DNA of 64,000 bases from a bacterium (lineage in GTDB: Bacteria > Sysuimicrobiota > Sysuimicrobiia > Sysuimicrobiales > Segetimicrobiaceae): contig DATGFS010000022.1 of assembly GCA_035308905.1 (NCBI GenBank), positions 62,001 through 126,000 on the forward strand, given 5' to 3'. Position numbers and translations under genes: made by a program. The number at the start of each line of letters is the position of its first letter. Within the stretch, counting starts at the first letter, position 1. Positions 1 through 64,000 of this stretch are shown here, in pieces. The notes beneath the pieces are model-generated. The model was not told the DNA's origin, ran no database searches, and saw only the letters and a list, made by a program, of their open reading frames with translations.

Positions 1-185
1 GCGAGCCACGCGTTGTCGCCGACGCGGCTGCCGGCGAGCGCCACGCCGAGGCGGTAGCGCGACAACGGCGCGTGGACCACGATCGCGGGCAGCGCCCGGC
101 CGCCCACGCTGACGGACGTGCGATCGTAAGGCGCGGGGAGCGCGGGCGCGGCGCCCGGCAGGACGGCGACGATCGCAATTGTCAG
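1..185 (-). CDS. Secreted protein, N-terminal fragment (cut by window edge)
   Basis: An open minus-strand frame runs off the left edge of the window. It begins with a hydrophobic, Ala/Val/Leu-rich stretch ending in Ala-Leu-Pro-Ala, like a signal peptide, followed by a beta-type segment (TSVSVGGRALPAIVVHAP) and the words LGVALAG and VGDNAW. That pattern resembles the N-terminus of phosphodiester glycosidase (NAGPA/DUF2233) proteins, but about 60 residues are too few to be sure. No in-frame ATG, GTG or TTG with a ribosome site is visible; the CTG at 185 is only a boundary of convenience and the frame stays open further upstream. It lies downstream of the SpoIIE-type gene on the same strand. Confidence 0.4.
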   Translation of the reverse strand, partial: MTIAIVAVLPGAAPALPAPYDRTSVSVGGRALPAIVVHAPLSRYRLGVALAGSRVGDNAWL

Positions 186-365
186 CGCAACGGCGGCGCC
201 TCGCGCGTGCGGCGCGAGGCGCCCGAAGATAGTAACGTGGTCAGGCCGGCGCGAGCCGGCACGTTCCCTCCGAATTGTGCGCTCCCCCCGTTCCCTTACT
301 GCCTGATGCTTGTTATGCCCGCCTGGGCCTGATGTCGGCCCCCGGCGGCCGGTCCGAGGACTCGC

Positions 366-3227
366 TCAGGACTCTCTGACGCGCGCCGCCGTGATCGCGT
401 CCGCCAGCGAGTCGAACACCGGCAGCGCGGAGGCGATGTCCATCGCCGCGAGCACCGGACGCATCGGCGCCTCCGGGCCGACGACCAGCAGCAGCATGCA
501 CCGCATCGTCGCCAGCCGCTGTCCCGTCTGCAGCAGCGCCCGCAGGCCCTGGCTGTCGAAGTAACGCACCGGCGTCAGCGACAGCACCACCGCGCCGCGC
601 CGGGCCTGCCCGCAGGCGTCCTGGACCATCGCCTTGAAGCGGCCGACGTTGTCGAGATCTACGTCGCCGGAGAGCTCGACCACCGGCACGCCGTCCACGA
701 CGCGCGTCCTCCAGTTCTGCCAATCCCCGGCCGCCCGGCCGGACCGGGACGCGCTTCCTACACGACGCACGATCGGCGCCGAGGGTTCCTTGGGAAGGGC
801 CTGCGTGGGCGCGGACTCCGCGCCGGGCGCGCCCGTCGTTTTGGTCGGCAGCGGGATGGCGAACGTGACCGTCGTGCCCGCCGGCGTCGTGACGATGTCC
901 ACTTCTTCGGCGAGCGCACGGATCAGATCGAGGCCGCGCCCGCCCGTGTTGTGGGCCCGCTCCGGCCGCCACCTGCCGCGGTCGTGGATCTCGACACGCA
1001 GCATGCCCTCCTGCGGCGCGGCGCGCAGCACCACCGTGCCCGGCACGGCGCCGTAGGCATGCTCGATCGCGTTGTTGACGGCCTCGCCGGACGCGATCAT
1101 CAGCGCGGAGACGGTTTCTTCGTCGAGCTGGAGCCCCCGGCTCATCTGCCGCAGCGCGTGCCGCATCAACCGGAGGCTCGACGGCAGGGCCGGCAGCATA
1201 ATGTCGAGCCGGTCCACCGGATGCGGGTCCACCGCGAGAATCACGATCGCGATGTCGTCGGGCGCCGTTTGGCCCACCATGCGCGAGAGGATCGTGCGGG
1301 CCGCGTCGGGTGAGCGCTCCTGGGCCTCGCGCGCGACCGCGTCGAGCAGCGCCGCCTGCCCGTAGGCCGGATCGCGCGTCGACTCGATCAACCCGTCGGT
1401 GTGCAGCACGAGCAGCGACCCCGGCGGCAGCTCGACCGCCCAGGAAGGCGCGGCCGGCGCGTCCAGGAAGCCCAGCGGGAGGCCGCCGGACGGCAGGAGG
1501 CGGACGCCGAGCGCATTCGCCACGATCGGCGCGGGGTGTCCCGCCGTCGCGTACGCGAACCCGCCGGTCACGGGATCGAAGATCCCGAAGATCGCCGTGG
1601 TCATGCCCTCGTGCCCGTGGCTGAGCCGGATCACCTGGCTCGCGATCGCGAGGACTTCGGCCGGCAGATGCCCCTCCAGGGCCGCGGCCCGGACGGCCTG
1701 ACGCACCTGGCCCATCACGACCGCGGCCTCGAGGCCGCGGCCCACCACGTCGCCGATCGCCAGCGCGACTCGCCCGTCGGGGAGCCGGAAGACATCGTAC
1801 CAATCGCCGCCGATGCTCGGTTCCTGCGCGCTCGGCACGTAGACCGCGCGCAGCCGAAGCCCGGGGACTTCGGGCATCCCCGCCGGCAGCAGCGCGCGCT
1901 GAAGCGTCCCCGCGGTTTGGTGCTCGTGGGCGTAGAGGCGTGCGCGCTCGAACGCCTGCGCGCACTGCCTGCCGAGCGTGAGCAGAAAATCCGCTTCGTC
2001 GCCGTCGAGCCGGCGCGGCGGGGCGAAGTGCAGCGAGAGCGCGCCCGCTACCGTGGTTTCAAGCGTGAGCGGCACCACGGCGCCGGCGCCCTCCCGGATC
2101 CCGTCCGGCAGCCCGTCGCGATCGCCCCGATGGCCCTCCGTCTCCACGCCCACGTCGTGCCACATCACCGCGCCGGTCTTCACCGCCTGGTCGAGATGCC
2201 GATCCTGCCCCGGCGCGACGCGCCGCCACCGCTCCACGAACTCGTCCCCATACCCCATCGTCGCGATCAGATCAAAGGTTCCATCCTGGGTCGTCAGCCA
2301 CAGCGCGGCGGCCGCCGCGCCCAACCCCGCGGTCGCGCGCTCCACGACGGCGTGGGCGACCTGGCTCGGTGTCACGGCGCCCGAGAGCGCGGCCGTCACG
2401 TCGACGAGCAGCTGCTGGCGCTGTTCGAGACGCAGCCGGCTGGAAATATCACGCGCAATCGTGGACGCGGCGATGATGCGCCCGGCGCCGTCTCGAATGG
2501 GCGAGATCGTCAGCGCCACGTCCACGCGGCTGCCGTCCTTCCGCACCCGGACGGTCTCGAAGCGCGAGATCGTCTCGCCCCGGCGCAGGCGCGCCATGAT
2601 CGTCGGAATCTCATCGGGCCGCTCCGGCGGCACAAGCGTCGCCACCGGCCGCCCGACGATCTCTTCCGCGGTGTATCCGTACAGCCGCTCCGCGCCGAGA
2701 TTCCAGGAGAGAATGACGGCGTCCATGCTCTTGCTGAAGATCGCGTCGTCGGACGATTCGACGATGGCCGCGAGATGCGCGGTCGCATACTCGATCCTTC
2801 GGCGCTGCTGCTCCCATTCGCGCGCGCGCGCAAAGCCTTCCGCCGCGCCGAACGCGGTGATGGCAAACAGCGCCAGCGTCGGCAGGGTCGCCGTGACCGC
2901 GGGCCATGAGTCCGTCGCCGGCAGCAGGTAGGCCCAGACTGCGACGGTGGCCAGCAGCGCGGTCCACAGACCGATGCCGCGGCCTGCCCGGTAGGCAAGC
3001 GCGGCGATCAGCGGGATGAACAGGAACAGACCGGGCGCCACGATCGCCTGTGAGCGCACCGAGACGGACCGCAGCGCGATGCCGATGAGCGTGACGGCGG
3101 CCACCAGCGCGGCCGCGAGCGCCATCTCGACCGACATGAGGCCGGGCCGGCGCGGAGGCACCGGTGCTACGACCCCACCCGGAGGCCGGCCGGGGCGACC
3201 GTTTTCGACCGAGGATTGTGACGCCAC
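366..3227 (-). CDS. One-chain partner-switching regulator: PAS-GAF-PP2C phosphatase-HATPase-STAS
   Basis: A 953-residue membrane-bound regulator. Hydrophobic segments lie at about 33-54, 62-80, 84-103 and 110-130; a PAS domain at about 145-262 and a GAF domain at 275-430 follow. The SpoIIE/RsbU-type PP2C phosphatase at about 440-668 has the metal-site words GGDWYD (473-478), GDVVGRG (492-498), HTDGLIE (609-615) and PDDIA (656-660). A GHKL/RsbW-like ATPase domain (680-795) has the N-box EAVNNAIEHAY and the G-box GGRGLD. A STAS anti-sigma-antagonist domain (838-950) keeps Ser892 in FDSQGL, where such proteins are phosphorylated. In the family, the ATPase phosphorylates a STAS partner and the phosphatase reverses it; here all three sit on one polypeptide. 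The start at 3227 is the first ATG. Confidence 0.9.
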   Translation of the reverse strand: MASQSSVENGRPGRPPGGVVAPVPPRRPGLMSVEMALAAALVAAVTLIGIALRSVSVRSQAIVAPGLFLFIPLIAALAYRAGRGIGLWTALLATVAVWAYLLPATDSWPAVTATLPTLALFAITAFGAAEGFARAREWEQQRRRIEYATAHLAAIVESSDDAIFSKSMDAVILSWNLGAERLYGYTAEEIVGRPVATLVPPERPDEIPTIMARLRRGETISRFETVRVRKDGSRVDVALTISPIRDGAGRIIAASTIARDISSRLRLEQRQQLLVDVTAALSGAVTPSQVAHAVVERATAGLGAAAAALWLTTQDGTFDLIATMGYGDEFVERWRRVAPGQDRHLDQAVKTGAVMWHDVGVETEGHRGDRDGLPDGIREGAGAVVPLTLETTVAGALSLHFAPPRRLDGDEADFLLTLGRQCAQAFERARLYAHEHQTAGTLQRALLPAGMPEVPGLRLRAVYVPSAQEPSIGGDWYDVFRLPDGRVALAIGDVVGRGLEAAVVMGQVRQAVRAAALEGHLPAEVLAIASQVIRLSHGHEGMTTAIFGIFDPVTGGFAYATAGHPAPIVANALGVRLLPSGGLPLGFLDAPAAPSWAVELPPGSLLVLHTDGLIESTRDPAYGQAALLDAVAREAQERSPDAARTILSRMVGQTAPDDIAIVILAVDPHPVDRLDIMLPALPSSLRLMRHALRQMSRGLQLDEETVSALMIASGEAVNNAIEHAYGAVPGTVVLRAAPQEGMLRVEIHDRGRWRPERAHNTGGRGLDLIRALAEEVDIVTTPAGTTVTFAIPLPTKTTGAPGAESAPTQALPKEPSAPIVRRVGSASRSGRAAGDWQNWRTRVVDGVPVVELSGDVDLDNVGRFKAMVQDACGQARRGAVVLSLTPVRYFDSQGLRALLQTGQRLATMRCMLLLVVGPEAPMRPVLAAMDIASALPVFDSLADAITAARVRES

Positions 3228-3410
3228 GGATGTACCCGATATCTACCCGACTTCGGGGGGCGGCCAACGTCTGCGGGCAGGCCTCGCGGCGGATCCGCGC
3301 GGCGCCGGAGGGCGAGGAACTGCCCGGCGGGACGCCGAACCGTGGCGTACCGGGCACAGCAGGACCTGTTCCGCTGTGCCCGCCGCGCCACATTTCGGCA
3401 CAGGAGGCGG

Positions 3411-4955
3411 ATGCCCGTGCGCATGCTTCGCGTGACGGCCGCAGCGGCGGCCGCGATCGGTCTCGTGTTCGGCTTGTTCCCGGCAATCTCACCGACCGGC
3501 GCGGCCGGGTTCAAGACGGTGATCAGCTTCGGCGTCAACCGCGCGGCCGACGACCTCGACCCCGTCACCCAGGACGCCAACCCGAACATCTGGGCGTACA
3601 TGCAGATCTATCAGCAACTGTTGCGGGTGAACGCCGCGGGTGACGGGTTCGTGCCGGATCTCGCGACGAGCTGGAAGGTCTCCGCCGACGGGAAGATCTG
3701 GACGTTCAAGCTGCGGCCGGACGCGGTGTTTTCCACCGGTGAGCCCGTGACGTCGGCCGACGTCGTGTGGACGTTCCAGCGGGCGCACGATCTCGACGGC
3801 CCGTGGCAGTGGGCGCTCGAACCGATGCAGGCGATCACGGCGTTGGACGCCCACACCGTGGCCATCACGCTGAAGGAGCCGTTCGCGCCGTTCCTCTCCG
3901 ACGTGTCGCTCTTCTCCAACAGCATCGGCTCGGTCAAGGCGTTCAAGTCGGCGTCCCACGAGGAGATCTCGAACCACCCGATCGGCTCCGGCCCCTACAT
4001 GCTGGTCGACTGGAAGAAGGGCGAGCAACTGACAATGCGGGCCAACCCGCACTACTACACGCGGGGCCTGCCGCGGACGCCCGAGCTGCGGATCATCTAC
4101 ATTCCCGACGACAACACGCGCACCATCGCCCTGCAGTCCGGGCGCGTGGACGGCATCGACTACCCGCCGTTCTCGCTGCTCTCGGCGCTGCGCGGCGATC
4201 CGCGGATCGAGGTCCAGCTCAATCCGTCGACCGCGGTCCAGCACGTTCTGCTGAACGTGTCGAAGGCGCCGCTCAACAACGTCAAATTGCGGCAGGCGCT
4301 CTCGTACGCCACCGACCGCGCCGGCATCGTGAAGGCCGTCCTGTACGGAAACGGCACGCCGGCGACGTCGTTCCTGCCGATCACGACGCCGTTCTTCGAC
4401 AAAGGGCTGAAAGCGTACACCCTGGACCTCAACAAAGCGCAGGCGCTGCTCCGGGAGGCCGGCGTCGGCAGTTCGGTCACCCTGCACGCGATGGTCCAGT
4501 CCGGCAACGCGGACGCGCAGACTGCGACGACACTGCTCAAGGCGATGTGGTCCAAGATCGGCGTCAACTTGGAGATCGAGCCGCTCGACCGCGCCGCGGC
4601 AACGCAGCGCATGCGCAACCTCGACTATCAAGTGTACGTCGGCGGATGGACGAACGACGTGCCCGACCCGTCCGAACTGGCGGCGTACGAGTTCGACTAC
4701 GTCACCGCCAAGTCGTACCACACCGGCTATCAGTCGGCCGCGATGACCGCGCTGATCAAACAGGGCGAGCGGGAACTGGACACGGCGAAGCGGCGCCAGA
4801 TCTACTATAAGATGCAGGAACTGGCGATCGCCGACGCGCCGCTGATTTGGCTCTACTACGCGCCGTACACGGACGCCCTCAATAAGAACATGAGGGGCTT
4901 CGTCCAGCTGGCCACGGGCCCGTGGATCTTCACCAACGTGAGCGTGACACAATAG
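3411..4955 (+). CDS. ABC transporter substrate-binding protein, family 5 (peptide/nickel type)
   Basis: A 514-residue extracytoplasmic solute-binding protein, first gene of a five-gene importer operon. The start at 3411 is chosen because AGGAGG lies 5-10 bases upstream; an earlier in-frame ATG at 3342 has no such site. The N-terminus is a typical export signal (MPVRMLRVTAAAAAAIGL) ending near AGFKT. The mature part has the family-5 layout: LDPVTQDANPN near the start, then DLATSWKVSADGKIWTFKLR and a C-terminal region ending in WLYYAPYTDA. The family delivers di/oligopeptides, opines, nickel or sugars to a DppBC-type channel; the substrate cannot be read from the sequence. Confidence 0.92.
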   Translation: MPVRMLRVTAAAAAAIGLVFGLFPAISPTGAAGFKTVISFGVNRAADDLDPVTQDANPNIWAYMQIYQQLLRVNAAGDGFVPDLATSWKVSADGKIWTFKLRPDAVFSTGEPVTSADVVWTFQRAHDLDGPWQWALEPMQAITALDAHTVAITLKEPFAPFLSDVSLFSNSIGSVKAFKSASHEEISNHPIGSGPYMLVDWKKGEQLTMRANPHYYTRGLPRTPELRIIYIPDDNTRTIALQSGRVDGIDYPPFSLLSALRGDPRIEVQLNPSTAVQHVLLNVSKAPLNNVKLRQALSYATDRAGIVKAVLYGNGTPATSFLPITTPFFDKGLKAYTLDLNKAQALLREAGVGSSVTLHAMVQSGNADAQTATTLLKAMWSKIGVNLEIEPLDRAAATQRMRNLDYQVYVGGWTNDVPDPSELAAYEFDYVTAKSYHTGYQSAAMTALIKQGERELDTAKRRQIYYKMQELAIADAPLIWLYYAPYTDALNKNMRGFVQLATGPWIFTNVSVTQ

Positions 4956-5006
4956 CGGGCCGGCGCCACACCGGACTCTAGGCACCCGGCGTCCCGGAAG
5001 CGGCAC

Positions 5007-5942
5007 ATGATGCGCTACGCACTCGGGCGGATCGGCCAGATGGTGCCGATCGCGCTGCTCGTCACCGTGCTGATCTTTCTGCTGATCAAGCTGGTGCCGG
5101 GCGACCCCGCCTCCGCGATCCTCGGCGACCGAGCTACCGACGCGTCGGTGACGGCGCTGCGGCATCAGTGGGGTCTCGACCGGCCAATCTGGCAGCAGTA
5201 TGCGATCTACATGCGGAATCTCGCGACCGGCAACCTCGGCCAGTCGCTGCGCTACCAGACGCCGGTGATGTCCATGCTGCCGCGGCGGACGGGCGTCACA
5301 TTCTTTCTGATCGTCTACAGCCTGATCTTGTCGGTGCTGATCGCGGTGCCGCTGGCACTCCTGGCCGCGCTCTACCGCAACCGCTGGCCGGACCAGGTGA
5401 TCCGCGCCTTCATGGCGGTGCCGCTCGCCTCGCCGGCGTTCTGGATCGGGATCCTGCTGCTGATCGTCTTCTCGTTGAAGCTGCGGTGGCTGCCCGCCGA
5501 AGGCTACGGCGAGGGATTTGCGGACAACCTGCAGCACCTCTTCCTGCCGGCGCTGACCCTGTCCTACGCGTTTGCGTCCGTTCTGAACCGGAATTTAAGG
5601 TCCTCGCTGATCGATGTGCTCACGACGACGTACGTGGATTTTGCGCGGGCGAAAGGCCTGCGCGGCCGGGCCGTCCTCTTCGGCCACGTGCTGCGCGCCG
5701 CGATGCTTCCGATCGTCACGCTCGTCGGCGTCCGCATGTCCTACGCGATCGGCGGCTCGGTCGTGATCGAGATCGTCTTCGCCATCCCGGGGCTCGGCTC
5801 GTGGATGGTGGATTCGATTCTGTCGCGCGACTACGTCGTCGTGCAGACGCTGACGCTGATGTTCGCGCTCGGCACGATGCTGATCAACCTGACCACCGAT
5901 CTCGTGTACCCGCTGTTCGATCCGCGGGTCCGCGTGGGGTGA
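5007..5942 (+). CDS. dppB: Peptide-type ABC transporter permease, DppB family
   Basis: A 311-residue inner-membrane protein with six predicted membrane helices. It has the DppB/OppB N-terminus (MMRYALGRIGQMVPIALLVTV), the conserved LVPGDPASAILGDRA segment and the EAA-type cytoplasmic loop ARAKGLRGRAVLFGHVLRAA that docks on the ATPase. It lies 51 bases after the binding-protein gene and 10 before the second permease, so it is clearly in the operon. DppB is used as a family name; the substrate could be peptides or another small solute. Confidence 0.9.
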   Translation: MMRYALGRIGQMVPIALLVTVLIFLLIKLVPGDPASAILGDRATDASVTALRHQWGLDRPIWQQYAIYMRNLATGNLGQSLRYQTPVMSMLPRRTGVTFFLIVYSLILSVLIAVPLALLAALYRNRWPDQVIRAFMAVPLASPAFWIGILLLIVFSLKLRWLPAEGYGEGFADNLQHLFLPALTLSYAFASVLNRNLRSSLIDVLTTTYVDFARAKGLRGRAVLFGHVLRAAMLPIVTLVGVRMSYAIGGSVVIEIVFAIPGLGSWMVDSILSRDYVVVQTLTLMFALGTMLINLTTDLVYPLFDPRVRVG

Positions 5943-5952
5943 GGACGGGCGT

Positions 5953-6822
5953 GTGAGCGCGGATGCGGGGACGACCGCGGCCGTCGGGACCCTCGCCGGG
6001 GCCCGCCCGGGACGCATCCGGCTGCCGCTGGGGATCGTCATCGGGGGGATTATGCTGCTCGCGCTCACCGGCGCGACCGTGCTGGCGCCGGTGCTGCTCC
6101 CGATCGACCCCAACGCGCAGGACCTCAACGCGATGCTGCGGCCGCCGTCGGCCGCCCACCCCTTCGGGACCGACAACTACGGCCGGGACGTGCTGACGCG
6201 CGTCCTCTACGGGGCCGGCATCGATCTCCGGATCGGCGTGCTCGCGGTCGTCTTTCCGTTCATCTTCGGCTCGCTGGCCGGCGCTTTCGCCGGCTATACC
6301 GGCGGGTGGCCCGACATCGTGATCATGCGCGCCGTCGACGTGATCACGGCGGTTCCGTTCACGGTGCTCGTCATCGCCATCGTCGCGTTTCTCGGGCCGG
6401 GAGAAACGAACATCCTCATCGCGATCGGCGCCGTCGGGTGGATCGTCTTCGCCCGGCTCGTCCGCGGGGAGGTGCTGCGCGAAAAAAACCTCGAGTACGT
6501 CGCCGCGCTGCGCGCGTTCGGCTTCGGCCGGTCGCGCATCGTCTTCCGGCACATTCTGCCCAACGCCATCGCGCCCGCGGTCACCTACCTCGCCTCCGAC
6601 ATCGTGCTCGTGATTCTCACCGCGGCCTCGCTCGGCTTCCTCGGGCTCGGGGTGCGGCCGCCCGCGCCGGAGTGGGGCCTCATGATCGCGGAGGGCCGGA
6701 CGTTCATGTACACAGCGTGGTGGGTCGCGACGATCCCAGGCTTCGCCTGCATGTTCGCCGGGATCGCCTTCATCCTCGTGGGCGACGGCCTCTCCGATCT
6801 GCTGCGCGTTCGCGGCCAGTGA
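5953..6822 (+). CDS. dppC: Peptide-type ABC transporter permease, DppC family
   Basis: A 289-residue partner of the preceding permease, starting at GTG 5953. It has an N-terminal membrane helix, then the DppC-type periplasmic segment with HPFGTDNYGRDVLTRVLYGA, five further helices and an EAA loop around LRAFGFGRSRIVFRHILPNA. The stop overlaps the GTG of the next ATPase gene, indicating translational coupling. With the upstream permease it forms the heterodimeric channel. Confidence 0.9.
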   Translation: MSADAGTTAAVGTLAGARPGRIRLPLGIVIGGIMLLALTGATVLAPVLLPIDPNAQDLNAMLRPPSAAHPFGTDNYGRDVLTRVLYGAGIDLRIGVLAVVFPFIFGSLAGAFAGYTGGWPDIVIMRAVDVITAVPFTVLVIAIVAFLGPGETNILIAIGAVGWIVFARLVRGEVLREKNLEYVAALRAFGFGRSRIVFRHILPNAIAPAVTYLASDIVLVILTAASLGFLGLGVRPPAPEWGLMIAEGRTFMYTAWWVATIPGFACMFAGIAFILVGDGLSDLLRVRGQ

Positions 6823-7791
6823 CCGAACCCGCCCTCGCGGTCGAAGACCTCCGGCTCGAGATCCCCACCCGCCGCGGCATCGTCCACGCGGTGCGCGGCG
6901 TCAGCTTCTCCGTACAGCCGGGCGAGACGTTCGCCCTCGTCGGCGAATCGGGATCCGGCAAGACCATGACGTGCCGCGCGATCGTGAAATTGCTCCACCC
7001 GCCGGCGCGGATCACCGGCGGCGCGGTCCGGTTCGAGGGCCGCGATCTGCTCCGCCTCTCCGAGCGCGAGCTCGAGGCCGTCCGCGGACGCGGCATCGCG
7101 ATGGTGTTCCAGGATCCGATGACGGCGCTCAACCCCGTGCTCACGATCGAGCGGCAGATCGGCGAAGCGCTGACCGGCGGACCGGCGGACCGGAGCGAGC
7201 GGCGCCGGCGGATCGTCAACCTGCTGCGCCAGGTCGGCATCCCGGACGCGGAGCGCCGGCTGCGCGCGTATCCCCACCAGCTGTCGGGCGGCCAGCGGCA
7301 GCGCGTGATGCTGGCCGTGGTGCTCGCGCGGCGCCCCGTCGTCCTGCTCGCGGACGAGCCGACGACCGCGCTCGACGTCACGATCCAGGCGCAGATTCTG
7401 CGGCTGCTTGCCTCGCTGCAGCAGCAGTTGGGTATGGCGCTCATTCTCGTGACGCACGACCTCGGCGTGGTCCGCCAGGTGGTGCATCGCGTGGCCGTGA
7501 TGTACGCGGGCCAGATCGTGGAGACGGCGCCCACCGCGGAGCTGTTCGCGCACCCGCGCCACCCGTACACCGCCGGCCTCATCGCGTCCGTGCCGAGCAT
7601 GAATCGGGACCGGCCGCTGGTTCCGATTTCCGGCGCGCCGCCGGATCTCGTGGGGCTCGGGGAAGGGTGCGCCTTCGCGCCGCGCTGCCCGCTCGCCGCC
7701 GCGGAGTGCCGGCGCGGCGAGATCCCGCTGCGCGAGGTCGGCCCGGGGCGCCTCAGCCGGTGCCTGAAAGCGGAGATGGTGGGAGCGGCCG

Positions 7792-7802
<11 letters not shown>
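6819..7802 (+). CDS. dppD: Peptide-type ABC transporter ATP-binding protein, DppD family
   Basis: A 327-residue ATPase. The GTG start at 6819 overlaps the TGA of the upstream permease (GTGA), and the protein then begins with the usual ABC beta strand (ALAVEDLRLEI). Visible motifs are Walker A GESGSGKT (42-49), the Q-loop MVFQDPM, the signature LSGGQRQR, Walker B VVLLADEPT and the switch histidine in VTHDLG. The C-terminal oligopeptide-transport extension has HPYTAGL followed by a Cys cluster (GCAFAPRCP then AEC) of the sort that carries an iron-sulfur cluster in structurally studied DppD/F pairs. It overlaps the next gene by 11 bases. Confidence 0.93.
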
Positions 7803-8799
<997 letters not shown>

Positions 8800-8813
8800 G
8801 ACTTGCAGGCCTG

Positions 8814-8822
8814 TGCTACAAT
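8814..8822 (+). promoter_or_regulatory. Extended -10 promoter (TGCTACAAT) for the ImmA-like gene
   Basis: TG-N-TACAAT at 8814-8822 lies 10 bases before the ATG at 8833. With usual spacing transcription would start about 8829, leaving a leader of about 4 bases. No -35 box is evident at 17-base spacing, as expected for an extended -10 promoter. Confidence 0.5.
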
Positions 8823-8832
8823 CGTCCTTACC

Positions 8833-9636
8833 ATGTTGACCGAGCCCGGCACCGGCACGACGCGCCACTGCGATACGTGCGGCGCGGCACGCGAGCCGTT
8901 CTTCGACAGTCCATGCGAAGACCCCGTCGCCTGGCTCTGCCCGTCGTGCCGCACCGTCGAAATGGAAGTCCCGCGCGCGTCGCTCTCGCCCGAGGCGCGG
9001 CGCGAACTCGCGGCCCTGGAGGCGTTCATGCAGGCCGGCGCTCCGGCCGCATCGGCCGGGACCGCGGCGGCGTCCGCATCCGGCGCGCCGGCGGCCGCCG
9101 GTCCGGCCCGCGCACGTGAGCGGGCGCGGGCGGCCCTGGGGGCGTCGCGCGAGCTCCCCGTCGACGTCCGGAAGGTCGCTGAGCACCTCGGGTTCCCGGT
9201 GCAGGAACGTGCGCTGCCGCCGGGCCAGCGCGGCACGATCGGACGCGACGGCGGCCGCGTCGTAATCGCCATCTCCTCGCGGGGCGGCTATACCGACGCG
9301 GAGCTGCGGTGGATCATCGCCGAGGAGCTCGGCCACGCGGCGCTCGGGCACACCGCCCTCGTCGCCAGCAGCGCGCCCGGGGCGGGGCCGGCGATCGCGG
9401 AGCCGCGGCGGCGCGAGGAAGAGCGCGAGGCGCGGGCGTTCGCGGCCGAGGTCCTGATGCCGGAAGAGAAGGTCCGCGCGCGCTTCGCGGAGCTCGCGCC
9501 GCGGATCGACCAGACGCTCGGCATGCGCCAGCGGGAGACCGAAACCGACGACGTGGTGCACCTGCTCGCGCGGATGTTCGGCGTCACGCCGACCGCGCTG
9601 CGCCGCAGACTCGAGGAACTCGGCCTGCTGCGCTGA
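8833..9636 (+). CDS. ImmA/IrrE-like metallopeptidase-fold protein with zinc ribbon, altered HEXXH
   Basis: A 267-residue protein. The N-terminus has Cys pairs at 13/16 and 36/39 (CDTC and CPSC) that look like a zinc ribbon, then an Ala/Pro-rich linker (about 65-100). Residues 105-215 match the ImmA/IrrE peptidase fold: a strand ending IAISSRGGYT, the active-site helix IIAEELGHAALGH (161-173) and the second helix EEREARAFAAEVLMP (196-210). The usual HEXXH is EELGH here, so the first metal-binding His is replaced by Glu164 while Glu165 and His168 are kept. IrrE/ImmA proteins cleave repressors in stress or mobile-element control; activity of this copy is uncertain. The start at 8833 fits the extended -10 just upstream. 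Confidence 0.75.
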   Translation: MLTEPGTGTTRHCDTCGAAREPFFDSPCEDPVAWLCPSCRTVEMEVPRASLSPEARRELAALEAFMQAGAPAASAGTAAASASGAPAAAGPARARERARAALGASRELPVDVRKVAEHLGFPVQERALPPGQRGTIGRDGGRVVIAISSRGGYTDAELRWIIAEELGHAALGHTALVASSAPGAGPAIAEPRRREEEREARAFAAEVLMPEEKVRARFAELAPRIDQTLGMRQRETETDDVVHLLARMFGVTPTALRRRLEELGLLR

Positions 9637-9669
9637 TCCGCCCGCGGCGGCCGGAATCGGAACAGCAAC

Positions 9670-9705
9670 GGGGACGGGCCGGGGCGAATGCCCCGGCCCG
9701 TCCCC
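9670..9705. terminator. 15-bp perfect hairpin between convergent genes
   Basis: GGGGACGGGCCGGGG (9670-9684), a 6-base loop and its exact complement (9691-9705) sit between the ImmA-like gene and the convergent S41 gene. There is no T-tract, so it may act as a bidirectional GC-rich terminator or an mRNA 3'-end stabiliser. Confidence 0.6.
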
Positions 9706-9765
9706 GCGTCACACACCCCTTCGTTGGATCGTCGAGACGGCGGCGCTACCCGTGCGCCTCGGTTG

Positions 9766-11121
9766 TCACGCCGCGCGAAGGTGCCGGAGCCACAGCCATG
9801 CCGCGTGCAGCGCGCGCAGCGCCGCCTGCAGCTGCGTGTCCTGACCCCGCTCCATGTCCGCCACCGTCAGCGTCACCGGCACCTCGGGGGTGATCCCGAC
9901 CGCCTCGACCGCGCTGTTCTTGGGCGTCTGAATCCGCTCCACCGTCACCGACATCCCGCCCTCCGGCAGCGGCACGGTGACCGACCCGCCGAGGGCACCC
10001 GCGGTCTTCTCGCCGATGATCGTCCCGCGGTGGTAGTCCTTGAAGGCGCCGGCGAGGATCTCCGAGGCGGACGCGGACTGACCGTCCACCAGCACGACGA
10101 GCGGCGTCTTGACGAGCGGCGAGGAGCCGCTCGCGCGCAGCACGCTCGGCTGCTCACCGCGCTCGGTGATACGCGCCAGCACGGTGCGGCTCGGCAGGAA
10201 GATCCCCCCCACGCTGGCGGCCTCGATGATCAGTCCGCCGGGATTGCCGCGCAGGTCCAGGATCGCGGACTTGATCTGCCCCTCGTGCTCCAACGTCGTG
10301 ATGGAGTCCCGGAGGCTCCGCCCGGCGCCCTGCGAGAACCCGAAGACCTTGAGGTACGCGACGCCCGGCGATGCGAATCGCGCCTCGACCGGCGGCACGC
10401 GGATCGCGGCGCGAACGACGGAGATCGGCATCGTCCGGCCCGCGCGCTGGATTACCAGCGACGCGGTGGATCCCGCCGGCCCGCGGATCATCTGACTCGC
10501 GTCGACGACGTTCACGTCCTTCAGCGGCTTGCCGTCGACTTCCATGATCCGATCAAAGCGGTGCACCCCCGCGGCGGCCGCCGGCGACCCGGGGAACACG
10601 TCTTCGACGAAGATCCACGCGGCGCCGGCCGCGTCCTTGCGCGAGACGATCGTGACGCCGATCCCGGTGAAGCCCGGGTTGCCGGAGATCTGCCGCCGGC
10701 TCTCGCGAAGCGCGGCGGGGTCGAGGAAGAAGGTATGGCTGTCGTGCAGCGACGCCAGCATGCCCGCGGTCGCCGTATAGGCGAGCTCGGTCTCCGGCAT
10801 CACGCCCGTCTGCGCCGCCTTGGCGAACTCCGTTGAGAACTGCGCCGAGGCGTCGGACGGCGGCGTCGTGGCGGGGATGTCCGGCAGCGCGTCGGCGCCC
10901 AGGTTCGTGGCCTTTCGCAAGATCACGATCGCCGCGTTGAGCAGGGTCACCGGCTGAACCTGGTCGACGTAGTCTTCCTGCAGCACGCGGATGGCCGCGA
11001 GCACGAGCGACCCGTCGGCGGCGGAGGCGCGCTGGATCTGGGTGAACGGCGCGATGAGCAACGCGGCCACCAGCAAGGCCGCCAGCAATGGCCGCAGCGG
11101 CGAACCGTGGGACGGTTTCAT
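9766..11121 (-). CDS. S41-family C-terminal processing peptidase homologue with PDZ domain; catalytic Lys position is Ala
   Basis: A 451-residue exported protein. The start at 11121 is preceded by GGAAGGAG. A signal peptide or anchor (10-35) is followed by a helical segment, a PDZ domain (about 145-230; GIGVTIV, PGSPAAAAGVHRFDRI) and the S41 core (245-420) with DLRGNPGG (289-296) and the nucleophile motif SASASE (349-354, Ser351). In CtpA/CtpB/Prc the general-base Lys lies 25 residues after the Ser in FGKG; here that stretch reads GEKTAGALGG and the position is Ala376. Lys372 lies nearby. It may be inactive, use another base, or belong to an S41 branch with a different dyad. Confidence 0.85.
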   Translation of the reverse strand: MKPSHGSPLRPLLAALLVAALLIAPFTQIQRASAADGSLVLAAIRVLQEDYVDQVQPVTLLNAAIVILRKATNLGADALPDIPATTPPSDASAQFSTEFAKAAQTGVMPETELAYTATAGMLASLHDSHTFFLDPAALRESRRQISGNPGFTGIGVTIVSRKDAAGAAWIFVEDVFPGSPAAAAGVHRFDRIMEVDGKPLKDVNVVDASQMIRGPAGSTASLVIQRAGRTMPISVVRAAIRVPPVEARFASPGVAYLKVFGFSQGAGRSLRDSITTLEHEGQIKSAILDLRGNPGGLIIEAASVGGIFLPSRTVLARITERGEQPSVLRASGSSPLVKTPLVVLVDGQSASASEILAGAFKDYHRGTIIGEKTAGALGGSVTVPLPEGGMSVTVERIQTPKNSAVEAVGITPEVPVTLTVADMERGQDTQLQAALRALHAAWLWLRHLRAA

Positions 11122-11190
11122 AGACAAACTCCTTCCGTTATTGGCGCGCCAGGCGCGCATGCAAAGGAGACATCAAATATTGGCTTGCCC

Positions 11191-11199
11191 ATATTACCA
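11191..11199 (-). promoter_or_regulatory. Extended -10 promoter (TGGTAATAT) for the S41 gene
   Basis: On the minus strand TG-G-TAATAT lies about 70 bases upstream of the ATG at 11121, inside an A+T-rich island (about 11165-11215) that stands out from its surroundings. A weak TTGCGC lies 15 bases further upstream. The expected leader is about 63 bases, with the GGAAGGAG ribosome site at its end. Confidence 0.45.
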
Positions 11200-11265
11200 T
11201 AGCGATAAACCGCGCAAGAAGTTCCGCAATTCCGGGCCGCGCGGGGGCCCCGCACCCGCCGGATT

Positions 11266-11988
11266 CTACCGGTCGGGATAGCCGGGCGGCACCAGGGCCG
11301 CGTGGACCAGACGCACCAGCGACGTGATGTCGAACACCGGCAGTCCGGTCGCCTGGCGGATCGCCGCCGCGTACGGCGGCATGTTCGTGCACTCGAGGAC
11401 GATCGCGCCGACCTCGGGATGGCGTTCGACGAGATCGCGCGCCGCCTCGACGTGCTCACGACGCGCGGCCTCGACGTCGAGCTCGAGCTCGTTGTCGAGC
11501 AGCACCGGCGTGAAGGCGTGGCCCTTTTCGAGGCCGGCGACGACGACGGGGACTTCTTCCGTGATGCCCATCTCGGCGAGGTGCCGGGGCCCGAGCGCGC
11601 CGCCGTCCACGGTGAGGATGCCCACGGCGCGGTCGGGCCCCAGCATGCGGGCCACCATCGGCACCATCAGCAACGCGGAGGTAAACATCGGCACGCGTAC
11701 GGCCTCGGCCAGCTGCCGCTGGAACATCGAGAGAAAGCCGCACCCCGTCGTGACGGCCAGCACGCCCGCGGCCTCGAGCGCGCGCGCGCCCTCGATGAAG
11801 CCGTCGAGCAGCGCGGGGTCCGCCTCGCGGATGACGCGGGACGGAAAGGCCTGCCGCACGCGATGATACAGAACCGGGAAGGGGAACGTGCCGGCGTTGC
11901 CGATGTCGCCGGGGATGCGGGGAAACACCGTGTCGAGCATTAGAACGCCGATCGCATAACCGTATACGTTGCGGCCGCCCCGGACCAT
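11266..11988 (-). CDS. Aspartate/glutamate racemase-superfamily protein
   Basis: A 240-residue protein of the Asp/Glu/hydantoin racemase fold. The two catalytic cysteines of the superfamily are present, Cys83 in TTGCGF and Cys200 in LECTNMPPY, each followed by the expected small or Asn-containing loop. The N-terminus (YAIGVLMLDTVFPRIPGDIGNAGTF cut short here) and the late DITSLVRLVHAAL resemble the branch often annotated as aspartate/glutamate racemase or maleate isomerase-like. Substrate is unknown. It lies between the S41 gene and a divergent hypothetical, about 144 bases from the former, with its own ATG at 11988. Confidence 0.8.
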   Translation of the reverse strand: MVRGGRNVYGYAIGVLMLDTVFPRIPGDIGNAGTFPFPVLYHRVRQAFPSRVIREADPALLDGFIEGARALEAAGVLAVTTGCGFLSMFQRQLAEAVRVPMFTSALLMVPMVARMLGPDRAVGILTVDGGALGPRHLAEMGITEEVPVVVAGLEKGHAFTPVLLDNELELDVEAARREHVEAARDLVERHPEVGAIVLECTNMPPYAAAIRQATGLPVFDITSLVRLVHAALVPPGYPDR

Positions 11989-11995
11989 CGCGCGT

Positions 11996-12853
11996 CTACT
12001 TCGAAGGTCCGGAGGGGATTCCCTGTGGCCGGCGGGACGCGCCGGGCGCGAGCATCACCATCGCGAACACCGCCCGGCGCGCGGCGGCGCCCGCGTCGCC
12101 CGCGCCGTCACGCACCGTGGCGAATCGTGTAAACCACCACGCCGTCCCGGCGCCTGTATGTACTTCCTCGACGCCGTGGTGCGCCCGGCCGGTGCGGTGC
12201 GTCGCGAACAACCGGGACTCCGGCGCCCAGACCGCGGCGGCGTCGGCCCCGAGGGCGAGCGACGGGGGAAACCGGCCGGACGACCCCGCCCGCCAGCCGA
12301 GGCGCAGGGCGCCGTTGTCCTCGCGCCACAGCAGCGCGAAGCCGCGCCAGAGGCCGACGGACAGCCACTGGCGCGCCGTCAGCCGAAGCGGCGCCGCGAA
12401 TCGCGCGGAGAGATCGCGCAGCCCGTCCATCGTGAGATCCGTGCGCGCCGCGGCCGGCCGGAAGGAGGCCGCGGGAAGAAGCAGGTCGGCGGCCGCGGCT
12501 TCGGTGAGCGCGCGGCGCCCCTCACCCGCCACGCCGGGGGGGACCATTGTCTCGCCGAGGCCGAGGGCGATGGCCCCGTTCCACTGCGGCGTGTGCGGCG
12601 GGAGCCGGCGGTCGACCACGATCAACGTGCGCTGCGCCCCGCCGTCGACCGTGCCGCGCAGCTCGACGCGAACCGGACCGCCCTCCGGCGCGCCGGCGAT
12701 GATCGCCGCGACCCCGCATTTCGCCGCGTATCGCTCCGGCGCAAACGGCGGCCGCCGCATCCCGGAGGCCCGCACCACCGCGGCGGCGCGCCGGCGCACG
12801 GCGTCGCGGGCATCGGCGGCGTTCCGCCGGCGGGTAGGCGCGCGGGTTGCCAT
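11996..12853 (-). CDS. Degenerate ImmA/IrrE-like protein
   Basis: A 285-residue protein with ATG at 12853; the open frame extends upstream but that part is Arg/Pro-rich and not protein-like. Residues 16-130 follow the ImmA/IrrE plan: helix, LIVVDRRLP strand, then IALGLGETMVPP (95-106) where active members have the HEXXH helix, then LTEAAAADLLLP (116-127), equivalent to the E..A..FAa.LLmP helix. No His remains in the would-be metal motif. A following helix-turn segment (LRDLSARFAAPLRLTARQWL) resembles the winged region of these proteins. The C-terminal 120 residues are unassigned. I infer a non-catalytic relative, perhaps a binding or sensor protein. It ends 8 bases before the racemase-like gene. 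Confidence 0.6.
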   Translation of the reverse strand: MATRAPTRRRNAADARDAVRRRAAAVVRASGMRRPPFAPERYAAKCGVAAIIAGAPEGGPVRVELRGTVDGGAQRTLIVVDRRLPPHTPQWNGAIALGLGETMVPPGVAGEGRRALTEAAAADLLLPAASFRPAAARTDLTMDGLRDLSARFAAPLRLTARQWLSVGLWRGFALLWREDNGALRLGWRAGSSGRFPPSLALGADAAAVWAPESRLFATHRTGRAHHGVEEVHTGAGTAWWFTRFATVRDGAGDAGAAARRAVFAMVMLAPGASRRPQGIPSGPSK

Positions 12854-12981
12854 CGGCCGTGCCTTCGCGCGCGCCCGGATTCCTCCCTCGTCCCGGGGCC
12901 GCCGCGGGCTCGGGCACGTAGGCCGGCGGGGCCGGCGCGGTGAACCTTCGGTGCACGGCGTAGGCGACACGGAGGCTTCTG

Positions 12982-13461
12982 ATGCGCGGCACGGTCGCGG
13001 GATTCTGGCTGGGCGCGCTTGTGGCGGCGGTGCTCTTCGCCGCGACGGGCGGGACCACACTCGATATCCGCGTCACCGGGACCGAAGCCGGGCGGGCACA
13101 GTTGGAGCAGAGCGTCGATCAGGGAACGTTCGCCGGACTGCTTACCCCGTCCGCCCCGGCGCTTGGGGTCCTTCATATAAAGAAGCGAACATGGGGGGTC
13201 GTCACGACCTATTCGGAGACCCTCGCCGCCCCCGGGGCCCGGGCGGCCGGCGCGCCGGACATGCGTGTGCTCCTGACGGTCCCCGGCGCGGTCACGGTCA
13301 CGAACGCCGCCGGCCGCGACGGCCGGGCCCTCGTCTGGACGGGGCTGCCGGGCCCGGAACCGGCCTGGGCCGAGGCGCGCGCCGTGAACTGGCCCGCCGT
13401 CGTTGTCGCGGTTATCGCGGCGGCCATCTCGCTCCGGATGGCGCGAGGAAAGGCCGGATGA
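12982..13461 (+). CDS. Small bitopic membrane protein, unknown function
   Basis: A 159-residue protein starting at ATG 12982 behind GGAGG. It has an N-terminal hydrophobic segment (about 5-22), a soluble beta-rich middle (DIRVTGTEAGRAQLEQSVDQ to GLPGPEP) and a C-terminal membrane helix (about 138-154, WPAVVVAVIAAAISLRM) followed by Arg/Lys. No family is recognised. It lies divergent from the ImmA-like gene and 22 bases upstream of sppA, so it may be co-transcribed with sppA and work at the membrane. Confidence 0.7.
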   Translation: MRGTVAGFWLGALVAAVLFAATGGTTLDIRVTGTEAGRAQLEQSVDQGTFAGLLTPSAPALGVLHIKKRTWGVVTTYSETLAAPGARAAGAPDMRVLLTVPGAVTVTNAAGRDGRALVWTGLPGPEPAWAEARAVNWPAVVVAVIAAAISLRMARGKAG

Positions 13462-13483
13462 CGTCCGCGAACGTATAGCCGCG

Positions 13484-15151
13484 ATGCGACTGCTGTTCAT
13501 CCGCCTCAGCGACCTGATCTACGACACGTTCATCCTCATCCGGAACGGGCTCGTCTCGCTTTTCGGCCCGCGCCCGGCGTACGTGCTCCTGGAACTGAGC
13601 GGCCCGTATCCCCACCATCGGACGCGCGACCCGTGGTGGGTGCGGCAGCCGCCGACGATCGAGGACGTGCGGCGGCAGCTCGCGGTGATCCGCGCGGACC
13701 GGCGGGCCGCCGGCGTCGTGATCACGATCGGGGACCTGCCGGCCGGCCTCGCCTCGGTACAGAGCCTGCGGAACGCCTTCGCCGAGTACCGCGCCCGAGG
13801 CGGCCGCATCGTCGCCTACCTGCCGCAGGCCACGACGCGCCAGTATTATCTCGCGAGCGTGGCGGACGCCATCGTGATGCCCGAGAGCGGAGCGCTCGAG
13901 CTCGGCGGAGCCGTCCTCGAGGTCACGTTCTTCGGCGAAGCCTTCGAGCGCGCCGGTGTCGCCGGGGAGTTCGAGCAGATCGCCGAGTACAAGTCCGCGG
14001 TCGAGCCGTTCACGCGGCGCGGGATGTCGGAGCCGATGCGCGAGCAGATGAACGCGATCCTCGATTCGGTGTACGACGACCTGACCGGCGAGATCGCGGC
14101 GGCGCGGCGCCTCGACCCCGCGGCGGTGCGGAGCGCGATCGACCGGTCGCCGCTCTCGGCCGAGGACGGACGGCGCGCCGGCCTGGTGGACGCGCTCATG
14201 TACGAGGACGAACTGCCCGCGTATCTCGCGGCGGGCCGCCGGCCGCCCGCGATCGTCCCGTGGCGCGTGGCGCGCCGGCGCCTGCGCGCCCCGTTCCGGT
14301 GGCGCATGCCCGGCCGCGCGGTCGCCGTCATCGCCGTGCGGGGATCGATCCAGATGGGGGAAAGCCGGCCGCGGCCGCCCATCCCGCTGCCGCTCGTGCG
14401 CGGGGAGGCCAGCGGGCACGCGTCGCTGGTCCGCGCCATCCGGTCCGTCGAGCGCAATCCGCTGTTTGGAGCGATCGTGCTGTCGATCGACTCGCCGGGC
14501 GGCTCCGCGCTCGCCTCGGATCTCATCTGGCGCGCCGTCGCGCAGGCGAACCGCACCAAGCCCGTCGTCGCGTTTTTCGGCAACGTCGCGGCCTCCGGCG
14601 GCTACTACGTCGCGGCCGGCGCGCGGCGCATCGTCGCCCAGGCCGGCACCCTCACCGGATCGATCGGGGTGATCTCGGGCAAGTTCACGATCCAGCAGCT
14701 GGCCGGCCGCGCCGGCGTGCACCAGGAGATCCTGACGCGCGGGGAAGCCGCGGCGATGACCTCGCCGTTCCGGCCGTTCTCTCCGGAGCAGCGCCGGCGC
14801 CTGCGCGCGCAGGCCGAGGAGATCTACGCGCGGTTCGTCGACCGCGTCGCCGAGGGCCGCCGGCTGCCTCGCGAGCAGGTGCACGCGGTCGCGCGCGGGC
14901 GCGTGTGGACGGGACGCCAGGCGATGCAGCACCGGCTGGTCGACCGGCTCGGCGATTTCTACACCGCCATCGACACGGCGAAGGAACTGATGGGCCTCGC
15001 GCCGTCCCGCGTCGTGCCGGTGTTCATCATCCGGCCGCCGCGCGCGGTGACGATCGGCCGCCGCTCGGCCCTCGGCATGCTGGACGCCGCGGAGATGCTG
15101 CTCCGCGAGGGCGTGCTCGCGCTGATGCCGTGGGAGATCCGGCTGCGATGA
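13484..15151 (+). CDS. sppA: Signal peptide peptidase SppA (tandem S49, 67K type)
   Basis: A 555-residue membrane protease with two S49 domains. The N-terminal half carries the general-base lysine Lys170 in EYKSAVEPF, and the C-terminal half carries the nucleophile Ser371 in NVAASGGYYVA followed by LTGSIGVISGK. This split dyad is the hallmark of the long (E. coli-like) SppA, which degrades cleaved signal peptides in the membrane. A short hydrophobic N-terminus (MRLLFIRLSDLIYDTFILI) precedes the first domain. ATG 13484 is chosen as the first plausible start. Its stop overlaps the ATG of the next gene (ATGA). Confidence 0.9.
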   Translation: MRLLFIRLSDLIYDTFILIRNGLVSLFGPRPAYVLLELSGPYPHHRTRDPWWVRQPPTIEDVRRQLAVIRADRRAAGVVITIGDLPAGLASVQSLRNAFAEYRARGGRIVAYLPQATTRQYYLASVADAIVMPESGALELGGAVLEVTFFGEAFERAGVAGEFEQIAEYKSAVEPFTRRGMSEPMREQMNAILDSVYDDLTGEIAAARRLDPAAVRSAIDRSPLSAEDGRRAGLVDALMYEDELPAYLAAGRRPPAIVPWRVARRRLRAPFRWRMPGRAVAVIAVRGSIQMGESRPRPPIPLPLVRGEASGHASLVRAIRSVERNPLFGAIVLSIDSPGGSALASDLIWRAVAQANRTKPVVAFFGNVAASGGYYVAAGARRIVAQAGTLTGSIGVISGKFTIQQLAGRAGVHQEILTRGEAAAMTSPFRPFSPEQRRRLRAQAEEIYARFVDRVAEGRRLPREQVHAVARGRVWTGRQAMQHRLVDRLGDFYTAIDTAKELMGLAPSRVVPVFIIRPPRAVTIGRRSALGMLDAAEMLLREGVLALMPWEIRLR

Positions 15152-15987
15152 CCGCGCTGCGCGTCACGGTGCTCGCCAGCGGCAGCGCCGGCAACGTCCT
15201 GCTGCTCGAGTGCGGCGCGGACCGGGTGCTCGTGGACGCGGGGATCTCGCTCGACGCGCTCGAACGCGCGCTGGACCGCCTCGGACTCGCGCCCCGCGAC
15301 GTGGGCGGGGTGGTGCTGACGCACGAGCACGACGACCACGCACGCGGCGCCGGGCCGCTCTCCCGCGCCGCCGGCGTGCGGGTGTACGCGACGGCGGCCA
15401 CGGCGGCCGCCGCGGCCCAGGCCCTCGCCGGCGCCGACGTGCGGCCGTTCGCGCCGGGCACGCCCTTTGCCGTCGGGCCCTTCGAGATCACCGCGTTCCC
15501 GGTCCCCCACGACGCCGTCGAACCGGTGGGGCTCGCGATCGCGGCGGCCGGGCGGCGCGTCGTCATCGCGACCGATCTCGGCGCGGCGGACGAGAGCCTC
15601 GACAGGTACCTCGCCGAGGCCGATCTCGCCGTCCTCGAGAGCAACTACGACCTCGGGCTGCTGCACGTCAGCGGCTACCCCTGGTTTCTCAAGAACCGCA
15701 TCCTCGGCGGACGCGGACACCTCAGCAACGACGACGCGGCGCGGGCGCTCGCCCGCACCGCGGCCGTCGCGCGGGATGCCGGCCGCCGCCGCGGCGTCTG
15801 CCTGGTCCATCTGAGCGACACGAACAACCTCGCCCCGCTGGCGCGCGACACCGTGCGCGCGGCGATCGAGGCGGCGGCCCCGCCGCCCGCGGCACGGGCG
15901 CACGGGGCGCCGGGAGATGCCGGGGGGCCGCCGCTGCTGGCCGTGCGGCCAAACGGGTGGACGAAGCCGCTGCTCGTCGATTGGTGA
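15148..15987 (+). CDS. Metallo-beta-lactamase fold hydrolase, YycJ/WalJ-like
   Basis: A 279-residue MBL-fold enzyme starting at an ATG that overlaps the sppA stop. The metal motif HEHDDH is at 59-64, with the early strand LASGSAGN, later HDAVEPVG, VIATDLG and the family-typical LESNYD and LVHLSDTNN near the end. These words fit the YycJ/WalJ group, proposed as a DNA exonuclease coordinating cell division and replication in Firmicutes. Assignment beyond the group is inference. Residues 240-260 form an Ala/Pro-rich insertion. Confidence 0.85.
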   Translation: MTALRVTVLASGSAGNVLLLECGADRVLVDAGISLDALERALDRLGLAPRDVGGVVLTHEHDDHARGAGPLSRAAGVRVYATAATAAAAAQALAGADVRPFAPGTPFAVGPFEITAFPVPHDAVEPVGLAIAAAGRRVVIATDLGAADESLDRYLAEADLAVLESNYDLGLLHVSGYPWFLKNRILGGRGHLSNDDAARALARTAAVARDAGRRRGVCLVHLSDTNNLAPLARDTVRAAIEAAAPPPAARAHGAPGDAGGPPLLAVRPNGWTKPLLVDW

Positions 15988-16025
15988 GACGGCGGGGGCG
16001 CCGTCGGCCGACTGGAGGGACACCG

Positions 16026-16397
16026 ATGCGGACGATCGTCATCACCGCGGGCAAGGTCAGCGCGACCGCCACGCTCGGGGCGGGCCGGACGGCGGACGCC
16101 GTCTGGAACGCGCTGCCCCTCGAGGCGCGCGCCAGCACGTGGGGCGATGAGATCTACTTCTCCATTCCGGTCGAGTGCGAACCCGAATCGCCGCGCGAGG
16201 TCGTCGAGATGGGCGATCTCGGGTACTGGCCGCCGGGCAGCGCGTTCTGCATCTTCTTCGGCCCGACCCCCGCAAGCCACGGCCGTGAGATCCGGCCGGC
16301 GAGTCCCGTCAACGTTTTCGGCCGCGTCTCCGGCGATGCGACCGCGTTCAAAGCGGTGCGCTCCGGCACCACGGTAAAGATCGAGCGCGCGGCGTGA
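16026..16397 (+). CDS. Cyclophilin-like fold protein (TM1367 type)
   Basis: A 123-residue protein with ATG at 16026 behind GGAGGG. The segment WGDEIYFSIPV, then VVEMGDLGYWPPGSAFCIFFGPTPAS, matches the small bacterial cyclophilin-like proteins represented by Thermotoga TM1367. These share the cyclophilin barrel but lack the peptidyl-prolyl isomerase site, and their function is unknown. It overlaps the GTG of the glycerate kinase gene by 4 bases, so the two are probably translated together. Confidence 0.8.
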   Translation: MRTIVITAGKVSATATLGAGRTADAVWNALPLEARASTWGDEIYFSIPVECEPESPREVVEMGDLGYWPPGSAFCIFFGPTPASHGREIRPASPVNVFGRVSGDATAFKAVRSGTTVKIERAA

Positions 16398-17773
16398 CGG
16401 CCCTGCGCGTCGACGACGCGCTGTTCCGCGTCGCGGAGACGGCCGCGCTCCGGCGCGCCGCCGCGGAGATGCTGACGCGCGCGGTCGACGCCGTGGACGC
16501 GTACGCCGCGACGGCGCGGGCGATCGCGCCGGCGGACACCGGCGTCAGGATCGGCGGGCGGACCTACCCGCTCCGGGAGCGCGCAAAGGTGATCGTGGTG
16601 GGCGCCGGCAAGGCGTCTGCCGCGATGGTCCGCGCGGCGGAAGGCGCGCTCGGCCCGCGCATCACGGCCGGCCTCGTCACGACCGCGCACGGACACCGCG
16701 ACGGCCCCTCCCGCATCACCGTGAAGGAAGCCTCGCATCCGGTCCCCGACGCGGCCGGCGAGGCCGCCGCCCGCGAAATGCTCGCGCTGGTCCACGGGCT
16801 CGGTCCCGACGATCTCGTGCTGTGCCTGCTGTCGGGCGGCGGGTCGGCGCTGCTGCCGCTGCCGCGCGAGGGCCTCACGCTCGCCGATATGGCGGAAACG
16901 ACGAACCTCCTGCTTCGTTCCGGCGCCGACATCGTCGAGATGAACACGGTGCGCCGGCACCTGTCGGCGATCGCGGGCGGGCAGCTGGCCCGCGCCGCGG
17001 CGCCGGCGCGGGTGGTCACGCTCGCGATCTCCGATGTCATCGGGTCGCCGCCCGAAGCGATGGCCTCCGGCCCGACGGTCGCGGATCCATCGACGTTCGC
17101 CGACGCGCTGGCGGTGCTGAACCGGTACGGCATCACCACGCGCGTCCCGGCCGGGGCGCGGCGCGTGCTCGAGCAGGGAGACCTGGGCGCGATCCCCGAA
17201 ACGCCCAAGCCGGGCGATGCCGCGTTCCGCGAAGGGGCGATGACGGTCATCGCGGATAATCTCACCGCGGCCCGCGCCGCCGCGGAGGCGGCGCGGGCCG
17301 CGGGCTTTCACACCCTGCTCCTCTCCACGTACCTCGAGGGCGAAGCGCGGCACGCCGGGCGGATCCTGGCCGGGATCGCCCGGCAGATCGCCGCGACCGG
17401 CGATCCCGCGCCCCGGCCCGCGTGCGTGGTCTGCGGCGGGGAGACCACCGTCACCGTCACCGGGAGCGGACGCGGCGGCCGCAACCAGGAACTGGCCCTC
17501 GCGGGGGCCGCGGCGATGGACGGACTGGGCAACGTCCTGCTGGTCGGATTCGCCACCGACGGCCGCGACGGGCCGACCGACGCGGCGGGGGCGGCCGTCG
17601 ATGGAACGACGGCCGCGCGCGCCCAACGCGCGGGACTCGATCCCGGCCGCCACCTTCGGGACAACAACGCCTACCCGCTGCTCGACGCGGTCGGCGACCT
17701 CATCCGCACCGGTCCGACCGGCACGAACGTCGCCGACCTCGCGCTCATCCTCTGCGGACCGGAGACGAAATAA
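16394..17773 (+). CDS. Glycerate 2-kinase, type II (DUF4147 plus MOFRL)
   Basis: A 459-residue kinase starting at GTG 16394. The N-terminal DUF4147 domain (1-240) has GAGKAS (70-75), KEASHPVPD (111-119) and the glycine-rich LLSGGGSALLPLP; the C-terminal MOFRL domain has CGGETTVTVTG, GRGGRNQELALAGA and a final NTxD-like TGPTGTNVADL. The enzyme phosphorylates D-glycerate to 2-phosphoglycerate in serine-cycle, glycolate/glyoxylate or non-phosphorylating sugar pathways. The glycolate-oxidase-like genes at 40.6-44.8 kb make a glycolate/glyoxylate salvage role possible, but they are not adjacent. The usual symbols are garK, glxK or gckA; none is assigned because the subgroup cannot be settled here. 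Confidence 0.9.
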   Translation: MTALRVDDALFRVAETAALRRAAAEMLTRAVDAVDAYAATARAIAPADTGVRIGGRTYPLRERAKVIVVGAGKASAAMVRAAEGALGPRITAGLVTTAHGHRDGPSRITVKEASHPVPDAAGEAAAREMLALVHGLGPDDLVLCLLSGGGSALLPLPREGLTLADMAETTNLLLRSGADIVEMNTVRRHLSAIAGGQLARAAAPARVVTLAISDVIGSPPEAMASGPTVADPSTFADALAVLNRYGITTRVPAGARRVLEQGDLGAIPETPKPGDAAFREGAMTVIADNLTAARAAAEAARAAGFHTLLLSTYLEGEARHAGRILAGIARQIAATGDPAPRPACVVCGGETTVTVTGSGRGGRNQELALAGAAAMDGLGNVLLVGFATDGRDGPTDAAGAAVDGTTAARAQRAGLDPGRHLRDNNAYPLLDAVGDLIRTGPTGTNVADLALILCGPETK

Positions 17774-17831
17774 GCCCGGACGGCCCGCCCGGGGAGGGAA
17801 TGGTTCGCGCGCCCCTGAATCGGGCCGTGCT

Positions 17832-19265
17832 ATGGGAACTCCCGCGGATCGCGCCCACGCGCAGCGCGCCAGCCCGAATGCCGTCTACGATCGCGCCCGC
17901 GCCGCCGGCGTTCGTCTCGTTCGCGTCGCCTATTGTGACAACGCCAACCTGATCCGCGCCAAGGCCGCGCCGCTCGACAGTCTCGGCGGCATCTTGAAAT
18001 ACGGCGTCGGGTTCTCGGTCGCGCAGCAGGCGCTGCCGATCCTCGGGGACACCCCGCTGCCGGCGAGCGGCCTGAGCCCCATCGGGGAAGTGTGGCTCGT
18101 CCCGGACCCGGACACCTTCACGGTCCTCCCCTACAACCAGGGCGCCGCGGTGATGCTCGGTGATTTTCAGACGGAGCCGGGCGGCCCCTGGGCGCACGAC
18201 CCGCGCGCGTGTCTGCGGCGCGCCGCCGAGGCCGCGGCGGCGGACGGCTTGGAAGTGCAGGCGGCCTTCGAGCCGGAATTCTACCTGCTTCGGCCCGCGG
18301 CGGGCGGGACGCCCGGCGGCGCCGGCTCTAGCTACATGGTGGCCGGCCGCGAGTCGGCCGGCGGCTACGAACCGATCGATCGCACCAACTTCGCCATGAC
18401 GATCGCACACGACGCCGCGCATGAAACGCTGCGCGACCTCGTGGACACGCTCAATACGATGGGGCTCGACGTCGCCCTGATCTATCCGGAGTCGGGGCCG
18501 GGGCAGTTCGAGGTCTCCATCCGCCACGCCCACGCGCTCGCCGCGGCGGACCGGCACATCCTGCTGCGCGAAGGGGTGCGGGGCGTCGCCACGCACCACG
18601 GCCTCGCGGCCTCGTTCGCGCCGGCGCCGTTCGCGGCGAGCGCCGGCAGCGGCTGCCACCTGCACATGAGCCTGTGGCGGGACGAACAAAATGTGATGTA
18701 CGACGAGCACGACCGGCTGCATCTCTCGCCGCTCGCCTATTCCTGGATCGCCGGCGTGCTCGCGCACCTGCCGGCCCTGTGCGCGCTGGTCGCCCCGAGC
18801 GTCAACTCCTATGCGCGCCTCAGGCCTTATTCGTGGGCCGGCGCGTTCGCGTGCTACGGCCCCGAGAACCGTGAGGCCGCGATTCGGGTGATCACGCCGC
18901 GGCGCGGACCGGCGCTGTGCAACATCGAACTGAAAACGTGCGACGGCAGCGCCAACCCCTACCTCGCGCTGGCCGGGGTGATCGCCGCGGGCCTCGACGG
19001 CGTCCGCCGGAAGCTCGCGCCCGGCGATCCGGTCGAGGTCGACCCGGCGTCGCTGCCCGAGCCGGAGCGGCGGAAGCGCGGCATCGTCCCGCTGCCGGCG
19101 ACGCTCGGAGAAGCCGCCGACGCGCTCGAGAACGACGGCACCATCCAGGAGATCCTCGGCGCGCCGCTCACGCGATCGTTCCTTGCGGTCCGCCGCGGCG
19201 AGTGGGACGCGCTCCGCGACCTGGAACCGGCCGCCGTCGCGCAGCGCCATCTGCTCGTCTACTGA
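17832..19265 (+). CDS. Glutamine synthetase-family (gamma-glutamyl) ligase
   Basis: A 477-residue member of the GlnA superfamily. It keeps the N-terminal beta-grasp (RLVRVAYCDNANLIRAKA), the metal-site Glu residues in FEPEF (Glu148), YPESGPGQFE (Glu220, Glu227), the nucleotide/substrate segment GSGCHLHMS (272-280) and the late ENREAAIRVI and GSANPYLA motifs. The lack of the classical adenylylation-loop sequence and the partner amidohydrolase next door suggest a specialised gamma-glutamyl-amide synthetase rather than the housekeeping enzyme. ATG 17832 is the only reasonable in-frame start but lacks a ribosome site; a GGAGGG-served ATG at 17800 is in another frame. Confidence 0.85.
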   Translation: MGTPADRAHAQRASPNAVYDRARAAGVRLVRVAYCDNANLIRAKAAPLDSLGGILKYGVGFSVAQQALPILGDTPLPASGLSPIGEVWLVPDPDTFTVLPYNQGAAVMLGDFQTEPGGPWAHDPRACLRRAAEAAAADGLEVQAAFEPEFYLLRPAAGGTPGGAGSSYMVAGRESAGGYEPIDRTNFAMTIAHDAAHETLRDLVDTLNTMGLDVALIYPESGPGQFEVSIRHAHALAAADRHILLREGVRGVATHHGLAASFAPAPFAASAGSGCHLHMSLWRDEQNVMYDEHDRLHLSPLAYSWIAGVLAHLPALCALVAPSVNSYARLRPYSWAGAFACYGPENREAAIRVITPRRGPALCNIELKTCDGSANPYLALAGVIAAGLDGVRRKLAPGDPVEVDPASLPEPERRKRGIVPLPATLGEAADALENDGTIQEILGAPLTRSFLAVRRGEWDALRDLEPAAVAQRHLLVY

Positions 19266-19289
19266 AGGCGCGTAGAGAACCCGCCGCCC

Positions 19290-20441
19290 GTGCCGCTCCG
19301 CGCCCTCCCGTTCGCCGGCATCCCGCTGTTCGACCATCACGCCCACTCGCTGCGGCGCGTGCAGCCCGCCACGCCGGAGGCGTTCCGCGCGCACTTCACG
19401 GAGAGCGACGCGCCGGAGATCGTCGCGGAGCACGCCGGCTGGAGCCTCTTCTACCGGCGGGCGCTCGCCGACCTCGGCCGATTCTTCGGCTGCGCGCCTC
19501 GCGAGGACGCCATCCTCGCCGCGCGGGCGCGGCGGCCGTTCGCGGACCTCACGCGGGAGATGTTTGCGGACGCGGGCATCGGCGCGATCCTGATCGATCC
19601 CGGATTCCGGGCGGCCGACCACTACGATCTCCCGGCGCTTCGCGGCCTGCTGCCGTGTCCCGCCGGCGAACTCCTGCGTCTCGAGGTCCTGGCGGAGCGC
19701 CTGATTCCGGCCGCGGACGGCTGGCCCGACCTCCGCGAGCGTTTCGCCGCCGAAGTCCGGGCCGCGTCGGGCCGCCTCGCGGGCCTCAAGACGATCATCG
19801 CCTACCGCACGGGGCTCGACCTCCGCGAATGGGACGCGGCCTCGCTCGCCGGCGCGTTCCGGGCGGCGCACGACGCGGCGGCGCGTGGCCACACACGCCT
19901 CGCCTCCAAACCGCTGCTCGACAGCCTGCTGTGGACGGCGCTCGAGATCGCCGCGGAACGCGGCATGCCGGTGCAGGTGCACACCGGCTTCGGCGACCGC
20001 GACCTCGACCTGCGGTTGGCGAATCCGCTGTGGCTGCGGCCGGTGTTCGAGCACCCGCCGTTTCGCGCGATCACCTTCGTGCTGCTGCACAGTTATCCGT
20101 ACGTGCGGGAAGCGGCGTGGCTCACCCACGTGTACCCCCACGTCGCGATGGACCTGTCGCTCACGGTGCCGTTCGCCGCGCACGCCGCGAGCGACGCAAT
20201 CGTCGAAGCGCTCGGACTGGCCCCGGCCTCCAAAGTGCTGCTGGCGACGGACGCCTTCTCGATCCCGGACCTGTTCTGGGTCGCGGGGCGGCACGCGCGC
20301 GAAGCGCTGGATGTGGCGCTTGCGACGATCGAAACGCGGGGGTTCACCGGCCCGGACGACCGCGACGCGATCGCGCGCCGCCTCTTGTGGGACAATGCCG
20401 TCGCGATCTACGGCGATCCGCGCGAGCCGCGCGGTCAATAG
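19290..20441 (+). CDS. Amidohydrolase, FluG N-domain type
   Basis: A 383-residue amidohydrolase-2 family protein, GTG start at 19290, 24 bases after the glutamine-synthetase-like gene. It has the metal motif FDHHAH (15-19), a mid-chain KTIIAYRTGLDL, the metal strand MPVQVHTGFGDRDLDLRLANP, the LLHSYPYVREAAWL stretch and an Asp loop VLLATDAFSIPDLFWV. This fits the amidohydrolase half of FluG-like proteins, which in fungi and plants is fused in front of a glutamine synthetase domain. Adjacent genes in that pairing usually act on gamma-glutamyl or related amide compounds. The exact substrate is unknown. Confidence 0.85.
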   Translation: MPLRALPFAGIPLFDHHAHSLRRVQPATPEAFRAHFTESDAPEIVAEHAGWSLFYRRALADLGRFFGCAPREDAILAARARRPFADLTREMFADAGIGAILIDPGFRAADHYDLPALRGLLPCPAGELLRLEVLAERLIPAADGWPDLRERFAAEVRAASGRLAGLKTIIAYRTGLDLREWDAASLAGAFRAAHDAAARGHTRLASKPLLDSLLWTALEIAAERGMPVQVHTGFGDRDLDLRLANPLWLRPVFEHPPFRAITFVLLHSYPYVREAAWLTHVYPHVAMDLSLTVPFAAHAASDAIVEALGLAPASKVLLATDAFSIPDLFWVAGRHAREALDVALATIETRGFTGPDDRDAIARRLLWDNAVAIYGDPREPRGQ

Positions 20442-20458
20442 TCCTGAGTTCCCGTGCC

Positions 20459-20477
20459 CGCCGGAGTTCGTCCGGCG
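20459..20477. terminator. Hairpin between convergent genes
   Basis: CGCCGGA, a 5-base loop and TCCGGCG form a perfect 7-bp stem in the 81-base space between the amidohydrolase (plus) and livF (minus). It is followed by AAAATC on the plus strand rather than a T-tract, so this is a weak terminator call. Confidence 0.35.
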
Positions 20478-20522
20478 AAAATCGAATCCTGCCGCAACTT
20501 TCAATTTCATCGCCGCCGGCGG

Positions 20523-21257
20523 CTACCGGCCCAGGTACGCCCGCTTGATCTCCGGGTCCTGCAGGAGGTCCGCGGCCGAGCCCGACCGCGTGATCCGGCC
20601 GGTCTCGAGCACGTAGCCGCGCGAGGCGAGCTCGAGCGCCTGGTGGACGTTCTGCTCGACCAGCAGCACCGTCACACCCTCCGCGTTGATCTGGCGCACG
20701 ATGCGGAACACTTCCTTGACGAGGATCGGCGCGAGGCCGAGGGACGGCTCGTCCAGCATGAGGAGGCGGGGGCGGCCCATCAGGCCGCGGCCGATCGCCA
20801 GCATCTGCTGCTCACCGCCGGAGAGGGTCCCGGCCAGCTGCGCGCGGCGCTCCGCGAGCCGCGGGAAGAGCGAGAGCACCCACTCCTGCGTCTCGTGCCT
20901 GCGCGCGCGGCTCTCCGGCAGGTACGCGCCGAGCTCGAGGTTCTCCAGCACCGTCATGCGCGGCCACAGCCGGCGGCCCTCCGGGATCTGGATAATCCCC
21001 GCCTCGACGATCGCCGGGGCGCGCAGCCGCTGGATCGGCCGGCCGCCGAGCCGGACTTCCCCGGTCAGCGGCCGCATCAGTCCCGAGATCACGCGCATCG
21101 TCGTGGTCTTGCCGGCCCCGTTCGCCCCGAGCAGCGTCACGATCTCGCCCTCGCGCACGGCGAACGAGACATCCCACAGCGCGCGGACTTCGCCGTAGGC
21201 CGCGGCGACGCCCGCGACCTCGAGGAGCGGAGCTCCGTTGGATGCCGGCTCAGTCAT
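20523..21257 (-). CDS. livF: Branched-chain amino acid-type ABC transporter ATPase LivF
   Basis: A 244-residue ATPase. ATG 21257 is chosen; it overlaps the end of livG by 8 bases. Motifs: Walker A GANGAGKT (44-51), Q-loop IQIPEGRRLWPRMTV, signature LSGGEQQML, Walker B RLLMLDEPSLGL and the switch His replaced by the usual Gln-loop VEQNVHQAL of LivF. Together with LivG it powers the LivHM channel. It is the last gene of the minus-strand Liv operon (livJ, livH, livM, livG, livF). Confidence 0.93.
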   Translation of the reverse strand: MTEPASNGAPLLEVAGVAAAYGEVRALWDVSFAVREGEIVTLLGANGAGKTTTMRVISGLMRPLTGEVRLGGRPIQRLRAPAIVEAGIIQIPEGRRLWPRMTVLENLELGAYLPESRARRHETQEWVLSLFPRLAERRAQLAGTLSGGEQQMLAIGRGLMGRPRLLMLDEPSLGLAPILVKEVFRIVRQINAEGVTVLLVEQNVHQALELASRGYVLETGRITRSGSAADLLQDPEIKRAYLGR

Positions 21258-22047
21258 GCGGCGTCTCCTCCGCGCCGTCCGACCGCCTCCCGGCGGACTC
21301 GCCGGCCACCATATCATCCGAGGCGGTACCGAGGTAGGCTTCGATCACTTCGCGGTTTGCGGTGACCTCCGCCGGCGTGCCGTCGGCGATCAGCCGGCCG
21401 TAGTTGAGCACCAGCACCCGGTGGGAGAGGTTCATCACCGCGTGCATGACGTGCTCGATCATCACGATGGTGATCCCCCGCGCGCAGATCTCGCGCACGA
21501 GCGTCAGCGCCTGCGCGACCTCGGAGGGCGTCAGCCCCGCCAGGACCTCGTCGAGCAGCAGCACGGACGGCCGCGTCGCGAGCGCCCGGGCGATCTCGAG
21601 GCGCTTGCGCTGCGCCAGCGTCAGCGCGGACGCCGGCTGCCCGGCGCGCGCCGCGAGCCCCGTGAAGTCGAGGACGGCCATCGCCTCGCGCCGCGCGCCG
21701 CCGGCGGCGACCCGTGCGCCGCCGCCGAAGCCGGCCCCGACCATGACGTTCTCCAGCACCGAGAGGTCGGGAAACGGCCGGACGATCTGGTGGGTCACGC
21801 AGAGGCCGAGACGGCAGACGGCGTGCGGCGACCAGCCGGTGATATCGTGCCCCAGCGCCACGACCCGTCCGGCGGTCGGCGCGAGGTGTCCGCTGATCAC
21901 GCTGAAGATCGTGGTCTTCCCGGCGCCGTTCGGACCGATCAGGCCCGTGATCTTCCCCGGCTCGACCGCCACCGTCACGTTCTCGACGGCGACGAGCCCG
22001 CCGAACCGCTTCGTGACGTGCTCTAGCACGAGGGGGCTCGATGTCAT
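21250..22047 (-). CDS. livG: Branched-chain amino acid-type ABC transporter ATPase LivG
   Basis: A 265-residue ATPase starting at ATG 22047. It has Walker A GPNGAGKT (38-45), the LivG-type THQIVRPFPDLSVLENV Q-loop region, the signature variant LTLAQRKRLEIARAL typical of LivG, Walker B VLLLDEVLAGL and MIEHVMHAVM with the switch His. It lies 32 bases downstream of livM and overlaps livF. A 21-residue acidic, disordered tail is present at the C-terminus (after YLGTASDD). Confidence 0.93.
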   Translation of the reverse strand: MTSSPLVLEHVTKRFGGLVAVENVTVAVEPGKITGLIGPNGAGKTTIFSVISGHLAPTAGRVVALGHDITGWSPHAVCRLGLCVTHQIVRPFPDLSVLENVMVGAGFGGGARVAAGGARREAMAVLDFTGLAARAGQPASALTLAQRKRLEIARALATRPSVLLLDEVLAGLTPSEVAQALTLVREICARGITIVMIEHVMHAVMNLSHRVLVLNYGRLIADGTPAEVTANREVIEAYLGTASDDMVAGESAGRRSDGAEETPHD

Positions 22048-22079
22048 GGTCGCCGCGGGGAAATCCGCCGCCGGCGGGC

Positions 22080-23087
22080 TCACGAGGCGCCTCCGGGCGT
22101 CGACGGCGGCGCCACCGTGCCCGGGGCGGCCGGCGTGACCGCGATCGGCGCCGGGACGCGGCGGCGCCCGGCGATCCGCGCCGCGAGTCCGGCGAGGCCC
22201 CGCGGCTCGAACAGCAGAATGACGATCAGCAGCACGCCGTACACGAGCAGGTGGAACGTCGGGTACGACGTCTGCAGGTAGTCCTGCACGGCAAAGAACA
22301 CGGCGGCGCCGAGGATGGGACCCCAGATCGTACCGATCCCCCCGATCAGCGCGATCAAGACCAGACTGATGCTCTCCGTGAAGCTGAAGACGTTGTCGGG
22401 ATGTAGATACTGGAAGTACATCGCGAAGAGTCCCCCGCAGACGCCCACGAGAAAGGCGCTGATCACGTGCGCCACGTTCTTGAACAGCGCCGTGCGCACG
22501 CCGAGCGTCTCCGCCGCGTCCGGGTCCATCCGCAACGCCGCGAGCCCCAGACCGAACCGGGAGCCGCGGACCCACACGGCCGTCACGTAGGCGACGGCCG
22601 CCACCACGAGGGCCGCCAGGTAGAACCAGCCCTTGGACGGCACCACGGTGGGAAGGTTGAGGCCGGAGGCGCCGCCGGTGATGTTGTCGAGATTGAGCAT
22701 GAGAATGCGCATCGCTTCCCCGACACCGATCGTGGCGATCGAGAAGTACGGCCCGATGAGGCGCAGCGTCGGCACGCCGACGACGAGCGAGAACGCCGCG
22801 GCGCAGAGGCCGGCGAGCGGAAACGTCAGCACCGGCGCCCAGCCGTGCAGCCACAGGAGCGCCGTCGTGTACGCCCCGAGCCCGAAGAACGCGGCGTACC
22901 CGAAGGAGACGTAGCCCGCGAACCCGCCGAGGATGTTCCAGGCCAATCCCTGCGCGACGTACAGGAACGTGAAGAATCCCAGGTTGAGCACGGTGATGTT
23001 GTGGGGAGCGAAGAGCGGCACGAGGGCGAGCACGACGCCGAGGGCCGGCGCGGCCGCGGACGCCGGGCTAAGGCGGACGGCGGTCAC
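22080..23087 (-). CDS. livM: Branched-chain amino acid-type ABC transporter permease LivM
   Basis: A 335-residue membrane protein. The GTG at 23087 follows the livH stop by one base, which decides the start over a longer, Ser/Arg-rich upstream frame. About nine hydrophobic segments are present, with LivM landmarks GLAWNILGGFAGYVSFGYAAFFGLGAY (shortened here) and LVLIALIGGIGTIWGPILGA. The Pro/Ala-rich C-terminal 30 residues are probably disordered. It forms the channel with LivH. Confidence 0.92.
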   Translation of the reverse strand: MTAVRLSPASAAAPALGVVLALVPLFAPHNITVLNLGFFTFLYVAQGLAWNILGGFAGYVSFGYAAFFGLGAYTTALLWLHGWAPVLTFPLAGLCAAAFSLVVGVPTLRLIGPYFSIATIGVGEAMRILMLNLDNITGGASGLNLPTVVPSKGWFYLAALVVAAVAYVTAVWVRGSRFGLGLAALRMDPDAAETLGVRTALFKNVAHVISAFLVGVCGGLFAMYFQYLHPDNVFSFTESISLVLIALIGGIGTIWGPILGAAVFFAVQDYLQTSYPTFHLLVYGVLLIVILLFEPRGLAGLAARIAGRRRVPAPIAVTPAAPGTVAPPSTPGGAS

Positions 23088-23088
23088 G

Positions 23089-23970
23089 TCACGACCGGCG
23101 CCCGAACATGGACGCGACGCCGCCCGGCATGACGATGAGGGCAATGACGAGGAGCGCGTACGCCACGACGTTTTGCAGACTGGCACGCATGAACAGCACC
23201 GCGAACGACTCGGCAAACGCGAGGATCGCCGCCCCGATCGTCACCCCGGCGAGGTTCTCGAGCCCGCCGAGCACGATAATGGTAAAGCTCTTCAACTGAA
23301 ACGAGGCGCCGAAATCCGGGGTGAAGCTGAACTGCAGGGTCATCAGACCTCCCGCGAAGCCCGCGAACGCCGTGCCGATGCCGAACGCCAGCGCGCTGAT
23401 CCGCTCCGTGTCGATCCCGGCGAGCAGCGCGGCCTGCGGGTCCTGCACCGTCGCGCGAAGCGCCTTGCCCACGTACGTGTGGTTCAGCACGACGTGGAGG
23501 ATCGCCATCACGGCGAGCGCAACCGCGAAGACGACGAGGCGCGTGACGGCGATCCGGTAGTCGAAAAACGCCAGCGCCTTGTACGTGTAGCGGGTGATAA
23601 TCGACTGATCTTCGCTGCCCCAGACTGCGAGCGCCACGTTCTGCAGCACGAGCCACAGCCCGAACAGCATCAAGAGCGACGCGATCGGCAGCGCCTGCCG
23701 CACGCGCCGGACCAAACTCACGTAAACAATCCACCCGACGACGAAGAAGATCGGCATGTTGAGGAACGCACCGGCGATCGGATCGAGATGCCACGCCTGC
23801 GAGTAGACCAGCGTCATGAACGCCCCGAGCATGAGGAAGCCGGCGTTGCTCAGGTTGATGACCTTCATGACGCCGTAAATGATGGCGAGGCCGTACGACA
23901 TCACCGCGTACAGCCCCGCCGTCAGTATCGACGTGATGCAGATCGAGATCAGGTTTTGAGCGGTGAACAC
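23089..23970 (-). CDS. livH: Branched-chain amino acid-type ABC transporter permease LivH
   Basis: A 293-residue membrane protein starting at ATG 23970. It has the LivH features GLYAVMSYGLAIIYGVMKV, LSNAGFLMLGAFM and the EAA-like loop ALRATVQDPQAALLAGID, followed by FTIIVLGGLENLAGVTIGA. About eight hydrophobic segments are present. It starts 41 bases after the binding-protein gene and is followed directly by livM. Confidence 0.92.
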   Translation of the reverse strand: MFTAQNLISICITSILTAGLYAVMSYGLAIIYGVMKVINLSNAGFLMLGAFMTLVYSQAWHLDPIAGAFLNMPIFFVVGWIVYVSLVRRVRQALPIASLLMLFGLWLVLQNVALAVWGSEDQSIITRYTYKALAFFDYRIAVTRLVVFAVALAVMAILHVVLNHTYVGKALRATVQDPQAALLAGIDTERISALAFGIGTAFAGFAGGLMTLQFSFTPDFGASFQLKSFTIIVLGGLENLAGVTIGAAILAFAESFAVLFMRASLQNVVAYALLVIALIVMPGGVASMFGRRS

Positions 23971-24011
23971 CTCCGGCTAGACCGCCCGACGCCCCGGGCC
24001 ACTCACCCGCC

Positions 24012-25247
24012 CTATGGCCTCGGCATCGGCAGCGTCACCGCCCGTGTCTCCGGCAGGTGGGCCGGCCACACGATCCGGACCGTGTTGCCGGGCGTCGTCT
24101 GCACTATGACGTACGGCGCCTTGATCTGGCCGTCCGACCCGAACTTGATCTCCCCGCCGGGCAGCATCGAACGCAGCGTGAGGTGCGCCAGCGCGTCGCG
24201 GACCTTGGGGCCGTCGAGCGCCCCGGCGTTGCTGATGCCGGCGAGCAACGCGCGCGCCGTTTCGAAGGAGAGCGCCTGGAACCAGTCGGGGACGGCCTTG
24301 TACTCTCTCGTGTACCGCTCGGCGAACAGCTGCGACGCGGGATCCTTGAGCGCCGGAGTCCACCACAGGCCCGCGATGAGGTAGTCCGCACCCGGCCCGA
24401 GGGCCTGGCGGCCTTTCTGGTCGGGGCCGCGGGCGCCGTACGAGACGAACTGATGATAGAGTCCGGCCTGCAGATACTGCCGGTGCATCGTGATGAAGTC
24501 CGGCAGGTGCGCGTCCGAGAGGAACGCGACCGCGTTCGAGGCCTTCACCTGCTGCAGCAGCGGCGAGAAGTCGCTGCCGTTCAATTGGAACGACTGATTC
24601 AGCACGATGCGGAACAGATCGGGGTGCTGTACGGCTGCGTCGGTCACCGCGTCGACGTAGTCCTTGCCGTGGTCGGTGTTCTCCCAGACGACGGCGATCG
24701 TGAGCGGCTTCGGCAGATGGCCCGCGGCGATCTGGGTGGTCAGGAACTCCATCGTGATCTTGCCGAGGTTGTAGATCGTCGCGAGGGTGCCGAAAATGTA
24801 CTTGTACCCGCGCTTGAAAATCCCGGACGCCGCGCCGCCGCCTTCGACGTAGGGAATCTTGTACTGGTCCGGCACGACTTCCTGAGCCTCGACGAGCGAC
24901 GTGTCGTACCCGCCGAGGAGGAAGCCGACGTGCTGATCCGTGACGAGCTTCTCGACCAGGCTGCGCGACCTGGTACCGTCGCTGCCGTCGTCGAGGATGA
25001 TGAGGGTGACGTGATACTTCTGCCCGCCGACCTGGAGCCCGCCGGCCTTGTTCACGTCGTCGATGGCCATCGTGTAGCCCTGCTTGAAGTACCCGCCCGA
25101 CGAGCCGAACGCCCCGGTCAGCGGCAGCACGGTGCCGATCTTGATCTCCGGCATCGCCGCCGGCCGCCCAGGCGTGACAAGGGCAACAAGCAGCACGGGG
25201 ACGACGAGCGCACCGACCGCGGCACGCGCCAATCCTCGGATCCGCAT
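24012..25247 (-). CDS. livJ: Liv-type periplasmic/extracellular substrate-binding protein
   Basis: A 411-residue type I periplasmic binding protein. ATG 25247 is preceded by GGAGGAATCAGAG, which decides the start. A signal peptide (MRIRGLARAAVGALVVPVLL) precedes the mature IKIGTVLPLTGAFGSSGGYF, then AIDDVNKAGGLQVGG and an Arg/Asp-rich ligand pocket region (DDGSDGTRSRSLVEKLV). The family binds branched amino acids, amides, urea or other small polar compounds; many relatives are annotated only as amino-acid-binding. It is the first gene of the Liv operon. Confidence 0.92.
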   Translation of the reverse strand: MRIRGLARAAVGALVVPVLLVALVTPGRPAAMPEIKIGTVLPLTGAFGSSGGYFKQGYTMAIDDVNKAGGLQVGGQKYHVTLIILDDGSDGTRSRSLVEKLVTDQHVGFLLGGYDTSLVEAQEVVPDQYKIPYVEGGGAASGIFKRGYKYIFGTLATIYNLGKITMEFLTTQIAAGHLPKPLTIAVVWENTDHGKDYVDAVTDAAVQHPDLFRIVLNQSFQLNGSDFSPLLQQVKASNAVAFLSDAHLPDFITMHRQYLQAGLYHQFVSYGARGPDQKGRQALGPGADYLIAGLWWTPALKDPASQLFAERYTREYKAVPDWFQALSFETARALLAGISNAGALDGPKVRDALAHLTLRSMLPGGEIKFGSDGQIKAPYVIVQTTPGNTVRIVWPAHLPETRAVTLPMPRP

Positions 25248-25361
25248 CTCTGATTCCTCCAATGCCCGCGGGGCCATGTATCGCTTGCCCGCGCGCCGAG
25301 CAGTTGCGTATCCTTCGTTCGGCGGAGGGAACCTCCTGCCGCGCCCGCACGTCTACGGGAC

Positions 25362-25844
25362 GTGAGCGGCACGCCCGCGGTGCGGGCCCGGGAACATAAG
25401 GGAATTGCCGCGACGTGGAGGACCGCTTCCGAGCGGCGACGAAGCCGAGCGGTCGTGGGTGTTGCGGTCCTCCGCAGCGTGCTCGCCGGCGTCTTGTGCG
25501 CGGGCATCCTCGGTCTCGCAGCGGTCGCAGCCGGGCGGGGATTCTGGAAGCCGCCGGCGCGGGCCGCCGAACCGCAGCGCATCGACGTCACCCTCGGCAC
25601 GAACGTGATCGATCCCGCCGTCATGCTGCTGCTTCCTGGCTCCGTGCGGTTCGTCGTCCGAAACGCGTCGGGCGCGCCCCGTGTCTTCCGCGTCACGGGC
25701 CCCGGCGTCTCCGCCGCGACCGGCCCGCTCGAAGACGGGACCACCGGCGCCCTCGACGTCACATTCACGCGGCCGGGGACGTACGCCGCGAGCGACGGCC
25801 GCGGTCAAGCGGCGGAGGAGTCCATACGAGTGCGACTGCCATGA
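25362..25844 (+). CDS. Membrane-anchored cupredoxin-like domain protein without copper ligands
   Basis: A 160-residue protein read from GTG 25362 (start uncertain). A positively charged N-terminus and one hydrophobic helix (about 31-57) are followed by a beta domain: RIDVTLGTNVIDPAVMLLLPGS cut here, then VRFVVRNASGAPRVFRVTG, and a last strand ending VRLP. The order of strands and the ThPG-like FTRPGTYAA element resemble cupredoxins, but the Cys and two His ligands are absent. The final TGA overlaps the ATG of glgA. A structural or binding role at the cell surface is possible; I do not assign a function. Confidence 0.55.
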   Translation: MSGTPAVRAREHKGIAATWRTASERRRSRAVVGVAVLRSVLAGVLCAGILGLAAVAAGRGFWKPPARAAEPQRIDVTLGTNVIDPAVMLLLPGSVRFVVRNASGAPRVFRVTGPGVSAATGPLEDGTTGALDVTFTRPGTYAASDGRGQAAEESIRVRLP

Positions 25845-27328
25845 ACGAGCCACTGCGAGTCTTGTTCTGCACCTCGGAAGCGGTCCCGTTCGCCAAGACG
25901 GGCGGACTCGCCGACGTCGCCGGCGCGCTGCCGGCGGCGCTCACCGAGACGGGCTGCGACGTGCGGATCGTACTGCCCGGCTACCGGTCGATCGACCGGG
26001 CCAAGTTCGGGTTTCGGGCGATCGGCCGGGCGGCCGTGCCGCTGGGCACAACGCAGACCGAGGTGGAATTTTTCGAAGGCCGGCTTCCCGGCGGGCGCGT
26101 GCCGGTGTACCTCGTGGCACACGATCCGTCATTCGGCCGCGCCGGCCTCTACGGGGAAGGCGGCAGGGACTACGAGGACAACCTGGAGCGGTTCACGGTC
26201 TTTGGCCGCGGCGCGCTCGCCCTCCCCGGCCGGGTCGAATGGACGCCGGACGTGCTGCACTGTCAGGACTGGCAGACGGGCCTCGTGCCGGTCTGGCTGC
26301 GCGAGGAACCGCGCGCGAGCCGCCTCGAGCCGGCGGCGACGCTCTTTACCATTCATAACCTGGCGTACCAGGGACTCTTTCCGCCGGAGCGCCTCGCGGT
26401 CACGGGGCTCGGTCCGCATGTGTTCACGCCGAAGGGCATCGAGTTCTACGGCAAGGTGAATCTATTGAAAGGCGGACTGGTCTATGCCGACCACCTCAGC
26501 ACCGTGAGCGAGCAGTACGCGCATGAAATCCAGACGCCGGAGTTCGGGTGCGGACTCGAAGGCGTGCTGCGCGACCGCACGGCCGACCTCATCGGCATCC
26601 TGAACGGCGTCGATTACGGGGCCTGGGATCCGTCGACCGATCCGCACATCGCCGCACGCTACACGGCCGACGACCTCGGCGGCAAGGCCGTCTGCACGCG
26701 CGACCTGCGGCGCACCCAGCATCTCGACGACACGCCGGACGCCCCGCTCGTAGGCATGATCAGCCGGCTCGCGGACCAAAAGGGCTTCGATCTGGTGGCC
26801 GCCGTCCTCGACCGTCTCATCGCGGCGGGCGCGCAGTTTGTCCTGCTCGGCACCGGCGAGCCCAAGTACCATGAGCTCTTTGCGGCGTTTCACACGAGCC
26901 ACCCCGGGCGCGTCTCCGTGACCCTCGGGTTCGACGACGCGCTGGCCCACCGCATCGAGGCCGGGGCGGACATGTTCCTCATGCCGTCCCGCTACGAACC
27001 GTCGGGCCTCAACCAGCTCTACAGCCTCCGCTACGGCACGGTCCCGGTGGTGCGCAAGACGGGCGGACTCGCCGATACGATCGTCGACGCGACCCCCGAC
27101 GCCGTCTCGCGCGGGGTCGCCAACGGATTCGTGTTCGAGGCGTACGAACCCGCCGCGTTGTGGGAGGCGCTCGAGCGGGCCATCCGCACGTTCCGCGACC
27201 GCCGCATCTGGAAGCAGCTGCAGCAGACCGGTATGCGACAGGACTTCTCGTGGCGCCGCGCCGCCGGGCGGTACGTCGAGACGTACCGGCGGGCGATCGC
27301 CGCGAGGCGCGCCGGCGCCCGTGCCTGA
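25841..27328 (+). CDS. glgA: Glycogen synthase (ADP/UDP-glucose starch synthase type, GT5)
   Basis: A 495-residue GT5 glycosyltransferase, close to the usual GlgA length. The donor-binding KTGGLADV motif lies at 18-25, the acceptor region HCQDWQTGLVPVWL and FTIHNLAYQGLFP follow, and the C-terminal GT-B half has GMISRLADQKGFDL, MPSRYEPSGLNQLYSLRYGT and VRKTGGLADTI. It extends alpha-1,4-glucan from a sugar nucleotide. The start ATG overlaps the previous stop, and galT follows after 40 bases, so at least three genes form a transcription unit. The remaining glucan genes are 20 kb downstream. Confidence 0.95.
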   Translation: MNEPLRVLFCTSEAVPFAKTGGLADVAGALPAALTETGCDVRIVLPGYRSIDRAKFGFRAIGRAAVPLGTTQTEVEFFEGRLPGGRVPVYLVAHDPSFGRAGLYGEGGRDYEDNLERFTVFGRGALALPGRVEWTPDVLHCQDWQTGLVPVWLREEPRASRLEPAATLFTIHNLAYQGLFPPERLAVTGLGPHVFTPKGIEFYGKVNLLKGGLVYADHLSTVSEQYAHEIQTPEFGCGLEGVLRDRTADLIGILNGVDYGAWDPSTDPHIAARYTADDLGGKAVCTRDLRRTQHLDDTPDAPLVGMISRLADQKGFDLVAAVLDRLIAAGAQFVLLGTGEPKYHELFAAFHTSHPGRVSVTLGFDDALAHRIEAGADMFLMPSRYEPSGLNQLYSLRYGTVPVVRKTGGLADTIVDATPDAVSRGVANGFVFEAYEPAALWEALERAIRTFRDRRIWKQLQQTGMRQDFSWRRAAGRYVETYRRAIAARRAGARA

Positions 27329-27368
27329 TCCCGTGCCGTCCGCGACGCCGCCCCTACGGAGGGACACC

Positions 27369-28424
27369 GTGCCCGAACTGCGCAAAGACCCCATCACCCG
27401 CCGCTGGGTGATCATCGCGAACGAGCGCGCCGCCCGGCCGAGCGACTTCGCCAAGGGCGGCGAGCCCGAGGCCGCGCCGTCGGCCAACTGCCCGTTCTGC
27501 GAGGGCCGCGAGACCACGACGCCGCCGGAGATCGCGGCGATTCGCCGGCCCGGCACCGCGCCGGACACCCCCGGCTGGCAGGTGCGGGTCGTGCCGAACA
27601 AGTACCCCGCGCTGCGCATCGAGGGCTCGACCGACGTCACCTGGGAAGGCATGTACGAGGGCATGGGGGGCGTCGGTGCGCACGAGGTCATCGTCGAGAC
27701 GCCCGACCACGCCGCGCATCCGGGCGTGATGGCCCCGGACCAGCTCGCCTCCGTGCTGTGGATGTACCGCGAGCGGTACCGCGACCTCGACGGGGATCCG
27801 CGGTTCAAGTACCTGCTGCTGTTCCGCAACCACGGCCGGCAGGCGGGCGCGTCGCTCGCACACCCCCACTCCCAGCTGATCGCCCTGCCGATCGTGCCCA
27901 AGCGGGCGGAGGAGGAACTGGAAGGCGCCCAGGCGTACTTCGCGCGCGAGGGCCGCTGCATCTTCTGCGACATTCTCCGCCAGGAGGCCGGGGAGGACGG
28001 CGAGAACGGCCGCCGGCTCGTGTGGAAGAACGACGAGTTCATCGCCTTCGCGCCGTACGCGTCGTGGACCCCGTTCGAGTTGTGGATCCTGCCGCGGCGG
28101 CACGTGGCGAGCTTCGGCGCGCTGGAGGACAGGCAGCTGCGGCCGCTCGCCGAAACCCTGCAGGGCGTCCTCGGGCGACTGTACGCCTGCCTGAACAATC
28201 CGCCGTACAACTGCATCATCCACACGGCGCCGTACGACGCGAAGGTCGATCACTTCTATCACTGGCACATCGAGGTGCTGCCCCGCCTCTCCCAGGTGGC
28301 GGGGTTCGAGTGGGGCTCGGGGTTCTACATCAATACGGTGCCTCCGGAGGACGCCGCCCGCTACCTCCGGGAAACGCAGGTCCCGGTGGCGAGCGCCACC
28401 GGAGCCCAGGGAGGTGCACCTTGA
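27369..28424 (+). CDS. galT: Galactose-1-phosphate uridylyltransferase
   Basis: A 351-residue HIT-superfamily transferase. The GTG at 27369 sits behind GGAGGG with 5-base spacing and gives the usual GalT start (PELRKDPITRRWVIIANERA), so it is preferred to the GTG at 27321. The active-site HPHSQ is at 165-169; metal-type pairs are CPFC (41-44) and CIFC (197-200). It swaps UMP between UDP-glucose and galactose-1-phosphate, or, in the ADP-type relatives, handles other sugar phosphates. Placed next to glgA it may help feed nucleotide sugars into glucan synthesis. Its stop overlaps the TTG of the next gene. Confidence 0.9.
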   Translation: MPELRKDPITRRWVIIANERAARPSDFAKGGEPEAAPSANCPFCEGRETTTPPEIAAIRRPGTAPDTPGWQVRVVPNKYPALRIEGSTDVTWEGMYEGMGGVGAHEVIVETPDHAAHPGVMAPDQLASVLWMYRERYRDLDGDPRFKYLLLFRNHGRQAGASLAHPHSQLIALPIVPKRAEEELEGAQAYFAREGRCIFCDILRQEAGEDGENGRRLVWKNDEFIAFAPYASWTPFELWILPRRHVASFGALEDRQLRPLAETLQGVLGRLYACLNNPPYNCIIHTAPYDAKVDHFYHWHIEVLPRLSQVAGFEWGSGFYINTVPPEDAARYLRETQVPVASATGAQGGAP

Positions 28425-30025
28425 CACGCACGCACGCGGCTTGGCGATACGCGGCGATCTGTTTGACGGCCCTGGCGCTGGCCGGCGTCGGCGCCGGCGC
28501 GCCCGTTCTCGGCGCCGCGCCCGCCACGCTCACAGTCGGCCTGGACCAGGAGCCGCCCACGCTCGACCCGCACGCCTCGCCGTCCGCGGTCACGTTCCAG
28601 ATCATCACGGACGTGACCGAAAACCTGCTGTACGAGGACCTCGCCGGGAAGCTGACGCCGTGGCTGGCGACGGAGTACAAGGCGTCGCCGGACGGCAAAT
28701 CGTTCACGTTCACGCTGCGCCGGGACGCGAAGTTCACGGACGGCGCGCCGGTCAACGCCGAGGCGGTGAAGTGGAATTTCGACCGGATCGTCAACCCGAA
28801 TTTCAAGGCGGGCGGTGCGCTCGCCGCGCTCTCGGGCTACGCCGGCTCCACCGTGGTCGACCCGTACACTGTCCGCGTAACCTTCAAGGAGCCGTACGCG
28901 CCGTTTCTCTCCTACTCCGCCGGCGGCACGCTCTCGCTCATCTCCCCGAAGACCACGCCGGGACAGGGCGACGCGGTCAACCAGAAGCCGGTGGGCAGCG
29001 GACGGTTCGTCGTCAGCGAGTACGCGGCGAAGGACCACATCACCCTGGTCCGCAACGCGGACTACAATCGCCGGCCGCCCTACAGCAGCCACCAGGGCCC
29101 CGCCGCAGTGGACCGCATCGTGTGGAAGTTCATCCCGGAGTCCGGCACGCGCGTCACGACGGTCGAGTCCGGCGAGACGCAGATGATCAACTTCCAGTCC
29201 GTGCCCGCCGCCGTCCTGACGCGCCTCGCGACGAACAGGGCGCTGCGCGTGGAGAAGAACCCGTACCCCGGCGCGCCGCGCATCTGGGTGCTGAACGTCA
29301 GGAAGCCGCCGACCAACGACCTGAAGGTCCGCCAGGCGCTGCTCTACGGGGTCAACCGCGCGGCGATCACCGACTCGGTCTTCCGCGGGCTCGGGACGGC
29401 CGCGTGCGCGCCGTTGACGCAGCATTTGCTGGCCACCCCGGCGTTGTGCGCCAAGTACAAGTACGATCCGAAGAAGGCCGCCCAGCTGCTCGACGAGGCC
29501 GGATGGAAGATGGGCCCCAACAACATCCGCCTGAAGAACGGCCAGCCGCTCGCGATCGAGATCAACTCGATCAACTACGGCAGCGGGAACCTGCCGGAGA
29601 TCGAGCTGCTCCAGGGCCAGCTGCTGCAGCTCGGGGTCGACGCGAAGATCAAGAGCCAGGCGCGGCCGCCGTGGTACGAGGACAACTACCACTGCGCGAC
29701 CAACGGGCCGGTGCTGTTCCTGCGAGACTCGGACATGAACGCGCTGTCCGCGCTGTTCGCGTCCACGAACATCGGCGGGAATTTCAACTGGGCGTGCTAC
29801 GCCAACCCCGAGGTGGACCGGCTGCTCGCCGAGGGCCGGACGGCCTTCGAGCCGGCGAAGCGGCGGGCCACGTACGCGAAGCTCGAGGAATTGCTGATGG
29901 ATCAGGCGGTCGCGGTGCCGCTCGTCGACGAGCTGTCGGTCTGGATCGTGCGGTCTACGGTCACCGGTACGAAGTATAACTATTCAGGGTATCCCGTGTT
30001 GGGCGACGCGACCACCGGCAGGTAG
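28421..30025 (+). CDS. ABC transporter substrate-binding protein, family 5
   Basis: A 534-residue exported binding protein. TTG 28421 overlaps the galT stop and has GGGAGGTG just upstream. A signal peptide (to about residue 32, GAPVLGAAPATL) is followed by family-5 landmarks LTVGLDQEPPTLDPHAS, LATEYKASPDGKSFTFTLRR and GSGRFVVSEYAAKDHITLVR. It opens the second Dpp-type gene group, in which two amidohydrolases come before the permeases. The substrate is unknown; the hydrolases suggest a peptide, cyclic peptide or N-substituted amino acid. Confidence 0.9.
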   Translation: MTRTHAAWRYAAICLTALALAGVGAGAPVLGAAPATLTVGLDQEPPTLDPHASPSAVTFQIITDVTENLLYEDLAGKLTPWLATEYKASPDGKSFTFTLRRDAKFTDGAPVNAEAVKWNFDRIVNPNFKAGGALAALSGYAGSTVVDPYTVRVTFKEPYAPFLSYSAGGTLSLISPKTTPGQGDAVNQKPVGSGRFVVSEYAAKDHITLVRNADYNRRPPYSSHQGPAAVDRIVWKFIPESGTRVTTVESGETQMINFQSVPAAVLTRLATNRALRVEKNPYPGAPRIWVLNVRKPPTNDLKVRQALLYGVNRAAITDSVFRGLGTAACAPLTQHLLATPALCAKYKYDPKKAAQLLDEAGWKMGPNNIRLKNGQPLAIEINSINYGSGNLPEIELLQGQLLQLGVDAKIKSQARPPWYEDNYHCATNGPVLFLRDSDMNALSALFASTNIGGNFNWACYANPEVDRLLAEGRTAFEPAKRRATYAKLEELLMDQAVAVPLVDELSVWIVRSTVTGTKYNYSGYPVLGDATTGR

Positions 30026-30029
30026 GCGT

Positions 30030-31280
30030 GTGACGCCCCGCGGTCCGGAATGGCTGATCCTCCGCGCGTCGCGCCTCATCGACGGCACCGGGGCGCCTCC
30101 GCTCGCGAATCCGACGGTCGCCGTCCGCGGGGGGAGGATCCACGGGGTGTACGGGGGCCGGGCGCCCCGAGGGGACTGGCCTCCCGACGCGCCTGAGCTC
30201 AACCTCGCCGGCCACACGCTGCTGCCAGGCCTCATCGACGCGCATGTGCATCTCGCGTTGCCGGGCGACGGCACGCCGTTCGAGACGTCGGTGCGCGAGC
30301 CGGACGGCGTCCTGCTGGCGTCGGCGATGCATAACGCGCAGACCGCCCTGCGCGCCGGGATCACGACGCTCCGCGACTGCGGCAGCATGCGCGACACCTC
30401 CCTCGAGCTGCGCCGCGCGCAGCAGCTCGGGTACGCCGTCCTACCGCGCCTGCACCTGTGCCGGTGCCCGATGACCGTCACCGGGGGACACTGCTGGTAC
30501 TTCGGCGGAGAAGCGGACGGGCCGGAAGGCGTGCGCACGATGGTGCGCCGCCTCGTCAAGGCGGGCGTCGACTACATCAAAATGATGGCGAGCGGCGGCG
30601 GGACGGCCGGCACCGTGTCGTCGCGGCCGTCCTATACGGTGGAAGAGCTCCGTGCCGCGGTGGACGAAGCCCACCGGCTCAACCGGCGCGTGGGCATCCA
30701 CTGCACCTGCGCCGACGCCACCCGGAACGCGCTTGCGGCCGGTGCGGATCACGTCGAACACGCGCTGTTTCTCAGCAGCGAGCAGGGACAGCAGCGGTAC
30801 GAGCCGGACGTCGCCGGCGCGCTGGCGCAGCGCGGCGTCGGCGTCACGTCGACGCTCTGCGTCGGCCACTTCCTCGTGGACGCGCTGTCCGCCCGGGACG
30901 ACCCGACGCACGAGGAACGGGCCGCCGTCGAACGGTGGCACCGGATGAACGACGGCAACACGGAGAACGCGTCGCGGATGCGTCAGGCGGGTGTCCGCTA
31001 CGTCGCCGGCACCGACGCGGGCTGGCGCTTCACGCCGTTCGACGGTCTGGTCAAGGAGCTCGAGCTGCTGCACGACGCCGGCATGCCGGCCGGCGAGACG
31101 ATCGTCTCCGCGACGTCCGCGCCGGCCGCGGCGATGGGCCTCGCCGACGTGGGGACGCTGCGCGAGGGATGCCACGCCGACATCATCGGCGTGGCGGGCG
31201 ATCCCCTCGAAGATCTGGGAGCCCTCCGGCACCCAGCAATGGTCATGCTCGGCGGCACGCCCGTCGTGCGGCCGGCGTAG
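30030..31280 (+). CDS. Metal-dependent amidohydrolase (imidazolonepropionase/Xaa-Pro dipeptidase-like)
   Basis: A 416-residue amidohydrolase starting at GTG 30030, 5 bases after the binding-protein stop. It has the flanking beta-sandwich, metal motif DAHVH (71-74), IKMMASGG with the bridging Lys strand, later HCTCADATRNALAAGADHVEHAL, and the Asp-loop VAGTDAGWRFTPF. This matches the amidohydrolases often annotated as imidazolonepropionase-like or prolidase-type. It shares its architecture with the next gene, so the two are probably related by duplication. Likely cytosolic, acting on an imported compound. Confidence 0.88.
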   Translation: MTPRGPEWLILRASRLIDGTGAPPLANPTVAVRGGRIHGVYGGRAPRGDWPPDAPELNLAGHTLLPGLIDAHVHLALPGDGTPFETSVREPDGVLLASAMHNAQTALRAGITTLRDCGSMRDTSLELRRAQQLGYAVLPRLHLCRCPMTVTGGHCWYFGGEADGPEGVRTMVRRLVKAGVDYIKMMASGGGTAGTVSSRPSYTVEELRAAVDEAHRLNRRVGIHCTCADATRNALAAGADHVEHALFLSSEQGQQRYEPDVAGALAQRGVGVTSTLCVGHFLVDALSARDDPTHEERAAVERWHRMNDGNTENASRMRQAGVRYVAGTDAGWRFTPFDGLVKELELLHDAGMPAGETIVSATSAPAAAMGLADVGTLREGCHADIIGVAGDPLEDLGALRHPAMVMLGGTPVVRPA

Positions 31281-31290
31281 AAGGACGCAC

Positions 31291-32559
31291 ATGCGCACGC
31301 TCCTCAAGAACGCCGCCGTCATTTCGATGGCCGGGCCGGACGCGGCCGCGGCCCGCCCGGCGGATGTCCTGATCGAGGACGGCCGGATCAGCCGGGTCGC
31401 GCCGCCGGGAGACGGCGAGGGGCAGACCGCCGCGGTGGACGAACCGACCCTTGACCTCCGCGGCGCGTACGTGATGCCCGGGCTGATCGACGCGCACTGC
31501 CACATCACGTTGAGCGGCGGCCTCGTCGGGACGGAGCTCGCCCACGATCCGCGGATGCGCATCCTACGCGGGGCCGACAACGCCCGCCGGACGCTGCTCG
31601 CCGGCATCACCACGATCCGGGACACCTGCGGCCTCGACGACGGCGACGTGCTCCTGCGCGACGCGATCGCCGCGGGCAAGACTCCGGGACCCCGGATTGT
31701 GGCGTGCGGCCGGATGATCACGATGACCGGCGGCCACGGGTGGTTCTACGGGCAGGAGGCCGACGGCCCGGACGAGGTCCGGCGCGCGGTCCGCGAACGA
31801 ATCAAGGTCCGGACCGACTGGGTCAAGTTCATGGCGAGCGGGGGCTTCGCCGAGGAGGGCGAGCAGCCGGCGTCGACCCAACTGGACGCCGACGAGCTCA
31901 CCGCCGGCGTGCGCGAGGCCGCGAAGGCGGGCCGCAAGACCTGTGCGCACGCGCACGGCGCGCCGTCGATCAAGAACTGCCTCCGCGCGGGGATCGATTC
32001 CATCGAGCACGCCTCGTTCATGGACCAGGAAGCCATCGACCTGCTGCGGCAGCGGGACGGCTTCATCGTGCCGACCTTCTCGATCTACTACAAGATGAAG
32101 GAGACGGGAGCGGACCACGATCTGCCGGCGTACGTGGTCGAGCTGGCGCGCCGCGCCTGGGATCTCAAAGTCGAACGGTTCCTCGCCGCGCACCGCGCCG
32201 GGGTGCGCGTCGCGGCGGGCTCCGACAACGGGTCGCCCGCGGCGCCCCATCCGGACATCGCGACCGAGCTTGAGATCTTCGTGCGGATCGGCCTGTCTTC
32301 GTACCAGGCGCTCCGCACGGCGACGGCGGACGCGGCGAAGCTGCTGGGACTCGACGGGGAGATCGGCGCCGTCGAGCCCGGCAGGCGCGCGGACCTGATC
32401 GTCCTGAAGGACAATCCGCTATCCGACGTCTCCGCGGTCCGCCGGGTGGCGGGCGTGATCCACGACGGCCACATCGTCCGCGCCGACGACTTTCCGGGGG
32501 TTCCGACCGGCGCCGTCCCGAGAAGCGGGGCCGGCGCCACGCACGTCCATCCGCGGTGA
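31291..32559 (+). CDS. Metal-dependent amidohydrolase, second copy
   Basis: A 422-residue amidohydrolase, ATG 31291, 10 bases after its neighbour. It has the metal motif DAHCH (68-71), WVKFMASGGFAEEGEQ, the His strand KTCAHAHGAPSIKNCLRAGIDSIEHA (abbreviated here), and the Asp-loop AAGSDNGSPAAPH. Its core words parallel those of the first copy but outside the metal sites the chains differ strongly, so they may take different substrates. The stop overlaps the GTG of the permease gene, which ties it to the transporter. Confidence 0.88.
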   Translation: MRTLLKNAAVISMAGPDAAAARPADVLIEDGRISRVAPPGDGEGQTAAVDEPTLDLRGAYVMPGLIDAHCHITLSGGLVGTELAHDPRMRILRGADNARRTLLAGITTIRDTCGLDDGDVLLRDAIAAGKTPGPRIVACGRMITMTGGHGWFYGQEADGPDEVRRAVRERIKVRTDWVKFMASGGFAEEGEQPASTQLDADELTAGVREAAKAGRKTCAHAHGAPSIKNCLRAGIDSIEHASFMDQEAIDLLRQRDGFIVPTFSIYYKMKETGADHDLPAYVVELARRAWDLKVERFLAAHRAGVRVAAGSDNGSPAAPHPDIATELEIFVRIGLSSYQALRTATADAAKLLGLDGEIGAVEPGRRADLIVLKDNPLSDVSAVRRVAGVIHDGHIVRADDFPGVPTGAVPRSGAGATHVHPR

Positions 32560-33479
32560 TCCGCTACATCTCCGGACGGCTCCTCGCAACCGTTCCGGTC
32601 GTCTTCGGCGTCACGCTCACGGTGTTCTCGATGCTGTATCTGATCCCGGGCGACCCCGTGAAGATGATGTTGAGCGAGTTCGTGACGAGCCCGCAGCAGA
32701 TCGCGCGGATGCGCGCGCAGCTGCACCTCAACGAGCCGTTTGCCCAGCAGTATGCGCGGTTCGTGGTGAACGCGGCCCGCGGCAACCTCGGCGAGTCAAT
32801 CCGCGACCGCCGCCCCGTCACGGACGAGATCATGGAGCTGTTTCCCTCCACCATCCAACTGACCCTGACGGCCCTCGCGCTCTCGGCCGCCCTCGGCGTT
32901 GGGCTCGGCGTGGTGGCGGCGATCCGCCAGAACTCTTGGACGGACGTCGCCGCGATGATGCTCGCCCGGCTCGGGGTGTCGATGCCGTCCTTCTGGCTCG
33001 GCCTGCTGCTGATCTTCGTGTTCTCGCTGCGCTTCGGGCTGCTGCCCGCGACCGGGGGCGGAGGTCTCGACCATCTCGTCATGCCGGCGTTCGCGCTCGG
33101 GGCGGGCTCCGCGGCGATTACCGCGGCGCTCACGCGGTCGAGCATGCTCGAAGTGCTGCGGATGGACTACATGACGACGGCGCGGGCGAAGGGGCTGGCG
33201 GGCGCCTCGGTGGTGCTGCGGCACGGGCTCGCCAACGCGCTCATCCCGATCGTCACGATCTTCGGGCTGCAGGCCGGCCAGCTGCTGGCCGGCGCGGTGA
33301 TCATCGAGACGGTGTTTGGGCGGCCGGGGATCGGGCGGCTGCTCATCAACGCGATCTTGAACAAAGATTTCCCGCTGGTGCAGGGCATCGTCCTGTTCGT
33401 GGCGATCGCCTACGTGTTCATCAACCTGCTCGTCGACGTCGTATACGCGGCCGTCGATCCGCGCATCCGGTATGGCTAA
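32556..33479 (+). CDS. Peptide-type ABC transporter permease, DppB family (second set)
   Basis: A 307-residue inner-membrane permease, GTG 32556 overlapping the upstream stop. It has the DppB N-terminus (MIRYISGRLLATVPVVFGVT), LIPGDPVKMMLSEF, six hydrophobic segments and the EAA loop TTARAKGLAGASVVLRHGL. It overlaps the next permease by 8 bases. No ATPase follows. Confidence 0.9.
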   Translation: MIRYISGRLLATVPVVFGVTLTVFSMLYLIPGDPVKMMLSEFVTSPQQIARMRAQLHLNEPFAQQYARFVVNAARGNLGESIRDRRPVTDEIMELFPSTIQLTLTALALSAALGVGLGVVAAIRQNSWTDVAAMMLARLGVSMPSFWLGLLLIFVFSLRFGLLPATGGGGLDHLVMPAFALGAGSAAITAALTRSSMLEVLRMDYMTTARAKGLAGASVVLRHGLANALIPIVTIFGLQAGQLLAGAVIIETVFGRPGIGRLLINAILNKDFPLVQGIVLFVAIAYVFINLLVDVVYAAVDPRIRYG

Positions 33480-34323
33480 CCCGCAGACGCGTTTGCGGTC
33501 GAGCCTCCGGCGGGCCGGCCGGCACAAGGGCGCCGTCGCGGGGCTTGTCATCGTCGGGGCGCTCGTCTTCGTCGCGCTGTTTCAGAACGCCCTCGCGCCG
33601 GTGAGCCCGATCCGGATCGACATCGCCCAAGCACTCGCCGCCCCGGGACCGGGCCACCCGATGGGCACCGACCAGTACGGGCGCGACACCTACAGCCGCG
33701 TCGTCCACGGCTCCGTTATTTCGCTCACGGTTGGGCTCATTTCGGTGGGCATCGCAGCGACGGCCGGCACCGCGGTAGGCCTCATCGCGGGCTATTACGG
33801 CGGGGTGCTCGACGCCTTCCTGATGCGCGTCGTCGATGTGATGCTGGCGTTCCCCGGCATTCTGCTCGCCCTCGGGATCGTGAGCGTCCTCGGGCCCAGC
33901 GTCCGCAATCTCATGATCGCCGTCGGCATCTCGCAGATCCCGCTGTACGCGCGGCTCGTGCGCGGATCGGTGCTGGTGGCGAAGGAGCAGCTCTACGTCG
34001 ACGCCGCGCGCGTGACCGGGGTCCCGGTGTCCGTCATCCTCGTCCGCCATATCCTGCCGAACGTGGTGGCGCCGGTGATCGTGGCCGGCACGCTCGGGAT
34101 GGGCACCGCGATTCTCGCGGCCGCGGCGCTCTCGTTCATCGGCCTCGGCAGCCAGCCGCCGACGCCGGAATGGGGCCGGATGCTGAGCGAAGGCCGCGAC
34201 TACCTGCGCGACGCCTGGTGGATCTCGACGTTTCCGGGGCTGGCGATCATGCTGACCGTGCTCGGCGTGAACATGCTCGGGGACGGCCTGCGGGACGTCC
34301 TCGATCCGCGGCTGAAAATCTGA
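33472..34323 (+). CDS. Peptide-type ABC transporter permease, DppC family (second set)
   Basis: A 283-residue permease starting at ATG 33472 within the end of its partner. It shows the DppC features HPMGTDQYGRDTYSRVVHGS, six membrane segments and the EAA loop AARVTGVPVSVILVRHILPN. It is the last gene before a strong terminator hairpin, so this transporter lacks its own ATPases and must borrow them, most plausibly DppD/DppF at 6.8-8.8 kb or from elsewhere in the genome. Confidence 0.9.
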   Translation: MANPQTRLRSSLRRAGRHKGAVAGLVIVGALVFVALFQNALAPVSPIRIDIAQALAAPGPGHPMGTDQYGRDTYSRVVHGSVISLTVGLISVGIAATAGTAVGLIAGYYGGVLDAFLMRVVDVMLAFPGILLALGIVSVLGPSVRNLMIAVGISQIPLYARLVRGSVLVAKEQLYVDAARVTGVPVSVILVRHILPNVVAPVIVAGTLGMGTAILAAAALSFIGLGSQPPTPEWGRMLSEGRDYLRDAWWISTFPGLAIMLTVLGVNMLGDGLRDVLDPRLKI

Positions 34324-34349
34324 AGGGCCCGCGGCGGCGCCCCCCTGCG

Positions 34350-34381
34350 AGAAGGGGAGCGGCGCATGCCGCTCCCCTTCT
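34350..34381. terminator. Strong hairpin between convergent genes
   Basis: GAAGGGGAGCGGC (34351-34363), loop GCAT, and the exact complement (34368-34380) with an extra A-T closing pair. TTC follows on the plus strand and a purine run on the other side gives T-rich ends, so it can terminate the plus-strand transporter operon and the minus-strand Cys-rich gene. Confidence 0.75.
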
Positions 34382-34417
34382 TCACTGCCTCCGGCGGTCA
34401 ACGCCGGCACACGACGG

Positions 34418-34915
34418 CTATTCGGAGGTGCCGCTGTCCGCGGTCGCGTGGGAGACGAAGTCGGCGATTGACATGTTCATCGCCGCGATGGCGCCCGGAT
34501 TGGCAACCGCCCAGGCGTTGACGTCATTGACCCACATCCCGTGCCTGTAGATCGCGGCGGCGATGTTCGTGCCGACGTTGGAGTCGATCGTGGAGATCGC
34601 AAATCCGGTCGGGGTCGCGACGGCCACGTTGCCCATGTAGAGGCACGAGCCGGCGTCGCACGTGAACGTGCCGCCGGCGAAGTTCGCGCTGCCGACCACC
34701 ATGACCCAGTTGCCGCTGCACGAGTTGGCACAGTCGGCGTCGCCCGCTGTCACGGTCGACGTGATCGCGCCGTCGACGCCGCCGAGCGTTCCCGATCCGC
34801 CCAGCATCCCGTGCGCGGCGGTGAAGCCGCTCACGCCGATGAGCTCCTGCGCCGACACCGAACCTGCTGTTGCGAGGCTGACTACCAGTATGGCCGCGAG
34901 CAACAGATAGCGCAT
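34418..34915 (-). CDS. Exported Cys-containing protein, unknown function
   Basis: A 165-residue protein; ATG 34915 has GGGAGG eight bases upstream and gives a clear signal peptide (MRYLLLAAILVVSLATAG, cleavage near VSAQ). The mature protein is rich in Gly, Ala, Ser, Thr and Val, with almost no Arg or Lys, and has four cysteines (DADCANSCSG and FTCDAGSCLY), probably two disulfides. That composition differs sharply from its Arg-rich neighbours and is typical of a secreted or cell-surface protein. No family is recognised. It is a single-gene unit ending at a strong hairpin. Confidence 0.75.
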   Translation of the reverse strand: MRYLLLAAILVVSLATAGSVSAQELIGVSGFTAAHGMLGGSGTLGGVDGAITSTVTAGDADCANSCSGNWVMVVGSANFAGGTFTCDAGSCLYMGNVAVATPTGFAISTIDSNVGTNIAAAIYRHGMWVNDVNAWAVANPGAIAAMNMSIADFVSHATADSGTSE

Positions 34916-35037
34916 ATAGCCTGACCTCCCTAGCATGCCCGAGCGTCGGTGACACGCCGAAAGACGCGCATATCACCGCATTGGGAATTTCCCCCGCCGC
35001 CCCCGCGGGGAAACGTACGCGGCGCGGGCGGGCCCCG

Positions 35038-36558
35038 TTACGCCGGCAGCCCGTAGAGGTCGGTGAACTTGGCGCGCAGATAGCCCACGTACGGCTCGGC
35101 CGTCAGCACGGAGCCCGTCGCGCGCTGGAGCAGCTCGGAGGGCAGGAACTTGCGGCCGTGCACGTAGACGTGGTCCCGCATCCACCCGTAGAGCGCGGCG
35201 AAGCGTCCCGCGCGGATGTCGTCCAGGAGCGACGGGTGTGCGCGGCGCGCGGCGTCGAACAGCTGCGCCGATGCCACGTTGCCGAGGGTGTAGGAGGGGA
35301 AGGAGCCGACCAGCCCGCTCGACCAGTGGATATCTTGCAGCACGCCGTCGGTGTCGTCGGGCGGCGTGAGGCCGAGAAAGGTGCGCATCCGGCCCCCCCA
35401 GGCCTCCGGCAGATCCCGGACCGCCAGGTCACCGGTCAGCAGCGCCTTTTCAAGCTCGAACCGCAGCACGATGTGCAGATTGTATGTGACCTCGTCGGCA
35501 CTCACGCGGATCAGTCCCGGCTCGACGTGGTTTACCGCCCGGTAGACGCGCTCGGCGTCGGCCGACTCGAGCTGCTCCGGGAACGCCCGGCGGAGAAGCG
35601 GAAACGCGTACTCCCAAAACGCGCGGCTGCGGCCGACAAGGTTCTCCCACATGCGCGACTGGGACTCGTGGATGCCGCTGCCGGCGCCCTCGGCGAGCGG
35701 CGACCGCTCCAGCGCCGGCGCGGTGCCCTGGCTGTACATCGCGTGCCCCGATTCGTGAAACACGCCGAACACCGCGGACAGGCGCCGGCCGTAGCGCGTG
35801 GTGATCCGCACGTCGTCGCGATGAAACTTCGTGGAGAACGGATGCGCGGACAGGTCCAGCCGTCCGCGCCGCGTGTCGTAGCCGAACGCCTCCACCATCT
35901 CGAGCGCGAACGTCCGCTGCGCCGCTTCGTCGAAGCCGGCATCGAGCACGGCCGGATCCACGGCGCCGGCCCGCGACGCGATTCCCCGCACCAGCGGCAC
36001 CACGACCTCGAGAAGGCGCCCGAACAGCGTCTCCAGCTCGCGCGCCGTCACGCCGGGATCGTAGCGGTCCACGAGGGCGTCGTAGGGATGCCCGGCGTAG
36101 CCGATGTACTCCGCCTCCCGCCGGGCGAGCCGGAACACTTCCTCGAGATGCGGCCTGAAGACGGCGAAGTCGTTCGTCCGCCGCGCCTCCCGCCAGACGT
36201 GCGTCGCGACCGCCGAGACGCGCCGCTGCTCGGCCACGAACTCCGCCGGCAGCTTCGCGGCGCGGTCGAGGTCGCGGCGCGTCACCCGGACGAGGGCCGC
36301 GTCGTCTGACGCCGGATCGGCGCCGCGCGCGGCGGCCTCCGCCGCGTCGAGCAGGCGCCGGCTCTCGTCCGCCACGAGACGCTCATGGGCGAGACGCGCG
36401 AGCGTCGCGAGCTGAAGCGCGCGGCCTTCCGCCCCGCCGGGCGGCATCAGGGTCTCCTGGTCCCAGCGGAGAATCGCCGCCGCCGCTCTGAGATCGGCGA
36501 TCGTCGCGAGGTGCGATCGAAGCGCCGCAACCGCCCGGCCGGGCGCGCTGTCGCTCAT
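35038..36558 (-). CDS. Thermostable carboxypeptidase 1 (Taq type, M32)
   Basis: A 506-residue cytosolic metallocarboxypeptidase. ATG 36558 is preceded by AGGAGG. The zinc motif HESGH is at 268-272 and the third ligand is in GIHESQ (Glu298), as in M32; other family words are ILRWDQETLMPPGG near the N-terminus and HEVTYNLHI-like ADEVTYNLHIVLRFELE. It removes C-terminal amino acids from peptides, consistent with the peptide importers nearby. Length matches the family (about 500). Confidence 0.94.
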   Translation of the reverse strand: MSDSAPGRAVAALRSHLATIADLRAAAAILRWDQETLMPPGGAEGRALQLATLARLAHERLVADESRRLLDAAEAAARGADPASDDAALVRVTRRDLDRAAKLPAEFVAEQRRVSAVATHVWREARRTNDFAVFRPHLEEVFRLARREAEYIGYAGHPYDALVDRYDPGVTARELETLFGRLLEVVVPLVRGIASRAGAVDPAVLDAGFDEAAQRTFALEMVEAFGYDTRRGRLDLSAHPFSTKFHRDDVRITTRYGRRLSAVFGVFHESGHAMYSQGTAPALERSPLAEGAGSGIHESQSRMWENLVGRSRAFWEYAFPLLRRAFPEQLESADAERVYRAVNHVEPGLIRVSADEVTYNLHIVLRFELEKALLTGDLAVRDLPEAWGGRMRTFLGLTPPDDTDGVLQDIHWSSGLVGSFPSYTLGNVASAQLFDAARRAHPSLLDDIRAGRFAALYGWMRDHVYVHGRKFLPSELLQRATGSVLTAEPYVGYLRAKFTDLYGLPA

Positions 36559-36713
36559 GGCGTTCCTCCTCGTCCGAACGGCGTCTGCGGGCCGGCGGCC
36601 CGCGCGGCTGCGCGGCGCGGGAGAGCCCCGCGGCCGCCGCGAAGGCCATTTCGGGAGCATCGTGGCGATGCCTTCGCCGCCGCGCGCCCGATCCGCCGTC
36701 GAGGAGTGGACCG

Positions 36714-37475
36714 ATGCGAAATACCGTGCTGCTCGAAGAAATGACGTGGCCGGAGGTGCGCGACGCGATCGCGGCCGGGAAGCGTCGGGTCATCGTCATG
36801 CTGGCCGCGATGGAACAGCACGGACCGCACCTGCCGATCGGGACGGACACGTATCTCGGCTACGCGACCGGCGTCCGCCTCGCCCGCCGGCTCGGAGATG
36901 CGCTCGTCGCGCCGGTGATTACGATCGGCTATTCCGCGGGACACCTGCCGATGGCCGGGACGGTGAGCATCGAGGAATCCACGCTCGAGACCGTGATCGA
37001 AGACGTCTGCCGGTCGCTGGCCCGCCACGGCTTCCGCGAGGTGATTCTGCTCTGCAGCCACGGCGGCAACTATCGCGCGCTGCGGAACGTGCTGCCGCGC
37101 CTGCGCGACGAGCATTCGGCGCTGCGGATCTCGGCCGTCACGGACTTCGATGAGTGGCTGCAGCAGACGCGGGCCTTCGCCGCGCGCGAGGGGCTCGACA
37201 TGGCGAAACTCGGCGTCCACGCGGCGCAGGGGGAAACGTCCCTCATGCTCGCGCACCGGCCCGATCTCGTCGAGATGGAGAACGCGTGCGAAGGCTTTAC
37301 CGGCGACGCCTCGATCCGGTGGCGCTCGAAGGTCCCGCCGCCGATGGACACGATGAGCCCCACCGGAATTTTGGGCGACGCGAGGGGCTCGACCGCGGAA
37401 CTGGGCGAGAAGATGTTCGCGGAGCGGATCGAGCGCCTGGCGTCGATGATCGAAGCCGGCGACATGGCCCGGTAG
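36714..37475 (+). CDS. Creatininase-family hydrolase
   Basis: A 253-residue protein with ATG at 36714 behind GAGGAG. It has the creatininase metal site: Glu34 and His36 in MEQHGPHLPIGTD with Asp45, then GYSAGHLPMAGTVSI and HGGN (116-119), and HAAQGETSLML with the last Glu. The family includes creatinine amidohydrolase, enzymes of riboflavin/F420 and mycofactocin pathways, and many unknowns. It precedes a flavin-dependent LLM oxidoreductase by 9 bases, which hints at a shared catabolic or cofactor-related role. Confidence 0.88.
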   Translation: MRNTVLLEEMTWPEVRDAIAAGKRRVIVMLAAMEQHGPHLPIGTDTYLGYATGVRLARRLGDALVAPVITIGYSAGHLPMAGTVSIEESTLETVIEDVCRSLARHGFREVILLCSHGGNYRALRNVLPRLRDEHSALRISAVTDFDEWLQQTRAFAAREGLDMAKLGVHAAQGETSLMLAHRPDLVEMENACEGFTGDASIRWRSKVPPPMDTMSPTGILGDARGSTAELGEKMFAERIERLASMIEAGDMAR

Positions 37476-37484
37476 GCGGGCACG

Positions 37485-38477
37485 ATGCCTCCCACCGTCG
37501 GCCCCGCGCGCTCTCGACGCGCGCCGATGATGTTCGGATTCCACATGCCCAAGTTCACGTTTCCCGGAGTGCCCGCCAGCGGTCTATGGGATCGCGTCGT
37601 CGAGAATGCCCTCGCGGCGGAGCGGGCGGGCTTCGACTTCGTCACGGTGATGGACCACTTCTATCAGATCGGCGTGGTCGGCGCGGACACCGATCCCATG
37701 CTCGAGGCGTACACGACGCTCGGCGCGCTGGCCGCCCGCACGTCGCGCGTCGGGCTCGGGACGCTCGTCACCGGAGTGACGTACCGGAATCCGGCGCTGC
37801 TCGCGAAGATGGTGACCACGCTGGACATGATCTCCAAGGGCCGCGCGCTGATGGGCATCGGAGCGGCCTGGAACGAAGCGGAGCATCGAGGGTACGGCTT
37901 TGAGTTTCCGCCCGTCCGCGAGCGGATGGACCGGCTCGATGAGGCCCTGACCATCATCAGGAGCATGTTCCGCGAGGAGCGCCCGTCCTTCCAAGGCCGG
38001 TACTATCGGATCGAGCGCGCGCTCAACAGTCCCCGGCCGATCCAGCCCGGCGGGCCGAAGATTCTCATCGGCGGGGGCGGAGAGAAACGGACCCTCCGAT
38101 TGCTCGCGCGGCACGGCGACATCGGCCACTGGTTCGGCGGCGACTTGGAGGGTCTGAAGCGGAAGAAGGAGATCTTCGGGCGCCACTGCGAGGCCGAAGG
38201 GCGAGACCCTTCTGCGGTGCTTCTGACCGTCGGCAGCGGGCTTCTGCTGGTCCGAAGCGAGCACGACGCCGCGTCCGCGCTCGAGGGCATTCCGGCCGCG
38301 CGGCGGCGCATGGTCCATCCCGCCACGCTTCCCCAGGCCGCCGAACTGCTCGGCAGGTACGTCGACGCGGGATTCGGCGGTTTCACGTTCGACAATGTGG
38401 CGCTGGCCGCTCCCGACTCGATCGAACTCGCCGGCGAGTTGATCACAATGATGCGGGGGAGAGAGAGCGCGGTTTAG
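37485..38477 (+). CDS. LLM-class flavin/F420-dependent oxidoreductase
   Basis: A 330-residue TIM-barrel protein of the bacterial luciferase-like family. Words: TVMDHFYQIG near residue 60, RVGLGTLVTGVTYRNPALLAK, GRALMGIGAAWNEAEHRGYGFEFPPVRERMDRLDEAL (given here only in part) and PKILIGGGGEKRTLRLLARHGDI. The pattern is closest to F420-dependent LLM enzymes, but FMN use cannot be excluded. ATG 37485 is used; 37527 or 37530 are possible later starts. Its stop overlaps that of the convergent DUF488 gene by 4 bases. Confidence 0.88.
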   Translation: MPPTVGPARSRRAPMMFGFHMPKFTFPGVPASGLWDRVVENALAAERAGFDFVTVMDHFYQIGVVGADTDPMLEAYTTLGALAARTSRVGLGTLVTGVTYRNPALLAKMVTTLDMISKGRALMGIGAAWNEAEHRGYGFEFPPVRERMDRLDEALTIIRSMFREERPSFQGRYYRIERALNSPRPIQPGGPKILIGGGGEKRTLRLLARHGDIGHWFGGDLEGLKRKKEIFGRHCEAEGRDPSAVLLTVGSGLLLVRSEHDAASALEGIPAARRRMVHPATLPQAAELLGRYVDAGFGGFTFDNVALAAPDSIELAGELITMMRGRESAV

Positions 38478-39028
38478 GGCCGGCCGCGTCGAACGCGCTC
38501 TGCCGGCGCCGGCGGCCCGGGATACGTGACCCGTCCGCCCTCAACACGTGCCCACGGGGTCGGCTTGTGCGTGGTGCCCTTGCCCGGGCCCATGATGTCG
38601 AGCACGTCGTCGCCGCGCGCAATGAGCGCGTCGGCCACGAGCGAGCGGTGGCAGCGCCAGGGCACCGCCTCGGCGCACATGATCGCGACGGGACCGGCGT
38701 CCCGCGCGAGCGCGCGCAGTTCCCTCAGGGCCTCCGCGAACTCCGGTGTCTCCATATAATCGGCGAACCCGCGGAATCCCGTGTTCCGCCACGCCGTGTT
38801 GGTCGAGTCCGGGCGCGGCTTCCGTAACCCCCCAAGCGCCTTCATGTGCCGGTAGCGGATGCGCCGGTTGGGCAGGATGCGCCGCAGACTCTCGGCGTTG
38901 AACTGCGGCACGTGGCGCGAGCGAGGCACCGTCCGGATGTCGACCAGCGTGCGGACGCCGAAGCTGCGCAGCGCCTCGACCAGCTCGTCGAGAGACCGTG
39001 TGGAGTGCCCGATCGTGTAGATACGCAT
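38474..39028 (-). CDS. DUF488 family protein
   Basis: A 184-residue protein with the DUF488 start YTIGHSTRSLDELVEAL, VDIRTVPRSRHVPQFN, and the signature CAEAVPWRCHRSLVADAL. The two cysteines there are well conserved in the family; its function is unknown, with a suggested nucleic-acid or nuclease-like role that has not been shown for this group. ATG 39028 is used; a GTG at 39046 adds six residues. Stop codons of this gene and the LLM gene overlap. Confidence 0.88.
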   Translation of the reverse strand: MRIYTIGHSTRSLDELVEALRSFGVRTLVDIRTVPRSRHVPQFNAESLRRILPNRRIRYRHMKALGGLRKPRPDSTNTAWRNTGFRGFADYMETPEFAEALRELRALARDAGPVAIMCAEAVPWRCHRSLVADALIARGDDVLDIMGPGKGTTHKPTPWARVEGGRVTYPGPPAPAERVRRGRP

Positions 39029-39150
39029 CGGGTCGCTCTTTCCCACGCCCGCGTCCCGGCCCTGCCGACGCTTCGACGCGCTGGTCGGCGGGTGAAGACA
39101 GGTGTTATTGGCCGGTTTTAGTAGGTGCTACCACTCGGCGTGCGGTGGCT

Positions 39151-39172
39151 GCTCACCGCGAGCGCGGTGAGC
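39151..39172. repeat. Inverted repeat in intergenic space
   Basis: GCTCACCGCG-AG-CGCGGTGAGC, two 10-base arms around a 2-base centre. It lies 123 bases upstream of the DUF488 start and 131 before the monooxygenase-like gene. It could be an operator for a dimeric regulator or a very tight hairpin. Confidence 0.5.
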
Positions 39173-39210
39173 GAGGATGGTAGAGCCGCCGGCCTGCGTC
39201 AGGCACGCGT

Positions 39211-39239
39211 GAGGGCCGGGGGCTCCGCCCCCGGCCCTC
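39211..39239. terminator. 13-bp GC-rich hairpin
   Basis: GAGGGCCGGGGGC, loop TCC, and its exact complement. No T-tract follows on either strand. It sits between the divergent DUF488 and flavoprotein genes, where a terminator is unexpected, so it may instead be a regulatory hairpin in the flavoprotein leader. The whole 39029-39302 gap holds this hairpin and the repeat at 39151; I see no gene in it. Confidence 0.45.
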
Positions 39240-39302
39240 AAGCCAGGCTTGCCGCCCGGCGCAGGGCCGGAGCGGCGGCACTGCGAACCGATTGGGCACC
39301 AC

Positions 39303-40520
39303 ATGACCGAGACGGCAAATATCGTCATCGTTGGGGCCGGCCAGGCGGGGCTCGCACTCAGCCACGAGCTCGCGGCCGCGGCGGTCGACCATACCGTTTT
39401 GGAGCGCGGCCGTGTGGGCGAGACGTGGCGCGGCCGCTGGAACAGCTTCTGCCTCGTGATTCCCAACTGGACCGTCCGGCTGCCGGGCTACTCGTACGGC
39501 GGTGATCCCGACGGCTTCATGCCTCGGGACGAGATCGTGGCGCATCTCCAGGGGTACGCACGCAGCTTCGAGGCGCCCGTGCGCGAGGACATCAACGTCA
39601 CGGCGCTCGAACAGGCGGACTCGGGCGGCTTTCTGGTGCGCACGTCGTCGGGCGAGATCCGGGCCCGCCAGGTCGTCCTCGCCGCCGGCGCCTATCAGAG
39701 ACCGCACCGGCCCGCCGCCGCGGCGCAGCTCCCCGCATCGCTTCACGTGATCGATGCCGAGCAGTACACGCAGCCCGGCGCGCTGCCCGCGGGCCCGGCG
39801 CTCGTGGTCGGGAGCGGCCAGACCGGGTGCCAGCTCGCCGAGGAGCTCCGCGAGGCGGGCCGGGAGACCTACCTGGCCTGCGGGCGCGCTCCCTGGGCGC
39901 CCCGGCGCCTCGACGGGCGCGACATCATCGCCTGGATCGACGAGACGCCGTTCATGGACATGACCCTCTCCGACCTCCCCAGTCCGCTCGCGCGGCTCGG
40001 CGCCAATGTGCAGGCGAGCGGCCGCGGCGGCGGCCACGACTGCCACTACCGGACGCTGCAGACGCTCGGTGTGCGCCTGCTGGGCCACCTCACGGGCATC
40101 GAGGACGGCGTCGCGTACTTTGCGCCGGATGCGGCCGAGTCGGTCGCGTTCGGCGACGCCCGGTACGCCGATATCTGCGGCCTCATCCGCAAAGCGTGCG
40201 CGGCGCGCGGCGTGAAGCCGCCGGAGATGCCGCCGCCGGCGCCGTTTCAGGCCGATCCGCTGGACCGCCTGAAGCTCGACCGGCTCGGCGCGGTCGTGTT
40301 CACCTCGGGGTTTCGGCCGGACTACGGGCGCTGGGTCAGACTGCCGTCGGCGTTCGACGAGATGGGGTTCCCGATCCAACGCAACGGCTCGAGCACGGTG
40401 ATCCCCGGGTTGCATTTCATGGGCGTGCACTTTCAGCGCAAGCGCAAGTCCGCAACGTTCCTCGGTGTCGCGGAGGACGCGGCCGTCCTCGCCGAGACGA
40501 TCGCGTCGGCGGCGCGCTGA
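39303..40520 (+). CDS. FAD/NAD(P)-binding flavin monooxygenase-like oxidoreductase
   Basis: A 405-residue two-Rossmann flavoprotein, ATG 39303. The FAD fold is IVIVGAGQAGLALS (7-20), followed by WRGRWNSFCLVIPNW, a BVMO-like segment, and the NADPH fold LVVGSGQTGCQLAEEL (about 170-185). A final GxGHFMG-like FMGVHFQRKRKSATFLGV is present. It resembles class B flavin monooxygenases and the CzcO-type oxidoreductases. The FxGxxxHxxx(W/F) fingerprint of true Baeyer-Villiger enzymes is not clear, so the reaction is open. Confidence 0.85.
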   Translation: MTETANIVIVGAGQAGLALSHELAAAAVDHTVLERGRVGETWRGRWNSFCLVIPNWTVRLPGYSYGGDPDGFMPRDEIVAHLQGYARSFEAPVREDINVTALEQADSGGFLVRTSSGEIRARQVVLAAGAYQRPHRPAAAAQLPASLHVIDAEQYTQPGALPAGPALVVGSGQTGCQLAEELREAGRETYLACGRAPWAPRRLDGRDIIAWIDETPFMDMTLSDLPSPLARLGANVQASGRGGGHDCHYRTLQTLGVRLLGHLTGIEDGVAYFAPDAAESVAFGDARYADICGLIRKACAARGVKPPEMPPPAPFQADPLDRLKLDRLGAVVFTSGFRPDYGRWVRLPSAFDEMGFPIQRNGSSTVIPGLHFMGVHFQRKRKSATFLGVAEDAAVLAETIASAAR

Positions 40521-40611
40521 CACCACACCGCGCGGGGTCCGCGCGGGATCATCGCCGGCCGGCCCGCTCCCGGGCGCCGGCCCCGCGGCAGGCCGTGCGC
40601 CGCCGCGCGTC

Positions 40612-40620
40612 TGTTATACT
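40612..40620 (+). promoter_or_regulatory. Extended -10 promoter (TGTTATACT) for glcD
   Basis: TG-T-TATACT lies only 3 bases before ATG 40624. Usual spacing puts the transcription start near 40627, so the ATG would be outside the mRNA and the in-frame GTG at 40630 would be the first codon, about leaderless. Confidence 0.45.
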
Positions 40621-40623
40621 GAA

Positions 40624-42102
40624 ATGGCCGTGAGTCTCGCCGAACTCCGCATTCGTATTGCCGATCGCGGTGCGCTGGCCGCCGCCCTCGAGGACGCGCT
40701 CGGGCGGGAGCGCGTCCTCGCGCAGCCCGTCGACCTCCTGGCCTACGAGTACGACGGCTCGGTCCTGGCCGCGGTGCCGGATCTTGTCGTGTTTCCAACC
40801 TCGACGGACGACGTCGCGGCAATCGTGCGCGCGGCCGGACGGTTCCGGGTACCGCTGATCGCACGCGGGTCGGGGACGGGGCTCTCCGGCGGCGCGATTA
40901 CGCCGATCGGCGGGGTCGTTGTCGCAATGACCAAGATGCGGCGCATCTTCTCGATCGACCTCGACAATCGCATCGCGGTCGTGCAGCCCGGCGTCATCAA
41001 CCTCGACGTCACGCGCGCGGTCGAGGGCGACGGCTACTTCTACGCGCCCGATCCGAGCAGCCAGTCGGCCTGCAGCATCGGCGGCAATGTCGCGAACAAC
41101 AGCGGCGGCGTGCACACCCTCGCGTTCGGCGTGACGACCAACCACGTGCTGGGACTCGAGATGGTGATGGCCGACGGCTCCGTCGCTCAGCTCGGCGGGC
41201 GCGGCCCCGACGAACCGGGACTCGACCTCGCCGGCCTGGCCGTCGGATCGGAAGGTACCATCGGCATCGTGACCGCGGTCACCGTCCGGCTGTTGCGCCG
41301 CCGGGAGACGGTCCGGACGATGCTCGGCATCTTCGAGACCATCGAAGACGCGAGTCAGGCCGTCGCCGACATCATCGCATCCGGCATCGGGCCGACGTCC
41401 CTCGAGATGATCGACCAGTTGACGGCGCAGGCCGTCGAGCCCGCGGTCCACGCGGGCCTGCCACTCGACGCCGGGGCGGTCCTTTTGATTGAAGTCGAGG
41501 GCGTGCGGGAAGGGCTTGCGCGGTGCGCCCGAACGGTCGAAGACTTGTGCCGGACCAACCGGGCCCGCGAGGTCCGCACCGCGCGCACCGAGGAGGAGCG
41601 CCACCTCTACTGGGCGGCGCGCAAGGGCGCGTTCGGCGCCATGGGCCGGCTCGCCCCGAACTACTACCTCCACGACGCCGTCGTGCCGCGAAGCCAGCTG
41701 CCCGCGATCATGCATCAGATCGGGGAAATCGCGCGGCGGTACAACATCCGCGTCGCGAACGTGTTTCACGCCGGCGACGGCAACGTGCATCCGCTCATTC
41801 CGTACGACGCGACGGCCCCCGGTGAAACCGACCGGGTGATGCAGGCGAGCGAGGAGATGCTCTCCGCATGCGTCGCCGCCGGCGGCAGCCTCAGCGGAGA
41901 GCACGGGATCGGCTTCGAAAAGAACAACTACATGCCCTGGATCTTCACCGACGCCGACCTCGGCGCGCAGCGGCGGCTCAAAGCCGCGTTCGACCCGGAG
42001 GACCGCATGAATCCATTCAAGGTGTTTCCGACGCCCGTCTCCTGCGGCGAGCTGCTCACACGGCGCCCGCCGCGGCTGGCGGCGTCGGGACTGTGGATTT
42101 GA
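40624..42102 (+). CDS. glcD: FAD-binding glycolate/D-lactate oxidase subunit GlcD-like
   Basis: A 492-residue flavoprotein. FAD_binding_4 lies at about 45-220 with LIARGSGTGLSGGAITPIGG and FYAPDPSSQSACSIGGNVANNSGGV; the C-terminal FAD-linked oxidase cap has RVANVFHAGDGNVHPLI and SLSGEHGIGFEK. This is the GlcD/LldD-type family oxidising 2-hydroxyacids such as glycolate or D-lactate. The next two genes (Fe-S and second flavoprotein) complete a GlcDEF-like complex. ATG 40624 is the conventional start but the promoter suggests GTG 40630 (loss of two residues). Confidence 0.92.
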   Translation: MAVSLAELRIRIADRGALAAALEDALGRERVLAQPVDLLAYEYDGSVLAAVPDLVVFPTSTDDVAAIVRAAGRFRVPLIARGSGTGLSGGAITPIGGVVVAMTKMRRIFSIDLDNRIAVVQPGVINLDVTRAVEGDGYFYAPDPSSQSACSIGGNVANNSGGVHTLAFGVTTNHVLGLEMVMADGSVAQLGGRGPDEPGLDLAGLAVGSEGTIGIVTAVTVRLLRRRETVRTMLGIFETIEDASQAVADIIASGIGPTSLEMIDQLTAQAVEPAVHAGLPLDAGAVLLIEVEGVREGLARCARTVEDLCRTNRAREVRTARTEEERHLYWAARKGAFGAMGRLAPNYYLHDAVVPRSQLPAIMHQIGEIARRYNIRVANVFHAGDGNVHPLIPYDATAPGETDRVMQASEEMLSACVAAGGSLSGEHGIGFEKNNYMPWIFTDADLGAQRRLKAAFDPEDRMNPFKVFPTPVSCGELLTRRPPRLAASGLWI

Positions 42103-42107
42103 GTACG

Positions 42108-43397
42108 ATGGCGACGGCCGCCGCCCGTCCGATCCCGCGCCTGCTGATCCCCGAGCTGGACAAGTGCATCCAGTGCGGGTTCTGCCTGCCGGCCTGCCCG
42201 ACGTACCGCATGCTCGGCGTCGAGACCGAGTCGCCGCGCGGCCGCATCCACCTGATCGAGGCGGCGGCGCAGGGCCGGGTGCCGCTCGACGCGCGGCTCG
42301 AGGAGCACATGTACGTCTGCCTGGGCTGCCGCGCGTGCGAGACCGCGTGCCCGGCAGGGGTGCACTTCGGCACGATCATCGAAGCGGGGCGCGCGGAGGT
42401 CGGGCCGACCGGCTCCCCGCTCGCCAGACGTGTGACGCTCGCGGCGCTGCGCCACCTGATGCCGTATCCCGGACGCCTGCGCGCCGCGGCGGGACTGCTG
42501 CGCCTGTACCAGCGCAGCGGGCTCGGACGGCTCCTGCGACGGCTGCATCTGATGCCGGAGCGGCTCGGCGAGATGGAGGCCCTCCTCCCGGCGGTGCCGG
42601 ACGGCGCGTTCGCACCGGAGCAGGAGGTGTTTCCCGCGATCGGCCCGCGGCGCGCCCGCGTGGGGCTGCTCGCCGGCTGCGCGATGAGCGTGCTCTTCCC
42701 GGAGTCCAACGAGGCGACGGTCCGCGTGCTGCGGCGCAACGGCTGCGAGGTCGTGATCCCGCGGGAGCAGACCTGCTGCGGCGCGCTCAACATCCACAAC
42801 GGCGAGCGCGCGGCCGCCCAGGCGATGGCCCGCCGCAACATCGAAAGCTTCCTGCGCGCGGGTGTGGACGCGGTGGTCATCAACGCGGCCGGCTGCGGGG
42901 TGGCGAGCAAGGAATACCCGGTGCTGTTCCGCGACGACGACCCGGGGTACGTGCCCCGGGCCGAGGCGTTCAGCAGCCTGTGCCGCGACGCGACCGAGTT
43001 CCTCGCGGAGCTGGGCCTCGCCGGCGCGCTCGGCGAGATCCGCGCGCGCGCGACGTATCAGGACCCGTGCCATCTCGCGCACGGCCAGCGCATCCGCCGC
43101 CAGCCCCGCGAGCTGCTGCGCAAGATCCCGGGCCTCGAGCTCGTCGAGATGGACGGCGCGGACCACTGCTGCGGCAGCGCCGGCATCTACAACATCGTGC
43201 AGCCCGGCTACTCGCGGCAGATCCTCGAAGAGAAGATGCGCGCGGTGCTCCGGACCGGCGCAGACCTGCTGGTCGCGCCGAACCCGGGCTGCCTGCTGCA
43301 GCTCGCCGCCGGGATCCGCGCCCAGGGCATCCCGATGGAGGCGTGCCACGTGGTCGATCTGCTCGACCGGGCGTACACGGTGGCAGAGAACTCGTGA
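42108..43397 (+). CDS. glcF: Glycolate oxidase iron-sulfur subunit GlcF-like
   Basis: A 429-residue protein with two 4Fe-4S motifs, KCIQCGFCLPACP and VCLGCRACETACPAG, followed by two CCG domains (TCCGALNIHNG and HCCGSAGIYN) of the kind found in GlcF and heterodisulfide reductase subunits. It passes electrons from the flavoprotein subunits to the respiratory chain at the membrane surface. ATG 42108 follows the glcD stop by 5 bases; a TTG at 42099 is a possible overlapping start. Confidence 0.92.
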   Translation: MATAAARPIPRLLIPELDKCIQCGFCLPACPTYRMLGVETESPRGRIHLIEAAAQGRVPLDARLEEHMYVCLGCRACETACPAGVHFGTIIEAGRAEVGPTGSPLARRVTLAALRHLMPYPGRLRAAAGLLRLYQRSGLGRLLRRLHLMPERLGEMEALLPAVPDGAFAPEQEVFPAIGPRRARVGLLAGCAMSVLFPESNEATVRVLRRNGCEVVIPREQTCCGALNIHNGERAAAQAMARRNIESFLRAGVDAVVINAAGCGVASKEYPVLFRDDDPGYVPRAEAFSSLCRDATEFLAELGLAGALGEIRARATYQDPCHLAHGQRIRRQPRELLRKIPGLELVEMDGADHCCGSAGIYNIVQPGYSRQILEEKMRAVLRTGADLLVAPNPGCLLQLAAGIRAQGIPMEACHVVDLLDRAYTVAENS

Positions 43398-44803
43398 GCA
43401 GCGTGCCCCGCGCGCAGGACCGGGTCGGCGGCGCCTTCGTCTCGCGGGTCCGCGACATCGTCGGTGACGCGCATCTCACCGCCGATCCCGACCGCCTGGA
43501 CGCGCGGCGCATCGACGGCGTGCGCCCCGGACTCTGGGCCGTGCCCGCGGACGCCGAGCAGATCGCGGCGCTGCTGACCGCCGCCGCGGAGGCCGGCGCC
43601 GGGGTGATCCCGTACGGCGGCGGGGCGCACCAGCACCTCGGCGTTCCGCCGGCGCGGGTCGATCTCGTCGTCGAGACGACCCGCCTCGCCGGCATCACCG
43701 ACTACACGCCGGCCGACTACGTCGTAGCGGTTCGCGCCGGCACGCCGTTTCGAGACGTGCAAACCGCGCTCGCCGCCAACGGACAGTGGCTGCCGCTCGA
43801 TCCACCGGGCGCCGCGGACGCCACGATCGGCGGCCTCGTTGCGGCAAACCGCAACGGTCCCCGCCGCCTCCTGTGGGGCTCGATCCGCGACCTCGTCATC
43901 GGGATCCGCGTCGCGCTGCCGACCGGCGAGGTGATCAAAGCGGGCGGCAAAGTGGTGAAAAACGTCGCCGGCTACGATCTGGCCAAGCTCTTCATCGGCT
44001 CGTTCGGCTCCTGCGGGGTCATCACCGACGTCACCTTCAAGATCCTGCCGCTCCCCGGCGAGGGCGTCACGGTCTTGGTGACGGTCGCGAACGCCGCGGC
44101 CGCGCACGCGCTCACCACCGCCGTGATGCGGTCGTATCTACTCCCGTCCGCGCTCGAGGCGGCGAGTCCCGACGCGCTGGCGATGCTGGCGCGGAGGGCC
44201 GGCCTGTCCCTGCCGGCGGGGACGGGCGCCTCCGGGACGGGCCGATGGGGCGTGCTACTCCTGGCCGAGGGCCTCGAGGAGAGCCGGACGCGTCACGTCG
44301 AGGAGATGCGGACGCTGACCGCCTCCGCCGGCGGTGCGGGCGCCGCGCTCGAGGTATACTCGGGGGCGCCCCACGACGCGCTGTGGCGCGCGGTGGCCGA
44401 GTTCCCGTCGCCGGCGTCTCACCCGGGGGGCGTCGTCTTCCGCGTCGGCACGCCGATCGCGCGGTGGCTCGACGCCGCCCAGGCCGTCCAGGCGGCGGCG
44501 GGCAACTCTCCGGCGGTCCTCGCCCACGCGGGTGTTGGATTGACCTACGTTGCGACCGCGCCGGGGGAGGCCGCCGCGCTCGCGGACGCGCTCGCGCGCG
44601 CGGCGGTCGCCGGACCCGCGTCCGCGGATCCGCCCGGCGGACTCGGCGGATATGCCGTCGTCGAGAGCGCGCCCACCCCGCTCAAAGCGAGTCTGCCGGT
44701 GTGGGGGCAGGCGCCTCCGGCCGTCGAGTTGATGCGCCGCCTGCGCGCGCAGTACGATCCAAAGGGCATCATGGTGCCGGGCCGGTTGGGATGGCTCTCG
44801 TAG
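43394..44803 (+). CDS. glcE: Second FAD-binding subunit, GlcE-like
   Basis: A 469-residue FAD_binding_4 protein starting at GTG 43394, overlapping the glcF stop. It has VIPYGGGAHQHLGVPPARVD, then LPLDPPGAADATIGGLVAANRNGP and AGGKVVKNVAGYDLAKLFIGSFG, closely matching GlcE. It is about 100 residues longer than the usual GlcE. Here the order is D-F-E rather than the E. coli D-E-F. It overlaps the start of the MFS gene by 13 bases. Confidence 0.88.
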   Translation: MSSVPRAQDRVGGAFVSRVRDIVGDAHLTADPDRLDARRIDGVRPGLWAVPADAEQIAALLTAAAEAGAGVIPYGGGAHQHLGVPPARVDLVVETTRLAGITDYTPADYVVAVRAGTPFRDVQTALAANGQWLPLDPPGAADATIGGLVAANRNGPRRLLWGSIRDLVIGIRVALPTGEVIKAGGKVVKNVAGYDLAKLFIGSFGSCGVITDVTFKILPLPGEGVTVLVTVANAAAAHALTTAVMRSYLLPSALEAASPDALAMLARRAGLSLPAGTGASGTGRWGVLLLAEGLEESRTRHVEEMRTLTASAGGAGAALEVYSGAPHDALWRAVAEFPSPASHPGGVVFRVGTPIARWLDAAQAVQAAAGNSPAVLAHAGVGLTYVATAPGEAAALADALARAAVAGPASADPPGGLGGYAVVESAPTPLKASLPVWGQAPPAVELMRRLRAQYDPKGIMVPGRLGWLS

Positions 44804-46401
44804 CCGCCGGCGGCCGCGGCGCCGCGGCCGCCGCGCCGGTGTCCGCCCCGTCGCCGCCCACATCGCGGCGCGCCATCATCACGATCGCGGCGATGCTCGG
44901 CATGTTTCTCGCCGCGATGGACTCCACCGCGGTCGGCACGGCGATGCCGACCATCGTCGGCGCGTTCGGCGGCCTGGCGCTGTATTCGTGGGTATTCGCC
45001 GCGTACCAGATCGCGTTTGTCGTGACGACGCCGATCTTCGGCCGTCTCGCCGACGTCCACGGCCGGAAGCGCATCTACCTGACCGGCATCCTCTGGTTCG
45101 TCGCGGCGTCTGCGCTGTGCGGCTTCTCGCGCTCGATGGATCAACTCGTGCTCTTCCGGCTCCTGCAGGGCATCGGCGGCGGGGCGGTGCTGCCGATCGC
45201 CATGACGATCATCGCGGATCTGTTTCCAGTGCAGCAGCGGCTGCGGCTGCAGGGCTTGTTCAGCGGCGTGTGGGGCTTCGCGGCGATCATCGGTCCGCTG
45301 GTCGGCGGGTTCCTCGCCGATCACGGCGTGTGGCGCTGGATCTTTTTCCTCAACATTCCGGCGGGGCTGATCGCCACGCTCATCCTGACGTTCGCGTTCA
45401 CCGAATCGAAGGCCAAAGGCCGCGGCACGATCGACTTTGCCGGCATCACCCTGCTCTCGACGGCGACGGTGGCCCTGCTGCTGCTCATGTACTGGGGCGG
45501 CCACGCGTTTCCGTGGCTGTCCGCGCCGGCCGCGGGCCTGGCCGCGCTCGTCGTGATCCTCACGCTGTTCTTCCTGCACGTCGAGACGCACACGGCCGAA
45601 CCATTCATGCCGTTCAGCCTGTTCACGAACCGGATCATCACCGTGTGCTGCATCGGCGGCTTTGTCATCGGGATCAGCATCTTCGGCATGACGGCGTACG
45701 TGCCGCTGTTCATGCAGGGCGTGCTGGGATCGAGCGCCACGACCGCCGGGGAAGCGTTGATGCCGTACATGGTGATGTGGACGGTGGCCAGCATCGCGGG
45801 GGGCCGCCTCGCGCTGCGGTGGGGCTACCGTCCCCTGATGATGACCGGGATGACGCTGCTGGCGACGTCGCTGGCCCTGCTGACGCTGCTCACGGCCCGC
45901 ACCCCGGCGGGGATCGTCTTCTTCGATATGTTCGTCCTTGGATGCGGGATGGGACTCGCGGCGACGCTGTTCATGGTGGCGATGCAGAACGCGGTACCGC
46001 GTCCGCTGCGCGGTGTCGTCACGGCGATCAACATCTTCGTGCGGAACCTCGGCAGCGTGATCGGTGTGAGCGCGCAGGGCGCGGTCCTCGTCGGCATCCT
46101 GGACGCGCGCCTCGCGCACCTGCCGCGGGACGTCCGGCTGGCGATGCCCCTGGACGTCGATCCGCGGGCGCTGCTCGATGCCGCGGGACAGGCCCGGGTC
46201 GGACCCCAGGCACATGAGGCCATCCGGCAGGCGCTCGCCCACGGCATTCACGGCGGCTTCGTGCTCGCGTTCTCACTTGTGACGATCGGCCTCGCGGCCG
46301 TTGTGTTCTATATGCCGTCGGGCAGCGTCATGGACCACACGGCGGACGACAACTTGCACATGTCCCAGCCGGTCGCAGCCGGTGGGGGGAACAACGGGTG
46401 A
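44791..46401 (+). CDS. MFS transporter, DHA2 (14-TMS drug/proton antiporter) family
   Basis: A 536-residue membrane protein with about 14 hydrophobic segments. DHA2 landmarks are FLAAMDSTAVGTAMPTI near the N-terminus, GRLADVHGRKRIYLTG in the 2-3 loop, FRLLQGIGGGAVLPIAMTII and VAMQNAVPRPLRGVVTAIN. It is an antiporter-type exporter, possibly of drugs or metabolites. Overlap with the GlcE-like gene suggests co-transcription; the link in function is not obvious, perhaps export of an acid. Confidence 0.9.
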   Translation: MALVAAGGRGAAAAAPVSAPSPPTSRRAIITIAAMLGMFLAAMDSTAVGTAMPTIVGAFGGLALYSWVFAAYQIAFVVTTPIFGRLADVHGRKRIYLTGILWFVAASALCGFSRSMDQLVLFRLLQGIGGGAVLPIAMTIIADLFPVQQRLRLQGLFSGVWGFAAIIGPLVGGFLADHGVWRWIFFLNIPAGLIATLILTFAFTESKAKGRGTIDFAGITLLSTATVALLLLMYWGGHAFPWLSAPAAGLAALVVILTLFFLHVETHTAEPFMPFSLFTNRIITVCCIGGFVIGISIFGMTAYVPLFMQGVLGSSATTAGEALMPYMVMWTVASIAGGRLALRWGYRPLMMTGMTLLATSLALLTLLTARTPAGIVFFDMFVLGCGMGLAATLFMVAMQNAVPRPLRGVVTAINIFVRNLGSVIGVSAQGAVLVGILDARLAHLPRDVRLAMPLDVDPRALLDAAGQARVGPQAHEAIRQALAHGIHGGFVLAFSLVTIGLAAVVFYMPSGSVMDHTADDNLHMSQPVAAGGGNNG

Positions 46402-46431
46402 GGCGCGCGACGCTTCCACCCTGACGCACCC

Positions 46432-48567
46432 ATGCACCGGCTCACGCTCTCCCTCGCCCTGCACAACCACCAGCCCGTCGGCAACTTCGACCACGTCTTC
46501 GCCGACGCGACCGAACGGTCGTATGCGCCGATGATCGCGGCGCTCGAACGGCACCCCGCGATCCGCGTCGCCCTGCACTATTCCGGTCCACTGCTCGACT
46601 GGTTCGGCGCGCACCGGCCGGACCTGATCACGCGTCTGCGGGCGCTCGTGGGGCGCGGACAGATCGAGTTGCTCACCGGCGCGTACTACGAGGCGATCCT
46701 CCCGATCGTGCCGGACGCGGACAAGCGGGGGCAGATCCTCAAGATGACCCGCGCCATCAGGACCGAGTTCGGCTACGCGGCCGACGGCCTCTGGCTCGCG
46801 GAGCGCGTATGGGAACCGCACCTTGCGCGTCCCCTCGGCGAGGCCGGGATCGCGTACACGATCGTGGACGACACGCACTTCCACGCGGTCGGCCTGGAAG
46901 ACAAGCAGCTCCTCGGCTATTACGTCACGGAGGAAGAAGGCGTCCCCGTCGCGCTGTTTCCGAGCCTCCGGCGCCTGAGGTACCTCATCCCCTGGGTCTC
47001 GCCGGAGGAGGTCATCGACTACCTGCGCACACTCGCCGATACCGACGTCCGCCCGGAGGGCCGGGCGGAGCCGCTCGACCTCGCCCTCATGGGCGACGAC
47101 GGCGAGAAGTTCGGGATGTGGCCGACGACGTACGCGCACTGCTGGGAGCGGGGCTGGGTCGACCGTTTCTTCGAGGCGCTCGAGACGACCCGCTGGATCG
47201 ACCTCGTGCCCCCCGGCGACTACCGGCGCACCCACGACCCGGCCGGCGCGATCTACCTGCCGACGGCCACCTACGATGAGATGGCGGAGTGGGCGCTGCC
47301 GCCAACGCGCGCCGAGGCGCGGGCCAGCCTGCGCCACGACCTCGAGACCGGCGGCCGGGGCGATCTCGCGAGCCTCGTGCGCGGCGGGTTCTGGCGGCAC
47401 TTCCTCGTCCGGTATCCCGAGGCCAACACGCTGCACCATCTCGCGCTGCGCGCGGGCCGCAAGGTGCACGCGATGCCCCCGGGTCCCGAACGCGAGCGGG
47501 CGCTCGACGAGCTGTGGAGCGGCGAGTGCAACTGCACCTACTGGCACGGCGTCTTCGGGGGCATCTACCTGCCGCACATCCGGGGCGCGGCGTTCGAGCA
47601 TCTCATCGCCGCGGAGGCGGAGGCCGACCGGGCGCAGCACCCACGGCCGTACGCCGAGGCGTCGGCCGGCGATCTCAACGGGGACGGCCAGCCGGAACTC
47701 TATCTCGCCACCGGGCTCGACGTCTGCACCGTCGATCCGGCCCGGGGCGGCAGCATCGTGGAATGGGACGACCGATCGCGGAAACGGCACCTCGGCAACG
47801 TGCTCACGCGGCGGGCGGAAGCGTACCACGCCCGCGTGCGCCACGAGGCGCCCCCGCTCGAAGGCGCGGTCTCGATTCACGAGGCCGGCGACCGCCCTAA
47901 GGAGCCCGGCCTCGATCGCCTGCTCGTCTACGACCGCGTCCGCCGGACGACGCTGCGGACGTGGCTGTGGCCGGTGGAGGTGACTCGGGACGAAGTGTGG
48001 CGCGACGCCGCGGAGGACCTCGGCGGATTCGGCACCGCGCCGTACGCATGGCGGCTCGAGGAAACTCCCGAGGGGGCCACGGCCGTGCTGACGCGGCGCG
48101 CCCAAGTGGGCCAAGGGCACGCCACCCTCGAGCGCCGGATCGCCGTCGACGCGCGCACGCGCGGACTCACCCACGCGGCGCGCCTCGTCTGGGAAGGCCC
48201 CGGCGTGCTGCGCGCCGTCCTCGCCGAACAGTGGAGCCTCGGCCTCTTCGGCGGGCCCGAGCAGGTGTGGGCGGGCGCCGGCGGCGACTCCCGCGTCTCG
48301 TTGTGGGAGCCCGCCAACCTGCCGCGCGCCGCGGTGGTGCGCGCCGGCGAAACCTACTCCGGGCTGACGCTCGCGTTCACGCCGGAGCGCGCCGCGGACG
48401 TGTGGACGCTGCCGGTGTTCACGATCTCGAACTCCGAGTCGGGTTTCGAACGCAACCAGCAGGGCGCGATGCTCGTGTTGCGGTGGGAAATCGCGGTGCC
48501 CGCCGGAGCGGCATGGGAGCAGACGACCCGCGCCGGGGTCGAGGAGGCCTTCCATAAAGAATCGTGA
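46432..48567 (+). CDS. GH57 alpha-amylase / 4-alpha-glucanotransferase
   Basis: A 711-residue GH57 enzyme, ATG 46432. His11 and His13 are in LHNHQPVGNFD, the nucleophile Glu124 is in WLAERVWEP and the acid/base Asp is in LMGDDGEKFGMW (Asp222-Asp223). The equivalents in Thermococcus litoralis 4-alpha-glucanotransferase are Glu123 and Asp214. The C-terminal part (about 300-700) has the DUF1925/DUF1926 beta domains. It cleaves or rearranges alpha-1,4-glucans and has no signal peptide, so it acts on cytosolic glycogen. It precedes the trehalose/glycogen cluster that runs on the other strand. Confidence 0.92.
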   Translation: MHRLTLSLALHNHQPVGNFDHVFADATERSYAPMIAALERHPAIRVALHYSGPLLDWFGAHRPDLITRLRALVGRGQIELLTGAYYEAILPIVPDADKRGQILKMTRAIRTEFGYAADGLWLAERVWEPHLARPLGEAGIAYTIVDDTHFHAVGLEDKQLLGYYVTEEEGVPVALFPSLRRLRYLIPWVSPEEVIDYLRTLADTDVRPEGRAEPLDLALMGDDGEKFGMWPTTYAHCWERGWVDRFFEALETTRWIDLVPPGDYRRTHDPAGAIYLPTATYDEMAEWALPPTRAEARASLRHDLETGGRGDLASLVRGGFWRHFLVRYPEANTLHHLALRAGRKVHAMPPGPERERALDELWSGECNCTYWHGVFGGIYLPHIRGAAFEHLIAAEAEADRAQHPRPYAEASAGDLNGDGQPELYLATGLDVCTVDPARGGSIVEWDDRSRKRHLGNVLTRRAEAYHARVRHEAPPLEGAVSIHEAGDRPKEPGLDRLLVYDRVRRTTLRTWLWPVEVTRDEVWRDAAEDLGGFGTAPYAWRLEETPEGATAVLTRRAQVGQGHATLERRIAVDARTRGLTHAARLVWEGPGVLRAVLAEQWSLGLFGGPEQVWAGAGGDSRVSLWEPANLPRAAVVRAGETYSGLTLAFTPERAADVWTLPVFTISNSESGFERNQQGAMLVLRWEIAVPAGAAWEQTTRAGVEEAFHKES

Positions 48568-48632
48568 AGGGCCGATCAAACGCCGGTCAAAAAGCGTAGG
48601 ATGGAGGCAGGCGTCGATAGGAGCGTGAGAGC

Positions 48633-48866
48633 ATGGCCCGTACAGCCGCGATCGCCGTCGTTCTGGTTCTGATGGCTCTATGCCGTCCCGGCACGATCGT
48701 CGCACCGAGTCCCGCGGCAGCGCAGTCCGCTCAGGTCTCGCCGCCGGCCACCGCCGAGGACGTCGCGAAGCTCCGGCAGAGCCTCGAGGAGCTGCGGGCG
48801 CAGCTCGCCGCGTTGAACCGGCGGCTCAACGCCATCGAAGAACAGCTCAACTCGATCCAGAAGTAA
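48633..48866 (+). CDS. Small exported coiled-coil protein
   Basis: A 77-residue protein. A signal peptide (MARTAAIAVVLVLMALCRPG, cleavage near AAAQSAQ) precedes a heptad-rich helix, LRQSLEELRAQLAALNRRLNAIEEQL in part. GATAGGAG lies about 11 bases upstream. The Leu-repeat helix suggests oligomerisation in the envelope, in the manner of short Lpp-like proteins, without sequence proof. Its last 20 bases overlap the tail of the convergent pdxA. Confidence 0.7.
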   Translation: MARTAAIAVVLVLMALCRPGTIVAPSPAAAQSAQVSPPATAEDVAKLRQSLEELRAQLAALNRRLNAIEEQLNSIQK

Positions 48867-49902
48867 AGCCGCGCTGCGCCGCCGAGGCGGCCATCCGGCA
48901 GGCGATCCCGAACGCGCGGCTGAGCGCTTCGACGCTCGCCTTATTCTGACCGGCGATGTCGAATGCGGTGCCGTGCGCCGGCGTGGTGATTGGCACCGGC
49001 AACCCGCCCTGGACCGTGACGCCCCGGTCAAAGCCCATCAGCTTCAGGGCGATCTGCCCCTGGTCGTGGTACATCGTCAGGATGCCGTCGTACAGCCCCG
49101 CGAGCGCCCGCAGAAAGATGGTGTCGGCCGGAAACGGCCCGTCCATGGGCACGCCTTCCGCCCCGGCCTCGTGAATCGCCGGCGCGATGATGTCGAGCTC
49201 CTCGCGTCCGCACGTGCCGCCTTCGCCGGCGTGGGGGTTGAGCCCGGCCACGGCGATGCGCGGCCGCGCGACGCCGGCCGCCCGGAGCGAGCGATGGAGG
49301 AGGCGCGCCGCGTCCTTGATGCGCTCGCGGCTCAGCGTGCCGGCGACGTCTTTTAATGGAATGTGCGACGTGACGCGCGTGGTCCACAGGCCCTCGAGGA
49401 CGTTCAGTTCGCAGACGTACCCGCGCACCCCGAGGTAATCGGCGAAGAAGTGCAGCTCGTCCGGAAACTTGAGGCCGGCCTGCTTCATCGCCAGCTTGTT
49501 GAGCGGGGCGAAGCAGAGGGCGTCGACCTCGCCTGCGCGCGCCGCGTCGAGACAGGTCCGAAGTGCGCGCAGCACCGATGCGCCGCCCGCGGCGTTGGCC
49601 ACAGCGCGTGTGATCTCTTCCGGCCGCACGGTCTCGATCGCGCAGAAGCACGGGATGCCCGGCTCTTCGCGCGCCCGCTCCGCCCAGGCGCGGGCGTCTG
49701 CGATGGACGCGACCTCGTGAAGCGCCGTCCGCGTGCCGGCGACGCGCTGCCCGTCCTCCCACACCCAGCGGTCGCCGACCACGACGACGTGCGCCTGCCG
49801 CATCAGCTCGCCGCGCGCGATGAGCTTGGCGATCAGCTCCGGTCCGATCCCGGCGGGATCGCCCAGGGTGAGGGCCACGGCGGGTCGGGGGGCGCCGGCC
49901 AT
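48847..49902 (-). CDS. pdxA: 4-hydroxythreonine-4-phosphate dehydrogenase family (PdxA)
   Basis: A 351-residue NAD-dependent dehydrogenase of the isocitrate-dehydrogenase-like fold. Family words: LTLGDPAGIGPELIAK, LCFAPLNKLAMKQAG, TSHIPLKDV with a metal His, GLNPHAGEGGTCGREE, and MYHDQGQIALKLMGF. It oxidises 4-phosphohydroxy-L-threonine in pyridoxal 5-phosphate synthesis; some relatives (PdxA2) act on other 4-phosphoerythronate-like acids. It is the last gene of the minus-strand glucan cluster, 12 bases after treZ, with no obvious ribosome site, so it may be translationally coupled. Why a vitamin B6 gene belongs here is unclear. Confidence 0.92.
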   Translation of the reverse strand: MAGAPRPAVALTLGDPAGIGPELIAKLIARGELMRQAHVVVVGDRWVWEDGQRVAGTRTALHEVASIADARAWAERAREEPGIPCFCAIETVRPEEITRAVANAAGGASVLRALRTCLDAARAGEVDALCFAPLNKLAMKQAGLKFPDELHFFADYLGVRGYVCELNVLEGLWTTRVTSHIPLKDVAGTLSRERIKDAARLLHRSLRAAGVARPRIAVAGLNPHAGEGGTCGREELDIIAPAIHEAGAEGVPMDGPFPADTIFLRALAGLYDGILTMYHDQGQIALKLMGFDRGVTVQGGLPVPITTPAHGTAFDIAGQNKASVEALSRAFGIACRMAASAAQRGFTSGSS

Positions 49903-49914
49903 GTCTTGAGTGTT

Positions 49915-51818
49915 CTAGGACGGCTCGCCGGCAAAACCCTCGCCCGCGGCAAAGAGGACGAAGGACCACGGCGCGAGGGCGAGGCGCACCGTCCCGCCGG
50001 ACTCGATCTCTGCCGGCGCGGCCCGCCCCGGGCCGGCCCAGCGGGCGTCCGCGGAGTCGAGAAGCAGTTTCCACCGGCCGGGCGGGAGGGGAACCTGGAC
50101 GCCGGCCGGGGACGGCGAGAAATTGAACACCGCGACGACGGCGCCGTCTCCCCGCCAGCGGCGCGCCACCATGACGCGCGCGTCGTCCTCCGGCGGCCTG
50201 CCGCCCTCCGCACGGGACGACCGTCCGATGACGCGAACGTCCATGGGCTCCTTGCTGAGGTTCGCGAGGGCGGGAACGGTCTTGCGCAGCCGGATGAGCG
50301 TGGTGTAGAGCTCGAGGAGGGCGTGATGTCGCGGCTCGCGCGCGAGCCCGCGCGCAAGCCGCGACCGCTGAAACGTCTCCGGCGACTGTGGATCCGGCGG
50401 CTCGCTCTCCGGATACTCCGCGCGCCGCCCGCGGCGCACGGCCGCGGCGAGCGCCGGGTCACCGTGATCCGTGAAGTAGAGGAACGACGCCGTCTCCCCG
50501 TACTCCTCGCCCATGAACAGCAGCGGCACGAACGGCGCCAGCAGCACGACGCCCGCGGCGAGCTTCAGCGCCTCGAACCCGACGAGGTGGGTGAGCCGCT
50601 CGCCGAGCGCGCGGTTGCCGACTTGGTCGTGGTTTTGCGCGCAGACGACAAAGCGGGGGGCCGCCACATCGCGCGACGGCGCGCCGTGGCGCCGCCGCCG
50701 GAACGGCGAGTACCGGCCGGAGACGACGAATCCCTCGGTCCATGCGAGCGCGAGATCGCCGATCCCGCGGAAGTCCTCGTAGTACCGGAGCCGCTCGCCG
50801 GTGAGCAGAGTATGGAGCGCGTGGTGGAAGTCGTCGCTCCAGGCGGCGTCGAGCCCGTAGCCGCCGCGGTCGATCGGGCGCGTGAGCCGCGGGTCGTTCA
50901 GGTTGCTCTCGGCGATCATGCAGACCCGGCGGCCGAGCGCGCGGCCGCGCTCGCGGACCGCGGTGCCCAGCTCCTCGAGGATGTGCCGAGCGGATTCATC
51001 GAAGATCGCGTGCACCGCGTCCAGTCGCAGCCCGTCGAGATGAAACTCCGCGATCCACCGGCACGCGTTGTCGATGACGAACCGCCGCACCTCGTCGCTG
51101 TCCGGCCCGTCGTAATTGATCGCGTCACCCCACGGCGTGCGATAGCGGTCCGTGAAGTAGGGTCCGTAGGCCGCGAGATAGTTGCCTTCGGGACCGAGGT
51201 GGTTGTAGACGACGTCGAGGATGACCGCGATTCCCCGGCGGTGGCACGCGTCCACAAGCCGCTTCAGCCCGTCGGGCCCGCCGTAGGCGGTGTGCACCGC
51301 GTACGGGTAGGCTCCGTCGTAGCCCCAGTTGCGCGTGCCCGGAAAGTGCGCGACCGGCATCAATTCGATCGCCGTCACGCCGAGCGCGGCCAGCGCGTCG
51401 AGCTCACCGACCACGCCGCCGAACGTGCCGTCCGGTGAAAACGTGCCGACGTGCAGCTCGTAGATGATGTGGCCGGCGAGCGCGAGCCCGCGCCAGCCCG
51501 CGTCCTCCCACGTGAACGCCGGATCGACGACCTGCGACGGCCCGTGCACGCCGTCAGGCTGCAGCCGCGAGGCAGGGTCGGGGTACTCGGCGCCGCAGTC
51601 CAGAACGTAGCGGTAGCGCGCGCCGGCGTCGACGCCCGGGACGTCGGCCTCGTGGTAGCCGCGCTCGCGCCGGTCGAGCGGGATCACGCGGTCCGCCGGA
51701 CTCAACAGGTGCACCTGCACGGCACGGGCGTTGGGCGCCCACACGCGAAAACGGCAGCCGCCCCCGGGGAGCAGGACCGCGCCGGCCGGCTCCGGGCCCG
51801 GCGCGGACTCGCCGCCCG

Positions 51819-51822
<4 letters not shown>
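49915..51822 (-). CDS. treZ: Malto-oligosyltrehalose trehalohydrolase TreZ
   Basis: A 635-residue GH13 enzyme that releases trehalose from malto-oligosyltrehalose. An N-terminal CBM48-like domain (about 20-110) is followed by the barrel: YELHVGTFSPDGTFGG, DVVYNHLGPEGNYL, the nucleophile Asp268 in LRLDAVHAIFDESA, the acid/base Glu305 in IAESNLND and the NHDQVGN loop near residue 397. These words are diagnostic of TreZ. The start is uncertain: the frame has no ATG or GTG near the right place, and a CTG at 51822 overlaps the upstream TGA, preceded by GGGAGG at 3-base spacing. The TreY partner that makes its substrate is not in this window. Confidence 0.9.
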
Positions 51823-55294
<3,472 letters not shown>

Positions 55295-55298
<4 letters not shown>

Positions 55299-57265
55299 GG
55301 GCTCCGCTCCACCCGGAAGATGTGCCCCGGCTGCTCGGCCGGATGCAGCGAGACGTAGTTGCGGCCCCCGCGCCAGGTGTACCGGGTGCCGCTCAGCAGG
55401 TCCGTCACGGCGAAGGGCTCGTCCGGGCCGAGCCCGAGCGCCGGCAGCGAAAGCGCGGTCCAGCCCGCCTGCGCGACGTGCGGGTCGAGGTTCACGACGA
55501 CGAGCACCGGCGGGCCGCCGTCCGGACTCGTCTTGCTGTAACAGATGAGCTGATCGTTGTCGATTCCGTGAAACACCAGGGTGTCGTCCCGCTGGAGCGC
55601 CGTGTACTCCCGGCGGACTGCGTTCACGCTCGCGATCAGGCCGCGCAGACTTTCCGGCCGGCCGACGTCCCAGTGTTTGATCTCGTACTTCTCCGCGTTG
55701 AGATACTCCTCGCTCGCCGGCGGCGGACTCCCCGGGGCGGCCGACTGGTGCTCGATGAGTTCGTACGCCGGCCCGTAGATGCCGTAGTTCGCCCCCAGCG
55801 TCGCCGCGAGCACGAGACGCACGGCGAACGCCGGCCGGCCGCCGTCCTGCAGGTACTTGTGCAGAATATCCGGCGTGTTCGGCCAGAGATTGGGCCTGAA
55901 AAATTCACTCACCGGCGGGCGCGTGAGGTCGGTGAAGTACTCGATCAACTCGGCCTTCGTGTTGCGCCACGTAAAGTAGGTGTACGACTGCGTGAATCCC
56001 AGCTTGGCCAGCCGGTACATCACCTTGGGACGCGTGAACGCCTCCGCGAGAAAGATGACGTCGGGGTCGGTGCCGTGGATCTCGTCGATCAGCCATTCCC
56101 AGAACGGGAACGGCTTCGTGTGCGGGTTGTCCACCCGGAAGATGCGCACCCCCTCGCCGATCCAGAAGCGCACGACGCCGAGCAGCTCGTTCCACAGACC
56201 TCGCCAGTCGGACGAATCGAAATCGAACGGGTAGATGTCCTGGTACTTCTTGGGCGGGTTTTCCGCGTACTGGATCGTGGCGTCGGGCCGCCGCCGGAAC
56301 CACTCCGGGTGCTCGCGCACGTACGGATGATCAGGCGCGCACTGGTAGGCGAGGTCGAGCGCGATCTCCAGGCCGCAGCCCCGGGCGCGGATGATGAGGC
56401 GGCGGAAATCCTCGAACGTCCCGAGCTCGGGATGAATGGCGGTGTGGCCGCCCTCCGCGGCGCCGATGGCCCAGGGGCTTCCCGGATCGCCCGCGCCCGC
56501 CGCCTCGGCGTTGTTGCGCCCCTTGCGGTGGTCGCGGCCGATCGGATGGATCGGCGGCAGGTAGAGGATGTCAAACCCCATGCTCGCGACATACGGCAGC
56601 CGCGCCTCGCAGTCCCTGAACGTCGCGTGCCGCCCCGGTTCGAGCGACGTCGAACGGGGAAACATCTCGTACCACGCGCCGAACCGCGCGCGCGCGCGGT
56701 CGACGACGACCGGCAGCTCGGGCGCGTAGCGCGCCGCCCCCTCACGCGGCGGGTAGCCCCGCATCGCGGCGGCCAGTTCGGCCGAGAGGGCAATCCGCAC
56801 CGCGTCACCGTTCCCCGCGTCGAGATGGTCCGCCCACGCTGACAGCTGTTCGGCATCCGGTCCTCGGGCCCCGAACACGGCGGCCCGGACGAGCTCGGCG
56901 CCGATCCGGAGATCCACCCCCACATCCTGTCCCGCGTCCACCCGCTTCGCGAGATCCCGCGCCCACGTCGCGAAATGGTCGATCCACACTTCCACCGTGT
57001 AGCGGTACCGGCCGGTCTGCGCCGCGACAAACGTGCCGCGCCAGCGGTCGTTGTCCAGCGCCTGGAGCGGCGCCTCGCTCCACCCCGCGGAGGCGGGGTC
57101 GCCCTCCCAACGGTACCGCAGCACGCCCGCCAGCAGATCGTGGCCGTCCGCGAACGCGTCGCATTCGACGACGACCGTCTCGCCGGCGGTGCGCTTGACG
57201 GGGAACCGTCCGCCGTCGATCTGAGGCGTGACGGCCTCTATGGCGACTCGGGACTTCGCCTCCAT
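55295..57265 (-). CDS. glgE: Alpha-1,4-glucan:maltose-1-phosphate maltosyltransferase GlgE
   Basis: A 656-residue GH13_3 enzyme that transfers maltosyl from maltose-1-phosphate to glucan. ATG 57265 follows AGGTGA; a GTG ten codons upstream is less likely. Residues 1-190 are the N- and S-type domains (DUF3416). The barrel has YLPPIHPIGRDHRKGRNN, nucleophile Asp379 in RIFRVDNPHTKP, the acid/base Glu408 in FLAEAFTRPKVMY and the YFTWRNTK segment, matching the GlgE of Streptomyces and mycobacteria. Downstream overlap with treS-mak marks the GlgE pathway. Maltose-1-phosphate is toxic when GlgE is lost in mycobacteria. Confidence 0.95.
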
Positions 57266-57359
57266 GGGTGTCACCTGCGTGGGCGTAGTCGGCACCGCGT
57301 CAGTGTCACGGTTGCCGGCCGCGGACGTTATGACTCACGCCGTAGGCCGTCGGCCGGCG

Positions 57360-59468
57360 TCAGCGCGGCGCGATGATGTCCTCCAACCGCACCCCGTTGC
57401 CGCGCGTCGTCGCCACGGTGATGTGGTCGCCGCCGTGCAGGACGGTATCGCCGCGCGGCACGAGCATCCGGGTGCCGCGGCGCAGCGTCACGACGAGGCT
57501 GTCGGGCGACACGGCGAGCGCGCTCAGCGGCCGCCCCGCGACCGCCGACTCGGCCGGGATCGCGAAATGGACGAGCCGCGTGCCGAGATAGACGCGCTCC
57601 GCCTCCGTCCCCCGGTCCACCTCGTCGAGGATCTCCGGAAACCGCGGCGGATACAAATCGTACAGATACCGGTACATCGCGTCGATCATGAAGTCTGTTT
57701 CGCCGCCCGCCATCCAGGTCCGCTGCAGATGGTCCAGGCTCAAGAACACGTTGCGGCAGTGCTCCCGCGCCTCGAGCAGGACGCGCCGCCAGCGCGCGGC
57801 GTTGTGGAAGTCCTCGTCGAGCGCGCGGTAGGCGTCGAGCATCTGCTCGGCGCCGCGCCCCGCCTTGTCGCGAAAGTCGGTCGCGTAGTCCAGCTGCCGG
57901 AACGCCTCGCTGGGATCGTAATCGTGGCGCTCCTCGCGGAGGCGTTCGAGCGCGAACCGGAGATAGGCGATGCGGGTATCGAGCAGACCCTCCGGCAGGC
58001 GGCCGAGGCCCACCAGCAACCGCGGATCGAGGCGGTCCTCGTTCGCCGGGTACCGCTCCGGATAGAACTGCAGCATCATCATCAGCGCGTCCGCGAGCAC
58101 GAGGCCGTAGAGGTACGGCCGCTTGTTGAGCGCTTCGCTCGGCTGCCAGCCCCAGTTGTCGGCCTGCTTCAAGAGGCGATAGCCGACCGCGATCCGCTTC
58201 TCGATCGGGAAGCGGTACAGCTGGTAGCCCTCGTCGCACAGCACCGAGGCGTGCACGCCCACCGGCGCGAGCAGGCCGAACGCCCGCAGCATCCACCCGA
58301 ACAGGCCGGCCACGTACTTGCCGGGTTCCCAGTAGATGAAGGGGTGCGCGCGGAAGATCGCCGGCACCGCGTCGATCCCGCCGTACTCCCCGGCGTAGAG
58401 CGGCGGATAGTGCCCGTCCGACCGGAGCAGCACGCGCGTCTCCGGCGCCCATCCCATCCCCTGGTGCTCCACGCGCGCCTCCGGCCCCTGGGGCACCGTC
58501 TCCAGATATTCGTCCGGCGTCGAGAACTTCACCGTCACGTCCTGCGATCCGAGCACCTGCCGCCACGCGGCCTGCAGCACGTCGAGCGCCACGTCGCCGA
58601 AGTCCATCAGCTCGAGATCCTGGATGTAGAGAATCAGGCCGCCGTCGGGGGCGGCCGCGAGCGCCTCGCGGAGCGTCGTCGCGTATTCCTCGACGCCGCG
58701 CGCGCGGTCGATCGGAAAATCGAGGTAGCGGTGCTCCTTGTACTCTGTATCGAAGATGTAGTACGCCCCCATCATGTAGCCCTGCGACCGCACTTCCTGC
58801 GGATACATCCGGGTGACGGGGCGCCAGATCTCCTGGGATACCCGGAAATGCCGAGGCAGCGCGACGAGCCGCCGGCCGATCAGAAACGGCCTGTGCACGT
58901 AGTCGTGCGACGGGTTCGACGCGGTGTAGACGCCCTTGCGGTCGCTCAGGTGCGGGTGGACGATCGCGTCGATGCCGGCGTCCTCGAGCGCAGGCGCAAA
59001 CCGCGGATGCACCGAGCATTCGGTAAAGAAGAAAACGCGGTGCCGCGGCTTCGGCGCGCCGACGACGTCGTGGAGGATCTCCTGGTTGAGCCGCAGCTCC
59101 TCCACCATCTCGCCGGGTTCGAGCAGCGCGGCGTGGGTGTGATGCGCCGTCGTGTACAGCGGGTAGATCGTGTGGTCACGGTACGCGCGGCGCAGTTCCT
59201 CGAAGGTGCGCGGCAGAATCGTGCGGATCTGAAAGAGCAGGTCGTTCGAGATGTCGACCGTGACGCGGACGCCCATCGCGCTCGCGAACGCGACGAGATC
59301 GCGGTAGATGTTCCGGCCCTCTTTGGCCCGCCGGCGCAGATAGTTCTCCGGCGGCACCGCCTGCGCGATGCGCATGTCCGGAACGGCGCTCTGGAGGTGC
59401 GCCGGCAGGTCCCAAAGCGGCTCGTGGGCATGAAAAGCCAGGATCACGTGAACCGTCTTGGGCATCAC
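57360..59468 (-). CDS. GH57 glycoside hydrolase fused to a C-terminal RCK_C (TrkA-C) domain
   Basis: A 702-residue protein. Residues 1-400 are a GH57 barrel: His13/His15 in FHAHEPLW, candidate nucleophile Glu150 in FFTECSVHPRF and candidate acid/base Asp284 in YIQDLELMDFG. Residues about 400-625 are a helical domain (ADNWGWQPSEALNKRPYLYG). The last about 70 residues (632-698) look like RCK_C/TrkA-C: FAIPAESAVAGRPLSALAVS, VVTLRRGTRMLVPRGDTVL, HGGDHITVAT, a domain normally found on potassium channels and transporters, where it binds ligands such as c-di-AMP. I know of no described GH57-RCK_C enzyme. It lies 94 bases upstream of glgE. GTG 59468 or ATG 59465 may start it; AAGG is close by. A TATGAT box at 59474-59479 could give a near-leaderless mRNA. 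Confidence 0.85.
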   Translation of the reverse strand: MMPKTVHVILAFHAHEPLWDLPAHLQSAVPDMRIAQAVPPENYLRRRAKEGRNIYRDLVAFASAMGVRVTVDISNDLLFQIRTILPRTFEELRRAYRDHTIYPLYTTAHHTHAALLEPGEMVEELRLNQEILHDVVGAPKPRHRVFFFTECSVHPRFAPALEDAGIDAIVHPHLSDRKGVYTASNPSHDYVHRPFLIGRRLVALPRHFRVSQEIWRPVTRMYPQEVRSQGYMMGAYYIFDTEYKEHRYLDFPIDRARGVEEYATTLREALAAAPDGGLILYIQDLELMDFGDVALDVLQAAWRQVLGSQDVTVKFSTPDEYLETVPQGPEARVEHQGMGWAPETRVLLRSDGHYPPLYAGEYGGIDAVPAIFRAHPFIYWEPGKYVAGLFGWMLRAFGLLAPVGVHASVLCDEGYQLYRFPIEKRIAVGYRLLKQADNWGWQPSEALNKRPYLYGLVLADALMMMLQFYPERYPANEDRLDPRLLVGLGRLPEGLLDTRIAYLRFALERLREERHDYDPSEAFRQLDYATDFRDKAGRGAEQMLDAYRALDEDFHNAARWRRVLLEAREHCRNVFLSLDHLQRTWMAGGETDFMIDAMYRYLYDLYPPRFPEILDEVDRGTEAERVYLGTRLVHFAIPAESAVAGRPLSALAVSPDSLVVTLRRGTRMLVPRGDTVLHGGDHITVATTRGNGVRLEDIIAPR

Positions 59469-59520
59469 CTTACATCATACCCCGGTTACGAGGTGTCGGG
59501 AGCGAGGCTAGGTTGTACCG

Positions 59521-59736
59521 TCAATCCGAACGGCGGGCGGCGTCCTCGACCATTGTGGCGACGAGCTCATGGGGCAGCTGATCGGTGTCGCGGGCGCGTG
59601 CGCGGTAGTGCTCGATGACCGACCGCGAAAGACCCAGCGCGTGCAGCAATCCCAGCGAGGCTTCGAACTTTTCGCGGTTCCACACACCGGCGGGAGACGT
59701 ATCTCGCCGCTCCGGTTGCGCCCGTACGCCGGACAT
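59521..59736 (-). CDS. Small 71-residue protein, unknown function
   Basis: A 71-residue open frame starting at ATG 59736 behind a full GGAGGTGA ribosome site, ending 53 bases before the GH57-RCK_C gene. Its sequence (GVWNREKFEASLGLLHALGL then SVIEHYRARARDTDQLPHEL) predicts two or three amphipathic helices with mixed charge. No family recognised. It is nested within a longer frame that does not look coding. The ribosome site and operon position make it a likely real gene, possibly a partner of the adjacent glucan genes. Confidence 0.6.
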   Translation of the reverse strand: MSGVRAQPERRDTSPAGVWNREKFEASLGLLHALGLSRSVIEHYRARARDTDQLPHELVATMVEDAARRSD

Positions 59737-59807
59737 CTCTGTCACCTCCGCGACGGTCGCTTCATGCCCAGGCTGCGCGCGCTTTAGACCCGCCGCGCCG
59801 AATGGCG

Positions 59808-60785
59808 TTATGTCCGGACGTCCGCCGCGTCGTCGATCCACCCGCGCGTGAGAAAGAGCCAAAACGCGAGGCCCGCGTACGGACCGTAGAGGCGAAACCG
59901 CCGTGTGATGGTCCGGTCGGTCACCGGCCGGCGGCGGCCGGACAGGCGCGCAAACGCCGGGCGCGTCCACGAATCGAACACGAGCCGCGAGTACCGGCCC
60001 AACAGCATCATGATGTGCGCGGCGGCGTACGGTCCGACGCCGGGAAGATCCAAGAGGCGCTCGGCCATTTCTTCGTCCGATACGGCCCCCGGCGTGCCGG
60101 GGCGGCGGTCGAGCAGTTCGAGATCGACCCCGCCGCGGACGACGCCGCGCGCCAGCGCCCGGAGATACGGTCCCCGGTATCCGGCGCGGACGACGTTCTT
60201 GTAGAAGGACGGACGGGCGTCCGCCATCGCCTCCGGCCCCGGAAAGGCCCGGCCGATCCACCCGCGGGCGGGCGCGCCCGGCGCGGGCTCGCCGAGATGC
60301 TCGACGAGGCCCGTGATCATCCGGCGCGTCAGCGCCCACGAGCAGTTCGTCGTGCAGATCGTCTTGACCACGTCTTCGAACACGGTCGGACTGCGGATCA
60401 GACGTCCCGCGCCCGCGCACGCCCAGGCGAGATCCGCGTCTTCGGCGGCAAGCGCGTAGAACTCGGCGAGCCGCTCGTCCAGCCGGAGCACGTGGCGTAC
60501 CGCCGCGGCGGCCCGCTGGACCACGCGCGGCCCGGGCGCCGGCCCGAGGATCCGCACGACGCCGAATCCCGCGCGTCCCTCGCCGATTTGAATCAGCCGG
60601 GGACGTCCGCCGTTAATGGGCAGCGTGAGCTCGAGCATCCGCGCCGCCGCGTCGAGACGCATCGGCGGCAGTTCCGTGAGCCCGTGGGACATGCACGTGC
60701 GCCACAAATGCACCGGCTCGCCGCCGGGACCGGCGAGCCGAAATTCGAAAGCCGCGGCCGGAGCACTGCCGGCGTCAGCCGTCAC
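59808..60785 (-). CDS. HhH-GPD DNA glycosylase (AlkA/OGG-like)
   Basis: A 325-residue base-excision DNA glycosylase. GTG 60785 is chosen; the frame extends upstream but that part is low-complexity and overlaps the next gene. The N-terminal beta domain (FRLAGPGGEPVHLWRTC) is followed by the helical core with ICTTNCSWALTRRM and the helix-hairpin-helix LLDLPGVGPYAAAHIMML, and the catalytic Asp (about 271) in RLVFDSW. There is no Lys in the hairpin position, so it is probably a monofunctional alkyl-base glycosylase. No Fe-S Cys set is seen. Confidence 0.85.
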   Translation of the reverse strand: MTADAGSAPAAAFEFRLAGPGGEPVHLWRTCMSHGLTELPPMRLDAAARMLELTLPINGGRPRLIQIGEGRAGFGVVRILGPAPGPRVVQRAAAAVRHVLRLDERLAEFYALAAEDADLAWACAGAGRLIRSPTVFEDVVKTICTTNCSWALTRRMITGLVEHLGEPAPGAPARGWIGRAFPGPEAMADARPSFYKNVVRAGYRGPYLRALARGVVRGGVDLELLDRRPGTPGAVSDEEMAERLLDLPGVGPYAAAHIMMLLGRYSRLVFDSWTRPAFARLSGRRRPVTDRTITRRFRLYGPYAGLAFWLFLTRGWIDDAADVRT

Positions 60786-60828
60786 GGCGCCCCGAGGAAC
60801 TCGCCCGCAGCGCGGGGATCCGCCGCGG

Positions 60829-61047
60829 TTACCCCCTCCGCCTGAGCGCGCCCAGTGCCAAAAGCCCGAGGAACGTCGCGGCCAGCGCACGCCGGCTGGA
60901 CGGCGCGGCGGTGGCCACGGCCGACGGAAGCTCGGTGCCGCGCGGCGGTGCCTCGGCGAGGCGCAGCCGTCCATCCTGCTCGGCCTCCCGCCGGTAGTTC
61001 GCGAGCCGCTCGTTCGCGAGCCATTCGTACATCCTGTCATTCCACAT
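60829..61047 (-). CDS. Small single-span membrane protein
   Basis: A 72-residue protein starting at ATG 61047, 17 bases after the CBS gene. The N-terminal MWNDRMYEWLANERLANYRR half is amphipathic and charged, and the end is one hydrophobic helix (RRALAATFLGLLALGALRRR). Function unknown. It lies between the CBS and glycosylase genes in one transcription unit. Confidence 0.7.
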   Translation of the reverse strand: MWNDRMYEWLANERLANYRREAEQDGRLRLAEAPPRGTELPSAVATAAPSSRRALAATFLGLLALGALRRRG

Positions 61048-61064
61048 GTGGGACCCCTTTCGAC

Positions 61065-61463
61065 CTACGGCAGAACGGCGGTCCAGGGCAGCAGGCCGAC
61101 AAGACGTCCGCCGTCCACGACCGGAAGCGCCTCGTGGCGTCCCGTGCGCATCAGGACGGCCGCATCTTCGAGCGATGCGTCCGCCGCGATCGCCGGGACC
61201 GGCTCGATGACGCGCGCCACGGTCAGACCGTCGAGCACGTTGCGAAGCTCGTACACGTCGAGGGTCGTGACGTCCGACGGCGTGAGCCGCAGGAGCCCGG
61301 TTTCCCGGACGACTCCGAGGAGTCGATCGCCTTCACAGACCGGCAGCGCCGCCGTGTCGTGCTCGCGAAGCAGCCTGAGGGCCGTCGCGACGGTGGTGCG
61401 CGGTGTGATCACCGGCGAAAAGATCATGCTGTTCCGGACGCTGGCCGTGCGGACGTCGATCAT
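61065..61463 (-). CDS. CBS-domain pair protein
   Basis: A 132-residue protein, ATG 61463 behind AAGGAGGG. It contains two CBS motifs: MIFSPVITPRTTVATALRLL with ALPVCEGDRLLGVV, and VARVIEPVPAIAADASLEDA with ALPVVDGGRLVGLL. Free-standing CBS pairs bind adenosyl ligands (AMP, ATP, SAM) and sense energy state. No other domain is fused. Its presence in front of the glucan cluster on the same strand may be relevant to energy-linked control, but that is inference. Confidence 0.9.
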   Translation of the reverse strand: MIDVRTASVRNSMIFSPVITPRTTVATALRLLREHDTAALPVCEGDRLLGVVRETGLLRLTPSDVTTLDVYELRNVLDGLTVARVIEPVPAIAADASLEDAAVLMRTGRHEALPVVDGGRLVGLLPWTAVLP

Positions 61464-61497
61464 GGTTCGTCCCTCCTTCGTGCGTTTGACGCTACTG

Positions 61498-61503
61498 ATC
61501 GTA
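61498..61503 (-). promoter_or_regulatory. Candidate -10 box (TACGAT) for the CBS gene
   Basis: TACGAT on the minus strand lies 34 bases upstream of ATG 61463. No convincing -35 is seen. The same TACGAT hexamer serves the SHOCT-like gene next door. Confidence 0.3.
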
Positions 61504-61564
61504 GCCGGACCCGGACGCTGAAACTATCCGCTTCTGATCGTGCAAACTTTCCGGTTGCGCAAAC

Positions 61565-61867
61565 TCAGTCGGCGGCGGCGTCGTGCGTCGCGACCGTCTC
61601 GTGGCGCGGCATCGCGCCGGCGGGCGGGAATATGTACCGCGGCTGCACTGCCGGCCGCGGGGTGATCAGCCGCGCAAACTCCCACTCGGTGAGGTCGCCT
61701 TGCTCGTACGCATGCCAGATCATCTGGATGCGGTCGTGCGCCGCGTCCGCGTGCCCGGCCTGCCTACGCGACAGCATCACCGCGATCGCGAGGACGATTG
61801 CCGCTAGCACCCCGGCCGACAGCGCTGCTTCCCACAGCCAGCCGGATCCGAACAGATAAGGCCACAT
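61565..61867 (-). CDS. Short membrane protein with SHOCT-like C-terminus
   Basis: A 100-residue protein. ATG 61867 is chosen because GGAGG lies 9 bases upstream; a GTG at 61912 in the same frame has none. One membrane helix (about 10-33, LWEAALSAGVLAAIVLAIAVML) is followed by DRIQMIWHAYEQGDLTEWEFARLI, which resembles the SHOCT (short C-terminal) motif, and a Pro-rich tail. Function unknown; SHOCT proteins are often membrane-linked oligomers. It has its own sigma-70-like promoter. Confidence 0.65.
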   Translation of the reverse strand: MWPYLFGSGWLWEAALSAGVLAAIVLAIAVMLSRRQAGHADAAHDRIQMIWHAYEQGDLTEWEFARLITPRPAVQPRYIFPPAGAMPRHETVATHDAAAD

Positions 61868-61956
61868 GCTTCCGTGCCTCCTACGAACCGGGCCGTTCTT
61901 GTGCTTGTGCACTTGCGCCGGCTCATCTAACCTGCTATCTTATTTTTACAGGTGAT

Positions 61957-61985
61957 ATCGTAACAGGCATGACATAACTTGTCAA
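61957..61985 (-). promoter_or_regulatory. Sigma-70-type promoter for the SHOCT-like gene
   Basis: On the minus strand TTGACA (61985-61980), a 17-base spacer, and TACGAT (61962-61957) with TG one base before it. This is the best -35/-10 pair in the window and points to 61867. It lies inside an unusually A+T-rich 60-base stretch. Confidence 0.7.
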
Positions 61986-61998
61986 CCTCTAATAGAGG
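61970..61998. promoter_or_regulatory. Two adjacent palindromes, likely operators of the divergent regulator
   Basis: TGACA-N5-TGTCA at 61970-61984 and CCTCTA-A-TAGAGG at 61986-61998 sit in the divergent control region. The second covers the AGAGGG ribosome site of the CGNR gene (ATG 62004), and the first covers the -35 of the SHOCT-like promoter. Together they look like binding sites through which a regulator, perhaps the CGNR protein itself, could repress both directions. Confidence 0.5.
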
Positions 61999-62003
61999 GT
62001 TAT

Positions 62004-62651
62004 ATGGCGAAACGTGAGGCGGGTATGCGGCGTCCGGCGACCATGACAGCGCCGCCGGAATACGCGTTCGATTTCTCCGGCGGGCGGCTCTGCCTGGATT
62101 TCGTCAATACCATCAGCGGCTCGCGGACGAAGGAGCACTTCAACACCTATCACGATCTGGTGTCGTGGGGCCGGCAAGGGGGCGTGCTCAGCGACCGCGA
62201 GGCCCAGCACCTCGAGGACATGGCAACGCGTCAGCCCGACGAAGCGGCGCGCACCCTGGCCGTCGCGATATCCCTGCGGGAAGCGCTCTTCCGGATCTTC
62301 ACCGGCGCCGCGGAGCGCCGCCCGCAGCGGCCGGAGGACATGGAGATTCTCAACACGGCGCTGTGCCGGGCGCTCTCACACGTACGGATTGACGTAAACG
62401 AGGAGGGCTGCGTCCGGGCGTGGGCCGGCGACGCCGCGCCGGACCGGATGCTCTGGCCCGTGCTCCGATCGGCGATGGATGTCCTCACCTCCGAGGAGGA
62501 GCGCGGCCGAATTCACAAATGCGAGAGCCCAACGTGCGCCTGGCTCTTCATGGATACGAGCCGCAACCACAGTCGCCGCTGGTGCGACATGAAGAGCTGC
62601 GGCAACCGCGCGAAGGCGAAGCGCTACTACGAGCGCCACAAGCAGCAGTAG
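62004..62651 (+). CDS. CGNR zinc-finger / ABATE-domain transcription regulator
   Basis: A 215-residue protein, ATG 62004. The N-terminal ABATE domain (about 20-160) has LCLDFVNTISG and the C-terminal CGNR zinc finger has Cys173, Cys178, Cys194 and Cys199 with the motif CGNR at 199-202 in RRWCDMKSCGNRAKAKRYYE. This family is thought to bind DNA and is often self-regulated or found near stress and transport genes. It is divergent from the SHOCT-like gene across the A+T-rich control region and is followed 63 bases later by a permease gene. Confidence 0.92.
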   Translation: MAKREAGMRRPATMTAPPEYAFDFSGGRLCLDFVNTISGSRTKEHFNTYHDLVSWGRQGGVLSDREAQHLEDMATRQPDEAARTLAVAISLREALFRIFTGAAERRPQRPEDMEILNTALCRALSHVRIDVNEEGCVRAWAGDAAPDRMLWPVLRSAMDVLTSEEERGRIHKCESPTCAWLFMDTSRNHSRRWCDMKSCGNRAKAKRYYERHKQQ

Positions 62652-62714
62652 CGTTGGGCGAGGAAACGGGCCTCCTGTCGCTCGAGCGGCGGTCTTGATC
62701 CGCCGCCCGCCCCA

Positions 62715-63440
62715 GTGCTGATCACGATCTCGGTCATCGTCGGCCTCTCGGCGGCCGCGGCGGCGGTGACGGGCTTTGGCTTCAACCTCGTCAGCGTGCC
62801 GCTGCTCACACTGGCCTACCCGCCGCGCTTCGTCGTCGTCTTGACGCTGCTGCTTGGGATCTGCGCGAGCGGCCTGCTGCTCCTGCGGCGCGAGATCCGC
62901 CGGGAAGTCGAGTGGCGCGTGGTGCGGCCGCTCTTCCTGTCGAGCCTGGCCGGCATGCCGCTTGGGGTCGCGCTGCTGATGTGGGGCCCCGCGCGTCTGC
63001 TCAAGGCCGTGATCGCGGCGGTCACCGCGGCCTTCGCGATCGTGATGCTGACGCGATTCCGTCCTCGTCTTTCCGGCGGGATGCTCGACACGATCGCCGT
63101 CGGATTCCTCAGCGGCATCCTGTCCACCAGCACCAGCCTGAACGGGCCGCCGGTCGCGCTCTACTTGATGGCGCGCGGGCTCGCGAAGAACCGCTTTCGC
63201 GGCAACATGGTGGTCTACGTGTTTCTGGCCACCGTGACGAGCGTGGTGCTGCTCGCGGCGGGAGGCAGCATCACCGCGCAGACGCTGCTGCTCGCGGCGA
63301 AGGTGACCCCGGTGCTGATCGTCGGGTTCGTGGCCGGCGTGGCGGCCGTCCACGGACTCTCCGAGCGCCACTTCGAGGTCACCGTGCTCGGGTTTCTCGT
63401 GGTGGTGGGGCTGCTCGGCATCGCCTCGGCGCTGCGGTAG
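62715..63440 (+). CDS. TauE/SafE (TSUP) family sulfite/anion permease
   Basis: A 241-residue membrane protein from GTG 62715 with eight hydrophobic segments. It shows the TSUP repeats, VGLSAAAAAVTGFGFNLVSV and VGFLSGILSTSTSLNGPPVA, including the GxNG-like loop. The family exports sulfite, sulfoacetate or related organic anions. Following the CGNR gene, it may be its regulatory target. Confidence 0.88.
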   Translation: MLITISVIVGLSAAAAAVTGFGFNLVSVPLLTLAYPPRFVVVLTLLLGICASGLLLLRREIRREVEWRVVRPLFLSSLAGMPLGVALLMWGPARLLKAVIAAVTAAFAIVMLTRFRPRLSGGMLDTIAVGFLSGILSTSTSLNGPPVALYLMARGLAKNRFRGNMVVYVFLATVTSVVLLAAGGSITAQTLLLAAKVTPVLIVGFVAGVAAVHGLSERHFEVTVLGFLVVVGLLGIASALR

Positions 63441-63453
63441 CCGGTAGCCTCCG

Positions 63454-63462
63454 TGCTATAGT
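63454..63462 (+). promoter_or_regulatory. Extended -10 promoter (TGCTATAGT) for rsmI
   Basis: TG-C-TATAGT ends 6 bases before GTG 63469, so the expected transcription start is the GTG itself: a leaderless mRNA. It follows the permease stop by 13 bases. Confidence 0.55.
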
Positions 63463-63468
63463 GGGAAC

Positions 63469-64000
63469 GTGACGTCCGGCCCAGGGACGCTCTACGTCGT
63501 CGCAACCCCCATCGGCAACCTCGAAGATATTTCGCTCCGCGCGCTCCGCGTGCTCCGCGAAGCGACGCTGATCGCCGCGGAAGACACGCGCCGCACCCGC
63601 AAGCTGCTGACGCACCACGGGATCCGGGGGCGTCTCGTCAGCCTGCGCGAGCACAACGAACGGGCGCGCGCGCCGGTCCTCGTCCGCCGGCTCCTCGACG
63701 GCGGCTCGATCGCGCTCGTCTCGGACGCGGGAACGCCCGGGCTCAGCGACCCCGGCGCCACGCTCGTCCGGGCCGCCGCCGACGCGGGGGTGCCGGTCGT
63801 GCCGGTGCCGGGGGCGAGCGCGGTCCTCGCCGCGCTGGTCGCCTCGGGGCTGCCGGCCGAGCCGGCCACGTTCTTCGGATTTCCGCCGGCGCGGGACGCG
63901 GAGCGCCGCCGGGCATTCGAGGCGATGCGCGACCTGCCGCACACACTCGTCCTCTTCGAGGCCCCCCACCGGCTGCGCGAGACGCTCGACGATCTGCTGG
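63469..64000 (+). CDS. rsmI: 16S rRNA (cytidine-2'-O)-methyltransferase RsmI, N-terminal part
   Basis: At least 177 residues, cut by the right edge of the window. Start GTG 63469 gives the usual RsmI N-terminus TLYVVATPIGNLEDISLRAL, then EDTRRTRKLLTHHGI, VSDAGTPGLSDPGATLV, VPVPGASAVLAALVASGLP, FFGFPPA and a final FEAPHRLRETL. RsmI (tetrapyrrole-methylase fold) 2'-O-methylates C1402 of 16S rRNA with S-adenosylmethionine. No ribosome site is present, in line with leaderless expression. Confidence 0.93.
   Translation, partial: MTSGPGTLYVVATPIGNLEDISLRALRVLREATLIAAEDTRRTRKLLTHHGIRGRLVSLREHNERARAPVLVRRLLDGGSIALVSDAGTPGLSDPGATLVRAAADAGVPVVPVPGASAVLAALVASGLPAEPATFFGFPPARDAERRRAFEAMRDLPHTLVLFEAPHRLRETLDDLL

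Follow-up and report, generated by a model that had tools for sequence, protein, structure and literature searches.

In the window (the whole stretch of 64,000 nucleotides analysed here), a GH57 glycoside hydrolase fused to a C-terminal RCK_C (TrkA_C) domain was encoded in a trehalose/glycogen operon and, judging from gene content and gene order, filled the TreY gap beside TreZ. We somewhat favour the explanation that the GH57 enzyme replaced TreY and that the RCK_C domain serves for control or assembly. The features concerned were as follows.

57360..59468, minus strand: GH57-RCK_C fusion gene, 702 aa, GTG start; the frame is open and kept at full length in four genomes
57615..59468, minus strand: GH57 core (residues 1-618), a candidate TreY-type (maltooligosyltrehalose synthase-like) enzyme; PF03065 and fold match
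Minus strand, core motifs: HAHE; E150, the nucleophile candidate, at 59019-59021; D284/E286, the acid-base candidates, at 58611-58619
57363..57587, minus strand: RCK_C (TrkA_C) domain (residues 628-702); PF02080, model match and dN/dS
55295..57295, minus strand: glgE (maltose-1-phosphate maltosyltransferase), with PF11896 and PF21702, 64 bp downstream of the fusion gene
51819..55298, minus strand: treS-mak (trehalose synthase fused to maltokinase); TIGR02456 at 910 bits and TIGR02457 at 444 bits, both above cut-off
49915..52089, minus strand: treZ (maltooligosyltrehalose trehalohydrolase); TIGR02402 at 716 bits for a cut-off of 538.8
46432..48567, plus strand: second GH57, of the 4-alpha-glucanotransferase/alpha-amylase type, with PF03065, PF09094 and PF09095; adjoins treY in sister genera
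43786..46401, plus strand: MFS transporter frame, with the domain at residues 370-760
61065..61463, minus strand: small two-CBS-domain protein (PF00571)

The initial annotation had placed the gene correctly, and the two domains that it had read from the sequence were confirmed by Pfam profiles and by structure prediction. Both profiles scored above their curated cut-offs: Glyco_hydro_57 (PF03065) matched residues 10-214 (E=3.8e-8, 33.4 bits vs. 21.2) and TrkA_C matched residues 633-691 (E=8.8e-11, 42 bits vs. 27). The full-length AlphaFold model, built with 46 homologues, was confident over residues 1-620 and showed a GH57 fold, while residues 621-702 fell below pLDDT 50 because the tail was present in just two rows of the alignment. 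When modelled apart (5 sequences), the tail reached pLDDT 87.8, adopted the RCK_C fold and matched the RCK_C domain of TM1088B from T. maritima (3jxo; TM 0.71, 1.2 A).

The best solved Foldseek matches of the core were the 4-alpha-glucanotransferase of T. litoralis, which was the nearest, GH57 branching enzymes and amylases (1k1x, 4cmr, 5wu7 and 3p0b; E down to 6e-9, with TM by target of just 0.36-0.53). The core shared with these enzymes the fold, the HxH motif and the candidate catalytic Glu and Asp, but was very remote from them (12-15% identity in structural alignments) and lacked both the branching fingerprint and the AmyA middle and C-terminal domains. When the core profile was run against PDB sequences no GH57 structure came up, and only fold comparison retrieved such structures; 15 of the 46 members of the core family reached the PF03065 model at E 0.001. 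The fusion protein gave no match to TIGR02401, the TreY model; the core is a GH57 member by profile and fold, and not TreY by descent. Four acidic residues, E150, D284, E286 and D289, were invariant in the 46 homologues (their catalytic roles being mapped by motif, not by superposition); two of these, Glu150 and Asp284, had already been put forward as candidates, and their invariance was counted in favour of a TreY-like core. One remote homologue (29%; G279, L027 9825-11642) carried K at the position of D284 and D at that of E286, and is possibly inactive or of a different activity.

That the core might serve the GlgE pathway by branching glycogen, given the branching enzymes among its fold matches and an operon without glgB, is very improbable, and this candidate was rejected: in place of HxHLP and ELF(Y)GHW, the fingerprints of GH57 branching enzymes (PMC11206854), the fusion carried HAHEP and ELMDFG, and the same genome encoded a separate GH57 with a BE_C domain (L002). 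A GH57 of a further uncharacterised type, with DUF3536, was also present in this genome, and was found near the core in G115 and in an Elusimicrobia genome, L035 (L003 1132-3597, L026 13668-16202).

The operon ran on the minus strand in the order GH57-RCK_C, glgE, treS-mak and treZ, which bears out the initial annotation in placing the fusion immediately upstream of glgE and treS-mak. The TIGR02402 match started at residue 112 of the treZ frame, and treZ probably begins further downstream than the first start codon available in this frame. The gene for the two-CBS-domain protein, which may bind an adenine nucleotide, was a conserved neighbour of glgE in TreY and GH57 lineages and lay directly beside glgE in TreY-bearing sisters (L099, L101); as it also adjoined glgE in sisters without the fusion, it was rejected as a sensor-specific partner. 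Between the CBS gene and the fusion, a 410-residue frame (59808-61040) without a Pfam match contained a stretch, LPGVGPYAAAHIMMLLGRY, resembling HhH-GPD DNA glycosylase; this frame was conserved in L028, but in L029 and L030 it was not found in the interval from the CBS gene to the core.

Genes for TreZ are usually accompanied by treY, whose product makes the substrate of TreZ. No TreY above cut-off was detected in the genome of the window, where TIGR02401 gave just weak cross-matches to TreS and TreZ. Among 48 core-carrying genomes, 32 had TreZ and one had TreY. In 386 control genomes, chosen by kinship, the same searches detected 36 with TreZ. Four of the 36 were core-bearing members of the window's family and had no TreY, and TreY was present in 30 of the 32 others. 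Among TreZ-positive genomes, TreY thus accompanied the core in 1/32 and was present without the core in 30/32 (Fisher p=2e-14, kinship ignored, a value that overstates the strength of the association, since the genomes, most of them metagenome assemblies, are related and the counts are not independent). The exceptions were G401 (L050), alone among the genomes seen in combining core, TreZ and TreY, together with a GH57 of about 413 residues, and G090 and G126, which were TreZ-positive with neither TreY nor core. Outside the window's family, the core had TreZ and/or TreT as neighbours, which was likewise counted for the replacement of TreY.

The strongest evidence for the replacement of TreY is the swap within the window's own family, in which G003, G004, G007 and G009 had TreZ and TreY without the core, and G000, G001, G002 and G005 had TreZ and the fusion without TreY. 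In G007 and G009 the order was rsmI, a CGNR gene, the CBS gene, glgE, treS-mak and treZ, with treY beside the 4-alpha-glucanotransferase GH57 and the MFS gene. At three sister loci (L094, L095 and L096) treY separated the MFS gene from the 4-alpha-glucanotransferase, two genes that in the window were just 30 bp apart (46401 to 46432), and in the lineage of the window the fusion was present between the CBS gene and glgE. This looks like the loss of treY and the gain of the GH57 gene within one lineage. Both the exchange among TreZ genomes and the gene order in the same family were counted for replacement of TreY. The earlier label of a glucan enzyme holds as far as family GH57 is concerned and, since the gene replaces treY in the family, can probably be narrowed to the step from glycogen to trehalose. 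The fusion resembles TreY (GH13_26; TIGR02401) in the step inferred for it, in its partnership with TreZ and in the mutually exclusive distribution among genomes, but TreY belongs to GH13 and the fusion to an unrelated catalytic family, with an RCK_C tail in addition. No report of a GH57 maltooligosyltrehalose synthase was found in the open-access papers searched.

An ordinary GH57 4-alpha-glucanotransferase/alpha-amylase whose role is to trim glucan for use by other enzymes, with the lack of TreY either coincidental or made good by an unrecognised enzyme, would agree with the nearest solved fold and with the GlgE-type locus of Pontibacter, whose GH57 was assigned 4-alpha-glucanotransferase activity (PMC11206854). 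We consider this unlikely. The locus already contained such a GH57 (46432-48567), with the AmyA-type domains PF09094 and PF09095 that were absent from the fusion protein; the Pontibacter enzyme, PoGH57, is a 93 kDa protein with other motifs (HGHFY and ETYGHH; PMC11206854); and the mutual exclusion of core and TreY among TreZ genomes would be left unexplained.

A second exchange was seen in core genomes without TreZ, in which a GH57 of about 413 residues was encoded directly upstream of the core (15 of 16 TreZ-less core genomes vs. 1 of 32 TreZ-bearing; p=2e-10). This protein was observed at L026 (7565-8806) and at loci L035, L037-L046, L067, L068 and L079. The states with TreZ and with the 413-residue GH57 alternated along the core tree, so that the core was the constant partner, and TreZ or the 413-residue protein the exchangeable one. 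The partnership with TreZ is therefore not universal, since in Chloroflexota and Elusimicrobia the core occurred without TreZ, beside another GH57, a point counted against the replacement of TreY. The 413-residue protein may be a second, non-homologous trehalohydrolase; from gene content, we infer that maltooligosyltrehalose is the product of the core, from which either TreZ or the 413-residue protein would release trehalose, and the second exchange supports the TreY-like reading of the core. Two further neighbours were recorded: a DUF5752 gene, regularly beside TreT and the pair of core and 413-residue GH57 (L026 10797-11489; also L041, L072, L077 and L079), and a GH13 of about 750 residues with CBM48 and a pullulanase-associated domain (PUD), which many Bacillota encode immediately upstream of the core (e.g. 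L081 3739-5979) and which is a possible debranching partner.

GH57 is a retaining family whose members carry out transglycosylation, which makes a transfer from an alpha-1,4 to an alpha-1,1 link chemically reasonable. With the GH57 enzyme in the place of TreY, the core would probably convert the alpha-1,4 link at the reducing end of a maltooligosaccharide into an alpha,alpha-1,1 link; TreZ, from the same operon, would then release trehalose, and TreS-Mak and GlgE, also from this operon, would return trehalose into glucan. This return route would set the enzyme at the junction of glycogen and trehalose. The RCK_C domain, added in this lineage alone, would probably dimerise the enzyme and make its activity responsive to a ligand.

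The full-length fusion was also encoded in G001, G002 and G005 (92, 93 and 78% identity), so that the set comprised four genomes from two genera of one family, two of the relatives belonging to the same genus and one to the other. The intact fusion in four genomes excludes an assembly join, and a separate gene for the tail, the other possibility raised in the initial annotation, was rejected on the same ground. No match was obtained when the fusion was compared with plasmids and phages, or in a first scan of genome contigs with the single fusion protein. In the genome scan, most of the core was matched at 45 loci, which came from Chloroflexota, Bacillota, Elusimicrobia and Deltaproteobacteria and included L034, the fusion gene of G005 itself. 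More than 40 core homologues from Bacillota, Chloroflexota and other phyla had no such tail, and ended near the end of the core or with at most short unrelated tails. TrkA_C matched just 2 of the 46 aligned members (the window and L034), and the four known fused genes all came from one family, and RCK_C was thus rejected as a general feature of the core family. In the core tree the four fused proteins formed one clade (support 1.0) nested among tail-less proteins, which identifies the tail as a derived addition. For the RCK_C part, dN/dS was 0.06-0.10 among members of the genus and 0.37-0.53 when the genera were compared; this part is under purifying selection within the genus, and evolves more loosely between genera. 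This selection, together with the RCK_C fold, was counted for the tail as a control or assembly module.

RCK_C domains are usually found in potassium transporters; they dimerise, and in several proteins they bind ligands. The tail of the fusion had the same fold and sequence motif as the RCK_C domains of TM1088B, TrkA, CpaA, KtrA and KhtT, but, in contrast to these regulators of K+ transport, it was attached to a soluble sugar enzyme, with neither RCK_N nor a transporter partner. The transcription factor BusR is closer in that its RCK_C likewise lies outside transporters and is used in osmolyte control; however, its output is DNA binding and it is a proven c-di-AMP receptor, which the fusion is not.

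Whether the tail is under ligand control we judge to be about an even question. It may well serve dimerisation or stability only, without a ligand, a role to which we give slightly less than even weight and which is compatible with a TreY-like core. The RCK_C of BusR is dimeric in solution even without ligand (PMC8517857), and the published signature for c-di-AMP binding was absent from the fused proteins; on the other hand, the RCK_C domains whose ligands have been studied are regulatory modules, and the wide occurrence of tail-less homologues indicates that the core does not need the tail.

Sensing of c-di-AMP by the tail, by which an osmotic second messenger would directly control trehalose formation, is in our view distinctly unlikely. 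Trehalose is a compatible solute. The presence in the genome of a diadenylate cyclase of the CdaA type, with a YbbR-like frame after its gene, makes c-di-AMP control possible; besides the fusion, the genome encoded one TrkA-type protein with TrkA_C. The c-di-AMP-bound RCK_C of CpaA (5f29, 4ys2) was a weak relative of the tail, by sequence (E=0.002-0.003) and by fold, the closest relative being the TrkA-type domain of TM1088B. The signature (I/L)(I/L)X2DX1RX5N(I/L)(I/L) (PMC10117811), which may not cover all binders, was absent from all four fused proteins in its strict and relaxed forms, and just two of six RCK_C domains of S. venezuelae bind c-di-AMP (PMC10117811). The interpretation first given to this gene is partly supported: the domains, the position and the lack of a described example stand, and the sensing of a nucleotide or ion is a possible role of the domain. 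As to described examples, no report of the fusion was found in the open-access papers searched on GH57 with TrkA_C or on RCK_C with a glycoside hydrolase.

Direct action of a second messenger on a glycogen enzyme is already known from Streptomyces, where GlgX is regulated by c-di-GMP (PMC9530166); GlgX differs from the fusion in being a GH13 debranching enzyme, in its messenger and in having no RCK_C. A wider proposal is more speculative, and we put it forward as a tentative one: Bacillota and Chloroflexota might widely possess a non-homologous maltooligosyltrehalose synthase of the GH57 type, whose partner is either TreZ or a GH57 protein in the place of TreZ; in the present lineage, the gain of RCK_C might allow the formation of trehalose from glycogen to be switched at the enzyme itself by an osmotic signal, be it an ion or a nucleotide such as c-di-AMP. 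If this is true, many anaerobes would carry out the textbook TreY step with a second enzyme family that has gone unrecognised, the TreZ genes without TreY would be explained, and a sensor domain of K+ transport would act directly on compatible-solute synthesis, coupling ion and osmolyte responses.
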